Part shown: positions 1-64,000 of the stretch, piece by piece
How positions within the stretch are numbered: the stretch's first letter is position 1
Layout of the letters: each line of letters opens with the position of its first letter
Assembly: GCF_010119975.1 (NCBI RefSeq)
Contig: NZ_CP048222.1
Coordinates: forward strand, 3,428,501 to 3,492,500
DNA: 64,000 bases
Direction of reading: 5' to 3'
DNA from: Rhodocytophaga rosea
GTDB taxonomy: Bacteria > Bacteroidota > Bacteroidia > Cytophagales > 172606-1
The notes under the pieces: generated by a model
The model's database searches: none
What the model was told of the DNA's origin: nothing
Seen by the model: the letters and a program-made list of their open reading frames with translations, nothing else
Translations under genes and position numbers: made by a program

Positions 1-1646
1 TAGATGCAGCTATTTTTACAGATATATTTAAAGCCATAGATACACTTGGCGCTTTGATCGATGCCCTCAAAACTGGAAAAACAGTTCGCTACCTGGGTAT
101 CAAAACCAAGCTGGAAGTTATTTTGAAAAAAGCCGCTGAAGCTGGCATGCCATTATCCACCAATGATAATCACGATTCTCAGAAGAAAAACACAGATCAA
201 AATCAAATAAAGCAGCAGGTTGAAAATACAATTCCTAATGAAGACCGAGTTGTTAACAATGAACCTGAAAAAATAGCCACAGAAATAGCATCAGATCCAT
301 TAAATCAGCAAGTGCTGGAAAATACCCAGGCATTATTAGATGATATTTTTGCTGCTAAAGAAATTTTGACCTCTGAAAAATCAGCTGAAGCAGATACGGT
401 AGACACCAAACTTACTTTCTCTGACCTGGTGCAAGTGCCGGTAAAAAAACTGGATAACCTGCTTAATCTGGTAAGTGAGCTTACCATAGAACGGGACCGG
501 ATTATAGCCATGAATTCCAATGGATTTAGCCGCAATGAATATTCCCGTTTGCAAAGAATATCCTCAGACCTGCAATATTCTGTGATGGATGTACGCCTGG
601 TGCAGGTGGGGTTTCTATTCAATAAATTCCATAGAGTAGTCAGGGATGCAGCCGCTCTGGAACACAAAAAAGTAACTCTTAAACTTGAAGGCACCGATGC
701 TGAGATTGACCGGAATGTCCTGCAAATTATTAGCGATTCTCTTATTCACTTAATCCGCAATTCGGTTGGGCATGGTATTGAAACGCCTGAGGAACGCAAA
801 AAGGCAGGCAAATCAGAAACTGGTACCGTTACTTTGCGTGCCAGCAACGAGAGTGATGCAGTTATAATAGAAATTATAGATGATGGGAAAGGCATTGACT
901 CCCGCATTATCAAAAAGAAAGCCATTGACAAAGGACTTGTTTCCAAAGAAACAGCCGATACCATGTCGGAGGCAGATATTATCATGTTCATTTTTGAGCC
1001 TGGTTTTTCGAGTGCTGAGCAGGTTACAGCTATTTCGGGGCGTGGCGTTGGTATGGATGTAGTAAAGCGGGCGCTGGACTCTATTAGCGGCAATATAAGC
1101 GTATTTACAGCTGTTGGCAAAGGTTCTACCATCAGATTATCGCTGCCCTCTTCTATGGCTGTTAAAGGAACTTTATTGTTTGAACTGGATAAATCGGAAT
1201 ATGCTATTCCACTTACCTATACGGAGGCAGTCGTTTCGTTATATAAATCTGATGTGCATAAAGCTGGTAATGGGCTCATTGCCACACATCTGGGTAAAAC
1301 TATTTCCATTGTTTTCCTCAAAGATTTGTTTTCTACAGCAGATTATTCACACCATTCGCAGAACACTATTTTCCACACCAGCTTCGATCAGGTTAATGCC
1401 AAAGAAAAACTGGCCATTATTATTGTTTCCTATAACAACCGCAAAGTAGGATTTGTGGTAGATAAACTTCTGCAACAAAAAGAAATTGTTGAAAAACCAT
1501 TGATGAAGCCTGTAGATCATGTAAAATTTATCAGTGGGGTAACTATTCTGGGAAATGGAAATATCTGCCTGGTGCTCAACATTGCCAATATTATCAGTTA
1601 TATTTTTAAAATCAGCAATACAATTGCCGGTAAAGCCCTCTGTTGA
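1..1646 (+). CDS. cheA: CheA-type chemotaxis histidine kinase, C-terminal part (5' end outside window)
   Basis: The frame is open from the left edge (codons from base 3), so the gene starts outside the window; 547 codons are visible. After a Gln/Asn/Glu-rich linker comes a dimerisation helix region (FSDLVQVPVKKLDNLLNLV), then the HATPase domain with N-box HLIRNSVGHGIE, G1 box DDGKGID and G2 box GRGVGMDV, and finally a CheW-like domain. CheA autophosphorylates on an upstream Hpt domain, not visible here, and phosphorylates response regulators. Oddity: the N-box usually reads DHGIE but here reads GHGIE. cheR follows 52 bp downstream, which fits a chemotaxis-like signalling operon. The C-terminal order kinase then CheW-like is normal for the family. 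Confidence 0.9.
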   Translation, partial: DAAIFTDIFKAIDTLGALIDALKTGKTVRYLGIKTKLEVILKKAAEAGMPLSTNDNHDSQKKNTDQNQIKQQVENTIPNEDRVVNNEPEKIATEIASDPLNQQVLENTQALLDDIFAAKEILTSEKSAEADTVDTKLTFSDLVQVPVKKLDNLLNLVSELTIERDRIIAMNSNGFSRNEYSRLQRISSDLQYSVMDVRLVQVGFLFNKFHRVVRDAAALEHKKVTLKLEGTDAEIDRNVLQIISDSLIHLIRNSVGHGIETPEERKKAGKSETGTVTLRASNESDAVIIEIIDDGKGIDSRIIKKKAIDKGLVSKETADTMSEADIIMFIFEPGFSSAEQVTAISGRGVGMDVVKRALDSISGNISVFTAVGKGSTIRLSLPSSMAVKGTLLFELDKSEYAIPLTYTEAVVSLYKSDVHKAGNGLIATHLGKTISIVFLKDLFSTADYSHHSQNTIFHTSFDQVNAKEKLAIIIVSYNNRKVGFVVDKLLQQKEIVEKPLMKPVDHVKFISGVTILGNGNICLVLNIANIISYIFKISNTIAGKALC

Positions 1647-1698
1647 TAGTAAAAAATCAAACTGACTTGCCGAAGAACTATTTTTTAATCTTACATAC

Positions 1699-2511
1699 GT
1701 GGTAGAGTTAACAAACGAAGAATTGAACTCTCTGAACAGGGTTATTCTCACCAGATATGGAATCGACTTTACCAGTTATGAAACCGGCTCATTTAAGCGG
1801 AGAGTAGCCAGGGCTATTTCTGTATTTAATCTTGAATCTGTGCATAGTTTGTGGGCGAAACTGCTCAAAGAAAGAGATTTTATCTATCCATTTATTGATG
1901 AACTTACAGTTGGTTTAACGGCCATGTTCCGTGACCCTATTTTATGGATTTCCCTTAAAAAAGTATTGCGTACCTATCATGAAAAAGATCCTATTCATAT
2001 CTGGCATGCTGGCTGTTCTACCGGGGAGGAAGTTTTTACGATGGGCATTTTGCTCGACGAACTGAATCTGGCTTCTCAGGCTAAAGCACTGGCCACAGAT
2101 TTAAACCAAGGTGCTGTTAAAGCTGCCAGAGAAGGCAAATATAGAAAACAGGTGATGGATGAGTATATACAGAATTTCAGGGAATACAATTCGGTTAAAA
2201 GATTTGAAAGCTACTATACGCCTCATGGAGATACGGTCTGTTTTAATCAAAGTTTGATCAGGCATGTAGAGTTCCAGAACCACAATCTGATAATGGATAA
2301 GATGGAACAGAAGTTTGATATAATTTTTTGCCGGAATGTGATGATCTATTTTGATACGGCTACAAAACTTCGCTTACTTCAGCAATTCTATGATTGTCTG
2401 AATCCTGGTGGGTATTTCATCATCGGTTTTTATGATGCGCTTGTGCCACTAATAGATGAGAAAAAGTTTGAATTTTTCGATTTAAACGCTAAAATCTTCA
2501 GAAAAATATAA
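1699..2511 (+). CDS. cheR: CheR-type protein-glutamate methyltransferase
   Basis: 270 residues, the usual CheR length. CheR transfers methyl groups from S-adenosylmethionine to glutamates of chemoreceptors. The N-terminal helical domain has the FRDP motif near residue 77. The Rossmann-type domain has SAM motif I (WHAGCSTGEE, about residues 97-106), the acidic segment ATDLNQGA and the conserved FCRNVMIYFD motif (about 210-219), followed by LNPGGYFIIG. The start is GTG; no ATG lies close by in frame. It follows the cheA-type gene by 52 bp and is probably co-transcribed. In this phylum such modules may control processes other than flagella, since gliding is more common; that is inference. Confidence 0.92.
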   Translation: MVELTNEELNSLNRVILTRYGIDFTSYETGSFKRRVARAISVFNLESVHSLWAKLLKERDFIYPFIDELTVGLTAMFRDPILWISLKKVLRTYHEKDPIHIWHAGCSTGEEVFTMGILLDELNLASQAKALATDLNQGAVKAAREGKYRKQVMDEYIQNFREYNSVKRFESYYTPHGDTVCFNQSLIRHVEFQNHNLIMDKMEQKFDIIFCRNVMIYFDTATKLRLLQQFYDCLNPGGYFIIGFYDALVPLIDEKKFEFFDLNAKIFRKI

Positions 2512-2618
2512 GTTTCCCTTCCTGCTTAGATAAGACAGATTACTGAAACGGAGTATTTACAAAACTCCTTCCAGCAGAATCCGTAAGTACATGCGTGAAA
2601 CAGATAATCCCCGGGCGC

Positions 2619-3344
2619 ATGACTCCCAAAAATTTACTGGCCATTGTATGCATGCTTTGCACAATCAGTTCTTGTACGGTGTTAAAAACTGGCAAAGACC
2701 GTGTAGTGCCTGATCTGCGTGTACAATTGAAAGTAAATTCCTTGCATGCAAAAAAAATACAGGAACAAGGTTTATTGGGTACTGATGCCGGTGACGAACC
2801 TTCATTGGTTTATACTATTAATGGCTACGATGAAAAAGGTAATTTGCTTTCCGTCAATAACGGTTTCTGGGGCACACGCACGATTCAGCAAGATGCACTT
2901 ATACTGGCAGAAGAATTTTCTAACTTAACTGTGAATATTCCCACTAATGGAAAAGTGATTGCTGCCTTTTCATTGGTTGAAATAGATGATTATAAAGGAG
3001 AAAGAAAAATAGCCAAGATAAAGCCTTTTACAAAATCGGAACGGTATCCGAAATTTCTGAGCATTTCTTCTTTTGATGAAGACCGTAATATGCCACCTAT
3101 GGAATTTATTGCCAAGTCATTGAAAGTGGCTGGCTACAAAAATTTCATCACTAAGCATATGAATGTATCTATCAATGATGATCTGGGAGGGACTATTCAA
3201 GTATTAGATACAGAAGATGTAAAAAAATTGGTGGAGGGTGCAAAATCTGGGAAGGAAACCTATGAGATGGATGGAAGCCAGATTAATGAAAATTACCTTT
3301 ACATACTCAAATATGGCCTTTCTGTGAGCCGGAATAAGAACTAA
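2619..3344 (+). CDS. Predicted lipoprotein of unknown function
   Basis: About 241 residues from the ATG at 2619. A GTG 24 bases upstream would add 8 residues, but the ATG gives a cleaner signal peptide (MTPKNLLAIVCMLCTISSC) ending in a lipobox-like cysteine. The mature part is mixed alpha/beta without low complexity and I do not recognise a family. It follows cheR by about 107 bp on the same strand and could be expressed with the signalling genes, but nothing in the sequence ties it to chemotaxis. The subcellular location (inner or outer membrane, periplasmic side) is inferred only from the lipobox. Confidence 0.7.
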   Translation: MTPKNLLAIVCMLCTISSCTVLKTGKDRVVPDLRVQLKVNSLHAKKIQEQGLLGTDAGDEPSLVYTINGYDEKGNLLSVNNGFWGTRTIQQDALILAEEFSNLTVNIPTNGKVIAAFSLVEIDDYKGERKIAKIKPFTKSERYPKFLSISSFDEDRNMPPMEFIAKSLKVAGYKNFITKHMNVSINDDLGGTIQVLDTEDVKKLVEGAKSGKETYEMDGSQINENYLYILKYGLSVSRNKN

Positions 3345-3357
3345 CTCTAGATCGTTG

Positions 3358-3393
3358 TTGGTTGATATTATGTAGTTGGTTGATATTATTTAG
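3358..3393. repeat. Two tandem copies of an 18-bp unit
   Basis: The unit GTTGGTTGATATTATGTA is followed directly by GTTGGTTGATATTATTTA, with one difference. It starts 14 bp after the stop codon of the lipoprotein gene and ends about 30 bp before a terminator. Related GTTG-rich tracts occur after other stop codons in the window (17819-17841 and 57368-57383). Confidence 0.8.
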
Positions 3394-3424
3394 ATACTTA
3401 ATAAAGCTTAACATATTGTAAAAT

Positions 3425-3460
3425 AAAAAAGGCAACCAGTTCAAACTAGCTGCCTTTTTT
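3425..3460. terminator. Bidirectional intrinsic terminator
   Basis: An imperfect inverted repeat of 17 bp (two mismatches) runs from AAAAAAGGCAACCAGTT to AACTAGCTGCCTTTTTT. It has T-runs on both strands and lies between the convergent lipoprotein gene and the leftward gene ending at 3477. It should end transcription in both directions. Confidence 0.85.
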
Positions 3461-3476
3461 ATGTTTTAAAAATAAT

Positions 3477-4064
3477 CTAAAAATCAAATATCATTTTAGT
3501 AAACTCCAGAAAACTAATGGGTTCTGTATATTGAGGATCTGTCTGATAAGTAGCCATTAATTTAATATAACTCGGCTTGTCATCAATGGTAATATTTTCA
3601 ATAAGAATGTTACCATATAACTGATGGCACTTTTCTCCGGCTTCTACTACATCGGGAAATTTCAGGTAATGCCGGTCAATGGTTTCCACATATTGTGTAC
3701 GGTCTATAATCTCCCGGTCGGAACGGTGTAAAATATAACCAAAGCCAATCACAGTATTTTTCAGATAATCGAAGTAATGCTGAAAAGACTTGGGATCTAT
3801 GTATTCTGCACAGGAAATAGAAAAAGCGTTGGCAGACCTTGAATTAAAAATATGCACGTTGGCTGAGCAGGTAATATGCTTTTTCTTTAAAAAATAAGAC
3901 AAAGAATATATCTGGCTCAGTTCTTTATGCTTATTTTGTTGCAGCCATTTTTTATAACCTAGCTTATCGTTTTTGCTACGTTCCAGTACTTCGCTCACTA
4001 AGGGTTCATTGGGAGAAACCGAAGGAGGAAAAAGCTTTATAATAATATCGTCTGCAAAAGACAT
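3477..4064 (-). CDS. Hypothetical protein, 195 aa
   Basis: A soluble-looking protein without signal peptide or membrane segment; starts MSFADDIIIKLFPP at an ATG and ends KMIFDF. The composition is normal for a globular alpha/beta protein (many aromatic residues, evenly spread charges). It contains two cysteines in the middle part but no metal-binding spacing. I do not recognise the family. It faces the lipoprotein gene across a shared terminator. On the 5' side, about 160 bp separate it from the next leftward small gene (4228-4467), so a common leftward transcript is possible. Confidence 0.65.
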   Translation of the reverse strand: MSFADDIIIKLFPPSVSPNEPLVSEVLERSKNDKLGYKKWLQQNKHKELSQIYSLSYFLKKKHITCSANVHIFNSRSANAFSISCAEYIDPKSFQHYFDYLKNTVIGFGYILHRSDREIIDRTQYVETIDRHYLKFPDVVEAGEKCHQLYGNILIENITIDDKPSYIKLMATYQTDPQYTEPISFLEFTKMIFDF

Positions 4065-4227
4065 AATTTTTTTCTTCTTAATTGACTAACAGGTATAAAA
4101 AGTAAACAATCAGCCCTGTCAAAGGTTAAGATATCCGCCTGCTTTATCTGATTTAACTCTTATATTCTATAACTGTTATAAATATTATGAACTATAATTA
4201 TGCCATACTGTAATAAGTACCAGCTAA

Positions 4228-4467
4228 CTATATACGTTCCAGAGCATCATTCAGATTTCTGTGCATCTGATGAAAACGTTCCAGAATCTGATTCATAAAC
4301 ACATCATCCAATAGTTTTTTTATATCATTATCACCTGTTATATCAAATTCATTCACCTTGTACGTCTGTTCCAGCATAGCTTGTTCAAACTTAATTAAGT
4401 ACTTTCCATTCCAGGCAAATACGGTTATTTTACATGCCTCATGTGGGATGTTGGCTACTACTCTCAT
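4228..4467 (-). CDS. Small hypothetical protein, 79 aa
   Basis: A small acidic protein starting MRVVANIPHEACKITVFAWNG. The first half reads as beta strands (KITVFAWNGKYLIKFE) and the second half as a helix rich in Asp, Leu and Asn (FMNQILERFHQMHRNLNDAL). The coding composition looks genuine and the ATG is the natural start. No signal peptide and no known motif. Short strand-then-helix proteins like this are common in Cytophagales genomes, but I cannot assign a function. It is transcribed away from the DUF819 gene at 4670, with about 200 bp of shared upstream region. Confidence 0.6.
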   Translation of the reverse strand: MRVVANIPHEACKITVFAWNGKYLIKFEQAMLEQTYKVNEFDITGDNDIKKLLDDVFMNQILERFHQMHRNLNDALERI

Positions 4468-4669
4468 ATTATGATTGCGGGATTTACTTAGGGAATGCTT
4501 GAATAAGAAATGAGTCTGTTTACTTCAAAATTATGGTTTATATCAATCTTTGACAGAAGTGCCTGTAGCCTATAACGTAATTTGAAAGATTTTTATTCCC
4601 GAGGATTACAAAAATTATAGTAGGTTTAGAGAAGAATTATCTTTTTATTGATTTTGAAATACATTTCGC

Positions 4670-5932
4670 ATGGAACAAACTTCTGCACCTGCTGCTTATT
4701 TTACCAATGATGCAGTGGTTTTAGGTATTTTAATAGCAGTTCTTGCCTTCGTTTTTGAAACATCGAGCCGTACTACCGGATTCTGGGCAAAGTTTTACAA
4801 ATATGTACCCTCTCTCATTTTGTGTTATTTTATTCCGGCCATTCTCAACTCACTCAATATTATTTCCGGTGAACAATCTGGCTTATATAAAATAGCTACT
4901 CAGTATTTGTTACCTGCCAGCCTGGTTCTGCTTACACTGAGTATGGATCTGAAAGCAATTCTGCGACTCGGCCCCAAAGCATTAATCATGTTTCTGACTG
5001 GTACAGTTAGTATTATGCTGGGTGGGCCGCTGGCTATATTTCTAGTTTCTCTAGTAGCGCCTGAGGTAGTAGGTGGGAGTGGCCCTGATGCAGTATGGCG
5101 TGGGTTTGCTACCATTGCCGGAAGCTGGATTGGAGGAGGAGCTAATCAGATTGCCTTGAAAGAGGTTTTTGAGCCTTCTGGCAATTTATTCTCCGCCATA
5201 ATCGCTGTGGATGTGATTATAGCCTATTTCTGGATGGGAATACTTTTGTTCGGGGCTGGTATTTCCAAGCGTCTGGATGAGCGAATGAAAGCCGATACAT
5301 CTGCGATTGAAGCTGTCCGGAAGAAACTAGAAGATTATAGTCTCAATATCATGCGGATTCCTTCCTTACTGGATTGGGTACGATTGGTAGCTGTGAGTTT
5401 TATTTCTGTAGCGGTCTCTCATGCCATTGCAGATATTGTTGTTCCCTGGATAGAAACTCATGCAGGTTTTCTGGATAAATTCAGCCTTACCTCTAAAGTT
5501 TTCTGGATAGTTGTACTCACCACAACAGCCGGGTTGGTACTCTCTTTCACAAAAGCCAGAAATCTGGAGGGAGCCGGCGCTTCCCGATTAGGGACTCTAT
5601 TACTATATATGCTCGTAGTAGTAATCGGAATGCAAATGAATTTGTTTGCTATATTCAGTAATCCGGGCTTATTAATAGTAGGTGCAATCTGGATGTTATT
5701 TCATGCCATTATCATGCTTTCAGTGGCGAGACTCATTAGGGCACCCTTATTTTTTACAGCGGTTGGCAGTATGGCGAATGTGGGAGGAGCTACCTCAGCA
5801 CCAGTCGTTGCTTCTGCTTTTCATCCTTCACTAGCAACAGTGGGTGTATTATTAGCAGTTTTTGGATATGTACTGGGTACCTATTGTGGTTACTTATCAG
5901 CCATACTCATGCAAATGGTAGCACCATCATAA
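4670..5932 (+). CDS. DUF819 family integral membrane protein
   Basis: 420 residues, about 11 to 12 hydrophobic helices from residue 15 to the end. The pattern LPASLVLLTLSMDLKAI, followed by GSWIGGGANQIALKE and near the end ANVGGATSAPVVA, matches the DUF819 (YjcL-like) family as I know it. The two half-sites GGGAN and GGATSAP look like the internally duplicated transport motifs of secondary carriers related to gluconate/branched-chain carriers. The substrate is unknown. A cytoplasmic loop (residues about 205-235) is charged. It stands alone: the next gene starts about 130 bp further with its own -7 box. Confidence 0.85.
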   Translation: MEQTSAPAAYFTNDAVVLGILIAVLAFVFETSSRTTGFWAKFYKYVPSLILCYFIPAILNSLNIISGEQSGLYKIATQYLLPASLVLLTLSMDLKAILRLGPKALIMFLTGTVSIMLGGPLAIFLVSLVAPEVVGGSGPDAVWRGFATIAGSWIGGGANQIALKEVFEPSGNLFSAIIAVDVIIAYFWMGILLFGAGISKRLDERMKADTSAIEAVRKKLEDYSLNIMRIPSLLDWVRLVAVSFISVAVSHAIADIVVPWIETHAGFLDKFSLTSKVFWIVVLTTTAGLVLSFTKARNLEGAGASRLGTLLLYMLVVVIGMQMNLFAIFSNPGLLIVGAIWMLFHAIIMLSVARLIRAPLFFTAVGSMANVGGATSAPVVASAFHPSLATVGVLLAVFGYVLGTYCGYLSAILMQMVAPS

Positions 5933-6031
5933 TTTTTAGATTCTAATTGTATTATAGTAAGATAACTTATAAATAAAAACTTTAAAAATTCATTTCAGTG
6001 CAATAATCGGTATAACAAAAGCTATATTTCT

Positions 6032-6039
6032 TATTTTTG
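6032..6039 (+). promoter_or_regulatory. Bacteroidota -7 box (TAnnTTTG) for the EamA gene
   Basis: TATTTTTG matches the consensus TAnnTTTG used by the Bacteroidota primary sigma factor. It lies 25 bp before the TTG at 6064, which argues for that start rather than the in-frame TTG at 6037, which falls inside the box. Confidence 0.5.
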
Positions 6040-6063
6040 CATCTCAACCGGATTATTACGCCC

Positions 6064-6963
6064 TTGAAACCTACAAAATATACATTGGCCGCTATCAGCG
6101 CATTTATCGTATGGGGCTTTATTGTTTTTCCTCTAAAAGAGCTAAGCCAGTATGCGAGTACACAAATATTATTCTACCGCATTTTACTGGCGCTCCTATG
6201 TCTGCCTGTTCTGATGCTTCTCTTTAGAAGGAAAAGTATCCTTGAAACTTTCGGGCAACTAAAACAAGATTCTTCCAAAGAACGCCGCCTATTTATGGTT
6301 TGTACCTTGCTGGGAACTACTTTTCTCACGCTTAACTGGCTTTCGTTTATCTATGTAGTAAACCAGATTAATATTCAGACGGCTTCGTTTGCTTATTTGC
6401 TTTGTCCGATTATTACAGCCTTGTTAGGTTATATATTACTTCGGGAAAAGCTACAAAGCCAACAATGGATGGCAATTGTTATTAGTCTGGGGAGTTGTTG
6501 TTTGCTAGGCGTGGCTTCTTTATACAACTTGCTGTTTAGCCTTTTTATAGCATTTACTTATGCTTTATATCTGATTTCCCAGCGGATACTAAAAAAATAC
6601 GATAAAATGGTATTGCTTACTATACAAGTGATTCTATCGTTTGCAATAATCCTTAGTTTAGGTAAAGAATTCCGTGGAACGGCACCAGTAGATATGCATT
6701 TTTACATAGTAATATTTATCCTAAGTACCGTATTTACCATACTACCGCTATTCTTAAATTTATTTGCCTTAAAAGAGCTCAAATCAGCCACAGTGGGTGT
6801 GTTAATGTACATCAATCCGCTTGTCAGCTTTGGTATTGCATTTCTGTATTTTGGAGAAAAGGCAAGCCTTACTCAACTCACTGCTTATGGACTGATTCTC
6901 ATTTCGATTATCATTTATAACGCGAGAATCAAACGTGTGCCTGCTCCTCTGGTCACAAATTAG
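6064..6963 (+). CDS. EamA/DMT-superfamily transporter
   Basis: About 299 residues from TTG 6064 (MKPTKYTLAAISAFIVWG). The longer frame from TTG 6037 overlaps a promoter box and is less likely. Ten hydrophobic helices form two EamA repeats. The first ends around YILLREKLQSQQWMAI and the second contains KSATVGVLMYINPLVSFGIAFLYFGEK, the usual EamA signature. The arrangement resembles RarD-type proteins (permease of uncertain substrate, often exporters of amino acids or metabolites). It is flanked by intergenic gaps on both sides and is probably monocistronic. Confidence 0.85.
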   Translation: MKPTKYTLAAISAFIVWGFIVFPLKELSQYASTQILFYRILLALLCLPVLMLLFRRKSILETFGQLKQDSSKERRLFMVCTLLGTTFLTLNWLSFIYVVNQINIQTASFAYLLCPIITALLGYILLREKLQSQQWMAIVISLGSCCLLGVASLYNLLFSLFIAFTYALYLISQRILKKYDKMVLLTIQVILSFAIILSLGKEFRGTAPVDMHFYIVIFILSTVFTILPLFLNLFALKELKSATVGVLMYINPLVSFGIAFLYFGEKASLTQLTAYGLILISIIIYNARIKRVPAPLVTN

Positions 6964-7094
6964 GATTTAATCTTATATCTATTAAAACTCACCGCTGATT
7001 TTTGCGATTAGTACGTTAATAGAATATTTTTTAATGTTTGATACAAGAAAGTTAATTTACTGAACAATCGCCTGCCCAACAAGTTAATGAATGG

Positions 7095-8567
7095 ATGAAC
7101 ACTATTACCCGTAAAGCAGCTGTGATTGGTGCCGGAATTGCCGGCATAGCAACTGCCATACGTTTACAAACTAAAGGATTTCAAGTAACGGTTTTTGAAA
7201 CTAATTCCTATCCGGGTGGAAAATTATCAGCTTTTGAACAACAAGGCTACCGTTTCGATGCAGGCCCTTCGCTGTTTACCATGCCACATTTAGTAGATGA
7301 GTTATTTGTACTAGCAGGCCGCAATCCCAAAGATTATTTTGAGTATATCCGGCTTCCGGTGGTATGTGAATATTTTTATGAAGATGGTTTACATATAAGG
7401 GCGCATAGCGAACCGGAAAAGTTTGCAGAGGAAATTGACAGGAAAACCAGGGACAGTAAAGAATCAATTATTGATTTTTTGCAGGATAGTCAAGAGAAAT
7501 ATAAGATTACCGCAGATGTATTTCTTCACCGTTCTCTGCATAGAATCTCTACTTATTTTAATCCTCAGGCTGTAAAAGGCTATCTAAACTTTGGTAAGCT
7601 CGATGTTTTCCGCACTATGGACCAAGCCAATAGTGCCAGGTTTAAAGACCCACATACAGTTCAGCTTTTCAACCGCTACGCTACCTACAATGGCTCTGAC
7701 CCATATCAGACACCTGCCACGATGAATATTATTCCGCACCTGGAATACAATATTGGCGCTTATTTTCCTAAACAAGGCATGTACGGTATTACGCGATCGC
7801 TGGTGAAACTGGCTGAAGAAATAGGAGTGAGTTTTCAGTATCAATCCAGGGTAGAGCAGATTATGGTGGAAAATGATCGAATTGCAGGCTTGAAAGTGAA
7901 TGATACGATTCATCCATTTCACACAATTGTGAGCAATATGGATGTAGTAAATACTTATCAGAAATTATTGCCTGATGTAAAACAACCCAAACGGATACTT
8001 AGCCAGCCCAAATCCAGTTCAGCACTTATTTTTTACTGGGGTATCAAGCAATCATTTCCGCAGCTGGATCTGCATAATATTTTTTTTAGTAGTGATTACA
8101 AAAAAGAGTTCACTTGTTTATTCCAGGAAAAAACTATTTCTGATGACCCAACGGTTTATATTAACATCAGTAGCAAATATAAGCCAGATGATGCACCACC
8201 AGGGGGTGAAAACTGGTTTGTAATGATTAATGTACCCAATAATTCCGGCCAAAACTGGGATTTGCTCATTCAGCAAGCCAGGCAACATATACTTCGCAAA
8301 CTTAGCCGGATGCTACATACTGATATGGCAGCGTTAATTGAATGTGAGTCTGTTCTGGAGCCAAGAACTATTGAGAGCAGGACTTCCAGCTGGCAAGGTG
8401 CTTTGTATGGCAATAGTTCTAATAATCGCTATGCCGCTTTTCTGCGTCATGCTAATTTCTCTTCCGGCATTAAAAACCTGTATTTTTGTGGGGGAAGTGT
8501 ACATCCTGGCGGAGGTATTCCGCTTTGCCTTTTATCTGCTAAAATTACGGCGAACCTGGTAGAGTAA
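7095..8567 (+). CDS. Carotenoid (phytoene desaturase-type) FAD oxidoreductase, CrtI/CrtD family
   Basis: 490 residues, the usual CrtI length. The N-terminus has the FAD-binding GAGIAG motif (AVIGAGIAGIATAIRLQ) followed by PGGKLSAF and FDAGPSLFTMP. The C-terminus has YFCGGSVHPGGGIPLCLLSA, close to the bacterial phytoene desaturase signature. The family inserts double bonds into carotenes or hydroxycarotenes at the membrane. Whether this one is the phytoene desaturase CrtI or the 1-hydroxycarotenoid 3,4-desaturase CrtD cannot be settled by eye. No crtB is nearby, which favours a later-step desaturase such as CrtD. An acyltransferase gene follows 169 bp downstream on the same strand. An overlapping upstream ATG (7087) meets a stop after three codons. 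Confidence 0.88.
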   Translation: MNTITRKAAVIGAGIAGIATAIRLQTKGFQVTVFETNSYPGGKLSAFEQQGYRFDAGPSLFTMPHLVDELFVLAGRNPKDYFEYIRLPVVCEYFYEDGLHIRAHSEPEKFAEEIDRKTRDSKESIIDFLQDSQEKYKITADVFLHRSLHRISTYFNPQAVKGYLNFGKLDVFRTMDQANSARFKDPHTVQLFNRYATYNGSDPYQTPATMNIIPHLEYNIGAYFPKQGMYGITRSLVKLAEEIGVSFQYQSRVEQIMVENDRIAGLKVNDTIHPFHTIVSNMDVVNTYQKLLPDVKQPKRILSQPKSSSALIFYWGIKQSFPQLDLHNIFFSSDYKKEFTCLFQEKTISDDPTVYINISSKYKPDDAPPGGENWFVMINVPNNSGQNWDLLIQQARQHILRKLSRMLHTDMAALIECESVLEPRTIESRTSSWQGALYGNSSNNRYAAFLRHANFSSGIKNLYFCGGSVHPGGGIPLCLLSAKITANLVE

Positions 8568-8736
8568 GCATCATCGTTTTCGATTCTATAAAAGCCGATA
8601 TGCTTAACCCACAATTTTGAAGGCTATCAAAATAAGCCATACATTTGTTTCAAAGATTATAAAAACCTGTCTGTGTTTGCAAGAACATTAACAATGTGTT
8701 TGTAATTTCATATTTTCTTTTGCAAAGCCCGATGGC

Positions 8737-9366
8737 ATGATTAAACCTGCCCGTTACCTGCTGACTGACTGGTTCTGGCGGCAGTATTATAAGTTCATCA
8801 TCCAGGCAGACTTTTCACAGTTTTCCTTTAATCAGGATATTGATATTAGCCGTGAAAAAGCTTTACTCGTACTGGCGAATCATTTTAGCTGGTGGGATGG
8901 ATTCTTACTTTATCATCTCAATGAGTTGTTTTTCCATAAGCGCTTTCATGTAATGATGCTGCAGGAACAACTGAAACAATATTCTTTTCTCCGGTATTCT
9001 GGCGCATATTCGGTTCAGCGGAAAGGCAAATCATTATTAGAGTCTCTACAATATACTTCCCGTTTGCTGGAAAATCCCGGAAATATAGTACTCATTTTTC
9101 CACAAGGTAAAATTGAAAGTATGCATACGCCCTACATTCATTTTGAAAAAGGAATCAAACATATTGCTGATCATTGCGAAAAAGACATACAAATACTTTT
9201 TTCTGTTGCTCTTGTAGATTATGCATCACAACGGAAACCAGCTCTGCAACTATACCTAAAAGAATATACACATCAAAAAACCTGTTCCCTGGCAGAAATG
9301 GAGATGGCTTTTAATGAGCATTATCAACAATCGTTGCGCTGTCAGCGAAACAGGCTTTCAAAATAA
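8737..9366 (+). CDS. PlsC-like lysophospholipid/glycerol acyltransferase
   Basis: 209 residues. Motif I NHFSWWDG (about residues 48-55) gives the catalytic His and Asp of the NHx4D acyltransferases. Motif III FPQGKIES (about 123-130) replaces the usual FPEGT. The protein is short and has no obvious transmembrane helix. The family transfers acyl chains from acyl-ACP or acyl-CoA to glycerophosphate-type acceptors. Its position behind a carotenoid desaturase suggests it could acylate a carotenoid glycoside, but that is inference. Its stop lies 5 bp from the stop of the convergent amylase gene. Confidence 0.8.
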   Translation: MIKPARYLLTDWFWRQYYKFIIQADFSQFSFNQDIDISREKALLVLANHFSWWDGFLLYHLNELFFHKRFHVMMLQEQLKQYSFLRYSGAYSVQRKGKSLLESLQYTSRLLENPGNIVLIFPQGKIESMHTPYIHFEKGIKHIADHCEKDIQILFSVALVDYASQRKPALQLYLKEYTHQKTCSLAEMEMAFNEHYQQSLRCQRNRLSK

Positions 9367-9371
9367 CTTGA

Positions 9372-11225
9372 CTATTTCTCTAATTCCAGGATTAGGGTAG
9401 TCTGAGCCGGAATATCAATTACAGAAAGATCAGTAATTTTTTGACTAGTTAGGGCATTCTTTGCCATTTTAAAACCGTTGGTGCGTTCGGCAAAGCGTTC
9501 TGTAGATAGTTTTTTTGCACTTGTATTCCCATTCATCACTACCATTACCGTTTCTGCATCATTATACCGGAAATAGATATAAATATTATCTTCCGGAATA
9601 AACTGCATCAGCTTTCCAGTATGAATAACTGATTTGGTTTTACGCCAGCTTGCCAGCGTTTTGATATAGTTTATAGCCTCATCTTGCTCAACAGTGCGGC
9701 CTTCTTTGGTGAATGCATTTACTTTATCATCTGGCCAGCCACCGGGAAAATCCAGACGTACATCTGCATGAGAAGCCCCACTCCGGTCCATTAATAATTC
9801 TGTGCCATAATACAACTGCGGAATGCCTCTGGTGGTAAGCATAAAAGCCATACCCATTTTATATTTATTGAGGTCTTTCTGCACATCATAAAAGAAGCGG
9901 TTGGTATCATGATTATCCAGAAAGATCACATTCCCCGATGGGTTAGCATATACAAAATCCTGGCTGAGTAGATTATATAACCTGGTTAATCCGGTATCCC
10001 AGCTGCCTGGTTCAGTTAAGGCTTTAGCAACTGTAAAAAAGAAGGGGAAATCTGTGGCGCTGGGTAACGTTGAATGGTAGGCATCTTTGGTAGGTGAATT
10101 AGCCACCCAATACGCTGTCGTGGGTATGCTTTCCATCCATACTTCTCCCACAATATTAAACTTCGGATATTCTTCTAAAATAGTTTTACACCAGCTGGCC
10201 ATAAAATCTTTGTCCGGATAGGGATACGTATCCATGCGAATGCCATCAATACCAGCGTATTCGATCCACCAAAGGGAGTTCTGGATGAGATAGGCAGCCA
10301 TAAACTTGTTTTTCTGATTCAGGTCTGGCATGTGGTCATCAAACCAGCCATCATTCATTTTACTGCGGTCAGCCTCAGAAGCATACGGATCGCTTGTCAC
10401 GTTCAACCTGAAGTTGGAACGGTAGTCAGGCCATTTGGCAGTATATTGATGTATCCAATCCTTAAATGGCAAATCTTTCATCCACCAATGGCCAATTCCG
10501 CTATGGTTGTGTACCAGATCCATAATCACTTTCATGCCCATGCTATGCGACTTTTCCACGAATGCTACATATTCATCATTGGTACCAAACCGTCGGTCTA
10601 TCTTATAAAAATCTGTAATAGCATATCCATGATAGGATTGCTTATACTGGTCATTCTCCTGCACCGGATTAAGCCATATGGCCGTTATACCCAGGTCTTT
10701 TATGTAATCCAGATGATCAGAAATACCTTTTAAATCGCCGCCATGTCTGCCAAATGGTTTATCCCGCTCCAGTCCTTCGAGCATGCCTTTTACATTATCG
10801 TTAGTAGGATTTCCATTGGCAAAGCGGTCGGGCATAATTAAATAGAGTACATCCGAAGCAGTAAAGCCCTGAATGCGGTTGCTGGCTGTAGATCTGATTT
10901 TTAGTTCGTACGAATAGGTAAATGTTTTTTTACCATTTTTAAACACAAGCGGCACTTTTCCAGCTTTGGCTTCTGTACCAATACTAAGTGTGAGAAACAG
11001 GTAGTTTGGACTTTCTGCTTTAGTTATCTCCTGCAAGGTTACACCAGGATAGGTAAGACTTACGGTTTGCTGAGATATGTTTTCACCATGAATTAGTAAT
11101 TGTAAGCCTGGGTTTTTCATCCCGATCCACCAGAAGGCAGGTTCAACCCGGTCAATAGGTGTTTTCTGGGCATATACACTAAGAGTAATTAAAGTGTATA
11201 TAATAAGAGTAGCTATGCGTTTCAT
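9372..11225 (-). CDS. Secreted GH13 alpha-amylase-family enzyme (cyclomaltodextrinase/neopullulanase-like)
   Basis: 617 residues from the ATG at 11225; an upstream in-frame ATG at 11309 would add 28 residues before a clear signal peptide (MKRIATLIIYTLITLSVYAQ), so the internal start is chosen. An N-terminal beta domain (residues about 20-125) resembles Cyc-maltodext_N. The TIM barrel carries all four GH13 regions: DLVHNHSG, GIRMDTYPYP (nucleophile Asp), VGEVWME (acid/base Glu) and FLDNHDTNRF. A short C-terminal beta domain ends the protein. It should hydrolyse alpha-1,4 linkages of maltodextrins or cyclodextrins in the periplasm. It lies downstream of the cold shock gene, separated by a terminator. 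Confidence 0.93.
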   Translation of the reverse strand: MKRIATLIIYTLITLSVYAQKTPIDRVEPAFWWIGMKNPGLQLLIHGENISQQTVSLTYPGVTLQEITKAESPNYLFLTLSIGTEAKAGKVPLVFKNGKKTFTYSYELKIRSTASNRIQGFTASDVLYLIMPDRFANGNPTNDNVKGMLEGLERDKPFGRHGGDLKGISDHLDYIKDLGITAIWLNPVQENDQYKQSYHGYAITDFYKIDRRFGTNDEYVAFVEKSHSMGMKVIMDLVHNHSGIGHWWMKDLPFKDWIHQYTAKWPDYRSNFRLNVTSDPYASEADRSKMNDGWFDDHMPDLNQKNKFMAAYLIQNSLWWIEYAGIDGIRMDTYPYPDKDFMASWCKTILEEYPKFNIVGEVWMESIPTTAYWVANSPTKDAYHSTLPSATDFPFFFTVAKALTEPGSWDTGLTRLYNLLSQDFVYANPSGNVIFLDNHDTNRFFYDVQKDLNKYKMGMAFMLTTRGIPQLYYGTELLMDRSGASHADVRLDFPGGWPDDKVNAFTKEGRTVEQDEAINYIKTLASWRKTKSVIHTGKLMQFIPEDNIYIYFRYNDAETVMVVMNGNTSAKKLSTERFAERTNGFKMAKNALTSQKITDLSVIDIPAQTTLILELEK

Positions 11226-11269
11226 GAGGAATTTGCGACTAAAGGTTGCCAAATCATTGAAAAGCAAAT

Positions 11270-11304
11270 GTGTATAAAAAAACAAAAGCTCCCAAACAGG
11301 AGCT
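11270..11304 (-). terminator. Intrinsic terminator of the cold shock gene
   Basis: On the minus strand AGCTCC, a 6-nt loop and GGAGCT form a 6-bp hairpin followed by a T-rich tract (TTTTGTTTTTTT). It lies 28 bp after the cold shock stop codon. Confidence 0.75.
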
Positions 11305-11331
11305 GTCAAATCAGATTAAAAAGTAGAAATT

Positions 11332-11523
11332 CTATGCCCGTTTCACATTCACTGCACTCAATCCCTTTTTGCCTTCTATAATTTCATAAATCACTTCATC
11401 CTCCTCTTTTACCTCTTCTAAAAGGCTGTTTACATGGACAAAAATTTCACGGGCCGAGTTACCATCCTTAATGTAACCGAATCCCTTTTGTTCGTTAAAA
11501 AATCGTAAAGTTCCAGTTTTCAT
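11332..11523 (-). CDS. Cold shock domain protein, CspA-like
   Basis: 63 residues from the ATG at 11523; the frame extends 8 codons upstream, but MKTGTLRFFNEQKGFGYI is the standard start. RNP-1 (KGFGYI) and RNP-2 (IFVHVN) are both present, so it should bind single-stranded RNA/DNA as a five-stranded OB barrel and act as an RNA chaperone. It is slightly shorter than typical CspA (about 65-70 residues). A TAnnTTTG box lies upstream and an intrinsic terminator downstream, so it is monocistronic. Confidence 0.93.
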   Translation of the reverse strand: MKTGTLRFFNEQKGFGYIKDGNSAREIFVHVNSLLEEVKEEDEVIYEIIEGKKGLSAVNVKRA

Positions 11524-11544
11524 AGTGCTTCCAATTGAATAAAT

Positions 11545-11552
11545 CAAATGTA
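11545..11552 (-). promoter_or_regulatory. Bacteroidota -7 box of the cold shock gene
   Basis: The minus strand reads TACATTTG, a full match to TAnnTTTG, about 21 bp before the ATG at 11523. A TTTG lies roughly 23 bp further upstream and could be the -33 element. The untranslated leader would be about 15 nt. Confidence 0.55.
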
Positions 11553-11820
11553 ATAAAAATAAAGCTTGTATCTATCAAAGTATCACTTTATTTCGATTAA
11601 AATAGACTTTACCCGGACAGATTGAATAGCAATACAGACTAATTCAATATAAACAGCTAAGTGATATTTTATTGCGCTGTTAATTATTTGTCATTAGAAT
11701 ATGCTTCTTTGAAAGGTGATACGTCTACATGTCATATTACGTTGCAAAAATTTCATATTTTCTGACAAATTGACCTAAAAACTTCCATTACTATATCTGC
11801 AGCATTATTCTGGACTGTAA

Positions 11821-11836
11821 TGGCACAGCGCTTGCA
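11821..11836 (+). promoter_or_regulatory. Sigma-54 type (-24/-12) promoter of the small heat shock gene
   Basis: TGGCAC, five bases (AGCGC), then TTGCA: this matches the RpoN consensus TGGCAC-N5-TTGCW at every conserved position, including the GG and GC dinucleotides with the right spacing. Transcription would start near 11847, leaving a leader of about 41 nt with a strong AAGGAGG before the ATG at 11888. The site is in an intergenic region of about 360 bp, which leaves room for an enhancer-binding activator. The activator is not identifiable here. Confidence 0.65.
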
Positions 11837-11887
11837 AAATAACGATTGAATTTAACAGTAAACCATAAAACTAAGGAGGATAAAACT

Positions 11888-12316
11888 ATGTCACTTACAA
11901 AGTGGACCAATCCGGATGTAATGTTTCCGGCTTTTTCAAATGTATTTGATGAATTTTTAGGAGATTTCTCAGGACGGGCAGGTGGAAGTATTCATAAATT
12001 TGTACCTGCAGTAAATATTTTGGAGAATGAAAATGACTTCCTGTTAGAAGTAGCAGTCCCTGGCATGAGTAGAGAAGCGTTTAATTTACATGTAGATCAT
12101 AAACTGCTTACCGTTTCTGCCAGTCAGCAAGATGAGAATGAAAACAAAGGCAAGTATGCACGTAAAGAATTCAGCTATCATTCTTTTAAACGCACGTTCG
12201 CTTTGCCTGATTTTGTGGAGGTTGATAAGATCCACGCTACCTATGAGGATGGTTTATTAAAAATTGTAGTACCCAAACGGGAAGAAGTAAAACCCCGTAC
12301 TATTCAGATTTCATAA
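11888..12316 (+). CDS. hsp20: Small heat shock protein Hsp20 (alpha-crystallin domain)
   Basis: 142 residues. The ATG at 11888 is preceded by AAGGAGG at a good distance, a rare clear Shine-Dalgarno site in this window; a TTG start 42 bp upstream is therefore rejected. The N-terminus is Phe-rich. The alpha-crystallin domain spans about residues 38-130 (FLLEVAVPGMSREAF to DGLLKIVVPKREE), with the GLLKIVVPK beta-9 motif and a C-terminal IQI for oligomer contacts. It is an ATP-independent holdase that keeps unfolding proteins soluble. A sigma-54-like promoter precedes it and a strong terminator follows. Confidence 0.95.
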   Translation: MSLTKWTNPDVMFPAFSNVFDEFLGDFSGRAGGSIHKFVPAVNILENENDFLLEVAVPGMSREAFNLHVDHKLLTVSASQQDENENKGKYARKEFSYHSFKRTFALPDFVEVDKIHATYEDGLLKIVVPKREEVKPRTIQIS

Positions 12317-12323
12317 TGTAGAT

Positions 12324-12363
12324 AAACCAAAAAGGCGTGTATTAGTACACGCCTTTTTGGTTT
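12324..12363. terminator. Strong intrinsic terminator after hsp20
   Basis: A nearly perfect 18-bp stem: AAACCAAAAAGGCGTGTA pairs with TACACGCCTTTTTGGTTT around a 4-nt loop. It starts 7 bp after the hsp20 stop and has A/T runs on both sides, so it may work in both directions. The next gene on the right (12416-12703) is leftward, so it is likely shared. Confidence 0.9.
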
Positions 12364-12415
12364 ATACTTTATAGTAAAGTTTATATCATTCATTAAAGTT
12401 TGGTGAGAGAGAGAT

Positions 12416-12703
12416 TTAATTGCTTCTGAAATTGTATTCGGACGAATACTGAATTTTTAGCCCCGTTTTGCCAATATATTCATGCAGTAAATCCTTTGTT
12501 TGAGCAGCATTAAATACAAATAACATTTCCCGGTAACTCAATTCCCGTTTCACCGACTGACTGAACTGGCGGTCCATTTTACGGCAATATTGATAGAGGG
12601 TATTATTTGTTTTTAGTAATTCTTTCTTCTCATTTTCCAGTATTTCTATTGTTGCTCTCAACAATTCGATCTCTGCTTCCAATTGTTTCTTGGTCATTTC
12701 CAT
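12416..12703 (-). CDS. Small coiled-coil hypothetical protein, 95 aa
   Basis: Residues 3-35 are a regular leucine heptad pattern (KKQLEAEIELLRATIEILEN), so a dimeric coiled coil is likely. The second half (about 50-95) is mixed, with several aromatic residues. No signal peptide and no DNA-binding motif that I can name. The shape, with a helix dimeriser and a short variable tail, is seen in many small regulatory or adaptor proteins, but function is unknown. It ends at the hsp20 terminator, convergent with hsp20. About 295 bp of AT-rich DNA lie upstream. Confidence 0.6.
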   Translation of the reverse strand: MEMTKKQLEAEIELLRATIEILENEKKELLKTNNTLYQYCRKMDRQFSQSVKRELSYREMLFVFNAAQTKDLLHEYIGKTGLKIQYSSEYNFRSN

Positions 12704-12998
12704 AGTTGTAAGTGTTTGACTGTGGCTAAAGGCTAGCGTGGGTTAAAATTATTAAAATCTTCGCGTACACAGAGGTCAAAAACAGAACTTTAATTACATA
12801 TAACTATTTTTATTCAATTGATTCGTTTTTATAAAAAACGAAGGGATGAATTTTACAAAATTTGTTTTAAAATTACACTATTTTTTGTCTATTATTTTCA
12901 AAAAATCTTTATAATTAGTGAATTAACCCCACGAAATGAGAGAATTTATTGGAATCTGGTAACTGATTCTCTTTTGTTTTTATAGATTTATCTACTTC
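12704..12998. other. Intergenic region without recognised features
   Basis: A strongly AT-rich stretch of 295 bp between two leftward small genes. It holds the presumed promoter of the 95-residue coiled-coil gene. I found no hairpin terminator, RNA gene or good -7 box. Confidence 0.4.
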
Positions 12999-13286
12999 TC
13001 AAACCAGCATCTCTTTCACCAGCTGCTCCCATTCTTCTTCAAGTGTATTAGCAGGTCGTTTTCTATTTGCTCGTTTGTACCAGTAATCCGCATTCCATAT
13101 ATCGCCTTCTTTTCTGTGCAGATAGGCATGAAGCAGGCAATGTGCTGCATCGTTTGTTTCCTGGGCAATGTTATGAGCCTTTTCCCAGTCTCCTTTTGCA
13201 TCAAACCATAAGGCTTTTACTAGGTCAGGCAATTCTTCTTGTGGCTGCGATGCCGACAATGATGTTTTGAATTCTTGGAAGGTCAT
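12999..13286 (-). CDS. Conserved small hypothetical protein, 95 aa
   Basis: Helical protein starting MTFQEFKTSLSASQPQEELP. The middle has a pattern typical of TPR-like helical hairpins (ALWFDAKGDWEKAHNIAQE, then HCLLHAYLHRKEGDIWNA, then YWYKRANRKRP), so it may be a single-repeat scaffold. I recall similar short proteins in many Bacteroidota and Proteobacteria genomes, without known function. It lies 37 bp downstream of the alpha/beta hydrolase gene on the same strand and is probably the last gene of that operon. Confidence 0.7.
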   Translation of the reverse strand: MTFQEFKTSLSASQPQEELPDLVKALWFDAKGDWEKAHNIAQETNDAAHCLLHAYLHRKEGDIWNADYWYKRANRKRPANTLEEEWEQLVKEMLV

Positions 13287-13323
13287 GATGGAGTATTTTA
13301 AGATTATGTTAATGGAATAATAT

Positions 13324-14106
13324 CTATAATTGTAGAAATACCCTGATCTGCTGTAACATCCGGTCCCAGTTTTCTTTTCCTACAGAGCGTTCATCCAGAA
13401 TCAGGTGTGCATAGGGCAATTGTTGATCAGAAGTTTTAGGCAAGGTATACAACTGCCAGGAAGGCAAATATTCATTTATATATCCGTTCATTTTTTTTAC
13501 GCTTACCATTTCATCCTTTGGATGGATCATAACAAGCACTGGCATAGAAACACTTTGATTAATTGATTTTTCTACCCGGACAGCCATTGTATTTAAGAGT
13601 GTATAGGCTTTTACAGGCAACGAAGTACCAGCCCGGTAAGGTTTGGGTGTAAAGCTGGGAATTTTCATCTGAGCCGGAAGAATATCTGTTGCTAGTTGCA
13701 GAAGTTTATTTACGGGTTTTCGTAAGGCAAAAGCGGGTGCCAGTAACACCATCTTGTCATACTGAAACTTTCCTGGATGACTCAGGATAAGATACAAGTT
13801 GAGTAAGGCACCTAAAGAATACCCCAGGAAATACAAAGGTTTTGGTTCGCCTGATTGAATAAGTGTAGTGGCTTGCTGAAAGGTATCCTGCAGATTAAGA
13901 CACCAATCGCCTTCGGTAAACGGAGTAACAGAAGAATCTACGGTGTGCCCGGTTAATTGTACCAACAGCACGTCTGACCCCCAGCTGCGCAACCGGTCGG
14001 CTAAAGGCATCATTGCTGAAGGCTTATTATTCAGTCCATGTACCACCAAAGTTACTGCTTGGGTTATTCCTGTTGTAGCCGGAAGATGAATATAGGATTG
14101 CCTCAT
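13324..14106 (-). CDS. Alpha/beta hydrolase
   Basis: 260 residues. VVHGLNNKP near residue 22 is the oxyanion region, GYSLG (about residues 94-98) is the nucleophile elbow with the catalytic serine, and HPKDEMV (about 196) and a late histidine (YAHLILDERS) could supply acid and base. No signal peptide. The fold resembles serine esterases or lysophospholipases acting on small acyl substrates. It lies 20 bp after the phosphotransferase gene and shares an operon with an acyl-CoA dehydrogenase, so a role in acyl-ester turnover is a reasonable but unproven guess. Confidence 0.8.
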   Translation of the reverse strand: MRQSYIHLPATTGITQAVTLVVHGLNNKPSAMMPLADRLRSWGSDVLLVQLTGHTVDSSVTPFTEGDWCLNLQDTFQQATTLIQSGEPKPLYFLGYSLGALLNLYLILSHPGKFQYDKMVLLAPAFALRKPVNKLLQLATDILPAQMKIPSFTPKPYRAGTSLPVKAYTLLNTMAVRVEKSINQSVSMPVLVMIHPKDEMVSVKKMNGYINEYLPSWQLYTLPKTSDQQLPYAHLILDERSVGKENWDRMLQQIRVFLQL

Positions 14107-14126
14107 AAATCAGACTGGCCGCATGA

Positions 14127-15191
14127 TCAAATTTTTCCGCTTTCGAGTGTGTGTAATGCTTTTGCTGCCATTTCTTTTACAATGAATAATAAACTTTCAA
14201 AACGGGCATCCTGAGTGAGACCTTGTTTCCAGCGGGTATAAATCTGTTGAGCAATCACTGCATTTTTGAACAGGCCAAATATATAGTAAAACGCAATATT
14301 TGAAAGATCCCGGCCACTTTTCGCCGCATACTGTTCAACTACTTCTTGCCTGGTAAAGTTGCCGGGAAGCCATGTTAAATTAAATGATCGTAGAGCTGGT
14401 GAATCTCCTGCCTCCGTCCAGTAGGCGAGTGTAGCACCCACATCCATTAAGGGATCGCCTACTGTTGCCATTTCCCAATCGAGCACTCCAATAATTTGCG
14501 AAAGATTTTCCGGATTCAGCATAACATTATCGTGCTTATAATCATTATGCAAAAAAGCAGCAGAATGGCTCATTGGTTGATGATGCTGTAGCCAGTCAGC
14601 AAGGATATTCATTTCTTTAATGCGATCGGTTTCGGCTTGAAAATAACGCTTGCTCCAGCCTTCCACTTGCCGTTGCATATATCCCTCTGGTTTGCCCAGC
14701 TGGTGAAGTCCGGTGGTTTGTATATCCAGGCTGTGAATTACAACAAGATTATCTACAATAGATTCGGATATATGGCGGAGCTGTTCAGGGGATAACTGTA
14801 AGCTGGGAGCAGAAGCAGCTCTGAGAATCACACCGCTGATGCGTTCCATCATATAAAAAGGTGCACCCATTATCTCATGAGAATCACAATATAAAACAGG
14901 CCTGGGCACCTTATCATAATGGGGTTTGAGTAAAGAAAGTACCTTATATTCTCTGCCCATGTCATGCGCAGATTTGATATTGGCACCAACCGGCGGACGG
15001 CGAAGCACATATTCTTTCCCAGACGTATGCAAACAATAAGTCAGGTTAGAATAACCACCCGGAAACTGGCTGATGCTGGTAATTTTACCTATTTCAGGTG
15101 CATGTTCCTGGAGGTAGCTATTTAATACAGCTAAATCAATTGCTTCGCCCTGGCGTACAGGTTTGGTTGAATCTATTATAATTTCGGGCAT
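14127..15191 (-). CDS. Aminoglycoside phosphotransferase-like kinase (ACAD10/11-type)
   Basis: 354 residues of the APH/choline-kinase fold. The nucleotide-binding part begins ISQFPGGYSNLTYCL; the Brenner motif FLHNDYKHDNVM (about residues 211-222) provides the catalytic Asp, and GVLDWEMATVGDPLMDV holds the metal-binding Asp. This subgroup is fused to or next to acyl-CoA dehydrogenases, as in human ACAD10/ACAD11, where it phosphorylates 4-hydroxyacyl-CoAs. The acyl-CoA dehydrogenase gene sits 54 bp upstream in the same operon, which supports this role rather than antibiotic resistance. Confidence 0.87.
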   Translation of the reverse strand: MPEIIIDSTKPVRQGEAIDLAVLNSYLQEHAPEIGKITSISQFPGGYSNLTYCLHTSGKEYVLRRPPVGANIKSAHDMGREYKVLSLLKPHYDKVPRPVLYCDSHEIMGAPFYMMERISGVILRAASAPSLQLSPEQLRHISESIVDNLVVIHSLDIQTTGLHQLGKPEGYMQRQVEGWSKRYFQAETDRIKEMNILADWLQHHQPMSHSAAFLHNDYKHDNVMLNPENLSQIIGVLDWEMATVGDPLMDVGATLAYWTEAGDSPALRSFNLTWLPGNFTRQEVVEQYAAKSGRDLSNIAFYYIFGLFKNAVIAQQIYTRWKQGLTQDARFESLLFIVKEMAAKALHTLESGKI

Positions 15192-15245
15192 CTGTTGCAG
15201 CGTTATGAGAAAAACGATAAAGCACAGTTGAAGAGGCTCTACAGC

Positions 15246-16505
15246 CTATTTTTGATGTGACTGGATCTTTGCTGCGTTTGCTTCTCTTGTTTTCTTCTTC
15301 ACATCCAGGCCATAGATTTTCAGAATACTCAAAGCCAGATTCTGTTTGTGCACTTCATCAGCTCCATCCCAGATTCTGGCACCCCGTTCGTGCCGGTAAA
15401 TCGCAGATAAGATGATATCATCAGTCACACCCAACGCTCCATGCACTTGAATGGCCCGGTCGAGCACCCGGAGCATCATATTAGCTACAAATAGTTTAAT
15501 TCCTGAAATCTGATTCCGCACCTGAGCAGCACCATGTATATCAATTGTATGGGCCGTATTCAATACAAGTAATCTGGCAGCATCAATTTCGATACGGCTT
15601 TCGGCAATAAATCCCTGAATAAACTGTTTTTCACCTAATAGTACATTTTCTTCTATTTCACGACTGGAAGCCCGTCTGCACAGCATATCAAATGCTTTTT
15701 CAGCAATTCCTATCCATCGCATACAATGATGAATCCGTCCTGGACCCAGGCGTTCCTGGGCAAGCCGGAAACCGGCTCCTTCTTCCCCAATCAAATGTGA
15801 TACAGGCACCCGGCAATTCTGATAACGGATTTCTGCATGGCTGAACCATCCGGAACCACTTTCGCCAAAAACCGGAATATTTCTTTCATGAATAAAACCT
15901 GGTGCATTAGTTGGCACAATCAGCATACTGGCCCGCTGGTGAGGAGGCGCTTCCGGATTGGTTACAGCCATTACTACGGCGAAATCAGCCCCATCTGCCG
16001 AGCTCGTAAACCATTTATGGCCATTGATCACATACTCATTTCCTTCGCGCATTGCTGTAGTAGCCATTCTGGTAGGATTAGAACCGGCAAACTCAGGTTC
16101 AGTCATAGAAAAACAGCTTCTGATCTTGCCTTCCATGAGCGGATGGAGGAACTTCGACTTGATTTCGGCACTGCCAAACTTACTAATCAGTTCCATATTG
16201 CCAATATCAGGAGCCTGGCAGTTAAAGGTATAATGGCCATAAAAGGGAGCAAGCGCCAGTACTTCACTTACCTGCCCGAATTCGCAAAGGGTTAAACCCA
16301 GGCCACCTTCTTGCTGAGGCAAATGCAATCCCCATAAACCAGCTGCTTTTACTTTCTCACGTTTCTCATCTAATAAAGCAGTCGTTTCGGCAAGTGGCCG
16401 TTGATGGAATCCTGTTTCAAGCGGAATCAGCTCCTGCTCTATAAAATCATGTATTCTGGGCAAAAGGTCTTGCAGCCGTCTGGTAAAAAATACAGTTTCT
16501 CTCAT
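15246..16505 (-). CDS. Acyl-CoA dehydrogenase
   Basis: 419 residues with the three-domain ACAD layout: N-terminal helices, the beta domain with CFSMTEPEFAGSNPTRMATT (FAD/substrate contacts) and GHKWFTSSADGADFAVVM, and the C-terminal helical domain with RWIGIAEKAFDML and IQVHGALGVTDDIIL followed by RIWDGADEVH. It oxidises acyl-CoAs to 2-enoyl-CoAs with FAD, passing electrons to ETF. With the downstream ACAD10/11-type kinase it probably works in catabolism of hydroxy- or branched fatty acids. First gene of a leftward operon of three or four genes; the divergent flavin reductase starts about 95 bp away. Confidence 0.92.
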   Translation of the reverse strand: MRETVFFTRRLQDLLPRIHDFIEQELIPLETGFHQRPLAETTALLDEKREKVKAAGLWGLHLPQQEGGLGLTLCEFGQVSEVLALAPFYGHYTFNCQAPDIGNMELISKFGSAEIKSKFLHPLMEGKIRSCFSMTEPEFAGSNPTRMATTAMREGNEYVINGHKWFTSSADGADFAVVMAVTNPEAPPHQRASMLIVPTNAPGFIHERNIPVFGESGSGWFSHAEIRYQNCRVPVSHLIGEEGAGFRLAQERLGPGRIHHCMRWIGIAEKAFDMLCRRASSREIEENVLLGEKQFIQGFIAESRIEIDAARLLVLNTAHTIDIHGAAQVRNQISGIKLFVANMMLRVLDRAIQVHGALGVTDDIILSAIYRHERGARIWDGADEVHKQNLALSILKIYGLDVKKKTREANAAKIQSHQK

Positions 16506-16600
16506 ATCCTGAAAATAAAATGTATGCCTGAAAGGTAAGTTAGATAATCTTTTTGTAAAGCGTTTGTTACTTTAGTGTGTTTCGTTAAAAACAATCCATT

Positions 16601-17503
16601 ATGTCCTCCTTCCGAACCATATCCCCAACAGATACGACTTCCGCTGTTTTCCATAGCTATTTACTAGGTGTAGTAGCGCCTCGTCCGATTGCCTTTGCCA
16701 GCACCGTTGATTCACAGGGAAAAGTGAACTTAAGCCCCTTCAGTTTCTTTAATGTATTTGGCTCTAATCCACCTATTCTCATCTTTTCCCCTTCCCGCCG
16801 GGTACGGGATAATACCATTAAACATACGTTGGAAAATGTGCAGGAAGTGAAAGAGGTGGTGATTAATATAGTCAATTATGCCATGGTTCAGCAAATGTCT
16901 CTGGCCAGTTGTGAATATGAAAAAGGTGTAAATGAATTTATAAAAGCCGGCTTTTCCGAAGAACCCTCTATACTAGTAAAACCACCCAGGGTAAAAGAAG
17001 CACCAGCTGCCTTTGAATGTAGAGTAAACCAGATTATCGCCACCGGTACCGAAGGCGGTGCAGGAAACCTGGTGATCTGTGAAATTTTGCTGGCGCATAT
17101 TCAGGAAGATATTATTAATGCTAAAAACCAGATTGATCCGCAAAAGTTAGATGCCGTAGCCCGTATGGGAAACGACTGGTATTGCCGGGCATATGGTGAT
17201 GCTATTTTTTCAGTACCCAAACCCAATCAAAAAAAAGGCATAGGATTCGATAATATACCTGCCCAAATCCGCTATAGTACGGTGCTTACCGGAAACGACC
17301 TGGGTATGCTGGGAAATATAGAAGCGCTGCCTACAAAAGAAGAGATATCAGAATTTACCAGCCAATCTGCGATTCAGGAAATAGTAACAAATAAACATAA
17401 CTCATTAGCAGTAAAAGAAGCTCTTCACCAGATAGCCAAAGCCTATTTATTGGAAGGAAAAGTAAAAGAAGCCTGGCTTACTTTACTGCAAGAAGGTAAG
17501 TAA
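16601..17503 (+). CDS. Flavin reductase-like FMN-binding split-barrel protein
   Basis: 300 residues. The N-terminal split-barrel domain has VVAPRPIAFASTVDSQGKVN then LSPFSFFNVFGSNPPILIFSP, the standard flavin reductase-like pattern. The family binds FMN and reduces flavin for a partner monooxygenase or acts as an oxidoreductase; here no partner is visible. The C-terminal 90 residues are a helical extension not typical of minimal flavin reductases. It is divergent from the acyl-CoA dehydrogenase operon, sharing the intergenic region 16506-16600, and the two may be coregulated. Confidence 0.85.
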   Translation: MSSFRTISPTDTTSAVFHSYLLGVVAPRPIAFASTVDSQGKVNLSPFSFFNVFGSNPPILIFSPSRRVRDNTIKHTLENVQEVKEVVINIVNYAMVQQMSLASCEYEKGVNEFIKAGFSEEPSILVKPPRVKEAPAAFECRVNQIIATGTEGGAGNLVICEILLAHIQEDIINAKNQIDPQKLDAVARMGNDWYCRAYGDAIFSVPKPNQKKGIGFDNIPAQIRYSTVLTGNDLGMLGNIEALPTKEEISEFTSQSAIQEIVTNKHNSLAVKEALHQIAKAYLLEGKVKEAWLTLLQEGK

Positions 17504-17573
17504 ATTTTGCTTATACTTAGAGAATATCTTGGACTCTGAAAAAGAATTTAACTGTCTGATTTCTAATACCATC

Positions 17574-17607
17574 CTTCGTTTCTTTGTCTTGACACAAAGA
17601 AACGAAG
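17574..17607. repeat. Perfect 14-bp inverted repeat, REP-like
   Basis: CTTCGTTTCTTTGT, a 6-nt spacer (CTTGAC) and ACAAAGAAACGAAG. Such hairpins (pattern TTaCTTTTgTCTTGACACAAAAGTAA and variants) are dispersed in many Bacteroidota genomes, as I recall them. A second, related one is at 19646-19679. Confidence 0.8.
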
Positions 17608-17818
17608 CAAAGAAAAATCAAGAAAGAATAATGCTTCCTCACTCAAACCAACGCTCACCCCGCTATTCTTTCAAGCTTACCCACATGGAATTTTATTTTT
17701 GATAATTTTCGCATCCTTCATTGATCTTTTGCTAAATAATATTTCAAAACATACGCTAAATGTAAATTTAGTAATGCTTAGCTCAATTCATGTAAAGTGT
17801 TATGATTCAATTTGTTCT

Positions 17819-17841
17819 TAACAACCAGCAACTAACAACGA
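17819..17841. repeat. GTTG-rich tract after a stop codon
   Basis: The minus strand reads GTCGTTGTTAGTTGCTGGTT, starting about 17 bp after the stop of the leftward VWA gene. It resembles tracts at 3352-3393 and 57368-57383, each also just after a stop codon. Confidence 0.5.
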
Positions 17842-17857
17842 CTGATTAGTATATTTT

Positions 17858-19282
17858 CTATCGAATGGGTTTGGCTTTGATTTCTTTTACTAGTTTCAGA
17901 TCAGAATTATCCGGCAGAATCAGCACACAATTGCCTCTTCCTTTTTCGGCCAGGGTTTGCAACATGGGAGCTGGTGTGCCAGACTGGTTATTATTACGGC
18001 TGAAATCAAATACGCTGAGAAAAATTTCTTCCCGGCTCTTTTGCTCTATTAACGTATGTACTTCCGGATGCACTGAAAAACTTCCGTCTGTTGCCAGAAT
18101 GATCCGGTTATTGCCTCCCCGGATATAACTTTTACCAGCAACTTTATAAGCTAAGGTAAGTCCGGCATTGGCATCTGTGCTGCCATCTGATTGTAATTGA
18201 TCGATTACCTGATTGATTTTTGCCGTTTCGCTTCCTGCTACAGCCTGTAACATTACTTTAGCCTTACCCGAATAAACCACTATCGTTACTTTGTCTTCCG
18301 GTCTCAATAAAGGCAACAAACGCTTCACGGATTGTTTCAAGAGAGGTAATTTTTGGGGCGAATTCATCGAACCAGACACATCAAGCAGTAAAACAAGATT
18401 GGTAAACGCATAGTTGGTCAGCGGAGAAAAATCCACTTCCTGGACAGATGGACGAGTATATACTGTGTCTACCCTAAGACGATTTACAAACACAGTATCC
18501 ACACGCACCCGGTCTATATACACGGTATCATGAACGATTGTTGCCATAGGAACTTTGGCTGGTTTAGCTGTAATAGCTTGTCTGGAGATTTTATCTTTTG
18601 GCTGTGGCGTTGAAACCTGAACTACCTGCGGAATGGCAGGCAATGTATAGTGGATAGTAAGTCTGGGATGAAGGGCAGGATCTATATTGTCGCTGGAGGA
18701 AAACATCAAGGCACGATAGTATGATTCTGTTTGCAAACGGATCATAAACCCATAATTAGCCTTTGGATTCCTAAACATTTCCTGCACTAGTTTGGTTACC
18801 GCAATAGACAGATAATCCTGATTGGCTCTGGAAGAAACCGGTAAAACTACTTGATGTTGCGAAGTAACTTTGGGTTGATTGTCCCAGGTAACGGTATTTT
18901 CCTGCCAGGGAGAAACTATCCGCTGAATGAAAGTTGTATTTGGCCCACTGAGGGTAGAGTGCAGTGGATTTGCCCGGTCAGTACTATGATAGAGCGAAAG
19001 CGTAGCCTCAGAAATGACAGCATCAGGTGGAATTACAGTAAGATTGAATGCAATGAGTCCTCTTAGAATACCGGGTGTACCATCGTAGGTCCAGGCGGAT
19101 GCAGGCAGTTTACTATCATTGCCAAAGTTCCGGTCTGGCATATACTCATGTATGTAGGCATCTTTTCCCACTTTAGAATCAGGTTGCAGGGTAAGTACCT
19201 GTTGCGTTTGTGCAAACAATAATGAGCCCATTAACAAAAAACTAAATGTATGCAAGAGAAATACCCGGAGCTTTATAAACAT
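17858..19282 (-). CDS. Exported DNRLRE-domain plus von Willebrand factor A protein
   Basis: 474 residues. A signal peptide (about 1-25, ending LLFAQ) is followed by a DNRLRE/CBM96-type beta domain (about 30-215: KVGKDAYIHEYMPDRNFG, LRGLIAFNL, WQENTVTWDNQP). Next comes a proline- and valine-rich linker with three DTVYIDRVRVDTVFVN-type repeats (about 248-280), and then a VWA domain (about 295-460) with an intact MIDAS, LLLDVSGSM. VWA domains bind ligands through a divalent metal. The combination of a cell-wall-type beta domain and VWA suggests a surface or periplasmic adhesion or assembly factor. No operon partner is nearby. Confidence 0.85.
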   Translation of the reverse strand: MFIKLRVFLLHTFSFLLMGSLLFAQTQQVLTLQPDSKVGKDAYIHEYMPDRNFGNDSKLPASAWTYDGTPGILRGLIAFNLTVIPPDAVISEATLSLYHSTDRANPLHSTLSGPNTTFIQRIVSPWQENTVTWDNQPKVTSQHQVVLPVSSRANQDYLSIAVTKLVQEMFRNPKANYGFMIRLQTESYYRALMFSSSDNIDPALHPRLTIHYTLPAIPQVVQVSTPQPKDKISRQAITAKPAKVPMATIVHDTVYIDRVRVDTVFVNRLRVDTVYTRPSVQEVDFSPLTNYAFTNLVLLLDVSGSMNSPQKLPLLKQSVKRLLPLLRPEDKVTIVVYSGKAKVMLQAVAGSETAKINQVIDQLQSDGSTDANAGLTLAYKVAGKSYIRGGNNRIILATDGSFSVHPEVHTLIEQKSREEIFLSVFDFSRNNNQSGTPAPMLQTLAEKGRGNCVLILPDNSDLKLVKEIKAKPIR

Positions 19283-19645
19283 ATGTTTGTATCAGATATA
19301 ATTGTTTCGTAACGGCCTGTAAATGAGAAGCCAGACGAATCTGCTAAAACAATAGCTACTAAATTCCTTTAAATGCCCGGAGTTCTTACCTGTGTTCAAT
19401 TTTGGGAAATAAGTATAAGGAAATAGTTGTTTCACCATAAGCAGCTTCTAAGCATAATGTGAACTCGGAGATAAAGAAGCTATTTTCCTTTGTGGGTAGG
19501 GGTGCAGCAACAGTGTGGCCGGTTTTGGCTTTGTGCGTAAGCCGGAGGTTTGCGCGACTATCAGCCATTCCAGCGTAAAACAGGCTTTGTTGGTGCTGCC
19601 ACAACTACGTTGGTTTGCTTCGGCTCTCGCCTCACAAATGTTTTG

Positions 19646-19679
19646 TTACTTTTATTTTGGGCATGCAAAATAAAAGTAA
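19646..19679. repeat. Perfect 13-bp inverted repeat, REP-like
   Basis: TTACTTTTATTTT, spacer GGGCATGC and AAAATAAAAGTAA. The core TTACTTTT...AAAAGTAA is the same type as the 17574-17607 palindrome. It could also form a structured RNA. Confidence 0.8.
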
Positions 19680-19826
19680 AGGCGGCCTGAGTAGAAAAAC
19701 TGTTGAAAAGAATCTAAAACGCTATTTATATACTAATTTATCTTTGAACTCAATTTAAGACATAAGTAATCAATCATAGAATATCTATAGTCAATAATTA
19801 TCCATTTTACATTCTCCATTTACTTA

Positions 19827-19834
19827 TATTTTTG
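19827..19834 (+). promoter_or_regulatory. Bacteroidota -7 box of ispF
   Basis: TATTTTTG fits TAnnTTTG and lies 27 bp before the ispF ATG. A transcript starting about 7 nt downstream would have a leader of roughly 20 nt. Confidence 0.5.
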
Positions 19835-19860
19835 CATTTTTACAGCCCAATTATACTTTT

Positions 19861-20385
19861 ATGAAAATACGCGTAGGACAAGGATATGATGTTCACCAAT
19901 TACAGGAAGGCCTTCCTTTCTGGCTGGGTGGTATCCGGATCGAACATACACACGGAGCCCTAGGTCATTCAGATGCCGATGTACTCATTCATGTGATTTG
20001 CGATGCCCTGCTGGGAGCTGCCAACCTGCGTGATATTGGTTACCATTTTTCCGATAAAGATCCGCAGTACCAAGGCATAGACAGCAAAATACTCCTGAAA
20101 CGGGTTATGGACTTAATACGCACTGAAGGCTATGAGATCAGCAATGTTGATGCAACCATTTGCTTGCAAACACCCAAAATTAATCCGCATGTGCCTGCCA
20201 TGAAAAAGGTACTTGCCGAAGTAATGGCCATCCGCGAAGAAGATATTTCCATTAAAGCCACTACCACCGAACACTTAGGTTTTGTGGGCAGAAAAGAAGG
20301 TGTAGCGGCCTATGCTGTAGCTTTAATTTACCGGATAGAAGATGCGACTCCCCTCAGCGGCATGACTAATAGCAATATTAGATAA
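19861..20385 (+). CDS. ispF: 2-C-methyl-D-erythritol 2,4-cyclodiphosphate synthase
   Basis: 174 residues, slightly longer than the usual 155-160 because of a short C-terminal tail. The family converts CDP-methylerythritol 2-phosphate to the cyclic diphosphate in the MEP isoprenoid pathway. The metal site GYDVH (Asp and His at about residues 9-11) and the region LGHSDADVLIH (about 38-48) are intact, as are the substrate-binding DIGYHFSD and TTTEHLGFVGR motifs. It works as a cytosolic homotrimer. It has its own promoter box, and no other isoprenoid gene is adjacent. Confidence 0.96.
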   Translation: MKIRVGQGYDVHQLQEGLPFWLGGIRIEHTHGALGHSDADVLIHVICDALLGAANLRDIGYHFSDKDPQYQGIDSKILLKRVMDLIRTEGYEISNVDATICLQTPKINPHVPAMKKVLAEVMAIREEDISIKATTTEHLGFVGRKEGVAAYAVALIYRIEDATPLSGMTNSNIR

Positions 20386-20905
20386 GCTTGTTACTATTTT
20401 AATGATTAAGAGGCACTTATAGAGTGCTTTTATATTGCATTATATATGATGCTTCTAGTAACTATTCTACATAACGAGACTACTCATAAAACTAACCCAT
20501 TTTCAGATTTATCCTTCACAAAAGCTTTCAAGCTCCTGTTTTAAGAAAAATAGTTAGATAAAATACCTATTTTTAGGTATTGCAGGCTGAGAAAAAAGTT
20601 TATAATATTGCTCTGCAACCAGCTGCAAAACAGGTTATTTTTTTACAATCAATTCCAGGATTAATTAGCACGCCTGGCAATCGCCAGAATAGTCATCCCT
20701 TATCATATTGCACTTTTTGTAAAAGCACTACAGGTGTATAGGTAGCTTTTTGTGCCTGTACTAAGCCCAGTTATTGGTATAGCCAGCTTAAGAAGCCAGG
20801 CTATACCTCAGCAATGCCTTTGCCCATAATTTAATAGCTATGGCAATGATTAATTAACATACCAATACAACTAAATAATATTAACCAGCCTTCAAACCAG
20901 TGTAT
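20386..20905. other. Intergenic region with a hairpin
   Basis: 520 bp with no convincing gene. A weak hairpin with T-run follows ispF (about 20411-20432). A 9-bp inverted repeat GGTATAGCC/GGCTATACC lies at 20776-20807, about 100 bp before the AraC-type gene, and could be an operator. No -7 box of the TAnnTTTG type is obvious. Confidence 0.45.
20776..20807. repeat. Inverted repeat GGTATAGCC / GGCTATACC
   Basis: Nine-base perfect arms separated by 14 bases. It sits upstream of the AraC-family gene, so an operator or attenuator is possible; there is no T-run behind it, so it is not a standard terminator. Confidence 0.5.
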
Positions 20906-21526
20906 ATGTTCAGTAAAGTACATTTCTCTACAACCAAAATACAAGGATACCTACAAGTATGGAATACTGCTATCCGAACCCTGGCAAATGTAGGAGCATA
21001 TATCTGGTATAGAGATAAGCCAATACAGGCAAAGCAGGCCTCTGGTATACTTTCCATCACAGAGGCACATGAAGACTTTTCCAGGAATAGCATACCTGAA
21101 ATGCAGCCAGACGATTCTAGTGCAACGACAGACAAAACTTATAAAATACCCTCCCGCTTTGTATTAGCAGAAAACCTTTGCCGGAACTACAGTGAGCGGA
21201 TAGAGACGTACTTTGAGCAGAAAAAGCCCTATTTAGACCCTGAGCTTACTATGCAAAAAGTAGCCGCTGAGCTGAATATGCCTCTGCACCATCTTTCTAT
21301 GGTACTCAACGAATGTATTGGTTATAGCTTTACCGACTATGTAAACCGCTATCGGATTGAAGAAGTAAAGCGCAAATTAACAGAAATGCAGTACCTCAAA
21401 ATAGAAAGCATTGGCTATGAAGCTGGCTTTAACTCCAAAGCTACTTTTAACCGGGTGTTTAAAAAACACTGCCGGCAAAGCCCTTCGGAATACCAAAAAG
21501 CTTTACGGATCCCGGTAAGCACTTAA
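20906..21526 (+). CDS. AraC-family transcription regulator with short N-terminal part
   Basis: 206 residues from ATG 20906 (GTG 20900 adds two). The last 100 residues form the double HTH of AraC proteins: LTMQKVAAELNMPLHHLSMVLNEC, then FTDYVNRYRIEEVKRKL, and the second HTH IESIGYEAGFNSKATFNRVFKKHCRQSPSEY. The preceding linker has the residue pattern seen in Bacteroidota membrane-sensor AraC proteins, but the usual seven-helix sensor part is missing; only about 90 residues precede the HTH. It may be a truncated relic or a small cytosolic regulator. A terminator follows. Confidence 0.78.
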   Translation: MFSKVHFSTTKIQGYLQVWNTAIRTLANVGAYIWYRDKPIQAKQASGILSITEAHEDFSRNSIPEMQPDDSSATTDKTYKIPSRFVLAENLCRNYSERIETYFEQKKPYLDPELTMQKVAAELNMPLHHLSMVLNECIGYSFTDYVNRYRIEEVKRKLTEMQYLKIESIGYEAGFNSKATFNRVFKKHCRQSPSEYQKALRIPVST

Positions 21527-21563
21527 TTAAGTTTCATAATCTTAAGAAGCTTTTTACTTTGTT

Positions 21564-21591
21564 GGCTCATTTTATAAAATGAGCCTTTTTT
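21564..21591 (+). terminator. Intrinsic terminator after the AraC-type gene
   Basis: GGCTCATTTT, AT, AAAATGAGCC followed by a T-run. Located 38 bp after the stop codon. Confidence 0.85.
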
Positions 21592-22215
21592 ACCAGTTAT
21601 ATATTTTATCATTAGCCTTATCTTAAAAACAATGAAAGTTTACATCTCAGCCATAGCAATATTACTATCATTTACTGTGATGGCACAAACAACCATACAA
21701 GATTCTGTAATAGGGGTTGTAGCTATGAACAATGATACGAAAGATAGCCTGAAGTCTTACCTTAACCAGAGAATAATAGTTAAAACAAGAGGAATAGATT
21801 CATTAATTTTTATTAATGAATCTATAGTTTTATTTATCAATGGTATACCTATCAATTCTTCTATAGCAACTCCAAGCATTAAAAATAGACAAAATCTGAT
21901 ATTCAATATTGGAGATACAGCAGTTGCTAATGAGATATGGAGTTTATTTTATGTACCTAATAAAAGTGAGCGGAAATTCACAATAAGTGCCGGAATTAAC
22001 GATGGAGACCCCTTGCCCGCCTCAAAGGATAATTTTACTATCATTTTCTACAGTAAGAATTGGTTATATGGCGCATACCTTACTATTGTTCTACTCTTAA
22101 TAGCATTTATAATATTGATTAGAAAGTCCAATATTATTAAAGAACCGAATACAAGTATAGATCCTCCATTTAGTTTAGCTCGGACTCAGTTTGCATTCTG
22201 GACATTTATAATTGT

Positions 22216-22248
22216 TAAGTAATTAAACACAATTAAGTATAATATTTT
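22216..22248. repeat. Left terminal inverted repeat of the IS630-type element with its TA
   Basis: Aligned with the reverse complement of 23289-23321, 28 of 33 positions agree: TAAGTAA, four mismatches, the 16-base core ACACAATTAAGTATAA, one mismatch, ATTTT. The first two bases are the duplicated TA target. Confidence 0.85.
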
Positions 22249-23268
22249 CATCTACTTCAAGTTTTTTAAAATCAAGTTTAAAGTAAGTACCCAATCCTGA
22301 AAAGATGGTATAAAGTGCCTCCTTAAGCGCTTCTACAGACAGATAGTCTTCGGCTTTGAGCCAATGATATTTCACCTGCTTCCAAAATCGTTCGATCCTG
22401 TTAAGATGAGGACTATACTTAGGCAGCAAAAAGATGTATAATCCTTTCTGTTCCCATTCTTCTTTTTTGACTTCCCATAGGCCACATGTATGCCAGGAGG
22501 CGTTGTCTAAGACTATGACAGTAAACTTGGAAATAGATGTTGAGAAGGCCTCTACACATTCAATGATAAAGTCAGCGTTTAGACTCCCACTTTTCTGATA
22601 AGTAAGCAACTCATTATTTGTACTTAACAAGCCAAATACATTTATCCTTGTACTTCTTTGGGATAAAATAGGGGCGTGTTCGCCTTTTTTGATCCATCCA
22701 TAAGGTACACAAGGGGTAAGGCAAAACCCTGATTCGTCTCCAAAATATAAATCTATACTGCCTGTCTGTGCCAAATAAAGCAAAGCATGTAATCGCTTGA
22801 CTTTCTGCTCATATGCTTCTTTGTTTTGCAATGGCTTTATCCATTTACGGAAACGTTTCCATCGGTAGTCAATTTTTTTAAAAACCGCTTCAAGGTCATC
22901 TCACTCATAGCCGTGCCTAATTTAGCTTCTATCTCTCGCTTAGCTAATTTAAGTTGTTGTTTTTCTTTCTCTATGCTATTTTCCACTACTTCAACATGGG
23001 TAGCATTACTGGTAGTAAGGATGGGTTTTCTGCCTTTCCCTTTTTGGTTCTTTAACCCTACCACACCTGTTTTCTCAAAGCGATCAAACCACTTATAAAT
23101 ACTTAACTGACTTACTTGAAAAATGCTTGCTAACTTCTGTACTTGATAGCCTTGATTGGATAACAGTATACATTGGCAACGGTTACGTTCCTGATAACTT
23201 TTACTATCTTTATGAATCTTCTCTAAGTCTTGTTTTTGCTTGTCTGTAATCTTCTTGATATAACGCAT
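22223..23268 (-). CDS. IS630-type transposase, two overlapping frames joined by -1 frameshift
   Basis: The first frame (from ATG 23268) encodes a helix-turn-helix part: YQVQKLASIFQVSQLSIYKWF, then KTGVVGLKNQKGKGRKP. It ends at 22837. The second frame, ending at 22223, encodes the RNase H-like DDE domain: DLYFGDESGF (first Asp), FTVIVLDNASWH (second Asp) and LPKYSPHLNRIERFWK (Glu). A -1 shift at the A7 tract (22873-22879) fuses them into about 350 residues, the normal size for IS630 transposases. The protein cuts and re-inserts DNA at TA. The alternative that the element carries a disabling single-base indel is possible. Confidence 0.88.
22873..22879 (-). other. A-AAA-AAA slippery heptamer (probable programmed -1 frameshift)
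   Basis: On the minus strand, TTT TTA AAA AAA in the first frame shifts back one base to read ATT GAC TAC in the second, linking HTH and DDE domains without a stop. A-AAA-AAA is a well-known slippery sequence in bacterial insertion elements. A 12-bp palindrome (22849-22860) lies shortly downstream and could be a weak stimulator. Confidence 0.7.
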
Positions 23269-23288
23269 AAGCAAAGATACAATTTGCC

Positions 23289-23321
23289 AAAATCTTATAC
23301 TTAATTGTGTACTCTTACTTA
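23289..23321. repeat. Right terminal inverted repeat of the IS630-type element with its TA
   Basis: Reverse complement of the left end at 28 of 33 positions, with the uninterrupted 16-base core. The last two bases are the duplicated TA. Confidence 0.85.
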
Positions 23322-23851
23322 GTTCCTATATATATATATGGATTGTAAAAGATAATTATAACTCAATTAATGCCACCGCCCTTATTTTATTAGGAATAAG
23401 TGCAGTAACAGCCGTTTCAGGTGCCCTCATTAGCAATACCCAGGCAAGACAAGATGTAACTAATACCCTTGAGACTAAATCCTCACAGGGCTTCATATTA
23501 GATATTCTTTCAGATGGAGAAACAGGAATAAGTATTCACCGGTTTCAAAATGTACTATTCAACCTTGTGCTAGGATTTATATTTATCATCCGCGTATATG
23601 AAAATCTAGAAATGCCTTTATTTGAAGAAACTGTACTTATGCTAATGGGGGTCAGTTCTGGAATGTATGCAGCCTTGAAGCTTGGGGAAAATAGAACGCT
23701 TACCAATACAGCTGTAGCAGTAAATAATACGGCTTCTCTTTCCTCTTTATCAACAGCTACAAATGATGAATCTGAAACTGTAATAGATGAAGCAACAATC
23801 GCTGAAAAAGAAACAGCGGGTTAATAATATGAAATAAATATTAATAATTCT

Positions 23852-24640
23852 ATGATTACTGTTGATAAACGTATTCCTAGTCCAAATTTCACACCTGGAC
23901 GTCGTTCTTTTAAACCTGAAGCTATTGTTATTCATATTATGGAAGGTACATTAGCTGGGACAGATTCATGGTTTGCTAATCGTGCCTCCAAAGTATCAGC
24001 TCATTTTGGCATTGGCAGCAATGGAACCCTTCATCAGTATGTAGAAATAGCAAATACGGCCTGGCATTCCGGAAGAGTAAATAATCCAACATGGATTGGG
24101 ATTAAAGCAAATGGCTTAAGAGCATATTTTAATCCTAATTACTATACAATTGGAATTGAGCACGAGGGGTTTGGTATGACTGCCTGGACCAGTGCTATGT
24201 ATAATAAAAGCGCTGAGTTAATTGCTCACTTATGCCTAGACCATCATATTCCTTTAGACAGAGCACACATAGTAGGCCATCATGAAATTTATTCAGTAAA
24301 ATCTTGTCCAGGTCATAGAGTAGATATTAATTCTTTGATTGACCTGGCAAAGCAGCACCTTACTAAAGTTATTAACCCAGCTTCGCCTGTTCCTATAGCG
24401 TTAGTTCCAGTAGCATCTACATTAAGTATAATAAATCAGTCAGGTACAGTGGTAGTAAATAAGACATTAAATATACGGGAGAAAAGCCCAAATACCGCTG
24501 TTAAAATAGTGAGCCAGGCATTAGCCGGGACTATATTGAGTTATAATGGTTGGGTAACAGATGGCCAACCAGTTAATGGCAACCGCAAATGGTACTTTGA
24601 TGCGAATGGTGATTACTTCTGGAGCGGCGCCACAGCATAA
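23852..24640 (+). CDS. N-acetylmuramoyl-L-alanine amidase (Amidase_2) with SH3-like tail
   Basis: 262 residues, starting 27 bp after the disrupted membrane protein gene. The Amidase_2 domain (about 5-170) has the zinc ligands His28 (IVIHIMEG), the late His of GHHEIYS and the Cys of SCPGHR, plus SAHFGIGSNGTLHQYVE and AWHSG. It cleaves the amide bond between muramic acid and L-alanine. A C-terminal bacterial SH3-like domain (about 195-262: VVVNKTLNIREKSPNT, WYFDANGDYFW) would bind peptidoglycan. There is no signal peptide, as in phage endolysins, so export would need another route; or the enzyme acts only after lysis or through an injection-type apparatus. Confidence 0.9.
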   Translation: MITVDKRIPSPNFTPGRRSFKPEAIVIHIMEGTLAGTDSWFANRASKVSAHFGIGSNGTLHQYVEIANTAWHSGRVNNPTWIGIKANGLRAYFNPNYYTIGIEHEGFGMTAWTSAMYNKSAELIAHLCLDHHIPLDRAHIVGHHEIYSVKSCPGHRVDINSLIDLAKQHLTKVINPASPVPIALVPVASTLSIINQSGTVVVNKTLNIREKSPNTAVKIVSQALAGTILSYNGWVTDGQPVNGNRKWYFDANGDYFWSGATA

Positions 24641-24695
24641 AACTACTTTTTATTCTTTTACGACTTTTCTTGGTCCTTCTCTTCTGCCTATACAT

Positions 24696-25724
24696 ATGAA
24701 TAAGCTGCGCTTTATTGTGCCATTAATAATAATTCAATTTATTACCTATACTTTATTTGCCCAGAGCCTCATCCATAACTTTGATGGAAAAAAGGTAATT
24801 AGTATGGGAGGCTATTATAGCTATTTTGGAGCAAGTAATAATGGTAGCTGGCTTTTTCCTTTTATGGCTTACCAGCATAACCTCCGCCTGGATAAATTTC
24901 AGGCAGACGGCAATTCCATTATCCTCCAGCTAGGGACTTCTATCACCCCAAACCAGAATATGGATTATGATACCAGCAGCAATTACACATTTATGCTGCC
25001 CGGCTATGTCAATCCTTTTATTACATTCTATACCGTTCAGAAAATAGGCAATAGCGGATTTACGTATCACGCCAATCTTTCAAATGGGCTAAAATTATTG
25101 CCATATAGCTCAGTAAGTGATTCTACTATTTTAAAAAATAGTATGCTTCAATATTATATCGGCTTTGGTACAGGAATTAGGTACAGAGAATACTTAGACT
25201 TTAATATCCAACTCAACCGCATCTTTCATGATATTACCGGCCATACCAAAGAAAATTTCAAAGATAGTCACCCAGGTAAAAAATTACATGGCGGTTTTGT
25301 TAGCATGAACATGAGAGTATATCCACTTAATAAAAATATACCTGGAGGTAATTTATCACTGTTTACTGAGATTGAGTGGAGGAGTTTAGGAGAGTCTTAT
25401 TTAAATGATAAAACTCTTGCGTTTGGTTTTGGGGGAAAATACATAATTAAAGAAAAGACTCAGTGGAAAAAAGAACAGTTGGAAAGGCAAATTAAAAAGT
25501 TGATTAGAGATATTAACAAAGAAACAGAGGTTTCTGATACAGAGAAAAGCACTTTTAATGAAAAAATAAAACAGATAAAAGATGATCTGCAAATATTAAG
25601 AAACAATCTTCCATCAATCGAAGCCCAAAAAATAGAAAGTAATTTAGAGAATTTAGAAAGAGATTTAAATAAAAAACCACTTCAAATTACTGATGATACT
25701 GGAAATAAAGAATCTCAAAAATAA
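24696..25724 (+). CDS. Outer-membrane-type protein with C-terminal coiled coil
   Basis: 342 residues from ATG 24696; the frame stays open upstream inside the amidase gene, but the signal peptide MNKLRFIVPLIIIQFITYTLF (first 21 residues) sets the start. Residues about 25-250 show alternating strands and aromatic ends typical of a beta-barrel or beta-rich envelope protein (GGYYSYFGASNNGSWLFPFM, YTIGFGTGIRYREYLDFN-like patterns). Residues about 250-335 are a strongly charged coiled coil with heptads (KKEQLERQIKKLIRDINKE). The coil could reach into the periplasm. Family unknown. It follows the amidase gene by 55 bp. Confidence 0.72.
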   Translation: MNKLRFIVPLIIIQFITYTLFAQSLIHNFDGKKVISMGGYYSYFGASNNGSWLFPFMAYQHNLRLDKFQADGNSIILQLGTSITPNQNMDYDTSSNYTFMLPGYVNPFITFYTVQKIGNSGFTYHANLSNGLKLLPYSSVSDSTILKNSMLQYYIGFGTGIRYREYLDFNIQLNRIFHDITGHTKENFKDSHPGKKLHGGFVSMNMRVYPLNKNIPGGNLSLFTEIEWRSLGESYLNDKTLAFGFGGKYIIKEKTQWKKEQLERQIKKLIRDINKETEVSDTEKSTFNEKIKQIKDDLQILRNNLPSIEAQKIESNLENLERDLNKKPLQITDDTGNKESQK

Positions 25725-25870
25725 AATGCACAGTCTGCTCAAACAAGTAATACCAAGAAGCAGGAAATTGATGCTCCCACAGACAAGAACTAAAAGTAAT
25801 TAATACAGCAGAAAAGACCTAAAAGCTGTGAAGTGAACTAAAATACAAACCTCTAAAAGAACTTATATTT

Positions 25871-28618
25871 ATGCTATTCAAATATATTTTACCTTTATTA
25901 ACGATGATTTTGCTGTTTAGCTATAATGGATACAGCCAGACCACTAAACCTACTTTAATCTACCAGGAAGAATTTACATTTAGTCAAAAAGTATATAGGA
26001 TAAAAGTAGAGAATGTGAGTGATGATTATAAATACAAAATCACTATGAATGACTCTACATTTAATCTGATTGAACTAAAGCCGGATGTTTTTAAAAGAAG
26101 GTTTATAGAGACGATTGGCAAATTAGAACCTTCTATTAAAACTAAATTAATTTCTGACACCACTCTGAAAATCGTAGTTGAAGATAAAGCAGATGAATAT
26201 TTTTTAAAAATAGTTACACAGGTACTTACCACCATAGACAAATCTCCTACTTCCGGTTATCTTCTTATTGAGCAACCCAAAGTAGTAACCTATGATTATT
26301 TCGAGTATTACGGCACCATAGGATGGAGCAAAAAAAAGCTGCTGGAGAGTATAGCAAAATATTCCCTCGAAATGTACAGGTTAAAAGATTATCTGTTGGA
26401 ACATGATTCTTATTTTGGTACCAATAACAAAATAGATTATATAAACAACTATTTTAAAGAATTGAAATTTACTAAGGTAAACCGGGGACTTACTGAACTA
26501 CAAAAACAACGTTTGCTGGCTGCCGGTTTCACTAATAAAGAGCTTCATATTATTTTCCCCGATTCTCTTCCCAATTTTAATATTGATACACTTTGTATAT
26601 CGGCTGATACACTTTATGATTTTGATTCAATTATAATTAAAGATTCAATAATGACTAAAAGAGATTCAGCCAAAGCAAAGCCTGATACAATTAAGATAAA
26701 ACAAAGATTTAGTTCTCGTAACCTTTCTTATAGTCAGATTCCACAGAAGTTTGAAAAACCAAACAAATACCTCGCTAATGTACTTGAGAACTTGCAACAA
26801 GTAATTTCAAAGATGACAGGAAGGATTCAAGACAATAACGAAGAGCGAATTTTGCGAAGAGATAGTACTGATAAAAAAGAGAAATTAGAATTAATAAATC
26901 GTAAAATCTCAGATATAAAAACTTATGTTGAATCATTTAGAGCAGATAGTGTTAAATATAGAAAATTACTTGCAACCGATACGCTTGAGTCAAGAATAAA
27001 ACAACAAGATTTAGTAAAACTTAAATTGCAATTAGCCACTTTACAACAAAAAGATACCTTAGATCTTTGGAAAGCAAAAGATAAGAAAAAGAAATTAACC
27101 CCTGAGCAAAGAAACTATTAAAATGAAGTTTATACTCTTATGGATGAAATATATTTTGTTGAATTCGAGATAGAAGAACTAAGTGAGGCTTTTCAAAATT
27201 TATCAAGAATAAATGACTATGTTATAGATCAAAAGAAAAAAAACCTTTCAGACGCAAAAAGAAAATTAAGATTTTTAGAAAGCCAGAAGAAATCCCTTAG
27301 AGATACTTTATCCATAAATACGGAAATTAAAAGGACTAAAGATTTAATTACAAATTTAGATACTACGATAATCAAGTATGAAAAAATAGATAGCCTGCGA
27401 GAAGCCCAAAAAATTGCAAATAATGAAAAAATAGTTGCCCAGAACCGTTTGAAAGAAATAGAAGATAAATTAAAACAGTTCCCTACAAAAGATGGACTAT
27501 TGATAGATTCTGTTCAAATAGAGTTTTCAGCAGGAAACCTCAAAAATATGATTGTAATAGGCCGGAACAAAGATGAAGCTCATACTTTTGTCAATCCTTA
27601 TCCTATTCCTTTTTCAGCTATTCGTGATTATAACTATGCTATTCAACTGTATTCATTTAATCATCGCAATCCGCCGGATAATTATCATTACTGGATTCGT
27701 TTAAGCGATGTTATAAAATATATACCAAAGTTCTACAACGATTCTGAAGATTATAGCCCAGCTGATACAGCTTTTTTCGTTAAACCGGAGAAGAAAATGG
27801 CAATTATGCACAAAACTCCTGTTGATCGGATTTTGGAAGCGAAGGTCTTTAGCGACTTTGTAGGGTTTGATGATGATAGCCCCAATGGATTGGTACAGGC
27901 AGAAGTAAGCAAACGTCTGATTCTGCGGCCCAACCGCCGCCCCATTATCGTTGATAGAAGGCCATTTGGATTTATTGGTATTTTAAATCACCTGGAGCCT
28001 GTGGCTTCACTTAATAAGATTGAGGATAAAAATAAAGAGCTACTCTTAAATCAATATAATCCTTTAGATACAAATCAAACTTATCCATTCAAAAATGCAC
28101 GTTCCATTGATTTATTACGATATGCCAATTTCACTATTGGAGCAAAACTAAATTTGTTTGTAGTTGATTTTCCGCAGGTAAAATCTTCTTTCTTTCTGGA
28201 TATAGGTTCTGGTTTGTTAAGAACAGCAATACTCGATTCAGTAAGATTATCAGATACAATAACATTAGTTAGCCGGTACAATGCCAATTCACTGCAATCA
28301 TTTTTAGAGTTAACCTGGCAAATTAAACCTGACCACCGTTTTGGCTTTAGTATTTCACCCCGAATCAGCTATTTTGATTTAAAGTCACCTAAGTTTCAGC
28401 AAGTACCCAAATTAAATGATGAATATGCAGACATGGCCAGAGGCAACCCCTATTGGATGGTAGGAGTTCACTTAAATGCACATATTCTTCCCTCTGCTAA
28501 TGGCAGAATTTTCTTCCGGGCTACTTACACTACCATGTACGATAACCTGAAACAGGATTTCTTTCAGGCACAGCTAGGATATGCCTTTAATATTCTCAAA
28601 AGAAAACCAGGACAATAG
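25871..28618 (+). pseudogene. Large exported coiled-coil/outer-membrane gene interrupted by one in-frame TAA
   Basis: Two ORFs in the same frame, 25871-27121 (416 aa) and from ATG 27140 to 28618 (492 aa), are separated by a single TAA at 27119-27121. Reading through gives 915 codons. The first part has a signal peptide (MLFKYILPLLTMILLFSYNG) and a beta-rich domain and then a long helix region; the second begins with more heptads (ELSEAFQNLSRIND, KRKLRFLESQKKSLR) and ends in a barrel-like domain (FTIGAKLNLFVVDF, FQAQLGYAFNIL). The second part alone lacks a signal peptide although it looks like an outer-membrane protein. So the best reading is a single gene with a nonsense mutation; two real genes, readthrough or a sequencing error are alternatives. 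Confidence 0.75.
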
Positions 28619-28620
28619 TT

Positions 28621-29205
28621 ATGTGTATACTTAATAGAAGCTTTAATAATACCTGGGTTTGTATTATTTGCTTTGCCTGTATTGGGATTGCCTGTAATCC
28701 AACTATTAATACATTCAGTTGGAAAAAAGCTACTTTCAGGAATAACACAACAGGTAATGAACTACAAATAGCAAGCACTATTACCCATGACAAGAAAACA
28801 CTAACTGTGTTATTTGATACAACCGTTATTCTTCAATATGCTGCTGCAACAATTATAGACACTACGCTTTCTTATACATTAACAGTGCCTTTCACAAAAC
28901 CGGCACAAGAAAAGGATAGTATTGCAAATGTATTAGAATACTTTGTATCCAAAGATAGTTTAACCACGGTACAGTTACAGATAGCTGTAAACAATCAGTT
29001 ATTAAATGTACCAATACCTGAAATAGATACTACAGCTGGTACTTTACATTACGGATTTCCACTTACACTCACCCAGGAGCAGGTTAATGCTTCTGATTCT
29101 TTTATAGCTTATACATTTACAGTTAACATTACCAAACCTGTTACAGAAAGCGATATGTTATTTCAGCTGGAAGGATTAGATTTAATTGCAAAGAAAGAGG
29201 AATAA
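28621..29205 (+). CDS. Predicted lipoprotein of the envelope cluster
   Basis: 194 residues, starting 2 bp after the previous stop, so translationally linked to it. The N-terminus has a hydrophobic segment and a lipobox-like CFACIGIACN near residue 25. The mature domain is rich in Thr, Val and Ile with an alternating pattern (LSYTLTVPFTKPAQ, VQLQIAVNNQLLN, YTFTVNITKPVTESD) like an all-beta domain with two similar halves. Function unknown. It probably closes the operon; the next gene lies about 440 bp away. Confidence 0.68.
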   Translation: MCILNRSFNNTWVCIICFACIGIACNPTINTFSWKKATFRNNTTGNELQIASTITHDKKTLTVLFDTTVILQYAAATIIDTTLSYTLTVPFTKPAQEKDSIANVLEYFVSKDSLTTVQLQIAVNNQLLNVPIPEIDTTAGTLHYGFPLTLTQEQVNASDSFIAYTFTVNITKPVTESDMLFQLEGLDLIAKKEE

Positions 29206-29649
29206 CAATCATTACCTATCATACTGTGGTGTTTTACTGCTACACTGTAGATAGACAGATATAGAAATTGACAAGTACTCTGATATAATATCATAATACT
29301 ACTTTATTATGACGTATTCGATATTAATTATGGCAGGGCACGGGTTTAAAATGGACAGCATAAATCTTATTATGAATAACTGAACTTTTAAAATAGGCCT
29401 CTGAAAGCTTATTATGAGCAATCAATAATGTAAAGTGTCTGGCAAAAGCCTTATCACAAACATATGAAGCTTTATTATAACCTTCGGATAAACTAAAATG
29501 AATGTCGCATCATTTATGATAATCTTCAAATCATTGATATTGGTATTTTGGTCTTAACTTTAATCTACAAGACCTTACACATACCATCTGTTGGCCTCGC
29601 TTACCTTCCAGAGGAATCTGCTATCAAACTCAAATCAAATTTTATCCCA
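29206..29649. other. Intergenic region without recognised features
   Basis: 444 bp, AT-rich. An open frame from 29548 runs through its end into the next gene, but the natural ATG of that gene is at 29650. I found no terminator, promoter box or repeat here. Confidence 0.4.
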
Positions 29650-30330
29650 ATGACAATACCTCAGAGCAACAAGCTTACCATGTACGAAGGCGTACTGGAA
29701 ACCCTTAATGTATACAATAGTGTATGGAAGAATACAATTGTTATCAGTGAGGCGGTAAACGAATTCAGTATCCTGCTTCCCCAGATCCGGAAGACAGGTG
29801 CTACTAAAGCTACTTCTACCAAGGGCATTACACAGGCTAAAGTAGCTAAAAAACAGGAAATGGCAGACCGTGCTTACAAATTAGCTGGGCTTACATCAGC
29901 GTATGCGTCTAAAAGTAATAATGTAGCCTTACAGGCATCTTTAGATTATTCTCATTCCGATTTGTTTCAGACTAAAGATAACCTGGCTATCGACCATTGC
30001 ATGGTTATTTACAACCAGATTCGCCCATTAGTAGCTGAACTAAAGCCATATGGCATTACAGCTGCTGAACTGGATGCCCTACAAACAACTATTACTGCAT
30101 TTCAGACACTAATTGGGCAAAAAGGGCAGCAACAAAGTGGGATGAAAGTTATCAACCAGTCTATAGAAACTCTGTTTCAACAGGCAGATAACTTGCTAAA
30201 AACACAGCTAGATAAACTGATGCTCCGTTATACAGATACTAACCGGGAATTTTATGATGCTTATTTTTCTTCACGTATCACCCGTCATCTGGGAGGCAGC
30301 CGCAAACCGGCAAGTGTTAAAGCAGCTTAG
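29650..30330 (+). CDS. Helical hypothetical protein, 226 aa
   Basis: The ATG at 29650 gives MTIPQSNKLTMYEGVLETLN; an upstream TTG-type start would add 34 unlikely residues. The protein looks all-helical, with a region of about 150-205 forming long amphipathic helices and a C-terminal signature IETLFQQADNLLKTQLDKLM, then EFYDAYFSSRI. I recall such proteins as a common, uncharacterised family in Bacteroidota. The frameshifted gene at 44910-45535 shares the C-terminal signature (LxxLxQxAxxLLxTxLDxL, EFYxAYxxSRI). No signal peptide, so cytoplasmic. A terminator follows. Confidence 0.7.
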   Translation: MTIPQSNKLTMYEGVLETLNVYNSVWKNTIVISEAVNEFSILLPQIRKTGATKATSTKGITQAKVAKKQEMADRAYKLAGLTSAYASKSNNVALQASLDYSHSDLFQTKDNLAIDHCMVIYNQIRPLVAELKPYGITAAELDALQTTITAFQTLIGQKGQQQSGMKVINQSIETLFQQADNLLKTQLDKLMLRYTDTNREFYDAYFSSRITRHLGGSRKPASVKAA

Positions 30331-30400
30331 AATAAAGGTAGGTTTTAAATACATCGCTGTTCAGCGTTTATTATAGTAACGCATCTACGAATACCTACAC

Positions 30401-30447
30401 AAGCAGATAGATTGAGTAACGCTATAGTACTCATTCATCTGCTTTTC
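30401..30447 (+). terminator. Probable intrinsic terminator
   Basis: AAGCAGATAGATTGAGTA pairs imperfectly with TACTCATTCATCTGCTT around a 9-nt loop, followed by TTTTCT. About 70 bp after the stop of the helical protein gene. Confidence 0.6.
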
Positions 30448-30533
30448 TATTATGCGGATACTAGCGTTGCTTTCCTCATGCAACGAATCTGCGATTAAAT
30501 GGGTCATACTACTGGCAGACCTAAACTCAGCAG

Positions 30534-30959
30534 ATGATGAAAAGCTTCTACCTAATCATAGTAATGGTATGGGTATTCTTTTCCTGTACCAGGGAAGAAA
30601 ATCTTTCCACCCTCAGCGGCACCTGGAAACTTACCGCCTACCAACAAATAGAGACCGGAGCAATAGATACGGAACCTTCCAATCTGGAGCGGTCTATTGA
30701 AATTCAATTTTCAGATAATGGATCAACAGGAACCATTTCTGGTCATACGGTTACGAACCAGATATCTGGGAAATATGCCTTACAGGCTGGCAACCAGATC
30801 AATGTAGAATCATTTGGTGGAACAAAGGTCGCAGAGCCAGCATGGGGCAACCGGTTCTGGACTGCCATCTATCAGGCCGGAATATATCAGGTCAATTCAA
30901 CAAAGTTAGTGATCACTAACAAGCTGCATACGGAAAAAATGATCTTTCAGAGAAAGTAA
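30534..30959 (+). CDS. Small lipocalin/META-like lipoprotein
   Basis: 141 residues. The signal peptide MMKSFYLIIVMVWVFFSC ends in a lipobox-like cysteine (VFFSC). The mature part begins LSTLSGTWKLTAYQQIETGA, the usual opening of lipocalin-like or META-type beta barrels, and has strands such as SIEIQFSDNGSTGTISGH and TKLVITNKLHTEKMIFQRK. Such proteins are abundant lipid-anchored envelope proteins in Bacteroidota with mostly unknown ligands. It has an ATGATG start; either is possible. Separate from receptor pair 1, which begins 190 bp later. Confidence 0.7.
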   Translation: MMKSFYLIIVMVWVFFSCTREENLSTLSGTWKLTAYQQIETGAIDTEPSNLERSIEIQFSDNGSTGTISGHTVTNQISGKYALQAGNQINVESFGGTKVAEPAWGNRFWTAIYQAGIYQVNSTKLVITNKLHTEKMIFQRK

Positions 30960-31150
30960 ATATTTTCCATACTTTACTTGCAAGGAAATATTGTGATAGG
31001 TGAACCAAATTTAAAAGTCCTTATAAAATGACAGGCTTCTGGCTATGTGAGTGAGGAATATTAAGATTATTACAGGCTGACTGTGAAATAGTGCTTTGTA
31101 TCTGATGATTTCATTATAAATTTACCTATACCTACGTTTACCAGCCAGCT

Positions 31151-33493
31151 ATGAAAATTTTGTATTCGATTGCCTTGCTATTTATTTGTTTTCCTGTTTT
31201 TTCCCAAACCAGATACACCATCAGCGGCTATGTTTCGGAGCGAGGCAGCCGGGAATTGCTGATTGGTGTAAATGTATACCAGCCGGGCACTTCTGTTGGC
31301 ACCGTTACCAATAATTATGGTTTTTATTCCATTACTTTACCAGCAACCGATACCCTTACCCTTGCTTTTTCTTATGTAGGTTACCAGCCGGAACTGCGCA
31401 AAATCGCACTGAACCGGAATGTAGAACTCAACATAGAATTACTATCCGATATTCAGCTAAAAGAAGTGGAAGTAGTGGCCAAACGGCAGGAACGTATCAG
31501 CGAATCGCCGCAGATGAGTGTGGTAGAAGTGCCGGTAGCTCAAATCAAAGATATTCCGGCTTTACTGGGTGAGAAAGATGTACTGAAAGTGCTGCAACTG
31601 ATGCCAGGTGTACAAAAAGGCAGTGAAGGCAACAGCGGCTTATATGTACGTGGTGGCGGTCCGGATCAGAACCTGATTATTCTGGACGATGCCGTGGTAT
31701 ACAATGCCTATCATTTGTTCGGCTTTTTTTCTTTATTCAATGGCGATGCCTTAAAAAGTGTGGAACTCACCAAAGGAGGTTTTCCGGCCCGTTTCGGAGG
31801 CAGGCTTTCGTCGGTGGTAGAAATGAATATGAAAGAAGGTAACAAGGAGAAACTGCATGGAGAAGGCGGAATAGGATTAATTTCATCCAGGCTTACCCTG
31901 GAAGGACCCTTAAAGAAGGAGAAATCTTCCTTTCTGATCTCCGGCCGCAGAACCTATGCTGATGCGCTGATCCGGCCGTTTATGCCTAAGGATGAAAAAG
32001 GCGGATATTATTTTTATGACTTGAATACGAAAGTAAATTATGATTTTGGCAGGAAAAATAAGCTCTATCTCAGTGGTTATTTCGGACAGGACCGTTTCTT
32101 TTACCGCTCTAAATACGATGGAGGTACTGAAAAAGCCGGGTTTAACTGGGGAAACGCCACTGGTACCTTGCGTTGGAATCATTTGTTCAGCGAACGTTTG
32201 TTTGCAAATACATCATTAATCTTCAGTAATTACCGGTTTAATATCTATTCCCAGGAAAAAGACCGGGATGGGGCTGAATATAACCTGGATTATTTCTCCG
32301 GCATCCGGGACATTGGCTTTAAATACGACCTCGACTTTTTTCCAAATCCTAAGCACGCCTTTAAAGCAGGTGTGCTCAGCACCTATCACCGGTTTACGCC
32401 GAGTGCCATTGTGCTGAAAGATTCCGATGTAAATGAATTTAAGCGGGAAATAGACGCCATTCATGTAGTGGAATCTGGTGTGTATGTGGAGGATTTATAT
32501 AAACCTATTCCGCAGCTACGTATCAACGCTGGTTTTCGCCTGAGCCATTTTGCAGCCAAACACAAGCAATATTTGCGTCCAGAGCCCCGTTTGTCAGCTT
32601 CTTATGGCCTGCGTAACGATCTGTCGGTGAAAGCTTCATATGCCGTGATGAACCAATATGTACACCTGATCTCTAATACAGGTATAGGCCTGCCAACTGA
32701 TCTGTGGGTGCCTACAACCTCCCGCATTGCCCCACAGCAATCGCAACAGGTAGCAGCCGGATTAGCCAAAGACTTTACAGAACAGGGCTTAACGTTAACT
32801 CTGGAAGGATACTACAAGAAATCTAAGAATATTCTGGGCTATAAAGAAGGCGCCAGCTTTCTGTTAATTGAAGATGGCCCGGAAGGAGCCAATGAAGTAA
32901 GCTGGGAAAATAACGTAACAGCTGGCAAAGGCTGGTCGTATGGGGTAGAATTCCTGTTACAAAAGAAAATAGGCCGTTTCTCCGGGTGGGCAGGCTATAC
33001 GCTTTCCTGGACACAATTGCAGTTTGATTCTCTGAACTTTGGCAAAAAATATTATGCCCGTTACGACCGCCGCCACGATATTTCTCTGGTAGGAATTTAT
33101 GAACTGACTCCTAAAATTACAATATCAGGAACCTGGGTATATGGCACCGGCAATGCCATTACACTTCCTCTCGGTGAATATTTCGCCTATGAACATCGTC
33201 CTGGCCGGGGTGGCTCCTTTGCTCTGGCATCACAAAATGATTATGGACCAAAAAATAGCTCTCGTATGGCCGCCTATCACCGCTTAGATTTCGGCATTCA
33301 GTTTCACAAGAAAAAAAGATGGGGAGAACGTACCTGGGAGATTAGTTTGTATAATGCCTATAGCCGCAAAAATCCTTTCTTCTATTTTATCGATTACAAA
33401 TACGACGATAAAACACAGACACAGGAAGGAATTCTAAAACAGATCACGCTATTCCCGATTATACCTTCTTTCAGTTATTCTTTCAAATTTTAA
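31151..33493 (+). CDS. TonB-dependent receptor with carboxypeptidase-regulatory-like domain (receptor pair 1)
   Basis: 780 residues. Signal peptide (about 1-19), then a CarboxypepD_reg-like domain (about 22-105: YTISGYVSERGSRELLIGVN, GFYSITLP, FSYVGYQ), plug domain (about 115-225: GVQKGSEGNSGLYVRGGGPDQN, KGGFPARFGGRLSSVVEM) and a 22-strand barrel to the C-terminus, which ends in FSYSFKF with a terminal Phe. It moves a ligand across the outer membrane with TonB energy. The DUF4249 gene overlaps its stop by one base. A paralogue lies at 61071-63464. The ligand is unknown; no sugar-degrading genes are next to it. Confidence 0.92.
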   Translation: MKILYSIALLFICFPVFSQTRYTISGYVSERGSRELLIGVNVYQPGTSVGTVTNNYGFYSITLPATDTLTLAFSYVGYQPELRKIALNRNVELNIELLSDIQLKEVEVVAKRQERISESPQMSVVEVPVAQIKDIPALLGEKDVLKVLQLMPGVQKGSEGNSGLYVRGGGPDQNLIILDDAVVYNAYHLFGFFSLFNGDALKSVELTKGGFPARFGGRLSSVVEMNMKEGNKEKLHGEGGIGLISSRLTLEGPLKKEKSSFLISGRRTYADALIRPFMPKDEKGGYYFYDLNTKVNYDFGRKNKLYLSGYFGQDRFFYRSKYDGGTEKAGFNWGNATGTLRWNHLFSERLFANTSLIFSNYRFNIYSQEKDRDGAEYNLDYFSGIRDIGFKYDLDFFPNPKHAFKAGVLSTYHRFTPSAIVLKDSDVNEFKREIDAIHVVESGVYVEDLYKPIPQLRINAGFRLSHFAAKHKQYLRPEPRLSASYGLRNDLSVKASYAVMNQYVHLISNTGIGLPTDLWVPTTSRIAPQQSQQVAAGLAKDFTEQGLTLTLEGYYKKSKNILGYKEGASFLLIEDGPEGANEVSWENNVTAGKGWSYGVEFLLQKKIGRFSGWAGYTLSWTQLQFDSLNFGKKYYARYDRRHDISLVGIYELTPKITISGTWVYGTGNAITLPLGEYFAYEHRPGRGGSFALASQNDYGPKNSSRMAAYHRLDFGIQFHKKKRWGERTWEISLYNAYSRKNPFFYFIDYKYDDKTQTQEGILKQITLFPIIPSFSYSFKF

Positions 33494-34449
33494 TGCAGCC
33501 AGCCATGATAATATTTATAAGTTTTAGCAAAATCAATAATAGAAATCAGCTTTCTGCCCGAATATTTCATAGGTCAAGTGTATTTTTACTCCTAGTAAGC
33601 TTTTTTCTGATGGCTTGTGAGAAAGAAGTAAGCAATATAAAAATACCTCAGTCGCCACCAAAACTGGTCATTGCTGCGTTTATCTCTCCTCAGGATACTA
33701 TTCTCCAGGTATCTGTTGGAAAATCGCTGCCAGTACTGGGAAAAGGCAATCTGTCATTTGAAAATATCAGAGATGCTGTAGTAGTCATGTCGGATGGAAC
33801 AAATTCTGTTACACTGTCTCTTATAGAAGGGCGAAGTGGATATACAACGGATGCCTCAAATTTACCTATTATTCCTGGTCAAACTTATTTCCTTACAGTG
33901 AGCAATTCCGAAGGAATGCAGGCTACTGCTTCCTGTACCGTGCCAATTACTCAGAATAATACGCTTGAGATAATAAGTGATTCTACAGAAAATGAGTCTG
34001 GTGGGAAGGAATATTTTATGCAATTAAAATGGAAGGATACGCCAGGAGAAATAAATTATTACCGGGTATTTGCCGAAACTCAAACTGCATATCTTTTTCC
34101 AAATGATGGCAGTGGTGGAGGAAATGTGACAACCAGGTATGAAGATATTTACTGGGATGGAACACAATTTTATAGTGACAGCCGCCTGGATGGAGCAGCA
34201 TTTTCTTCTTCCAAAGGTAGTTTATACAGTCTTGGTTATATAGGGAAGGACCCTAACGTGTATTCAGCCACATTACATGGCTATTTGTTCAATACCGACG
34301 AGCCTTATTACCGCTATCATCAGTCGGTACGGAATAATAGCAATGAGAATCCTTTTGCGGAACCTACGCCTATTTATTCTAATGTGAGCGGTGGCTTAGG
34401 AGTTTTTGCTGCCTATAACCGGAGTACTGTAAGTGTCAGGTTGAAATAA
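33493..34449 (+). CDS. DUF4249 lipoprotein (partner of receptor pair 1)
   Basis: 318 residues from the ATG that overlaps the receptor stop by one base. A hydrophobic segment ends in LVSFFLMACEKEV, a lipobox with Cys at about residue 42, so the natural start could be somewhat further in. The rest is all-beta (KLVIAAFISPQDTILQVSV, YFLTVSNSEG), typical of DUF4249, whose members sit at the outer membrane surface with TonB receptors, much as SusD sits with SusC. Ligand unknown. Transcription ends at the AT-rich hairpin 34452-34483. Confidence 0.88.
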   Translation: MQPAMIIFISFSKINNRNQLSARIFHRSSVFLLLVSFFLMACEKEVSNIKIPQSPPKLVIAAFISPQDTILQVSVGKSLPVLGKGNLSFENIRDAVVVMSDGTNSVTLSLIEGRSGYTTDASNLPIIPGQTYFLTVSNSEGMQATASCTVPITQNNTLEIISDSTENESGGKEYFMQLKWKDTPGEINYYRVFAETQTAYLFPNDGSGGGNVTTRYEDIYWDGTQFYSDSRLDGAAFSSSKGSLYSLGYIGKDPNVYSATLHGYLFNTDEPYYRYHQSVRNNSNENPFAEPTPIYSNVSGGLGVFAAYNRSTVSVRLK

Positions 34450-34451
34450 GC

Positions 34452-34483
34452 ATATTTTCTAAAGATACATCTTTAGAAAATAT
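34452..34483 (+). terminator. AT-rich 15-bp hairpin after receptor pair 1
   Basis: Perfect arms ATATTTTCTAAAGAT and ATCTTTAGAAAATAT around a 2-nt spacer, starting right after the stop codon. No T-run follows, so termination is likely but not certain; mRNA 3' end protection is another possibility. Confidence 0.6.
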
Positions 34484-34575
34484 AAATCAGTAGAGATCAG
34501 AGAAGGCTTTCTCATGAGAATTACATTGAATTCAAGGTTCATTTAGGTATATTAGCTTTTTCTATTTACTGATCT

Positions 34576-35184
34576 ATGATTACTTCTGATGCACTCTCGT
34601 TTCCTGCTATTGAAGAAGATATATGGCGTTTTCTAACAGCCGGAAGCAAACATCCTAAAGAAGCATTTTATACCGGAACACTGGGTACGCAATCAGCAAG
34701 TGGCATTGAACTCAGAATGGTGGTATTACGGGAAGTAAATGTAGACGAAAAAAAAACCATTTGTTATTCAGATAAAAGAGCGGGTAAAGTAGCCGAAATA
34801 CAAAAAAATCCTTTGGTAAGCTGGTTATTCTGGGATTCTGAAAAACGGATTCAACTCAGGCTTTCAGGTACAGCTACTGTAGAGATAAACAATCAGTTTA
34901 CGGATACACACTGGGCCAATACCACTCCCAGTAACCGGAGAAGTTATATGGCTATTCCGGCTCCAGGCAGTTTCTTAGATCATCCGGCTTCCGGATTGCC
35001 CTCAGAACTGGATACCAGAGAACCTACCTTAGAAGAGAGTGAGAGAGGAAAAATGAATTTCGCTGTGATTGTAAGCACGATTCATCAGATTGACTGGCTG
35101 CATTTAGGTAGTAAAGGCCATCATAGGGCTATATTTAACTATGAGAATGGTGTTCTAGCAAAATTTTCGTGGATAGTGCCCTAA
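34576..35184 (+). CDS. Pyridoxamine 5'-phosphate oxidase-like flavin protein
   Basis: 202 residues. FMN-binding split-barrel protein: YTGTLGTQSASGIELRMVVL, then CYSDKRAGKVAEIQKNPLVS, WLFWDSEKRIQLRLSGTATV and the C-terminal HHRAIFNYENG. It resembles PdxH-related proteins of the general-stress type rather than true PdxH, because the C-terminal pyridoxine oxidase dimerisation domain motif (RxPxHxR) is missing. It may use F420 or FMN for unknown small-molecule chemistry. Monocistronic, about 90 bp before rtcB. Confidence 0.83.
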   Translation: MITSDALSFPAIEEDIWRFLTAGSKHPKEAFYTGTLGTQSASGIELRMVVLREVNVDEKKTICYSDKRAGKVAEIQKNPLVSWLFWDSEKRIQLRLSGTATVEINNQFTDTHWANTTPSNRRSYMAIPAPGSFLDHPASGLPSELDTREPTLEESERGKMNFAVIVSTIHQIDWLHLGSKGHHRAIFNYENGVLAKFSWIVP

Positions 35185-35274
35185 GTTGAATATTGAAGAT
35201 CTAAATTGAATTTCTTTTTACCATTTTCACGTATAGGGTAGAAAAGCGTTTATTTTTTACATATTTGACAACGT

Positions 35275-36732
35275 ATGTCTAAGAAATTAAATAATAACGA
35301 ATTAAAAGCCATTGGCTTTTATGATGTAGATCTGCTGAAAAGCGGAGGTAAATTAGCCAAGGGTTTGCTCAAGCAGAAATTATACACGAAAGATGAAATC
35401 CTGGCCACCTTTGCCCAACTGATAGAGAACCCGGCCCAATATGTAGATGACGAAGTGTTTGGTGCCTTGGCGGCAGCTATACAGATAAAACAGCCATTCA
35501 TACAAGCAAAGAAGAAGCAGGCTAATGAATTTACTTTAAAACCCCAATCTCCGGCATATAAAGTATATGGAGCCAAACAAATAGAAGCTGGTGCTTTGCA
35601 ACAAATGGATACCGCTATGCGCTTACCAGTTTCATTGGCAGGTGCGCTCATGCCAGATGCGCATCATGGCTATGGATTGCCTATTGGTGGTGTATTAGCC
35701 ACTACCAGCAATACGGTGATTCCCTTTGCTGTAGGCGTAGATATTGCCTGCCGCATGTGTATGTCGGTATTTGATATAGATGCCAGTTTTCTGGAGCAGA
35801 AAGGAAATATGCTGAAGAGTTATTTGCTGGAAAACACCCTATTTGGACTTGATACCAAAGCCAATCATCCTTTGCCTGATGATGTATTCGACCTGCCGGA
35901 ATGGAAAGCCACTGATGTAATCCGAAGCTTGCGATATAAGGCCGAAGCACAAATAGGCACTTCTGGTACCGGGAATCATTTTGTAGAATGGGGTATTATA
36001 GAGATCAGCATGGAAAGTCCAGAACTGAAACTACCGGCCGGAAAGTATCTTACTTTGTTATCACATTCCGGGTCAAGGGGTTTTGGGGCGAATATTGCCA
36101 ATCATTACTCAAAACTAGCCATAGAACGCACCAAATTACCTAAAGAAGCGCAGCATCTGGCATGGCTGGATCTGGATTCGGAAGAAGGACAGGAATACTG
36201 GATCGCCATGAACTTAGCCGGAGAATATGCATCAGCTAATCATCACCAGATTCACCGGAAAATGGCGAAGGTACTCAATGTAAAACCGGCGATTATCGTT
36301 GAGAATCATCATAATTTTGCCTGGAAAGAAACCTTATCTGATGGTACGCCGGTAATTGTGCACCGCAAAGGCGCTACACCTGCCGGAAAAGGAGTACTGG
36401 GAATTATTCCCGGTTCATCGGCACAACCAGGATTTGTGATCAAAGGAAAAGGAGATCCGGTTTCTATTAACTCTGCTTCGCATGGTGCCGGGCGTTTGAT
36501 GTCGCGCACCAAAGCACTAAATAGCCTCAATAAGCAGGATGTAAAGAAAATGCTGGCAGACAAAGGCGTAACCATGATCGGGGGTGACCTGGACGAAGCA
36601 CCCATGGTATATAAAGATATTCACCAGGTGATTGAAGCCCAGCAAGACCTGGTGGAAGTGCTGGGAAAGTTCACACCCAAAATTGTGCGTATGGCCGACC
36701 CGGACAGGCGTAAAGGCAGCCGGGAGGATTAG
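35275..36732 (+). CDS. rtcB: RtcB-type RNA ligase
   Basis: 485 residues, normal length. RtcB joins 2',3'-cyclic phosphate (or 3'-phosphate) and 5'-OH RNA ends using GTP and manganese. Conserved motifs: MPDAHHGYGLPIGGVLAT, VGVDIACRMCM (metal Cys), GTGNHFVEWG, LSHSGSRGFG, NHHNFAWKE, the PGSSAQPGFVI loop and the guanylylation site INSASHGAGR, where the His that forms the covalent GMP is present. No RtcA, RtcR or prfH is nearby, so it may serve general RNA repair. Start ATG 35275, about 90 bp after the PNPOx-like gene. Confidence 0.95.
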   Translation: MSKKLNNNELKAIGFYDVDLLKSGGKLAKGLLKQKLYTKDEILATFAQLIENPAQYVDDEVFGALAAAIQIKQPFIQAKKKQANEFTLKPQSPAYKVYGAKQIEAGALQQMDTAMRLPVSLAGALMPDAHHGYGLPIGGVLATTSNTVIPFAVGVDIACRMCMSVFDIDASFLEQKGNMLKSYLLENTLFGLDTKANHPLPDDVFDLPEWKATDVIRSLRYKAEAQIGTSGTGNHFVEWGIIEISMESPELKLPAGKYLTLLSHSGSRGFGANIANHYSKLAIERTKLPKEAQHLAWLDLDSEEGQEYWIAMNLAGEYASANHHQIHRKMAKVLNVKPAIIVENHHNFAWKETLSDGTPVIVHRKGATPAGKGVLGIIPGSSAQPGFVIKGKGDPVSINSASHGAGRLMSRTKALNSLNKQDVKKMLADKGVTMIGGDLDEAPMVYKDIHQVIEAQQDLVEVLGKFTPKIVRMADPDRRKGSRED

Positions 36733-36868
36733 AGAGTTATGTAAGTAATAATTCTCTTCAAATAGTGGATAAGTGTGTAAAATTTAGGTAGATTAAAAGT
36801 TGACTTAGGAGAAAAAAGTTGACTAATACATGTGAAGTTTTGAACTTGCATTCAATCTGCTACCTACT

Positions 36869-38062
36869 ATGTTTCAGGCTACTGCACCCACCCTTCAGGA
36901 GAGATTACCTGATATAAAAATCTCTGGGGAAAGAGTTATTTCCATTGATCTGCTTCGGGGCATTATCATTGTGATTATGGGTTTAGACCATGTCCGTGAT
37001 TTAGTTGCTGTCACTCCTTTTGCACCCGAAGATGTAACTCAAACCACGCCTGCCTGGTTTTTTACCAGATGGATCACCCATTATTGTGCCCCAATTTTTG
37101 TATTCCTGGCAGGCGTAAGTGCATATATGTATGAGGTGAAAGTAAAAGATAAAAAGGAACTCGCTTCTTTCCTGATCAAGCGGGGTTTTTGGTTGATTCT
37201 CATTGAATTAGTAGTGATTAACTTTACCTGGAAATTCACCTACGACAGCTGGCATTTTGTGCAGGTAATCTGGGTAATCAGCTTATCAATGTTCGTACTG
37301 GCAGCACTCATCTGGTTGCCAATTTGGGCAATAGCTGTATTTTCAGTTGTTCTTATCACTAGTCATAATTTGCTGGATGGAATACAAAATGATTCTCTTG
37401 GCTGGGCATTACTGCACGTACAAACCTTTAAAACAGTGCCACTTATTGAAAGAAACCTGATGATTATCTATCCACTGATTCCCTGGCCGGGAGTAATGGC
37501 AGCTGGATATATAGTAGGAAAATGGGTTATGCAACCATATGAACTGCGAAAAAAATATTTCACTATCAGCGGACTCACACTTATTGCTATGTTTGTGGTT
37601 TTGCGCTTTAGCAATGTATATGGCGATCCTCATCCCTGGAGTGTGCAGGAAAGAGGAGGTATCTATACATTTCTTTCTTTTCTGAATACCACGAAATATC
37701 CGCCTTCTTTATTGTACCTGTGTATGACTTTAGGGCCGGCTTTACTTATTTTACCCTATCTGGAAAAAATGCGTGGGAAAATTGCTTCCTTCTTTCTGAC
37801 CTTTGGCAAAGTGCCTTTCTTCTACTACGTCATTCATATACCATTTATTCACCTACTGGCCATTGTGATGCATGGCATCTGGTATGGCGAGTGGAGAACC
37901 TGGCCATTTGTTAGCGTAGATCAATGGCCAAAAGACTATCAGCCTAGCTTGCTGGTCTGTTATGCCGTTTGGATCGTAGTAACCGGAATTCTGTATTTCT
38001 GTTGCCACTGGTTTGTACAGGTAAAACGCACACGTAAAGAATGGTGGCTGAAGTACCTGTAA
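36869..38062 (+). CDS. DUF1624 membrane protein (heparan-alpha-glucosaminide N-acetyltransferase type)
   Basis: 397 residues with about ten hydrophobic helices. The N-terminus RVISIDLLRGIIIVIMGLDHVRD (in residues about 20-42) is the hallmark of the DUF1624/HGSNAT catalytic domain, with the conserved His in LDHVRD. The eukaryotic relative acetylates terminal glucosamine across the lysosomal membrane. Here the enzyme probably transfers acetyl groups to a periplasmic sugar, substrate unknown. Convergent with the Usp gene, with a 10-bp gap between stop codons. Confidence 0.87.
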   Translation: MFQATAPTLQERLPDIKISGERVISIDLLRGIIIVIMGLDHVRDLVAVTPFAPEDVTQTTPAWFFTRWITHYCAPIFVFLAGVSAYMYEVKVKDKKELASFLIKRGFWLILIELVVINFTWKFTYDSWHFVQVIWVISLSMFVLAALIWLPIWAIAVFSVVLITSHNLLDGIQNDSLGWALLHVQTFKTVPLIERNLMIIYPLIPWPGVMAAGYIVGKWVMQPYELRKKYFTISGLTLIAMFVVLRFSNVYGDPHPWSVQERGGIYTFLSFLNTTKYPPSLLYLCMTLGPALLILPYLEKMRGKIASFFLTFGKVPFFYYVIHIPFIHLLAIVMHGIWYGEWRTWPFVSVDQWPKDYQPSLLVCYAVWIVVTGILYFCCHWFVQVKRTRKEWWLKYL

Positions 38063-38072
38063 TGTTTTTCTA

Positions 38073-38891
38073 TTATTGATCGTGAAAAGTTAACAGGGGA
38101 ATGGTGGTATTACAGGCGGCTTTTTTAACCAGGCTCCGGCTGGTATACGATTCGAAGAACCCCTTTTTGCGCACCACCATAGCCATCATATCTATGTTTT
38201 CTGATGCTATAAACTGGTCGAGCCCATCCAGAATATCTTCATTTTGAATTTCATGAAAGGTGAGGGCCGATTGTGGTAGTTCGGCTTCAATCTTCTTCTT
38301 GAACTGTTCGGCTACAGGATTAATCTTATCCGTTTTACGGATATGCAACATATGAATAGAAGCATTAAATAATTTTGTAAAGCTTAGTAATTCCTTCAGT
38401 GCCGGAACATTATTGGCTGAATAGTTAGTAGCAAATACAATTTTTTTGATGCCAGTATATTTAGCTTTATTGGGTACAGCCAGTACCGGACAAGCTCTCA
38501 CTTGCTCGATCACATCAGCAGTATTGCTGCCAAAGAAGAGTTCTTTCACGCCGGTAGCGCCCTGGGTTCCCATCACAATCAGGTCTATATTGGCGGCAGC
38601 CCTAGCAATGGTATTGATCTGGACAATCAGATTTCCGTACCTGGAAACAGTATGTATTTCTACATCTTTATAGGCCGGGTCTATTTTGTCTTTTAATTGC
38701 ACCAATGCCTGTTCAGAATCCTTTTTCAAAATATCCCGGATATCCCGGCGCATGGTGGTACTGCCAGGAGGAACATGTGCTACATTGAATAGCGTGATTT
38801 CAGCGCCTGCTTTCTGTGCGATGGGGAGTATATATTCAAGCGCATTCTTGGCATTATCAGAAAAGTCGGTAGGTAACAATATGTCCTTCAT
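38073..38891 (-). CDS. Universal stress protein with two UspA domains
   Basis: 272 residues. Domain 1 (about 1-145) starts KDILLPTDFSDNAKNALEY and carries the ATP-binding pattern GTQGATGVKELFFGSNT. Domain 2 (about 150-272) starts KKIVFATNYSANNVPALKELL and has lost the G-rich ATP loop, so it is likely structural. Usp proteins respond to starvation and stress; duplicated forms are usual in Bacteroidota. Monocistronic. Convergent with the DUF1624 gene. Confidence 0.93.
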   Translation of the reverse strand: MKDILLPTDFSDNAKNALEYILPIAQKAGAEITLFNVAHVPPGSTTMRRDIRDILKKDSEQALVQLKDKIDPAYKDVEIHTVSRYGNLIVQINTIARAAANIDLIVMGTQGATGVKELFFGSNTADVIEQVRACPVLAVPNKAKYTGIKKIVFATNYSANNVPALKELLSFTKLFNASIHMLHIRKTDKINPVAEQFKKKIEAELPQSALTFHEIQNEDILDGLDQFIASENIDMMAMVVRKKGFFESYTSRSLVKKAACNTTIPLLTFHDQ

Positions 38892-39055
38892 GCAGGGATT
38901 GGTATAAGGTTTAGTATTGAAAATTCAAATGCAAGTAGTAATTAATTATTAAGAATATCTCTGGAATCTGCTAACATCTTTAATTTTAAATGCTGTAGCT
39001 GTTGATACTTTAAAAAAAAAATTATTTATCAATTTTCAACTATCCACTATCCAAT

Positions 39056-40420
39056 TTACTCAGCTGCCTTTTTTTGGGCAAAATACGCTGTATATTCTTT
39101 TCTGGCCTCTTCCAGCAACTTTACAATGGCTGATCTTTTCTGCACTAACAGAGAAGCAATTTCTTTCCGGCGGTAAAATAATGAAAAAAGCATCCATTTG
39201 TTATAAAAATTTATCAAATGATTCCAGTAATGTAACACCAGAAAACCGCTTACCGGCAAACTTACTGCATATAGCCCTGTAAGCCACCAGATATGGCCGG
39301 TAAAGCGGTGAAAAAATGTGATAAGAATAGCATAACACACACTAAAACTAAAAATTCCGGTGGTCATCATAATAGGAGCCATATACACCTCATCTTTGGT
39401 AATCAGCCTGGCAACCTTTGAGGGTATAATATAAGGTATATAATTATGGAGAAGTCCATAAAGGTATAGGGGAAAACCAAAAACAATGTACACCAAGGAA
39501 GCGATCACTGATAAGAGATTATTTTTTTGCTTCTCAGCGGCAAAAGCACTGTCTTGCAGGCGGAGTCTTTTCAGGTTAAGTGTATAATCAGCCATCTTCT
39601 GGCGGATAGTGGTGAGTTTTTCCGGCTGGTTTGACTCAAAATAGCGGATGGCTTCTACAATATGTTGCGTGAGTAAAAATTCTTCGGCTTCACTGTCTAC
39701 ATCCAGTACATCGGTCAGGCGGTCTTTGTACACCATTTCAATATCTTGCACCAGCTTATCTTCTTCCTCATCTCTGGTAATGATCAGGTGGCTTTCCAGC
39801 CGCTGGCGTAATTGTTCAGTTAATTGATTTACCGCTTCATAAGGATCTTTTAAGTAGCTTTCGGCAAACGATTTAACCAGAATAGGTTTATCTACATTGA
39901 CGAACAATTCACTCCGGAAATGCACCGGATCGGAATAATTTAAGCCAATGGTAAGGATTTGTATACCCAGGTTGAAATTATGTTCGGCTTCGGCACCCAG
40001 GGCAATACGGGCAGTTCCGGTTTTTAACTTCCGCAAGCGCCGTTCGTTTACGCTGCTGCCCTCCGGAAAAATAAGCAGCGTGCCTTTGTTGGCCAGAAAA
40101 TCGAAACACTTGGCAAAAGAAGCCCTATTATCTGGTGTTTGCCCTTCTACATCTTGTTTCCGGTAAATAGGAATCATATTCATTTTACCCAGTAGCCAGC
40201 CAATTACTGGATTTTTGAATACGGAACCATTTGTGAGGAAATATACCTGCTGCGGCAGAATGGAGGCAATTACAATAGGGTCCATAAACGTATTCGGATG
40301 GTTTGCCACCACAATTAATGGCCCTTTTGCAGGAATGGGAGCTTTTGTTTTTACCTCTACATTGGTATAAAATACCCGTAAAGCAATTTTTACGACCAGT
40401 CTTAGTAAAGCATAGAGCAT
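39056..40420 (-). CDS. PlsC-type acyltransferase with extra membrane C-terminus
   Basis: 454 residues. Catalytic motif I NHPNTFMDP (about residues 38-46) and motif III LIFPEGSSVNERRLRKLKTG (about 115-134) belong to 1-acylglycerol-3-phosphate acyltransferases. It is twice the usual length: a charged helical middle and a C-terminal part with four hydrophobic helices (about 305-420). This long form is known in Bacteroidota; the acceptor may be glycerophosphate or another lipid. It is followed on the minus strand by the Usp gene, about 165 bp away; the MFS gene lies about 107 bp upstream in the same direction. Confidence 0.88.
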   Translation of the reverse strand: MLYALLRLVVKIALRVFYTNVEVKTKAPIPAKGPLIVVANHPNTFMDPIVIASILPQQVYFLTNGSVFKNPVIGWLLGKMNMIPIYRKQDVEGQTPDNRASFAKCFDFLANKGTLLIFPEGSSVNERRLRKLKTGTARIALGAEAEHNFNLGIQILTIGLNYSDPVHFRSELFVNVDKPILVKSFAESYLKDPYEAVNQLTEQLRQRLESHLIITRDEEEDKLVQDIEMVYKDRLTDVLDVDSEAEEFLLTQHIVEAIRYFESNQPEKLTTIRQKMADYTLNLKRLRLQDSAFAAEKQKNNLLSVIASLVYIVFGFPLYLYGLLHNYIPYIIPSKVARLITKDEVYMAPIMMTTGIFSFSVCYAILITFFHRFTGHIWWLTGLYAVSLPVSGFLVLHYWNHLINFYNKWMLFSLFYRRKEIASLLVQKRSAIVKLLEEARKEYTAYFAQKKAAE

Positions 40421-40527
40421 AATATGAATGAGTGAATGAGAAATTGAGTACTTGTCTGCAACCGGGGTTTAGAGATTTTTAGGATTGTTTATTACAAATA
40501 GTGAATAGATAAATATAAAAGTCTATA

Positions 40528-41874
40528 CTATTTATTATGCTCAGGCTTAGGTAATCTTGCCATCATCAGAAATATAAATCCTGCAATGAAAAATACAATC
40601 ATAGAAGCGGCACTGTTGCGCATACTGCCGGTAAGCTGTAAAATAAGTCCGTAGGAAAAAGTACCGAGCACTATAGCCAGTTTTTCGCTTACATCATATA
40701 AGCTGAAATACGAAGCGGTATCTTTGGTACCAATGGGTATCAATTTAGAGTATGTAGACCGGGAAACGGATTGAATACCACCCATCACCAAACCTAAAAA
40801 GGCAGCCAGAATATAAAATTGTATCTCGGTAGTGAGGAAATAGGCTGCAATACAAATACATGCCCAGATACAGATAGCAATGGCAATCGAAAGTTTATTG
40901 CCCTTATTAGTCGCAATTCTGGCAAAGAGTTGCGCACCCAGAATAGCCACAATCTGCAAAATAAGCACAGTTAAAATAAGTTTATCCCCAGGCAAATGGA
41001 TTTCTGCTTCGCCAAAAAGTGGTGCCAAAAGCATCACCGTTTGTACGCCCATACTGTAAAAAAAGAAAGCAGATAGAAACCGTAATGTTGGCTTTTGCTC
41101 TCTGAGACTGCGGAGTACTTTAGATAGTTCATGAAACCCTTTGGTTAGCAGGCCGGAAGTAGCTTTATTATGTGTAGGCTGGTCTTTAAGGAAATAAAAA
41201 GCAATTTGCGAAAAGCATAACCACCAGATTCCCACCATCAAAAAAGCCAGCCTGGTGGCCTGCAATTTCCCAGCATCTGTATCCGGCAGGCCTACCCAGC
41301 CAGGATTGGAAATGATGAGTACGTTCACCAGCAAAAGTACCACACTCCCGGTATAACCCATCGAAAATCCTTTGGCGCTGATTTTATCCATACGGTCGGG
41401 CGTAGCAATTTCCGGCAGGAAAGCATTGTAAAAAACGAGGGCACCTGCATAGCCTATACTTGCCAGTACTGAACATATAATGCCATAAGTTACGTTTTCG
41501 CCGGTAAACAAAAATAATCCTAGGCAAGCCAGAGAACCTGTATAGGTAAAAAACTGCATAAACCGCTTCTTTTTCCCACTATAGTCGGCAATACCAGATA
41601 GTACCGGTGATAAAAATACAATTACCAGAAAGGAGAAGGAAATGGCATAACTGTACAACACCGTATTCTGCACCTGTATCCCCAGAAAATTTACTGTCTC
41701 TCCTCCGTAGGCTTCCCGGGTTACGGCACTATAATATACCGGAAAAATAGTTGCTGTAATGGTAAGATTATATACAGAATTAGCCCAGTCGTACGAACAC
41801 CAGGCATTGATTACTTTAGGGTTATTTTTATAGGTAGGTTTTTGAGCCTGAACTGGATGGGTAGAATCTATCAT
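40528..41874 (-). CDS. MFS transporter, UMF1/Atg22-like
   Basis: 448 residues and 12 hydrophobic helices. The N-terminal VINAWCSYDWANSVYNLTI matches the UMF1 (unidentified major facilitator, vacuole effluxer Atg22-like) family, where the YDWANS motif is characteristic. In yeast Atg22 releases amino acids from the vacuole; bacterial functions are mostly unknown. The central loop (about 225-245: KATSGLLTKGFHELSKVLRS) is cytoplasmic. It probably forms an operon with the downstream acyltransferase, given the 107-bp gap. Confidence 0.87.
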   Translation of the reverse strand: MIDSTHPVQAQKPTYKNNPKVINAWCSYDWANSVYNLTITATIFPVYYSAVTREAYGGETVNFLGIQVQNTVLYSYAISFSFLVIVFLSPVLSGIADYSGKKKRFMQFFTYTGSLACLGLFLFTGENVTYGIICSVLASIGYAGALVFYNAFLPEIATPDRMDKISAKGFSMGYTGSVVLLLVNVLIISNPGWVGLPDTDAGKLQATRLAFLMVGIWWLCFSQIAFYFLKDQPTHNKATSGLLTKGFHELSKVLRSLREQKPTLRFLSAFFFYSMGVQTVMLLAPLFGEAEIHLPGDKLILTVLILQIVAILGAQLFARIATNKGNKLSIAIAICIWACICIAAYFLTTEIQFYILAAFLGLVMGGIQSVSRSTYSKLIPIGTKDTASYFSLYDVSEKLAIVLGTFSYGLILQLTGSMRNSAASMIVFFIAGFIFLMMARLPKPEHNK

Positions 41875-42014
41875 GTGGTAATTTACTGATTTGGCTCTAT
41901 TTCTGACTCAAGGCATAGAAATTATTTTGACCCAATAAAACCAGCCAACATCAACTCAACTCATACTTATTTCAATCAGTAGCAGAAAGTATCCCATATA
42001 TTAATGGAGCAGTT

Positions 42015-42752
42015 TCAGCGATTTTCGAGCGCTTTCCGCAAGTCTTCGGGCGTATCAATCCCTGAAGTGTCGTAGGGGGTGATAGCAACTTTTATACTGA
42101 AGCCGTTTTCTATCCAGCGTAATTGTTCCAGTGCTTCGGCTTTTTCCAGAAAAGATACCGGCAATTTCGTTAGCTGGGCTAGTACATCGGTACGGTAGGC
42201 ATACATGCCAATGTGTTTGTAGAAGGTACTTTTTTCCAGCCATTCCCAGGCATCAATTCCTCGGATAAAAGGAATTGTTTGCCGGCTAAAGTAGATGGCT
42301 TCCTGGCGAATATTGAGAATGACTTTAGGTTTATTGGAATCAAATAATGTTTCTGTATCTTCTATCTTTTTTACCAGCGTTGCCAGTTCTATGGAAGAAT
42401 CTTCAAGAACAGAAGCCAGAATATTGATTTGTTCCGGTTGAATGAAAGGTTCATCGCCCTGAATATTAATTACATAATCGAATGATTTACCTGTTTTTTG
42501 AAGCGCTTCATAACAACGGTCGGTGCCACTTGGGTGCTGATCGCTTGTCATTATCACTTTACCACCGAAATCTAATACATGATCGTGAATCATCCGGTGG
42601 TCGGTGGCAATTATTACTTCCTGTAACGAATTCGCCTGTAAAGCCTGCTCATATACCCGTTGCACCATGGTTTTCCCATGAATCTGTGCTAAAGCTTTTG
42701 CCGGAAACCTGGAAGAAGCATAGCGGGCTGGAATAATACCAAGAATGTTCAT
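42015..42752 (-). CDS. kdsB: 3-deoxy-manno-octulosonate cytidylyltransferase
   Basis: 245 residues, normal for KdsB. It forms CMP-Kdo for lipopolysaccharide core synthesis. The nucleotide-binding motif IPARYASSRFPAKAL, the IQGDEPF motif (about residues 95-101) for metal and CTP, and the sugar-binding VKKIEDTETLFDSNKPKVI are intact. It is a cytosolic dimer. It confirms a Gram-negative outer membrane with Kdo. Not adjacent to other LPS genes; the SMP-30 gene lies 56 bp upstream in the same direction and may be cotranscribed. Confidence 0.96.
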   Translation of the reverse strand: MNILGIIPARYASSRFPAKALAQIHGKTMVQRVYEQALQANSLQEVIIATDHRMIHDHVLDFGGKVIMTSDQHPSGTDRCYEALQKTGKSFDYVINIQGDEPFIQPEQINILASVLEDSSIELATLVKKIEDTETLFDSNKPKVILNIRQEAIYFSRQTIPFIRGIDAWEWLEKSTFYKHIGMYAYRTDVLAQLTKLPVSFLEKAEALEQLRWIENGFSIKVAITPYDTSGIDTPEDLRKALENR

Positions 42753-42808
42753 AGGGCAAATATAAGGAAAGCCACTACAGTAAACGGGCTATTTAAAGAA
42801 GTATTGAT

Positions 42809-43723
42809 CTACTTTACTCCTTTTACCTGCATAGGCAAAATGTATACAGACTCTGAAGCGGTGATAAAAAGAATGTCCCTGTTTTTCCCACTGAAGCAAA
42901 CATTGGCCGTCCAGCCCGAAGGAACCTCGATCTGCTGAATTTTTTTACCTTCCGGATTATAAATGCTTACACCCCTTCCTGCCAGATAAATGTTGCCTTT
43001 TTCATCGATAGTCATTCCATCGGAGAGGTCATCAGCAAAAGTCTGGCGGTTTTTCAGGCTGCCATCCAGAGCAATTTCATACTTGTATATCTTTTTTGGT
43101 CCCATATCGGCTACATACAGATATTTTCCATCTGGCGTACCGATCAGTCCATTGGGTTTTTGCAGGTCTGCATCAGCGATTACAGGCTCTTTACTTCCTT
43201 TGGCGAGATAATATAATTTTTCACCTCCAATGCCCGGATCAGGACTTTTTCTTTCCCAGTAATCCCGCTGAAAATAAGGGTCCGTAAAATAAATGCCTTC
43301 TTTCGGATCTATCCACAAGTCATTGGGGCCATTCAATCGCTTTCCTCCAAAATCGGTAAGCAAAACCGTTACTTTCCCTTTCGGACTAATAGACCACAAT
43401 TGACTATTTTCATCGGCACAAGTAATCAGATTTCCTTTTTTATCGAAATACATCCCATTCGACCGTCCGGCTTTATCCATAAAAACAGATAATTTACCAT
43501 CTGTACTATACTTCCATATTTTATTGTTGGGCTGATCAGTAAAGAATACATTGCCTTGTTTGTCAACCGCAGGCCCTTCTGTAAATTTAAACTGGTCAGA
43601 TATCCGCTGCGGCTTACCATTTCCGGCAACTATACTTTCTGCAGCTTGTCCATATACATGGATCATTAGACTTACCACTAAAATCAGTAAAAGAAACGGC
43701 AGGATTTTATACAATAGTCTCAT
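42809..43723 (-). CDS. Exported SMP-30/gluconolactonase-like protein
   Basis: 304 residues. Signal peptide (about 1-28), then a six-bladed beta-propeller with repeated DKQGNVFFTD, FDKKGNLITCAD, KEGIYFTDP and DGMTIDEKGNIYLAG blades. The acidic metal site of SMP-30 lactonases is represented by EGPAVDKQG (Glu), NGPNDLW (Asn) and SDGMTIDEKG (Asp). It probably hydrolyses lactones such as gluconolactone in the periplasm. Precedes kdsB by 56 bp. Confidence 0.9.
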   Translation of the reverse strand: MRLLYKILPFLLLILVVSLMIHVYGQAAESIVAGNGKPQRISDQFKFTEGPAVDKQGNVFFTDQPNNKIWKYSTDGKLSVFMDKAGRSNGMYFDKKGNLITCADENSQLWSISPKGKVTVLLTDFGGKRLNGPNDLWIDPKEGIYFTDPYFQRDYWERKSPDPGIGGEKLYYLAKGSKEPVIADADLQKPNGLIGTPDGKYLYVADMGPKKIYKYEIALDGSLKNRQTFADDLSDGMTIDEKGNIYLAGRGVSIYNPEGKKIQQIEVPSGWTANVCFSGKNRDILFITASESVYILPMQVKGVK

Positions 43724-44335
43724 AATACAATGATAGTCATTCTTAATTGCTCTTTCTGGATTTTGTTTATAAAAATGCTCATGATAGTAGTTCTGAAAAT
43801 TTAGTTATTCTTGTACATATAATATTCCTTGGAGAAATAATTATACAAAAACAAGTAATACTTAAAAAGATGATGAAAAGATCAGGTAGACAAACACAAA
43901 ATTTATGAAGTTTAACGTATTTATAGTCAACACAATATAAATAGTCATTAGGTAGACTAACTAATTTGATAGAATGGTATTAATAGTACTTTTTAGTGAA
44001 AAAACATATGAGACACATTTTCATAGATGTGATTTTTATTCATTCTTTCTATAAATGCAAGTTCATTAAACTTCTCTTTTTCCTGTAAAAAAAATGAAAA
44101 TGGTCTAAATGTGTTAAAGATTGCAAGATTTGTGTTAATAAAAATCGAATCTCAGCATGTAATTTTACTTCACATCCAGCAAGGAAAGAGAAAGTAAATT
44201 TAATCTATTTAAATGTTCAATACCACAGACTCTTCATCAATAAAGTATACAAATGCCTCTTGTTAGTTTTTAAAGTTTACCTAATCAGAGGCATTTTAGT
44301 GTGCTATAACCCGAAAAAACCTACTACTTAAAACT
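43724..44335. other. Long intergenic region with a hairpin in front of the LuxR-type gene
   Basis: 612 bp. Apart from the inverted repeat at 44251-44296 I found no repeat, RNA gene or clear promoter box. The length suggests several regulatory sites or a small RNA that cannot be recognised by eye. Confidence 0.4.
44251..44296 (+). promoter_or_regulatory. Leader hairpin of the solo LuxR-type gene
   Basis: AAATGCCTCT and AGAGGCATTT are perfect 10-bp arms, extended by partly paired TGTTAG/CTAATCA, with TTTT after the first T of the right arm. It lies 40 bp before the ATG, so it could be an upstream transcript's terminator or a leader attenuator of this gene. Confidence 0.55.
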
Positions 44336-44626
44336 ATGAAAGTTGCTCATCTTATAACCGTTGCTGAAGACTGGCCAGCCAGAAAGAAGCTAAAAAAGGC
44401 GCCTCCAGTACTGCCTTCTAACAAGGATGTACTTACCAAACGCGAAATCGAAATTATTAAACTCATGTTTGATGACTATAATACTAATGAAATTGCCTGG
44501 GAATTATCTATTAGCACCAGAACAGTAGACACTCACCGCAAAAATATGCTCAGAAAAACTGGTATTCAAAGTACCATCGGGCTTATTAAATATGCACTTG
44601 TAAGGGGTCTGATTCGCCTTGAATAA
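44336..44626 (+). CDS. Solo LuxR-type HTH protein, 96 aa
   Basis: The C-terminal 65 residues are a GerE/LuxR HTH: LTKREIEIIKLMFDDYNTNE, then IAWELSISTRTVDTHRKNML and RKTGIQSTIGLIKYALVRGLI. The upstream 30 residues are a short basic/proline-containing arm; there is no receiver or ligand domain, so activity is not controlled by phosphorylation in the usual way. It resembles the stand-alone LuxR regulators common in Cytophagales. It has a hairpin in its leader and a terminator after it, so its own transcription unit. Confidence 0.85.
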   Translation: MKVAHLITVAEDWPARKKLKKAPPVLPSNKDVLTKREIEIIKLMFDDYNTNEIAWELSISTRTVDTHRKNMLRKTGIQSTIGLIKYALVRGLIRLE

Positions 44627-44726
44627 CCCAAGCGCCCACCTATGTTCCACATAAATCAGACCCCTGCAAACACTTCTATCTAGCTAACGATAATTGCAAT
44701 CATTCAACCCAATGTATCATTTATCA

Positions 44727-44763
44727 ATCAGGTGTTTCTCTATGAGAAGCACTTGATTTTTTT
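44727..44763 (+). terminator. Intrinsic terminator after the LuxR-type gene
   Basis: ATCAGGTGTTTCTC pairs with GAGAAGCACTTGAT (two non-Watson-Crick positions) around a short loop and is followed by seven T. About 100 bp after the stop codon. Confidence 0.8.
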
Positions 44764-44909
44764 ATACATACTCCCACCACCTACCTAATTAAGATTATAT
44801 CAGTTTCTTATCCACCGGAACTGAATATTCCTTCTTAAATTTAGCCTGTAATAAGCTGATTTTCATTGTTTTTACCTACAATTCTCTTATAGTTAATTGC
44901 TGATTTACT

Positions 44910-45535
44910 ATGAACAACACCCAAGGGTTAGGCCTGACTATCCAGGTAATGAATAATTTTAAAGCTTTATGGCTGGGCCAGCCGGAGATACGCCAGGTGA
45001 TTAATATGTTGCGTGAATTGTATACGCAAATAGAATTATTAAGCAGCTTACTGATAGAAGGCAATGTTCAAAGCGAAACCCTACAGATTTGTAAGCAACA
45101 AATGGCATTACAAGCGGTAGCTTTAATGGAAACAATGTCTGTTGGCTTTAATCAGCGGCAAACCTCAGCTTCTAAGCGTATAATGGTTTATACCTATACA
45201 GATATTTACCTGGCCCCCCCAAAATTGCCTTAAGCCGCTGTCAGGAGATCTATCAAAATGTAATGCAACTGCTGCCTGTTTTAAAAGAGGATGGTTTGGT
45301 TACTACCGATCCTGAACAATTCAATAATACTATTAGTCTCTACAGGTTAAACCTGGAAAAAGAAATAGTTACCAAACAAGATCTGACTACCTATACATAT
45401 ACGCTGGCAAAATTGTATCAGGAAGCTGAACACTTACTGCAAACCCGTTTAGATGTGCTACTTGCTCCTTATAGCGAGTATTATCCGGAATTTTATAAAG
45501 CTTACCAGCAAAGCCGTATTCAAGAGCCATTTTAA
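44910..45535 (+). pseudogene. Helical protein gene frameshifted at a C7 tract
   Basis: Two adjacent ORFs, 44910-45233 (MNNTQGLGLTIQVMNN start) and the 45263 ORF ending at 45535, become one of about 208 residues if the C7 run at 45214-45220 were C8 or C5. In the shifted frame KIALSRCQEIYQNVMQLLPV bridges the gap. The product would be all-helical. The C-terminus LAKLYQEAEHLLQTRLDVLL...EFYKAYQQSRI matches the end of the protein encoded at 29650-30330 at many positions, so the two are diverged paralogues. The C7 tract could be a sequencing error, a true mutation, or a phase-variable switch. Confidence 0.72.
45214..45220 (+). repeat. C7 homopolymer at a frame break
   Basis: Seven consecutive C between the two halves of the helical protein gene. 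Homopolymers of this length in low-GC DNA are prone to slippage; a change by +1 or -2 would restore the frame. Confidence 0.85.
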
Positions 45536-45699
45536 TGTAGAAACTACACCTTTAACTCTTCAGATTACAGCTTTTTAACTGCTGTATAGCATCCATTTGC
45601 AAAATTATTCCATTTTGTTTGCACTTTTTCAATAATTTTTTCAACTTATTGGTTACCAGGGGTATAAGTTGCCATTAACCCTAAACAATCTCCACAGGT

Positions 45700-46752
45700 A
45701 TGAAACCTACCCGACTTATTCTCTCCATTGATGGTGGCGGAACCAGAGGTATTATTCCAGCTACTATTCTGGCTATGCTTGAAAACAAATTAGGAAAGCC
45801 TTGTAACCAGATTTTTGACCTGATCGCCGGAACGTCTACCGGAGGCATTATTGCCCTGGCCTTGGCTGCAGGTGTAAAAGCCCGTGCCGTGCAGGAACTA
45901 TATTTGGATAAAGCAGATGATATTTTTAATGATGATTTCTGGGATAACCTTCGGGATGGTTTTGGCAAAAACCTGGGAGCTGATTACAAGCAGGATAAAC
46001 TTAAAAGAATATTACAGGGAATCATAGGAGATTTAACAATGGGTGATGTGCATGAATCCTCAAAAAATTCTTCCCATCCCTTTACCGTGATGGTGCCTAC
46101 ATTTGACTTGTCTCCGGAGAAAGATATGACTAAAATGGACCGCAATTACCGGCCTAAGATATTTACTTCCTTTCACTCTCACGACTTTTCAGCCCGTCTG
46201 GTAGATATTGCCTGTGCTACTTCGGCTGGACCAACCTATTTCCCGATTTTTAAATCACCTGATAAAAACCTGCCTGGCAGTTATATAGATGGCGGAGTTG
46301 CCATTAATCATCCGGCTATGTCGGCTTTGGCTATGGCTGTGAATGAAGAAAGTGGTTTAGGATGGCCTATTGGAGAATGTAGGGTGCTATCCTTAGGTAC
46401 TGGTACTTCTAATACCAACTGGTTTGACCGCAATAAAATTGGAGATGGCGACTGGGGAAATATGCAATGGGTAAAATACCTGCCTGACTTACTAGTAGAG
46501 TCGAATATACAGGCATCTGAATATTATGTAAGGCAGATGATACCCAATTGCAACAACAATTACCGCCGCATTCAGCACGATCTGAGCAATTTACCCGGCG
46601 CCAGAGGCAAAACCATTGGCATGGATACTGTAAAACGGGAGATCCTGGAGGCCATGCAGCATAAAGCAATTACCTATTTTAATGATGCTGCCAATCAACA
46701 GGAATTGATAGATTTTGTGGAGATGAAGGAAATGGCTCCTCTACTCGTGTGA
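45700..46752 (+). CDS. Patatin-like phospholipase
   Basis: 350 residues. The oxyanion motif IDGGGTRG (residues about 7-14), the nucleophile GTSTGG (about 47-52; Ser in the GxSxG elbow) and the catalytic Asp in YIDGGVAINH (about 195-204) complete a patatin Ser-Asp dyad. It is a soluble phospholipase A acting on membrane lipids; similar proteins are used as CBASS effectors (CapV), but no nucleotide cyclase gene is nearby, so a housekeeping or signalling lipase is more likely. The gene 232 bp downstream encodes a membrane protein with a lipase-like motif. Confidence 0.92.
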   Translation: MKPTRLILSIDGGGTRGIIPATILAMLENKLGKPCNQIFDLIAGTSTGGIIALALAAGVKARAVQELYLDKADDIFNDDFWDNLRDGFGKNLGADYKQDKLKRILQGIIGDLTMGDVHESSKNSSHPFTVMVPTFDLSPEKDMTKMDRNYRPKIFTSFHSHDFSARLVDIACATSAGPTYFPIFKSPDKNLPGSYIDGGVAINHPAMSALAMAVNEESGLGWPIGECRVLSLGTGTSNTNWFDRNKIGDGDWGNMQWVKYLPDLLVESNIQASEYYVRQMIPNCNNNYRRIQHDLSNLPGARGKTIGMDTVKREILEAMQHKAITYFNDAANQQELIDFVEMKEMAPLLV

Positions 46753-46918
46753 GATTCCCTCAAATTAAAAAGTTGCCTAATAAGATAAATAAGCCAGGAA
46801 GAATATTCCATACGGTATTTCTTATTCAAAAATAGTTGTAAACTGGTTTTCTAAAGCCTGCAACCGCTCATGGTGTCTGGTAGGAGGCTGCATTAAAAGG
46901 ATGTTAATCCTCCCCTCA

Positions 46919-46946
46919 ACTGCATTAAGTTACAACTTAATGCAGT
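46919..46946. repeat. Perfect 13-bp palindrome between patatin gene and membrane hydrolase
   Basis: ACTGCATTAAGTT, AC, AACTTAATGCAGT. It lies 39 bp before the ATG at 46985, with more short repeats around it (AGGAT/ATCCT and GGAGG/CCTCC). A T-rich tract follows about 13 bases later, so it may terminate the patatin transcript or serve as an operator for the following gene. Confidence 0.7.
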
Positions 46947-46984
46947 TGTATGCTCTATTTTTTCTCAACCAACATTCTAATCAT

Positions 46985-48475
46985 ATGAGCTTTTTTCCTG
47001 AAAACGAGGCTATTTTATTCATTCCTGGATTAGCTAACCTGGAAATGAATCAGACAGTAGAAGCATTTGCCTACCGGCTCAAAAAGTCGCTCGACATAAA
47101 TTCTCCTGAAGAAAATGACAAGTTTATAACTGAGTTGCGAAAAACAACTTACGGCAAGGATAATAAACAGGAATGCCAGATTGTTTCTATTTACCGGATA
47201 TCAAATAATGAAAAGAAGAAGGTATACGACATTTATGAATTGAATTACTGCCGGGATCTGATCCGCAGGTTCGAACAAATGAATGTTCTGTTTAAAACAA
47301 TGGTATTATTTACTACGGTCACTGCCAAATTGCCCAGGTTTTTCTGGGTAATTATCCGCCGGACCAAAGGCCTTCACCTGAGAGACAAAATACAGTCACT
47401 CTATGTAGGACTTATTTTGTTGTCGATCAGTTTGTATGGGATTATGCTGCTTACCGCTTTAGTTGCCAGCATCGAACAGCCCTTGGCGAATCAAAACTGG
47501 GGTTCACTGAATCTGGGAAATGCCATACAAACCGAAAAACAAACCATATCAGCCATTCTACATACGTATTTTGGTTCGTTTTCCTTGCTTCCGGCTGCAC
47601 AAGAAGTATTCTCCTGGATTGGAAATGTATTATTACATATTTACCGGTTTTTTGCTGACATTTTTTTACTCCTCTGGCAAATTCCGCTGATGGTATTTCA
47701 TGTCGCCCTTACATTCAGAGACTGGATTATTGGTTCGGCAGCTATATTATTCTTGCTACTCCCCAATATCCGTACTTTTATTACCAATACAGCTACTCAA
47801 TATATCTGCTATTTTAATTATCTGAACGTAGGTGAACGCAGGCTTAATATTATCGGGAAACTTGAAGAAATATTAGAATGTGCTTCGGAAAGCAAGGAGA
47901 ATTACAGCAAAATAAGTATACATTCTTTCAGCTTTGGATCTATTGTGGCCTTAGATGCCTTATTTCCCTACGATGGTGTAATTTCAGAACGGATGAAAAA
48001 TATCCATACCTTAATCACCGTAGGCTGTCCATATGATTTTATCCGTGTGTACTGGCCTAATTATTATAACCGGCAAAAACTGGCTGAAAACAAACCTCTT
48101 CAATTACAACGGTGGTACAATGTGTATTCGTCTATAGATATTCTCTCTTCCAATTTCCGGGATGATTCTTCCCAGAAAGAAGCCGAAAAAATGATAGGTG
48201 CCCAGAAACCAACCAATGTTCCTTTCAATGCGATTACTCCAGAAGATGTTTCTACCTGGGATAATTTCACCTTGCTGGGTTTACGTGCACATACTTTGTA
48301 CTGGGAGGATGAATCTTATAGCGCCTCTTATCTGACTAACCTTTTTCAGCAGATGAAAAAAGATGAGGAGAAGGCAAATAGAGAACAAATAGTGCAGGAA
48401 AACGCTAGAACAACTTTTGATTTAACTGTATCTACGGCTGCATTGGTTGATGAAGTTGCATTAGCTAAAACATAA
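46985..48475 (+). CDS. Membrane protein with lipase-like serine motif, unknown
   Basis: 496 residues from ATG 46985 (MSFFPENEAILFIPG); the frame is open further upstream to 46901, but those codons cross a palindrome. The N-terminus AILFIPGLANLEM looks like the oxyanion strand of an alpha/beta hydrolase. Hydrophobic helices lie at about 140-160, 195-210, 225-245 and 250-275. After them, KISIHSFSFGSIVALDALFP (about 330-349) is a nucleophile elbow with SxSxG-like spacing, followed by TLITVGCPYDFIR. So a serine hydrolase fold split by membrane helices is likely. Charged C-terminal tail. With the patatin gene it may form a membrane lipid-processing pair. Confidence 0.72.
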   Translation: MSFFPENEAILFIPGLANLEMNQTVEAFAYRLKKSLDINSPEENDKFITELRKTTYGKDNKQECQIVSIYRISNNEKKKVYDIYELNYCRDLIRRFEQMNVLFKTMVLFTTVTAKLPRFFWVIIRRTKGLHLRDKIQSLYVGLILLSISLYGIMLLTALVASIEQPLANQNWGSLNLGNAIQTEKQTISAILHTYFGSFSLLPAAQEVFSWIGNVLLHIYRFFADIFLLLWQIPLMVFHVALTFRDWIIGSAAILFLLLPNIRTFITNTATQYICYFNYLNVGERRLNIIGKLEEILECASESKENYSKISIHSFSFGSIVALDALFPYDGVISERMKNIHTLITVGCPYDFIRVYWPNYYNRQKLAENKPLQLQRWYNVYSSIDILSSNFRDDSSQKEAEKMIGAQKPTNVPFNAITPEDVSTWDNFTLLGLRAHTLYWEDESYSASYLTNLFQQMKKDEEKANREQIVQENARTTFDLTVSTAALVDEVALAKT

Positions 48476-48521
48476 GGAATAGAACCTAGCATTCTCCTGC
48501 ATTCAATATATAGCCTATTCA

Positions 48522-49016
48522 TCACTGCTCACTTGTTTCGCCAGTAGGCATACTATCTTCTGAATTTCGTGCGACACCACCCATTGGAAAACCGGAAGCA
48601 GGATTAGTTGAATGTTGCAATTGCTGTGTAGGAAGATCCGGATTATCTTTCATAGCAGGATCATCAGCTGGCTTCTCTGCAGCGGCATCTCTTGCCTCCT
48701 GTAAACTTTCAGGGCTCACATAATCATTGATAGCTGGCGTACCAGCTGTAGTAGGCCGGTTGGCATCCGGGCTTATTTCTCCAGTACCAGGTCCGGAACC
48801 TGCCCCACTAATGGATTTTCCATCTACCCCTGCTATATTCCACTGATGCGTATCCATAAAGGCGGCTCCTTTGGTCATATCCAGTAAGTCTTCCTTTGCC
48901 ATACCTAAAGGCGTATTCGGTTTTTTATCCAGGTCTATCGCATCTGATTGTTCATCTGCTTGCTTGCGTGCTATTTCTTTTTCTGGTTGTTCTTCGTGAT
49001 GTTGATTAGGTTCCAT
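48522..49016 (-). CDS. Low-complexity hypothetical protein, 164 aa
   Basis: Strongly hydrophilic, rich in Pro, Gly, Ala, Asp and Glu, without predicted structure (QHHEEQPEKEIARKQADEQS, GTGEISPDANRP, AAEKPADDPAMKDNPD). Probably intrinsically disordered. I recall similar proteins near stress genes in Cytophagales, without function. It lies convergent with the membrane hydrolase, 46 bp between stops. The ATG at 49016 is the natural start. Whether it is expressed cannot be judged. Confidence 0.55.
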   Translation of the reverse strand: MEPNQHHEEQPEKEIARKQADEQSDAIDLDKKPNTPLGMAKEDLLDMTKGAAFMDTHQWNIAGVDGKSISGAGSGPGTGEISPDANRPTTAGTPAINDYVSPESLQEARDAAAEKPADDPAMKDNPDLPTQQLQHSTNPASGFPMGGVARNSEDSMPTGETSEQ

Positions 49017-49250
49017 AATAGGTTGATTTTAGAATTGGTGCTACTACATACGTATTTTGTCCAGTCTTGGTACAAATTTCCTCGAAAAAAGAAAAATTTG
49101 ACCAGTCACATTTGAATTTTGCCGCTGAACAAATCCAGTCATAATAGCTATATAATGTAGGTTACTCCAGATATGCCATACCATTAAGAAGGTGTTTACA
49201 ATATATAGTAAGCATTTTGTATCGCACCCTCTAAAACACATAACTGATCA

Positions 49251-50252
49251 ATGAAAAAAATACCTTTACGTGCCCTATTTCTGGCAGGTTTATCTCTTAT
49301 TACTTCTATTGCACAAGCCCAGACACCTGTTTTTTACAGCGAACCTTTAATTCCTTATTTCTCTAAAGTGCCTACTCCGCCAGCTTCTGTTGCTGAAGCT
49401 TTTAAAATGAGTGCATATGATGCCAGTACCTATACAATTACATCTCCTGCCTACCTGACAGAATTCAGATCTAAACTATCAAGCATACAGGAAGATATTC
49501 AGATAAGTAGTGCCATGTTAAGCATGAACGCAGGACCTTCTACAGATACCCAGATGAAACTGGCGGCTCAAATGCAAGATCCGGTTTTTCAGAAAAAAAT
49601 AGAAGCGATGAGCCAGCAGGAAAAGATGGAGTTTGCCATGAAAATGCAACAGGAAATGGCGGCTGGCAGCGCACCTGTGCAGGCAGAAGATGAAGATGTA
49701 GCAGAGGTTATTAATGAAATTGCTGAAATTACCACCAATCTGAATACGAAACATGGCCTATTGAATTTTGAAAACAGCCTCAATGGAAAATATAGTGCAT
49801 ATAGCCAGAAGATAAAAGAATACAATCTGAAAATGCAGGAATGGGAAATGGCTGAGGTAGCAAAGCTTCCAAATCTTCCTCAAAAAATGGGAGTATCTGC
49901 TGGAAAAGACCCGCAGAAAGTAAAAAATATCAAACTGGCCTCTATTAATAAACAAATTGAATTCATGGACCAGCAGTTAAAAGCGTTCAATATAGAATGG
50001 AATAAATACCTGCAAGCGGTTCGGCCACAACTCACCAAAGCCGACCAGAGATTTGCCAAGATTGAATATTATAAACGGGTTCGTAACAATGCCTTTAAAA
50101 ATACACTTCTGGCACATCAGGGAACCTTACTGAGCTACGTACAAACTATGGCCGAAATTTCAGAACTTATTATTAAAGAATCTGCTGAGTTACAGGCGTT
50201 AAAGTTAAAAGTTGAACATGCACCGCTTACCGAATACGAAGGAAACTTATAA
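49251..50252 (+). CDS. Exported helical hypothetical protein
   Basis: 333 residues. A clean signal peptide (MKKIPLRALFLAGLSLITSI, ending QAQ) is followed by an almost all-helical protein rich in Met, Gln and Lys (QKKIEAMSQQEKMEFAMKMQ, AELQALKLKVEHAPLTEYEG). It has heptad-like stretches from about 90-180 and 225-320, so it may form a coiled-coil bundle in the periplasm. No family recognised. A terminator follows the gene; about 234 bp precede it. Confidence 0.72.
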   Translation: MKKIPLRALFLAGLSLITSIAQAQTPVFYSEPLIPYFSKVPTPPASVAEAFKMSAYDASTYTITSPAYLTEFRSKLSSIQEDIQISSAMLSMNAGPSTDTQMKLAAQMQDPVFQKKIEAMSQQEKMEFAMKMQQEMAAGSAPVQAEDEDVAEVINEIAEITTNLNTKHGLLNFENSLNGKYSAYSQKIKEYNLKMQEWEMAEVAKLPNLPQKMGVSAGKDPQKVKNIKLASINKQIEFMDQQLKAFNIEWNKYLQAVRPQLTKADQRFAKIEYYKRVRNNAFKNTLLAHQGTLLSYVQTMAEISELIIKESAELQALKLKVEHAPLTEYEGNL

Positions 50253-50305
50253 ATAGCTGTAAAACTTATTTTTTAACAGTGTTGATCGCCCAACATCTGT
50301 ATTGG

Positions 50306-50335
50306 AACCAGGGACTTTTTAGTTCCTGGTTTTTT
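50306..50335 (+). terminator. Intrinsic terminator
   Basis: AACCAGGGACT, TTTT and AGTTCCTGGTT (one G-U pair) with a T6 run, about 50 bp after the stop of the exported helical protein gene. Confidence 0.9.
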
Positions 50336-50559
50336 ATGTACTGCATTTTGATGTTCTTTCACATTCTTCAGATAGTGCGGCTTATTCATTTTCTCCAGCC
50401 TTTTCCTGAAAAAAACTAACTTGCCTATACTTTATGTTGATATTGAAGGTACTATGCTTTGCCTTTTCATTCGTGGAATGAATAGTGCCTTGACGTTGTG
50501 AGAAGCAGTCTTACAAACCAATGTCAAACGACCAGTGATCACCACCTAAAGACTTTATT

Positions 50560-53500
50560 ATGCAAGCTGCTCAGATCAAACCCTACAAGCCCATACATCA
50601 TATCCGCATTGTTACGGCTGCCTCACTTTTTGACGGCCATGATGCGGCTATTAATATCATGCGGCGGATCATTCAGGCTTCCGGGGCAGAGGTTATTCAC
50701 CTGGGGCATAACCGTTCAGTGGCTGAAATTGTAGATTGCGCCATTCAGGAAGATGTACAGGGAATTGCCATTACTTCGTACCAGGGAGGCCATGTAGAGT
50801 TTTTTAAATATATGTATGATCTGCTAAGGGAGAAAGGAGCCGGGCATATTAAAATTTTTGGTGGTGGCGGCGGCACCATTCTGCCCACAGAAATAGAAGA
50901 ATTGCATGAGTACGGCATTAATCGCATCTATTCTCCGGACGATGGCCGGGCTATGGGCTTACAGGGGATGATAAACGATCTATTAGAGCAATGCGATTTC
51001 CCAACCAAAACACCGCCATTGAATGGAGAAACTGATCATCTGCCACAGAAAGACCCTAAAGTAATTGGCTCACTCATTTCTATTGCTGAAAATTTTCCGG
51101 AAGAAGCAAAAAAACTTCAGGAAGAACTCAATAAGCTGATTCGCAATAAAACCATACCAGTGCTGGGCATTACAGGTACTGGTGGTTCTGGTAAATCATC
51201 GCTGGTAGATGAACTGGTAAGGCGCTATCTGAAGCAGTTTACGGATAAAACCATTGCCATTATCTCTGTAGATCCTTCTAAACGAAAAACCGGGGGTGCT
51301 TTGCTCGGCGACCGTATCCGCATGAACAGCATTCATAATCCCAGAGTATACATGCGTTCACTGGCAACCAGGCAATCAAACCTGGCTCTGAGTCGATATG
51401 TGCAGGAAGCCATTGATATTTGTAAGGCCGCAGGGTATGATTTTATTATTGTGGAAACCTCTGGTATTGGCCAGTCGGATACTGAAATTACCGAACATTC
51501 GGATGTGTCACTTTATGTAATGACTTCTGAATACGGCGCTGCTACCCAGTTGGAAAAGATAGATATGCTCGATTTTGCCGACCTGATCGCAATCAATAAG
51601 TTCGACAAACGAGGCTCTCTGGATGCCTTGCGGGATGTACGCAAACAGTATAAGCGAAATCATAATCTGTGGGAAACACCAGATGATCAATTGCCGGTGT
51701 TTGGTACCATCGCTTCGCAATTCAATGACCCAGGAATGAACTTGCTGTACCGGAAAGTAATGGAGAAAGTAGCTGAAAAAACTGGTAGTGAGCAATGGAA
51801 AACAGGAAATGGGATCTTCTCTTTATCAAATACCCAGACTTCAGCTATCAATTACATTATTCCTCCTGACCGGGTACGCTATCTTGCTGAGATAGCCGAA
51901 ACTAGCGCTTCCTATGACCAGTTTGTAAAAGAGCAGGCAGCCATTGCCCAGCAATTATTTCAAGTAAGGGGAGTTCTTGACTTATTAAAAAAAGGCGCTG
52001 ATTATTCAGTTAATTCTCAGGTAAACAACCAACATCTGGTTGAAGGTCTGGAAAATATGTATAGTGAGCTGGAAGCTAAGTTGCATTTTGAGTGTCGGAA
52101 CTTATTGCAAAGCTGGGAGGACACAAAACAACGCTATACAGCCAATACCTATAAATTCCAGGTAAGAGATAAAGTAATTGAACAGGACTTATATATCGAA
52201 ACCCTGTCGCATCTTAAGATTCCGAAAATTAGTCTGCCGGCTTACCAGAACTGGGGCGATATACTTAAATGGCTGCTCACCGAAAATGTGCCTGGCGAAT
52301 TTCCGTATGCAGCCGGTGTGTTTCCACTGAAGCGGGAAGGCGAAGATCCTACCCGCATGTTTGCTGGTGAAGGAGGCCCGGAACGCACCAATAGGCGTTT
52401 TCACTATGTTTCCAAAGGAATGCCGGCCAAACGCTTATCTACTGCTTTCGATTCAGTTACTTTGTATGGCGAAAATCCGGATCACCGGCCAGATATTTAT
52501 GGGAAAATTGGTAACTCCGGTGTAAGCGTAGCCAGTCTGGATGATGCCAAAAAGCTGTATTCCGGGTTTAATTTATGCGATCCGGCTACTTCCGTTTCCA
52601 TGACCATTAACGGACCGGCTCCTATCTTGCTTGGATTTTTTCTCAATGCCGCTATCGACCAACAATGCGAAATCTATATCTGCCAAAATGGATTAACAGA
52701 AGAAGTAGAAAGAAAAATCAAGCAGCACTATGATACGCTTGAAAAAGAACAGGGAGCAGCCTTACGGCCAATATATCAGGGTGCATTACCTGAGGGAAAC
52801 AATGGCTTGGGTTTGCTATTGCTGGGCGTAACCGGTGATCAGGTTTTGCCTGTAGCCGTGTATGAAAAAATCAAATCTGATACATTAAAAGCCGTCAGAG
52901 GTACAGTTCAGGCAGATATTTTGAAGGAAGACCAGGCACAAAATACCTGCATCTTCTCCACAGAATTTTCCCTGCGGCTGATGGGCGATATTCAGCAGTA
53001 TTTTATTGACCAGAAAGTGCGGAATTTTTATTCGGTATCTATTTCAGGTTACCATATTGCCGAAGCTGGAGCCAATCCGATTTCTCAACTGGCGTTTACC
53101 CTGGCCAATGGATTTACCTTTGTAGAATATTACCTCTCCAGAGGAATGCACATTGATGATTTTGCACCGAATCTCTCATTCTTCTTTTCCAACGGCCTCG
53201 ATCCGGAATATGCAGTGATTGGCAGGGTAGCCAGGCGGATATGGGCAAAAGCCATGAAATATAAATACAAAGGAAACGACCGATCTCAGAAATTAAAATA
53301 CCATATTCAGACTTCCGGCCGCTCACTGCATGCCCAGGAAATTGCCTTTAACGACATCCGTACTACTTTACAGGCTTTGTATGCGATTTATGATAATTGC
53401 AATTCCTTGCATACGAATGCCTATGATGAAGCCATAACGACTCCTACAGAAGAATCGGTGCGACGGGCGATGGCCATTCAGTTGATCATCAATAAAGAAT

Positions 53501-53997
53501 CTGGGTTAGCTAAGAACGAAAATCCCCTGCAGGGTGCTTTTATTATCGAGGAATTAACCGACCTGGTGGAGCAAGCGGTATTGCAGGAATTCCGGAATAT
53601 TTCGGATCGGGGAGGAGTATTGGGTGCGATGGAACGCATGTACCAACGGTCTAAAATTCAGGAGGAATCTTTGTATTATGAGACCTTGAAACATAATGGA
53701 AATTTACCTATCATTGGCGTGAATACTTTTCTGGACCCCAAAGGTTCGCCTACCATTATTCCGGCAGAAGTGATCCGCTCGACCAGAGAAGAGAAAGAAT
53801 ATGCTATTGCTTCCAGGGACGCTTTTCACAAGCGGAATGAGAAAATGGCTTCAGTGGCTTTACAAAACCTTCAGAAAGTGGCTGTTGAAAACAAAAATTT
53901 ATTTGGTGAATTGATGGAAACCACTAAATTTTGCACTTTAGGACAAATTTCTAATGCTCTTTATGATGTAGGGGGCCAATACCGCCGCAATATGTAA
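50560..53997 (+). CDS. icmF: Fused isobutyryl-CoA mutase IcmF
   Basis: 1145 residues, normal for IcmF. The domain order is: B12-binding domain (about 15-150; [26 protein letters not shown]), then a MeaB-like GTPase chaperone (about 200-420; P-loop [53 protein letters not shown]) and the mutase TIM barrel to the end ([56 protein letters not shown]). It interconverts isobutyryl-CoA and n-butyryl-CoA with adenosylcobalamin, in branched-chain acid metabolism. It is not followed by another gene in the same direction within 110 bp; monocistronic. Confidence 0.96.
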
Positions 53998-54111
53998 CCG
54001 CTATTTTTGTAACAAAAACATTCTCATGTAAGTATAAAGAATTTTTTAACTTATTATGGATGGAAAAATTTACTGTATTTTGTAAAAATTGTAAATTTAA
54101 AAGCGATAGAA

Positions 54112-54315
54112 ATGATAACTGAAGTTCTTTGTGAAGAAACCCATATTGAGATTGGATATAACCCAGATGCTAAAACACTTCATGTAAACTGGAAAGGCAG
54201 CCAGACAATAGATTCTATGAAAAAAGGCTGTGATAAAATTCTGGAATTTATGAAAGCCCGGGAGTGTAACAAGGTATATACTGAATCTTCGGTAACTGAG
54301 CCTGCTTACGCATAA
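54112..54315 (+). CDS. Short hypothetical protein, possible truncated STAS-like protein
   Basis: 67 residues: MITEVLCEETHIEIGYNPDAK then WKGSQTIDSMKKGCDKILEF. It looks like the N-terminal half of a longer uncharacterised Bacteroidota family (about 130-140 residues, STAS/SEC14-like) that I recall from other genomes. Here the reading frame ends after NKVYTESSVTEP, with no sign of the second half in the next 100 bp. So it is either truncated or a short paralogue. A strong terminator lies 44 bp after the stop. Confidence 0.5.
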   Translation: MITEVLCEETHIEIGYNPDAKTLHVNWKGSQTIDSMKKGCDKILEFMKARECNKVYTESSVTEPAYA

Positions 54316-54358
54316 GGTTTTACAATAAACTATAATTTCATTAATAATCCATAAAATG

Positions 54359-54388
54359 AAAGAGGCTGGTTTTTGAATCAGCCTCTTT
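54359..54388. terminator. Intrinsic terminator between convergent genes
   Basis: AAAGAGGCTG, a 10-nt loop and CAGCCTCTTT form a perfect 10-bp stem with T-rich tract downstream, between the short gene and the convergent haloperoxidase-like gene; A-runs allow use in both directions. Confidence 0.85.
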
Positions 54389-54416
54389 TGTATTTTTTAT
54401 ATATTCGATAGGATAA

Positions 54417-55778
54417 TTATTGGTTAGATTTACTTAGTGCGATCGTATTTTTACGTGTTTCCAGCTTCTTAACTAAATAATCGCCTACTTTTTTGCCTTG
54501 GTCTGCTCCGTTTTCGATAGCAGAACGATAGTGAATCCCACCATATAAGCGGCTGATAGCTGCCTCATCTGCTGCCGCTTTAAATGAATGAAAAGTTCGG
54601 GCAGGCAACCCATATTCTACTTCCGTAGAATCTACAAACGTGAATGTATCGCCATAGATGTGTGTAAGAACAACAGCAGCTGAATTAGAAATCACACTAT
54701 GTCCGCTGGGATATTCTGGAAAGGGAGGCGTAGTTAATAAGGGTTCCCAGGTTTCATCAATGTGCTGATTAATTACCGTTTCTGGCCGTATAAGTTTACT
54801 GCGGTACTTTTCATCCCAGCAACTGATAAATCCATCTATAAGCGCAATAGAAACCAGCGCATAGGTTTCAGCCGAACGTATAAAATCGGATTTAGCTGTT
54901 TTATTGGCAATGTTAGCAATACTCATCCAGTGGCCTCCAGGCGACATTTTCTTTTTTCCCAGCATAAAATGCCCGGTATGTTGCACCACAAAAGGGTTAC
55001 AATCCCAGAAGCTGGCAATAGCCAGCTGCTCTTCTGAAAGGTTTTTGCCAGTTTCGTATGTTTCCAACGTCTCTTTATAAAAATCACTTGTTTTTTCCAG
55101 GCTATATTGAGGTGGGCGAGCCGGTATGAACTGATTACAAGAGTCTAAAGCAAAAGTCCGGATTTTATACCAGTGTGGCTCCACGGCATCCATGTAATCT
55201 GGAGGAGTAGGAACCCAGGTTCCGGGTGCATTGGTAACAGTATATCTTTCAAATCCTCTGGTTTGTTTATAGTTATCCTTGGAAGACCAGGCTACAATAG
55301 CATCTGCCACTTGCTTTCCGTATGCCATCGACCGCTCATATACTTCATCTGGCATCCCTGTTTCCTCAAATTCCTTATAAATTTCTGTTTCAAATGCTTC
55401 AATTTTCTCTTCAGAAAAAGTAAAAGTCCGGCCTACGGTCAGAAATGCTTTTACACTCGCTAAGGGGAAACAATATTCCTGGCCAGCTACTGGTTTGGGC
55501 ATATCCACTAAACCTTTTACCTGACTGGCTAATGAGCGGTAATCCGGATTAGAGTTTACCATGGCTTCGTAAGCAGCGATACTGGAATAAGCATAAATCC
55601 GGCTGGCTACTGGCGGTGAGAATATGTCGTATACAATGACATCAGTAAGCTTTTTAACGGAGCGATGCAGAAAGGCCGGGTCATTTGCCTGAACCTTGTA
55701 TTCACCATTGTTCTGTTTGCATCCAAAAGGCAGCATAATCAGCAAGGCAAGCAGAAGAGGGAAGTAGTGTCTTTTCAT
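54417..55778 (-). CDS. Vanadium-dependent haloperoxidase-like PAP2 lipoprotein
   Basis: 453 residues. The signal peptide ends in MLPFGCKQ, a lipobox with Cys at about residue 20. The core has the three PAP2/vanadium-haloperoxidase motifs: KYRSKLIRPETVI (motif 1), FPEYPSGHSVISN (motif 2) and ISRLYGGIHYRSAIENG (motif 3). It may bind vanadate and oxidise halides, or act as a phosphatase; the sequence alone does not decide. N-terminal helices include AYSSIAAYEAMVNSNPDYR. Divergent from the lipoprotein gene at 56109, with about 330 bp between. Confidence 0.87.
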   Translation of the reverse strand: MKRHYFPLLLALLIMLPFGCKQNNGEYKVQANDPAFLHRSVKKLTDVIVYDIFSPPVASRIYAYSSIAAYEAMVNSNPDYRSLASQVKGLVDMPKPVAGQEYCFPLASVKAFLTVGRTFTFSEEKIEAFETEIYKEFEETGMPDEVYERSMAYGKQVADAIVAWSSKDNYKQTRGFERYTVTNAPGTWVPTPPDYMDAVEPHWYKIRTFALDSCNQFIPARPPQYSLEKTSDFYKETLETYETGKNLSEEQLAIASFWDCNPFVVQHTGHFMLGKKKMSPGGHWMSIANIANKTAKSDFIRSAETYALVSIALIDGFISCWDEKYRSKLIRPETVINQHIDETWEPLLTTPPFPEYPSGHSVISNSAAVVLTHIYGDTFTFVDSTEVEYGLPARTFHSFKAAADEAAISRLYGGIHYRSAIENGADQGKKVGDYLVKKLETRKNTIALSKSNQ

Positions 55779-56108
55779 TGTGAAAAGGAAATAAGTGGTA
55801 CACTAAACAGCAACAACTTATATTATTATCGTACAGCTGTACATAAAAATAATTATACTCCAAATATACATAAAATTCTATTGTTCAGAAACTCCTGGCT
55901 GTTTATATATGATCATTTTCCTGAATCCGCAAAACTGATTCAATTAGATTCAGAAAACTATTTTGCTCGATTAGGTTGCAGGCTTACTGAATAATACCTA
56001 ATTTCAGTTGGCTCATTTGTGTTGAAATTTGTTCATTTTAAATCTATACTGCATATCTGCCATATCTATCATTCCTGTTGATAAAACCATTTTTATTCCT
56101 CTATTGAT
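55779..56108. other. Divergent intergenic region
   Basis: 330 bp between the haloperoxidase-like and lipoprotein genes. AT-rich; it must contain both promoters, but I found no full TAnnTTTG box and no hairpin. Confidence 0.4.
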
Positions 56109-57359
56109 ATGAATAAACACTACCCGTATATTTTATTTGGATGGCTGATCATGCAATGCGTTCTCACCGCTTGTGATACAAAACAGCAAGCCACCACTGA
56201 AACAAATTCCTCGGAAAATAAACCTGCTACCAACATGACTAATACTCAGAATTTTAAGGAAGGAAATGATTATGTTTTGTTTGAAAGAGTGAGAATGTTA
56301 GATAAAACTGCCTTTGCCGAACCAGCCGAAGCCTACAGCCTTTTGTTGCCTAAAGGCTGGCAGCAAGAGAATAATATTATCTGGAATATGCCAAACAGTG
56401 ATTGTGCCGGTACATTTAAGGACTTACGAGCCAGATCTGTAGATGGAAAATACAGTTTCCGCCTCTTTCCGGATATTGTGTATAACTGGAACACCGATCC
56501 ACAGATGATACAGTTTTATATGAACAGTGGAAATATATCGCCCTTTTGTGGGTTCAGACAGCCCATGAATGCTGAACAGTATCTGAGATCTGTATTTGCT
56601 CCCGGAGAATTGAATAACCCGCAGATTATAAAAGTAGAACCCAATGCTACGGTAGTAGATGAAATGAAGCAGAGTAATGAAAAAACCCGGATGGAACTAA
56701 TGCAATACGGATCTGCCCAGATAAATTTCGACCAGTCGGCTATTCATGCTAATGTACGCTGGAAAAATGGAAGCGAAGGTATAGTTGTATTGGGTACATC
56801 TATCATAGAAAATACAGTTCCTAATGTGTACAATGGTACATATAATAAAATTTACACCACCATGGTGACCAAGCGCATTGTGTATACTTATCCGGATACA
56901 GAAAAGCAGCAGGCACTCAATCAATTTAGTGTCATTATGGGGAGTTTCCGGACGAATCCCTCCTATACCGAAACGGTAAACAAATTCTGGAAAGATGTAC
57001 GGCAACAAAGGCAAATCGCTCATATTGGTAAACTCCGTATGATGGATGCCCAAACCAAAGCCATGGGTGAAGCCGCTATCCGGAGCGGCCAGGAAAGGCT
57101 GAAAGCCATGGATGCAAACATCCGGAATTGGGAACAACAGCAACAGTCTTCTGACGACCGCATGCATACGAATTTTATAAAAGCCATCCGGGAGGTAGAA
57201 CATTATCAGGATGAAACTGGTAAAGTGGAACTGGCATCCGGTTATGACCATGCCTGGAGCCGGGGAGATGGCAGCTATATTATGAGCAATGATCCTAATT
57301 TCAATCCTGGTTCCGTATTACAGGACCATAACTGGAAGGAGATGAGAAAGATTGATTAA
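56109..57359 (+). CDS. Predicted lipoprotein of unknown function
   Basis: 416 residues. The signal peptide MNKHYPYILFGWLIMQCVLT ends in a lipobox (LTACD, Cys about residue 22), followed by a Thr/Ser/Asn-rich linker. The mature part has a beta-rich central domain (about 55-290; YVLFERVRMLDK, SVDGKYSFRLFPDIVYNW, EGIVVLGTSIIENTVPN) and a helical C-terminus with an unusual Gln-rich segment (about 350: RNWEQQQQSSDDR), ending GYDHAWSRGDGSYIMSNDPN. No family recognised. The next gene begins 50 bp later. Confidence 0.7.
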   Translation: MNKHYPYILFGWLIMQCVLTACDTKQQATTETNSSENKPATNMTNTQNFKEGNDYVLFERVRMLDKTAFAEPAEAYSLLLPKGWQQENNIIWNMPNSDCAGTFKDLRARSVDGKYSFRLFPDIVYNWNTDPQMIQFYMNSGNISPFCGFRQPMNAEQYLRSVFAPGELNNPQIIKVEPNATVVDEMKQSNEKTRMELMQYGSAQINFDQSAIHANVRWKNGSEGIVVLGTSIIENTVPNVYNGTYNKIYTTMVTKRIVYTYPDTEKQQALNQFSVIMGSFRTNPSYTETVNKFWKDVRQQRQIAHIGKLRMMDAQTKAMGEAAIRSGQERLKAMDANIRNWEQQQQSSDDRMHTNFIKAIREVEHYQDETGKVELASGYDHAWSRGDGSYIMSNDPNFNPGSVLQDHNWKEMRKID

Positions 57360-57367
57360 ATGGTTAT

Positions 57368-57383
57368 TTGTTGTTAGTTGTTG
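57368..57383. repeat. GTTG-rich tract after a stop codon
   Basis: TTGTTGTTAGTTGTTG starts 9 bp after the lipoprotein stop. Related tracts follow other genes in the window (3352-3393 and, on the other strand, 17819-17841). Confidence 0.6.
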
Positions 57384-57409
57384 ATACGCAACTGTTAGGC
57401 TTAATTAAA

Positions 57410-57967
57410 ATGGAAAAATTAAAAGAATATATTAAGCAAAAGTGGTTTACAGCTTATAGGAGATTGTCCACATCTGAAGTTAATGATATTTATGTTTTTT
57501 CATTTTTTGTATATGACGATGAAGATGACCCAAGAAGACCTACCTTAACGATTGGATATAACACTTTAACTAATTTTCATGAGCAAATAAACGATGCATC
57601 CGATGAGCAGGAGGCTAAGTGGAATTATGCTTTTTGGTTACAAAATGAAATTGAATCCATAGGTACAGAAGAAGACAAAGTTGGGAAGAAATTGATTGAA
57701 AATTGGGTAGTTGAAAAAAAGCTCTACTATACGGATAAAGAAGAAGATCGTGACTTTGATGCTTGTATGGAAAAAGCAGAGCAGATAACAAAAAACTTTA
57801 TTGATCTACTCATTCAAATAGTACAAGAAACCCATCAAGCACAAATAACAAATCTGCCTATACTCATTCATGAACTTGAATACTATGATTTAATCAGAGA
57901 TCAGAATATACAAGCGAACGGAAGGGAAAGAGTGAGCGAGTTTAGTGAATGGATAAATGAAATGTAA
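57410..57967 (+). CDS. DUF4303-like protein
   Basis: 185 residues from ATG 57410; the frame is open to 57368 but crosses a GTTG tract. The pattern NDIYVFSFFVYDDEDDPRRP, then GYNTLTNFHEQIND and AKWNYAFWLQNEIESIG resembles DUF4303 proteins, which occur among immunity proteins of polymorphic toxins. No toxin gene lies next to it, so an orphan immunity-like function is possible. Soluble and acidic; no signal peptide. The match is weak and other functions are possible. Confidence 0.6.
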   Translation: MEKLKEYIKQKWFTAYRRLSTSEVNDIYVFSFFVYDDEDDPRRPTLTIGYNTLTNFHEQINDASDEQEAKWNYAFWLQNEIESIGTEEDKVGKKLIENWVVEKKLYYTDKEEDRDFDACMEKAEQITKNFIDLLIQIVQETHQAQITNLPILIHELEYYDLIRDQNIQANGRERVSEFSEWINEM

Positions 57968-58240
57968 AAGTACTAAGCCTAACACCTAACCCTATTCCCA
58001 ACGCTAAAGTTTAATCAAAAATAAAGGTATGTTAGGATTCGTGTTCCATTGACAAAATGCATGCTATCCATTTTGTAAGTTGCCGTTCTCCTTCTAAATA
58101 CATCTTATATCAATATAATCAGGTTTTTGTTAGAATGAAAGTTATTAGTAGCTTCAGTATCCAGTCAGAAACTTGGTATAATATCGCCACATTTTTCTGG
58201 CAAAACCCTTACTTTGCAACCAACCTATATCATTCCTTTC

Positions 58241-59572
58241 ATGAGAAACACTGTACTTACTGCCTTCTGCTTCGTTTTGTTGATGTCCTTACAAGTCCAT
58301 GCACAAACTACTTTGTTACAATCCGGGCCAATGGTGGGATATTCGGATATGAAAGAAGTAGCCTTATGGGTGCAAACCACCCAAGATGCCAAAGTAAAAT
58401 GTATGTATTGGGAAAAGGATGCTCCACAGAAAAAATTCAGTACTGAAGAAATTACTACTACCAAGAACACGGCATTTACAGCTACATTAAAAGCAGATCA
58501 GGTATCTCCAGGAAAAAAATACACCTATGAATTATATATTAATGGTAAAAATGTAAAGCGTCCCTATCCACTGGAATTTCAGACCCAAACCTTGTGGCAG
58601 TGGCGCACCGATCCACCGGAATTTACTTTTGCTACCGGTAGCTGTACCTACATCAATGAAACTGATGTAGACCGGCCGGGAAAACCATATGGAGGTGATT
58701 ATGATATATTTACGACGATTTACCAGCAGAAACCGGATTTTATGCTCTGGCTGGGTGATAATACCTACCTACGGGAAGTAGACTGGAATACCCGTTCTGG
58801 TATTATGCACCGCTATACCCATACCCGTTCTACCCCTGAAATGCAGCCTTTACTGGGTTCTGTACATAACTATGCCACATGGGACGACCATGACTTTGGT
58901 CCCAATAATGCCAACCGGAGTTTCTGGAATAAGAATATTACCCTGGAAGCCTTTAAGTTATTCTGGCCCAGTGCCAATTATGTGTTGGGCGAAAAAGCCG
59001 GTGTTACCAGTACGTTTCAGTGGAATGACGTGCAGTTTTTTTTGGTAGATGACCGATACTTTAAAACGCCGAATGAGAATTTTGTAAGCAGCGACCGCAC
59101 CTTACTGGGAAAAGAGCAGTTACAATGGCTGGTCGATGCCCTCATTTCCAGCGATGCGCCTTTTAAAATTGTAGCCATTGGCTGCCAGGTGTTGAATCCT
59201 GCCAAACTCGACGATAGTTATACCTATTACCAGGAAGAAAAAGACTATTTGCTGAAAGCGATCCAGGAGGCCAAAATTCCGGGTGTTATTTTCCTTGATG
59301 GCGACCGTCATCACAGCAGCCTTACCAAACTGGAGCGCCCAGGCACCTATCCTTTATACGACATTACCATCTCTCCCTTAACAGCTGGTGTATATACACC
59401 CAAAGCCGATGAAAATGCGCTGATGATACCCGGCACCTTAGTAGCTGAGCATAACTTCGCCCTTATCAATGTAAAAGGTCCTCGTACAGACAGAACACTG
59501 ACCATACGGGTATTGAACACCAAAGGCAAAGAAATGTGGACACAGGAATTGAAGGCTAAGGAGTTGAAGTGA
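58241..59572 (+). CDS. PhoD-like alkaline phosphatase/phosphodiesterase
   Basis: 443 residues from ATG 58241 (MRNTVLTAFCFVLLMSLQVHAQ signal peptide; a TTG start upstream is less likely). An N-terminal Fn3-like beta domain (about 22-115) precedes the metallophosphatase domain with the metal ligands FATGSCTY, PDFMLWLGDNTYLRE, YATWDDHDFGPNN, FFLVDDRYFK and FLDGDRHHSSLTK. PhoD-like enzymes hydrolyse phosphodiesters and monoesters in the periplasm and are usually phosphate-starvation regulated; no pho box could be checked here. Single gene. Confidence 0.9.
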   Translation: MRNTVLTAFCFVLLMSLQVHAQTTLLQSGPMVGYSDMKEVALWVQTTQDAKVKCMYWEKDAPQKKFSTEEITTTKNTAFTATLKADQVSPGKKYTYELYINGKNVKRPYPLEFQTQTLWQWRTDPPEFTFATGSCTYINETDVDRPGKPYGGDYDIFTTIYQQKPDFMLWLGDNTYLREVDWNTRSGIMHRYTHTRSTPEMQPLLGSVHNYATWDDHDFGPNNANRSFWNKNITLEAFKLFWPSANYVLGEKAGVTSTFQWNDVQFFLVDDRYFKTPNENFVSSDRTLLGKEQLQWLVDALISSDAPFKIVAIGCQVLNPAKLDDSYTYYQEEKDYLLKAIQEAKIPGVIFLDGDRHHSSLTKLERPGTYPLYDITISPLTAGVYTPKADENALMIPGTLVAEHNFALINVKGPRTDRTLTIRVLNTKGKEMWTQELKAKELK

Positions 59573-59612
59573 ATTAGGAATATTCTTATTGTTTGAATAG
59601 GCAGCTTTCTGT

Positions 59613-60140
59613 TCAACCAAGCCTATATTTAGTTTTTCTTCTAATCTTATTCTCGAATATTTCTAATTTCATTGAACGACTCCATACATTAATTTTTGGC
59701 TTATTTACGAAAGAGATTAGAATATCTATTGCATTGATTCGATTTTCATTACTAATTATTAACGCTGAAGTAACACATCCTGCTGCCACATATCCATGTA
59801 GACTACTTTTATAGGGCGAGTTTACTAATCCTAATACCAATTGGGTACCTGAATCAATGTCAAAAGAGAGGAAACAATCCATACCACCACTAACAAGCTT
59901 TATTGTGTCTTGCTTAATAGCCCCTTTATAAATATTTTTAATAATAAGCATTTGTCCGCCGTTACTGCCTTTGTAAAATGTTCCAATGACCACATAATCA
60001 AAGTTTTTAACCTGGCTCAGAAACTCCCGGCCAATCATAGACCTGCCACAAGAGCATGCCATAGTTTCGAAGCTTACAAGGGTAAATAGAATGAATGATA
60101 GGGCTCTTTCATAATAGATAACTATGTGGAACATACTCAA
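59613..60140 (-). CDS. Exported TIMP/NTR-like protein, 175 aa
   Basis: An N-terminal hydrophobic segment (about 8-28, with FILFTLVSFETMACSCGRSM) ends in a CSC motif that fits a TIMP/NTR-like fold, in which the N-terminal Cys coordinates metal after signal cleavage. Later LVSGGMDCFLSFDIDSGTQ and VAAGCVTSALI hold further cysteines. Bacteroidota have many such CSC proteins, function unknown. Convergent with the PhoD-like gene, 40 bp between stops. Location and start are uncertain. Confidence 0.6.
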   Translation of the reverse strand: MSMFHIVIYYERALSFILFTLVSFETMACSCGRSMIGREFLSQVKNFDYVVIGTFYKGSNGGQMLIIKNIYKGAIKQDTIKLVSGGMDCFLSFDIDSGTQLVLGLVNSPYKSSLHGYVAAGCVTSALIISNENRINAIDILISFVNKPKINVWSRSMKLEIFENKIRRKTKYRLG

Positions 60141-60153
60141 TTTACTAAAAAAT

Positions 60154-60186
60154 AAACAGCCGGACGCTAGAAGTGCCCGGCTGTTT
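60154..60186 (-). terminator. Terminator of receptor pair 2 operon
   Basis: On the minus strand AAACAGCCGG, a 13-nt loop and CCGGCTGTTT form a 10-bp perfect stem followed by a T-rich stretch (ATTTTTTAG). It lies about 47 bp after the DUF4249 stop. Confidence 0.88.
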
Positions 60187-60232
60187 GTATAAAGGTGGTA
60201 TGCAAATATAGAATAAGTCGTTAAAAAACCTT

Positions 60233-61042
60233 TTATTTTATCGTTACAGTTTCAGTGGCGACAGCAGATGCCCTAAAAATTCCCAGTGCGCCATTGCTGA
60301 TGGTAGAAGGTGGGTTAACAGGCGGAGGGCTAAATAAACCTCCATCGCTATTGAGCACATTTAATAAACCATTATAGTATTCATATTCTTTCCGGCTCAG
60401 TGAGTGCATTTCCAGTCGTACCACATCATTCAAATCAAAAGGATAGCCTAATTCCAGATTCTCAATATCCCCTTTGAGGAAATCGTCGCTTGAAATAATC
60501 AAGTCGTTTACACTGTTATATAGTGAATCACCTTCATACACATAAAAGCGGTAATAATTTGTTTCGCCCTGTGGTTCTTTGGCAAAGAAATAAATATAAT
60601 AGCCTTCATCTTTGGTAGGCGACTCTTCTACAAAACGGATCTCCAGTTTATCAATATTGGTAACCGGGAGCAGTTTAGATTCTGCCTGATAGCTTTGTCC
60701 ATTGTGCTGAATATTCAGGTAGTACGTCTGGCCCACTACGCCTTGAATGGTGCTGGTTTGGTAGGTACCTGGTTTATCCGATAAATGGGTGAGTACTTCG
60801 GAATTTCCGGCATCATCCGAAACTGTTACTACAGCATCTGTTACTTTGGGCGCTGGATCTGTACTATAAAAATCTCCGGTTTGAGAAAGGGTAATATAAT
60901 ACGGTCCTGGCTGGCTAGTGATCAAACCATCTACCACGAGTTTGGGATTGGTATTATTGAGTGGCACTTCTACTACTTCCTGGCAGGCAGTAAACAGGAA
61001 GGGAAGCGCTATAAAGAATAGGATAAATTTAATGTTTTTCAT
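60233..61042 (-). CDS. DUF4249 lipoprotein (partner of receptor pair 2)
   Basis: 269 residues from ATG 61042. Signal peptide MKNIKFILFFIALPFLFTAC ends in lipobox FTACQ. The mature protein is all-beta (KLVVDGLITSQPGPYYITLS, TYYLNIQHNGQSY, NYYRFYVYEGDSLY), the DUF4249 type. It follows its TonB receptor by 28 bp. Sequence relation to the DUF4249 protein of pair 1 is recognisable (KLV...FIS/LIT pattern, YYLNI) but low, so the two pairs likely bind different ligands. Confidence 0.88.
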   Translation of the reverse strand: MKNIKFILFFIALPFLFTACQEVVEVPLNNTNPKLVVDGLITSQPGPYYITLSQTGDFYSTDPAPKVTDAVVTVSDDAGNSEVLTHLSDKPGTYQTSTIQGVVGQTYYLNIQHNGQSYQAESKLLPVTNIDKLEIRFVEESPTKDEGYYIYFFAKEPQGETNYYRFYVYEGDSLYNSVNDLIISSDDFLKGDIENLELGYPFDLNDVVRLEMHSLSRKEYEYYNGLLNVLNSDGGLFSPPPVNPPSTISNGALGIFRASAVATETVTIK

Positions 61043-61070
61043 ATAATTAGTATAGAGCAAATGCTGAATG

Positions 61071-63464
61071 TTAGAATTTGAAATTATAAGTAACAGAAGG
61101 AATAATGCCGAATAAATAGGTTTTTACAGCTTTAGGCTCTTTTGTATTGATTACCAGATCATCGTCGCCTTCATTTACACCTGGGTCTCCATTAATTACA
61201 TCCCGGAACTGAACGGTAAATGCATTTTTACGAGCATACGCATTGTACAGAGAGAAATTCCAGCTGCTTTGCCATTTCCGGCCAGGCTTTTGTTTGCCAT
61301 CAATATTTAAAGACAAATCCATACGGTGATAAGCGGGCATACGGTTTCCATTGCGGGTTTCAGGATAATATGGGGTACGTTTACCATCAACTTCATAAAA
61401 TCCTTGCGGATAGGTTACCGCACTACCAGTGGTGTATACCCAGTTGGCAGAAAGCGTCATTCTTGGCTTGATTTCGTGTGAAAGTACTACTGATACATTA
61501 TGCCTTCTATCATAACGGGGGCTATAGGCCTGCCCCAAGCTAATTCCTTCGATCTGGCGCTGTGCTTTAGATAAGGTATAACTTACCCAGCCAGTGGTGC
61601 GGCCTACATTTTTTTTCACCATAAATTCTGCGCCATATGCCCAGGCATCACCAGCCCGGAGTTCTGTTTCCAGATTATTGTTCAGCAGGATTTCTGCGCC
61701 GTCTTTAAAATCAATCTGGTTCTGCATCCATTTATAATATACTTCCACCGAAGTCTCAAACATGTTCTCTTTAAAGTTTCGGAAGTATCCAAGGGCTATC
61801 TGGTCGCTGATCTGTGGTTTGATGTATTTATCAGCTGGTACCCACCGGTCAATAGGCAAACCGGCAGTAGAGTTAGAGGCAATTTGTAAATACTGGCGCA
61901 TGCGGTTGTAAGAAGCTTTCACTGAACTTCTGTCATCTACCAGGTAACGGGCAGCAAACCGGGGTTCTAAGCCATGATACAAATTGATGCTTTCATAGCG
62001 GCTGTATTTCACTGTGTCTGTAATGGTATTATCGTCCATTGGTTGGCCAGGAGCGTATTGGAACACCCTTCCCGGACCTACATTCCAGAACATAGAGTAA
62101 CGTAAGCCATACTGGAAAGAAAGTCTTTCGCTGATTTTCTGGTCGTTGCTGATATAGAATGCCTGTTCCAGGGCATATTTGTTATCCAGTTTAAAGGTTT
62201 CAAAAATAGAATTAGAATTTTTTGGCTGGATCGTAGCCGGAGAAAACCGGTGAACAATGGTATTTGAACCAAATTTCAGTTCATTATTCGGATTGAGGAA
62301 ATAATTAAAATCCAGTTTTAGGCCATATTCCTGCAAGTTTGATTTCCATTCAAAGTTTTGTGCGCCATCGTTGATATTAAATCCATAATTAAAATCGCTG
62401 AAAAGTACTGTTGTATTCAGGAATAAACGCTGGTTGAACAAGTGATTCCAGCGGAAAGTAGTAGTAGTATTTCCCCAGTCCAAGCCGAATACATCGTCGA
62501 AGCCAAATTTATCTTTTCCAAAATAACCCGATAAAAATATCCGGTTTTTGTCATTGATCTTGTAATTCAGTTTGGCATTCAGGTCGTAGAAATACAGCGT
62601 ATTGCTGTTGATATTCTCATCCGGGGAAAGCTTCAGAAACACATCAGCATAAGTGCGGCGACCAGAAAGCATAAACGAAGACTTATCTTTTACCAATGGA
62701 CCTTCCAGGGTAAGGCGGCTGGAAATAGTACCAATCCCACCAGAGGCCGTAAATTTCTTGGAATTGCCTTCCTTCATCCTTACATCCACAATCGACGACA
62801 ACCGTCCGCCGAACTGGGCTGGAATTCCACCCTTATACAATTCAATATCTTTAATAGCATCAGAGTTGAATACAGAGAAAAATCCCAGGAAGTGAGATGC
62901 ATTATACACAGTAGCCTCATCCAGCAACATCAGGGTTTGGTCGGCAGAACCACCGCGAACAAACAAACCGGTTGTACCTTCACCAGCGCTCTGAATACCT
63001 GGCAACATCTGAATACTTCTGAGAATATCTACCTCACCAAATAGAGCCGGCATAGATTTGATCCGCTCAATTTTGAGATTTTCGCGGCTCATTTTCACTT
63101 CCGTTACGTTGCCATCGATCTTTGTAGAAGAAACTACTACTTCTTCCAGGTTCACACTTTCTTCAGCTACTTCAAAATTGAGCGTTTTGTTGGCATCCAA
63201 TTTAATAGACTGGTTCTGGGTAACAAAGCCTACATAGCTTACACTTAGGTTATATTCTCCTGCAGGCAAGGTAAGCGAATAAAAGCCATAGGCATTCGTA
63301 GTAGTTCCATTGCCTAATTGCTGCACATATACGCTCGCTCCAATTAGTTCTTCACCTGTTTTTGCATCTTTAATATATCCGCTCACTGTAAACTTGCTTT
63401 GTGCCCATAGCTGGCTCAGGCTCCAAAACAATAAGATCAAAGTTAATCCTGTAATTTTTCTCAT
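61071..63464 (-). CDS. TonB-dependent receptor with carboxypeptidase-regulatory-like domain (receptor pair 2)
   Basis: 797 residues. A signal peptide (about 1-21) is followed by a CarboxypepD_reg-like domain (FTVSGYIKDAKTGEELIGAS, AYGFYSLTLPAGEYNLSVSY), a plug domain (FVRGGSADQTLMLLDEATVY, YKGGIPAQFGGRLSSIVDVR) and a long barrel ending in FNFKF with a C-terminal Phe. It shares obvious homology along its length with pair 1 (shared segments SSRLTLEGPL, SGRRTYAD, FRWNHLF). Ligand unknown. The DUF4249 gene follows it. Upstream (63465-63797) no full promoter box is seen. Confidence 0.92.
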   Translation of the reverse strand: MRKITGLTLILLFWSLSQLWAQSKFTVSGYIKDAKTGEELIGASVYVQQLGNGTTTNAYGFYSLTLPAGEYNLSVSYVGFVTQNQSIKLDANKTLNFEVAEESVNLEEVVVSSTKIDGNVTEVKMSRENLKIERIKSMPALFGEVDILRSIQMLPGIQSAGEGTTGLFVRGGSADQTLMLLDEATVYNASHFLGFFSVFNSDAIKDIELYKGGIPAQFGGRLSSIVDVRMKEGNSKKFTASGGIGTISSRLTLEGPLVKDKSSFMLSGRRTYADVFLKLSPDENINSNTLYFYDLNAKLNYKINDKNRIFLSGYFGKDKFGFDDVFGLDWGNTTTTFRWNHLFNQRLFLNTTVLFSDFNYGFNINDGAQNFEWKSNLQEYGLKLDFNYFLNPNNELKFGSNTIVHRFSPATIQPKNSNSIFETFKLDNKYALEQAFYISNDQKISERLSFQYGLRYSMFWNVGPGRVFQYAPGQPMDDNTITDTVKYSRYESINLYHGLEPRFAARYLVDDRSSVKASYNRMRQYLQIASNSTAGLPIDRWVPADKYIKPQISDQIALGYFRNFKENMFETSVEVYYKWMQNQIDFKDGAEILLNNNLETELRAGDAWAYGAEFMVKKNVGRTTGWVSYTLSKAQRQIEGISLGQAYSPRYDRRHNVSVVLSHEIKPRMTLSANWVYTTGSAVTYPQGFYEVDGKRTPYYPETRNGNRMPAYHRMDLSLNIDGKQKPGRKWQSSWNFSLYNAYARKNAFTVQFRDVINGDPGVNEGDDDLVINTKEPKAVKTYLFGIIPSVTYNFKF

Positions 63465-63797
63465 GTGTGTTAAATTGACTTATTTCAAGATAATATTTAT
63501 GTTTATTTAGTTTATATCCGATTATATTATTAATAAACCTTTGATTAGCAATGCTATTGTGATGTATTATTTAGCTTCCTGCGAAAAAATAGGCATATGC
63601 TAGTATAAATTATTGAGGATGATTTTTGAGTATAAGACAAGTTAACCAATACTTACCCCTACGGTGCAGAGAGATTTATTAAATAAATTTTGCAGGAAAC
63701 GGATAAGTGGAAATAATGAAGGAGGAACGGCAAAAACGGCATGAAAAATTCAGCCGAAATACTAACCTTTGTATCTGATAACAGAATTCCGAAATGA
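63465..63797. other. Divergent intergenic region
   Basis: 333 bp between the leftward receptor gene and the rightward phosphatase-like gene. Close to the latter, TAACCTTTG (about 63764-63772) resembles the -7 box with one extra base. Nothing else recognised. Confidence 0.4.
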
Positions 63798-64000
63798 ATG
63801 GATACTAAACCTCATGTTTTAGTTGTATGTGGCCGCAACAAAAGAAGAAGCCGTACTGCTGAATATATCTTTAAAAATGATATGCGGTTTATCATCAGGT
63901 CGGTAGGATTAAGCCCAAGAAGTGAACGGCAACTCAGAGAAGAAGATCTTAGCTGGGCAGATTTAGTTCTGGTAATGGAGCAAAAACAACGGTCAAGGAT
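63798..64000 (+). CDS. Low-molecular-weight tyrosine phosphatase-like protein (partial, runs off window)
   Basis: 67 codons visible from ATG 63798. MDTKPHVLVVCGRNKRRSRT contains the CX5R(S/T) phosphate-binding loop (CGRNKRRS) with the catalytic Cys at the end of the first strand, followed by helix (AEYIFKND), FIIRSVGLSPRSERQL and DLSWADLVLVMEQKQR, matching low-molecular-weight PTPs (and ArsC-related enzymes). The usual CxxNxxRS reads CGRNKRRS, so the Asn position is kept. The catalytic Asp near the C-terminus lies outside the window. An overlapping ATG at 63794 is out of frame. Confidence 0.85.
   Translation, partial: MDTKPHVLVVCGRNKRRSRTAEYIFKNDMRFIIRSVGLSPRSERQLREEDLSWADLVLVMEQKQRSR

What the first reader, a model, noticed from the sequence alone, without database searches (positions are those of the whole stretch)
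25871..28618. A single in-frame TAA separates two halves of a 915-codon exported gene
The ORFs share one frame. The left half has the signal peptide and ends in coiled coil; the right half starts in coiled coil and ends in an outer-membrane-like beta domain but lacks a signal peptide. The only barrier is TAA at 27119-27121 (TAT-TAA-AAT context). That pattern suggests a nonsense mutation, or readthrough.
Basis: partly seen in the sequence, partly recalled or inferred. Interest (0 to 1): 0.6.

Follow-up and report, generated by a model that had tools for sequence, protein, structure and literature searches.

The report
Outer-membrane gene cut by a stop
A gene for an exported outer-membrane protein, which most related loci keep in one piece, is cut in two here by a single stop codon; it is most likely a freshly broken gene and in itself ordinary.

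Summary
In detail: ORFs 25871-27121 and 27140-28618 share a frame, and TAA 27119-27121 is the only barrier. The pattern alone proves little: two unrelated genes at 14127-16505 show it too. Homologues decide. In 29 of 32 related loci the right half's conserved domain sits in one uninterrupted frame with a signal-peptide-like start. The right half here lacks such a start, and its C-terminal domain models, at modest confidence, as an outer-membrane beta-barrel. Most likely one gene for an exported protein was cut by a recent nonsense mutation: no second lesion, 26 of 29 conserved columns kept, an accessory stretch with no match found in the congener, and a nearby gene interrupted by an IS630-type element with at least 34 genome copies. 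The weak link is the left half: its N-domain was not shown to belong to the family. Programmed readthrough is unlikely but not excluded: the stop position is not shared, but genome G005 has another in-frame TAA in its homologue, and the tRNA survey was incomplete and showed one odd tRNA-like pair.

The parts
25871..27121 (+). left half: ORF of 416 aa with signal-peptide-like start, an N-terminal domain, and a charged helical (coiled-coil-like) end
   Evidence: helices in the low-confidence model
25871..25936 (+). signal-peptide-like hydrophobic N-terminus (residues 1-22, by eye)
   Evidence: translation; helix 2-19; no dedicated signal-peptide program was run
26867..27079 (+). predicted long helix before the stop (residues 333-403)
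   Evidence: low confidence
27119..27121 (+). in-frame TAA, the only barrier between the halves
27101..27475 (+). predicted helices (residues 411-505 and 510-535), the first of which spans the stop
   Evidence: low confidence, stop read as Q; four overlapping 35-residue windows over the stop have heptad contrast 0.58-0.66, p 0.006-0.016 uncorrected over 40 windows; similar peaks occur elsewhere in the segment (starts 281, 323, 505)
27140..28618 (+). right half: ORF of 492 aa from the first in-frame ATG after the stop, no signal peptide by eye
27848..27916 (+). most conserved stretch of the family (holds ...FSDFVG...PNGLVQ.E..K)
   Evidence: alignments A1 and A2
27821..28594 (+). C-terminal outer-membrane beta-barrel-like domain
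   Evidence: model m0e950f78df54 (pLDDT 55 overall, 72 of 377 residues at 70 or more, mostly in C-terminal strands); VIA-align Z up to 13.1 with outer-membrane barrels
28621..29205 (+). next ORF (194 aa, lipoprotein-like N-terminus by eye), starting 3 bases after the right half ends; possibly co-transcribed
   Evidence: no family match above cut-off
21632..23824 (+). nearby gene interrupted by an IS630-type element at 22216-23321; an open frame that looks like its remainder (by eye) follows on the far side

Best explanation
The two ORFs are the remains of one gene for an exported protein: signal peptide, N-terminal periplasmic domain, long helical coiled coil, a conserved linker domain and a C-terminal outer-membrane beta-barrel. 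A recent nonsense mutation in the coiled-coil segment created TAA 27119-27121. Translation now stops after 416 residues, so the exported product lacks the linker and barrel and cannot be anchored in the outer membrane. Any product restarted at 27140 has no signal peptide and should stay in the cytoplasm. Shown: one frame, one stop, most homologues in one piece, barrel-like right half, no export signal on the right half. Inferred: loss of function, recency, and that the left half's N-domain belongs to the same family.
For: Homologues: in 29 of 32 loci the C-domain lies in one uninterrupted frame with a signal-peptide-like start; 11 of the 29 are 809-970 aa long, against 915 codons here. The right half lacks an export signal (by eye) yet models as an outer-membrane barrel. 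The left half supplies a signal-peptide-like start in the same frame. Recency: no other stop or frameshift in 2742 nt, which bounds unconstrained change at about 55 substitutions or 2% of sites (95%); 26 of 29 columns conserved in at least 70% of the others are kept, rank 10 of 30. Context of decay: window 20330-31205 gave no DNA match in the only congener held while flanking genes did (40 of 91 candidates scored); a gene about 2 kb upstream is interrupted by an IS630-type element with at least 34 genome copies, 31 of them at 99-100% identity (40 of 66 candidates scored). Breakage also occurs in relatives: G005 has an in-frame TAA at another place and G445 a frameshift.
Against: No close homologue was found, so neither selection nor the ancestral codon could be tested. 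The left half found no relative in the other genomes, and its best hit among the ORFs of 11 homologous loci was the G249 homologue at only E 0.1. Its N-domain was not shown to match the family: 2 of 1000 shuffles scored higher, but 186 of 1998 reached its score with a larger profile, where three of six held-out members (G249, G705, G350) beat every shuffle and three (G310, G1060, G383) did not. The right half looks fully conserved, which fits a gene still in use as well as a recently broken one. In the two genomes of this bacterial family with a detected homologue, both homologues carry an in-frame TAA, against 0 of 53 scored SusC-type genes in each of the same genomes, a coincidence that plain decay does not predict.
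Confidence: 0.78

Rival explanations
1. Readthrough: the TAA is leaky and a small share of ribosomes makes the full-length outer-membrane protein, as a regulatory brake.
For: The right half keeps 26 of 29 conserved columns and both halves stay open. A published survey reports that in-frame stops in bacterial genes are widespread and that many are under purifying selection (PMC7918605, abstract read). The genome has a tandem pair of tRNA-like genes with 8-nt anticodon loops, one read by ARAGORN as anticodon ctta. The other detected homologue in this bacterial family also has an in-frame TAA.
Against: The two TAAs lie at different places and the 29 intact homologues have none. No structured RNA follows the stop (z 0.60; 148 of 200 shuffles fold at least as well). 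TAA ends 18 of 27 window genes, and in-frame extensions after gene ends are 0-23 codons in 26 of 27. ARAGORN named tRNAs at 39 of 40 Rfam tRNA hits, none with a plain tta anticodon; but only 150 of 500 candidates were scored and common tRNAs such as Ile (gat) are missing from the list, so this is partial. The ctta gene's relatives in G003, G005 and G102 include a ctt (Lys-type) tRNA, so the label may reflect one extra loop base. Reading four bases would also leave the right half's frame.
Confidence: 0.09
2. Functional split: the left half works alone as a periplasmic coiled-coil protein, and the right half is made by reinitiation at 27140 or is a passenger.
For: An ATG lies 18 nt after the stop in the same frame, and the next gene starts 3 bases after the right half ends.
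Against: A barrel without a signal peptide cannot reach the outer membrane by the usual route (general knowledge); the 29 intact homologues have a signal-peptide-like start on the same frame. The out-of-frame ATG at 27123 gives only a 16-residue ORF by inspection.
Confidence: 0.07
3. Two unrelated neighbouring genes that share a frame by chance; the right half lost its own start elsewhere.
For: The same layout occurs by chance at 14127-16505, and the left half's N-domain has no significant match to the family.
Against: The right half begins in a helical segment ahead of the conserved domain and lacks the signal-peptide-like start that the 29 intact homologues have; the left half supplies one, with a helical end, at a fitting distance.
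Confidence: 0.04
4. Sequencing or assembly error at the stop.
For: Cannot be checked without reads.
Against: The genome is a single 8.98 Mb contig estimated 100% complete. The frame is kept on both sides, so the error would have to be a substitution; long-read errors are mostly indels (general knowledge; the sequencing method is not known to me).
Confidence: 0.02

Closest known systems
Nonsense-interrupted pseudogenes of bacterial genomes
   Same: One in-frame stop in an otherwise intact frame whose homologues are mostly unbroken; accessory region with an insertion element nearby.
   Different: No further lesion and no loss of conserved residues seen, so it is very young or still partly used.
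In-frame stops within bacterial genes reported as often not pseudogenes (PMC7918605, abstract read)
   Same: Open frame kept on both sides of the stop.
   Different: Their argument rests on conservation and dN/dS; neither is available here, and the stop is not shared by the homologues examined.
FapF, amyloid-secretion barrel of Pseudomonas (PMC5557850, abstract read)
   Same: Barrel with a helical coiled-coil platform in the periplasm; FapF is among the fold matches of the C-domain (Z 12.1, rmsd 5.5, 201 aligned).
   Different: Z is tied with autotransporter, KdgM and NanC barrels, so only a common barrel arrangement is shown; no FapF chain among the sequence matches.

Membership tests
Nonsense pseudogene | Homologues encode one uninterrupted protein | tested here: met
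   29 of 32 loci
Nonsense pseudogene | The stop removes conserved domains | tested here: met
   The whole C-domain lies after the stop
Nonsense pseudogene | Loss of selective constraint after the stop | tested here: inconclusive
   26 of 29 conserved columns kept and no further lesion; fits recency or continued use
Nonsense pseudogene | Closest relatives carry an intact allele at the same site | not testable with these tools
   No close homologue found; no match in the congener G001
Programmed stop-codon readthrough | Stop at a shared place in homologues | tested here: not met
   No stop inside 29 homologues; G005's TAA is at another place
Programmed stop-codon readthrough | Stimulating RNA structure after the stop | tested here: not met
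   130 nt after the stop: z 0.60, 148 of 200 shuffles fold at least as well
Programmed stop-codon readthrough | tRNA that reads UAA | tested here: inconclusive
   No plain tta anticodon among tRNAs called at 39 of 40 hits, but only 150 of 500 candidates were scored; one tRNA-like gene with an 8-nt loop called ctta
Outer-membrane beta-barrel protein | C-terminal antiparallel barrel | tested here: met
   Model of modest confidence (pLDDT 55); 49 of the 50 rows shown are membrane barrels (one of them designed), Z 9.6-13.1, the other a phycobiliprotein lyase
FapF-type transporter | Sequence or fold relation to FapF above other barrels | tested here: inconclusive
   Z tied with unrelated barrels; no FapF among the sequence matches

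The most novel reading that the evidence does not exclude
In this bacterial family, genes of this outer-membrane family carry ochre codons as a brake, and a cassette of tRNA-like genes with enlarged anticodon loops (found in both genomes with a stop-interrupted homologue, not found in the congener in which no homologue was found) allows occasional in-frame readthrough.
Probability: 0.03. Interest if true: 0.75.

Novelty: new member of a known kind. Interest (0 to 1): 0.2.

Why it matters
As a broken gene it is routine. It matters mainly as a caution: annotation would call two proteins, one a barrel without an export signal, where relatives make one. The underlying protein family (signal peptide, variable middle part that is coiled coil in long members, conserved linker, barrel) is spread thinly over Bacteroidota and, for the members tested, has no Pfam or NCBIfam match above cut-off.

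Tried and rejected
Family libraries gave no match above cut-off for either half (Pfam, NCBIfam; PADLOC none at E 0.01). A first genome-contig scan with the right half alone found no relative. The read-through AlphaFold model was too poor to use (pLDDT 42) and was not searched.

N-domain homology of the left half: suggestive (2 of 1000 shuffles higher), not supported (186 of 1998 shuffles reach it; among six held-out members 0 shuffles reached G249, G705 and G350, but 11 reached G383, 58 G1060 and 1567 G310), so left open.

Neighbour conservation: blastp of window ORFs against the ORFs of 11 homologous loci gave, besides the right half, only matches of distant window ORFs (9372, 31151, 61071) to ORFs not beside the homologue; a sensitive comparison of four window neighbours with seven homologue neighbours gave nothing. 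A 16-residue out-of-frame ORF after the stop and a frameshift into the right half were considered and dropped by inspection.

Rows dropped before the homologue count: G121 and G353 (weak hits, not run against the C-domain model; by eye a relaxase-like and a Wzc-like protein) and seven class-search hits at E 2.2e-4 to 7.8e-4 (G407, G479, G576, G593, G625, G664, G698), not followed. The 3 of 32 exceptions are G005 (in-frame TAA), G445 (frameshift) and G333 (264-aa N-part near a contig end, C-domain not found). The signal-peptide rule was a simple hydropathy threshold; for G326 it was met only from a TTG start. The C-domain profile was iterated on the same loci.

Full report
Observation. ORF 25871-27121 (416 aa) and ORF 27140-28618 (492 aa) lie on the + strand in one frame, and TAA 27119-27121 is the only barrier. 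Neither open frame is chance (about 2e-16 and 3e-17 at these base compositions). Codon-usage scores of the halves (-1.03, -1.05) lie within those of 27 other window genes (-1.00 to -1.24), but shifted frames (-1.11 to -1.25) overlap that range, so this is weak support. The layout alone is not diagnostic: among the same 27 genes, 15246-16505 (acyl-CoA dehydrogenase) is followed after one TAG by an open frame that runs into 14127-15191 (APH kinase), two unrelated proteins.

The window. It lies in a single-contig genome of 8.98 Mb with one match to the right half.

Homologues. With the right half as query, 2 of 59 genomes matched, the window's own included, and 12 of 390 of the order. With a profile, 14 of 390 (order), 22 of 395 (class) and 11 of 395 (phylum) matched; the samples overlap and each includes the window's own genome. 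In 32 loci screened with an iterated C-domain profile, 29 carry the C-domain in one uninterrupted frame with a hydrophobic signal-peptide-like start (a simple hydropathy rule, not a dedicated program), 398 to 970 aa long. The exceptions are G005 (in-frame TAA, 468 aa then 118 codons), G445 (frameshift) and G333 (264-aa N-part near a contig end, no C-domain found). Rows left out are listed under Tried and rejected.

What the protein is. The long members are signal peptide, N-domain, long charged helical segment, conserved linker (with PNGL.Q) and C-terminal beta domain. The window's C-domain models with pLDDT 55 overall, 72 of 377 residues at 70 or more. Of the 50 VIA-align rows shown, 49 are membrane barrels (one designed) and one is a phycobiliprotein lyase; the best is the AIDA-I autotransporter barrel at Z 13.1, rmsd 5.0, 183 aligned. 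Foldseek's 27 matches with E up to 0.001 are all outer-membrane proteins, with low TM-scores (at most 0.47). The matches are tied among unrelated barrels, so the fold class is supported, not a function. One homologue has a just sub-threshold peptidoglycan-binding match in the middle part (G249, 22.3 bits against a cut-off of 23).

What the stop does. The right half has no export signal, while the 29 intact homologues start with one. The left half supplies it, and 915 codons fit the 11 long members (809-970 aa). Helices are predicted on both sides of the stop in a poor model; heptad contrast is high in windows over the stop (0.58-0.66, p 0.006-0.016, uncorrected), but peaks of the same size occur elsewhere in the segment. 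The left half's membership is the weakest link: no relative in the other genomes, E 0.1 to the G249 homologue as its best hit in 11 loci, 2 of 1000 shuffles above it but 186 of 1998 reaching it, where three of six held-out members beat every shuffle and three did not.

Age of the lesion. No other stop or frameshift is present. If constraint had been lost, at most about 55 substitutions (2% of sites) could have built up without another stop (95% bound). The right half keeps 26 of 29 columns that at least 70% of the others share, rank 10 of 30. So it is young, or still used.

Surroundings. Window 20330-31205 gave no DNA match in the congener G001, although flanking genes match at about 73-76% (40 of 91 candidates scored; protein searches of G001 with either half also found nothing). 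The gene at 21632 is interrupted by an IS630-type element at 22216-23321, and an open frame that by eye continues it follows; the element has at least 34 copies, 31 of them 99-100% identical. This looks like a decaying accessory region, which favours a broken gene.

Readthrough. No structure follows the stop. TAA is the usual stop (18 of 27 genes), and in-frame extensions after gene ends are short in 26 of 27. Of 40 Rfam tRNA hits, ARAGORN named genes at 39, none with a plain tta anticodon; but 150 of 500 candidates were scored, and tRNAs such as Ile (gat) are not in the list, so the survey is incomplete. Two adjacent tRNA-like genes at G000:C1:3897501-3897650 have 8-nt anticodon loops, called cgag and ctta. 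Related arrays turned up in G003, G005 and G102, 3 of the 147 other genomes searched, not in G001, and include a ctt (Lys-type) tRNA, so the ctta label may reflect one extra loop base in a CUU-type tRNA. That G005 has both such an array and an in-frame TAA in its homologue is noted; with two cases it cannot be told from chance. As a base rate, 0 of 53 SusC-type genes in each of the two genomes has an internal stop (the 53 scored of 141 and 163 candidates).

Literature. A search on in-frame stops led to PMC7918605, of which I read the abstract. For FapF I read the abstract of PMC5557850, for unusual tRNAs passages of PMC7609411; the other papers were seen as search listings only. I make no claim that the protein family or the tRNA cassette is unpublished; no search was made for the family, which has no name to search by.

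Verdict. A real, correctly described feature; most likely a recent nonsense mutation in an accessory outer-membrane protein gene. Ordinary, with some doubt left by the conservation after the stop, the unplaced left half and the second TAA in G005.

Noticed in passing
window 21632-23824: Gene with a membrane segment (by eye) interrupted by an IS630-type element (22216-23321); an open frame that seems to continue it follows. At least 34 copies in the genome, 31 at 99-100% identity, which suggests a recent burst.
   Followed up: partly
window 14127-16505 (- strand): Two unrelated genes (acyl-CoA dehydrogenase, APH kinase) in one frame with a single TAG between them: a chance copy of the reported pattern.
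   Followed up: yes
L149 101-251 and L154 (G000:C1:3897501-3897650): Tandem tRNA-like genes with 8-nt anticodon loops (ctta, cgag) next to a 461-aa protein without Pfam, NCBIfam or PDB match above cut-off, a few kb from a protein that resembles the SCO0854 RING family (132.8 bits, below NCBIfam's cut-off of 600). Similar arrays with varying anticodons (ctg, ctt, ctca, cta, ctgg) in G003, G005, G102; in G005 a relative of the 461-aa protein and a TROVE-like ORF (both by eye) lie beside the array.
   Followed up: partly
L109 4958-6721 (G005, same bacterial family): Homologue with its own in-frame TAA in the barrel region; the 118 codons after it still match the C-domain profile.
   Followed up: partly
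L059 6161-7350 (G445); L110 102-896 (G333): Two more damaged homologues: a frameshift (with a phage-terminase-like ORF, by eye, next to it), and a 264-aa N-terminal part followed by a hairpin near a contig end.
   Followed up: partly
window 20330-31205: About 11 kb without a DNA match found in the congener G001 although both flanks match: an accessory region.
   Followed up: partly
G000 SusC-type genes: 6 of 53 scored SusC matches in this genome cover only part of the model, 0 of 53 in G005, which may mean more gene decay in this genome.
   Followed up: no
L151 (G000:C1:3904850-3905150): Rfam tRNA hit of 116 nt where ARAGORN finds no tRNA, about 7 kb from the odd tRNA pair.
   Followed up: no
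L021 8554-11205, residues 318-373: Homologue in G249 with a just sub-threshold peptidoglycan-binding match in the segment where others have coiled coil.
   Followed up: no
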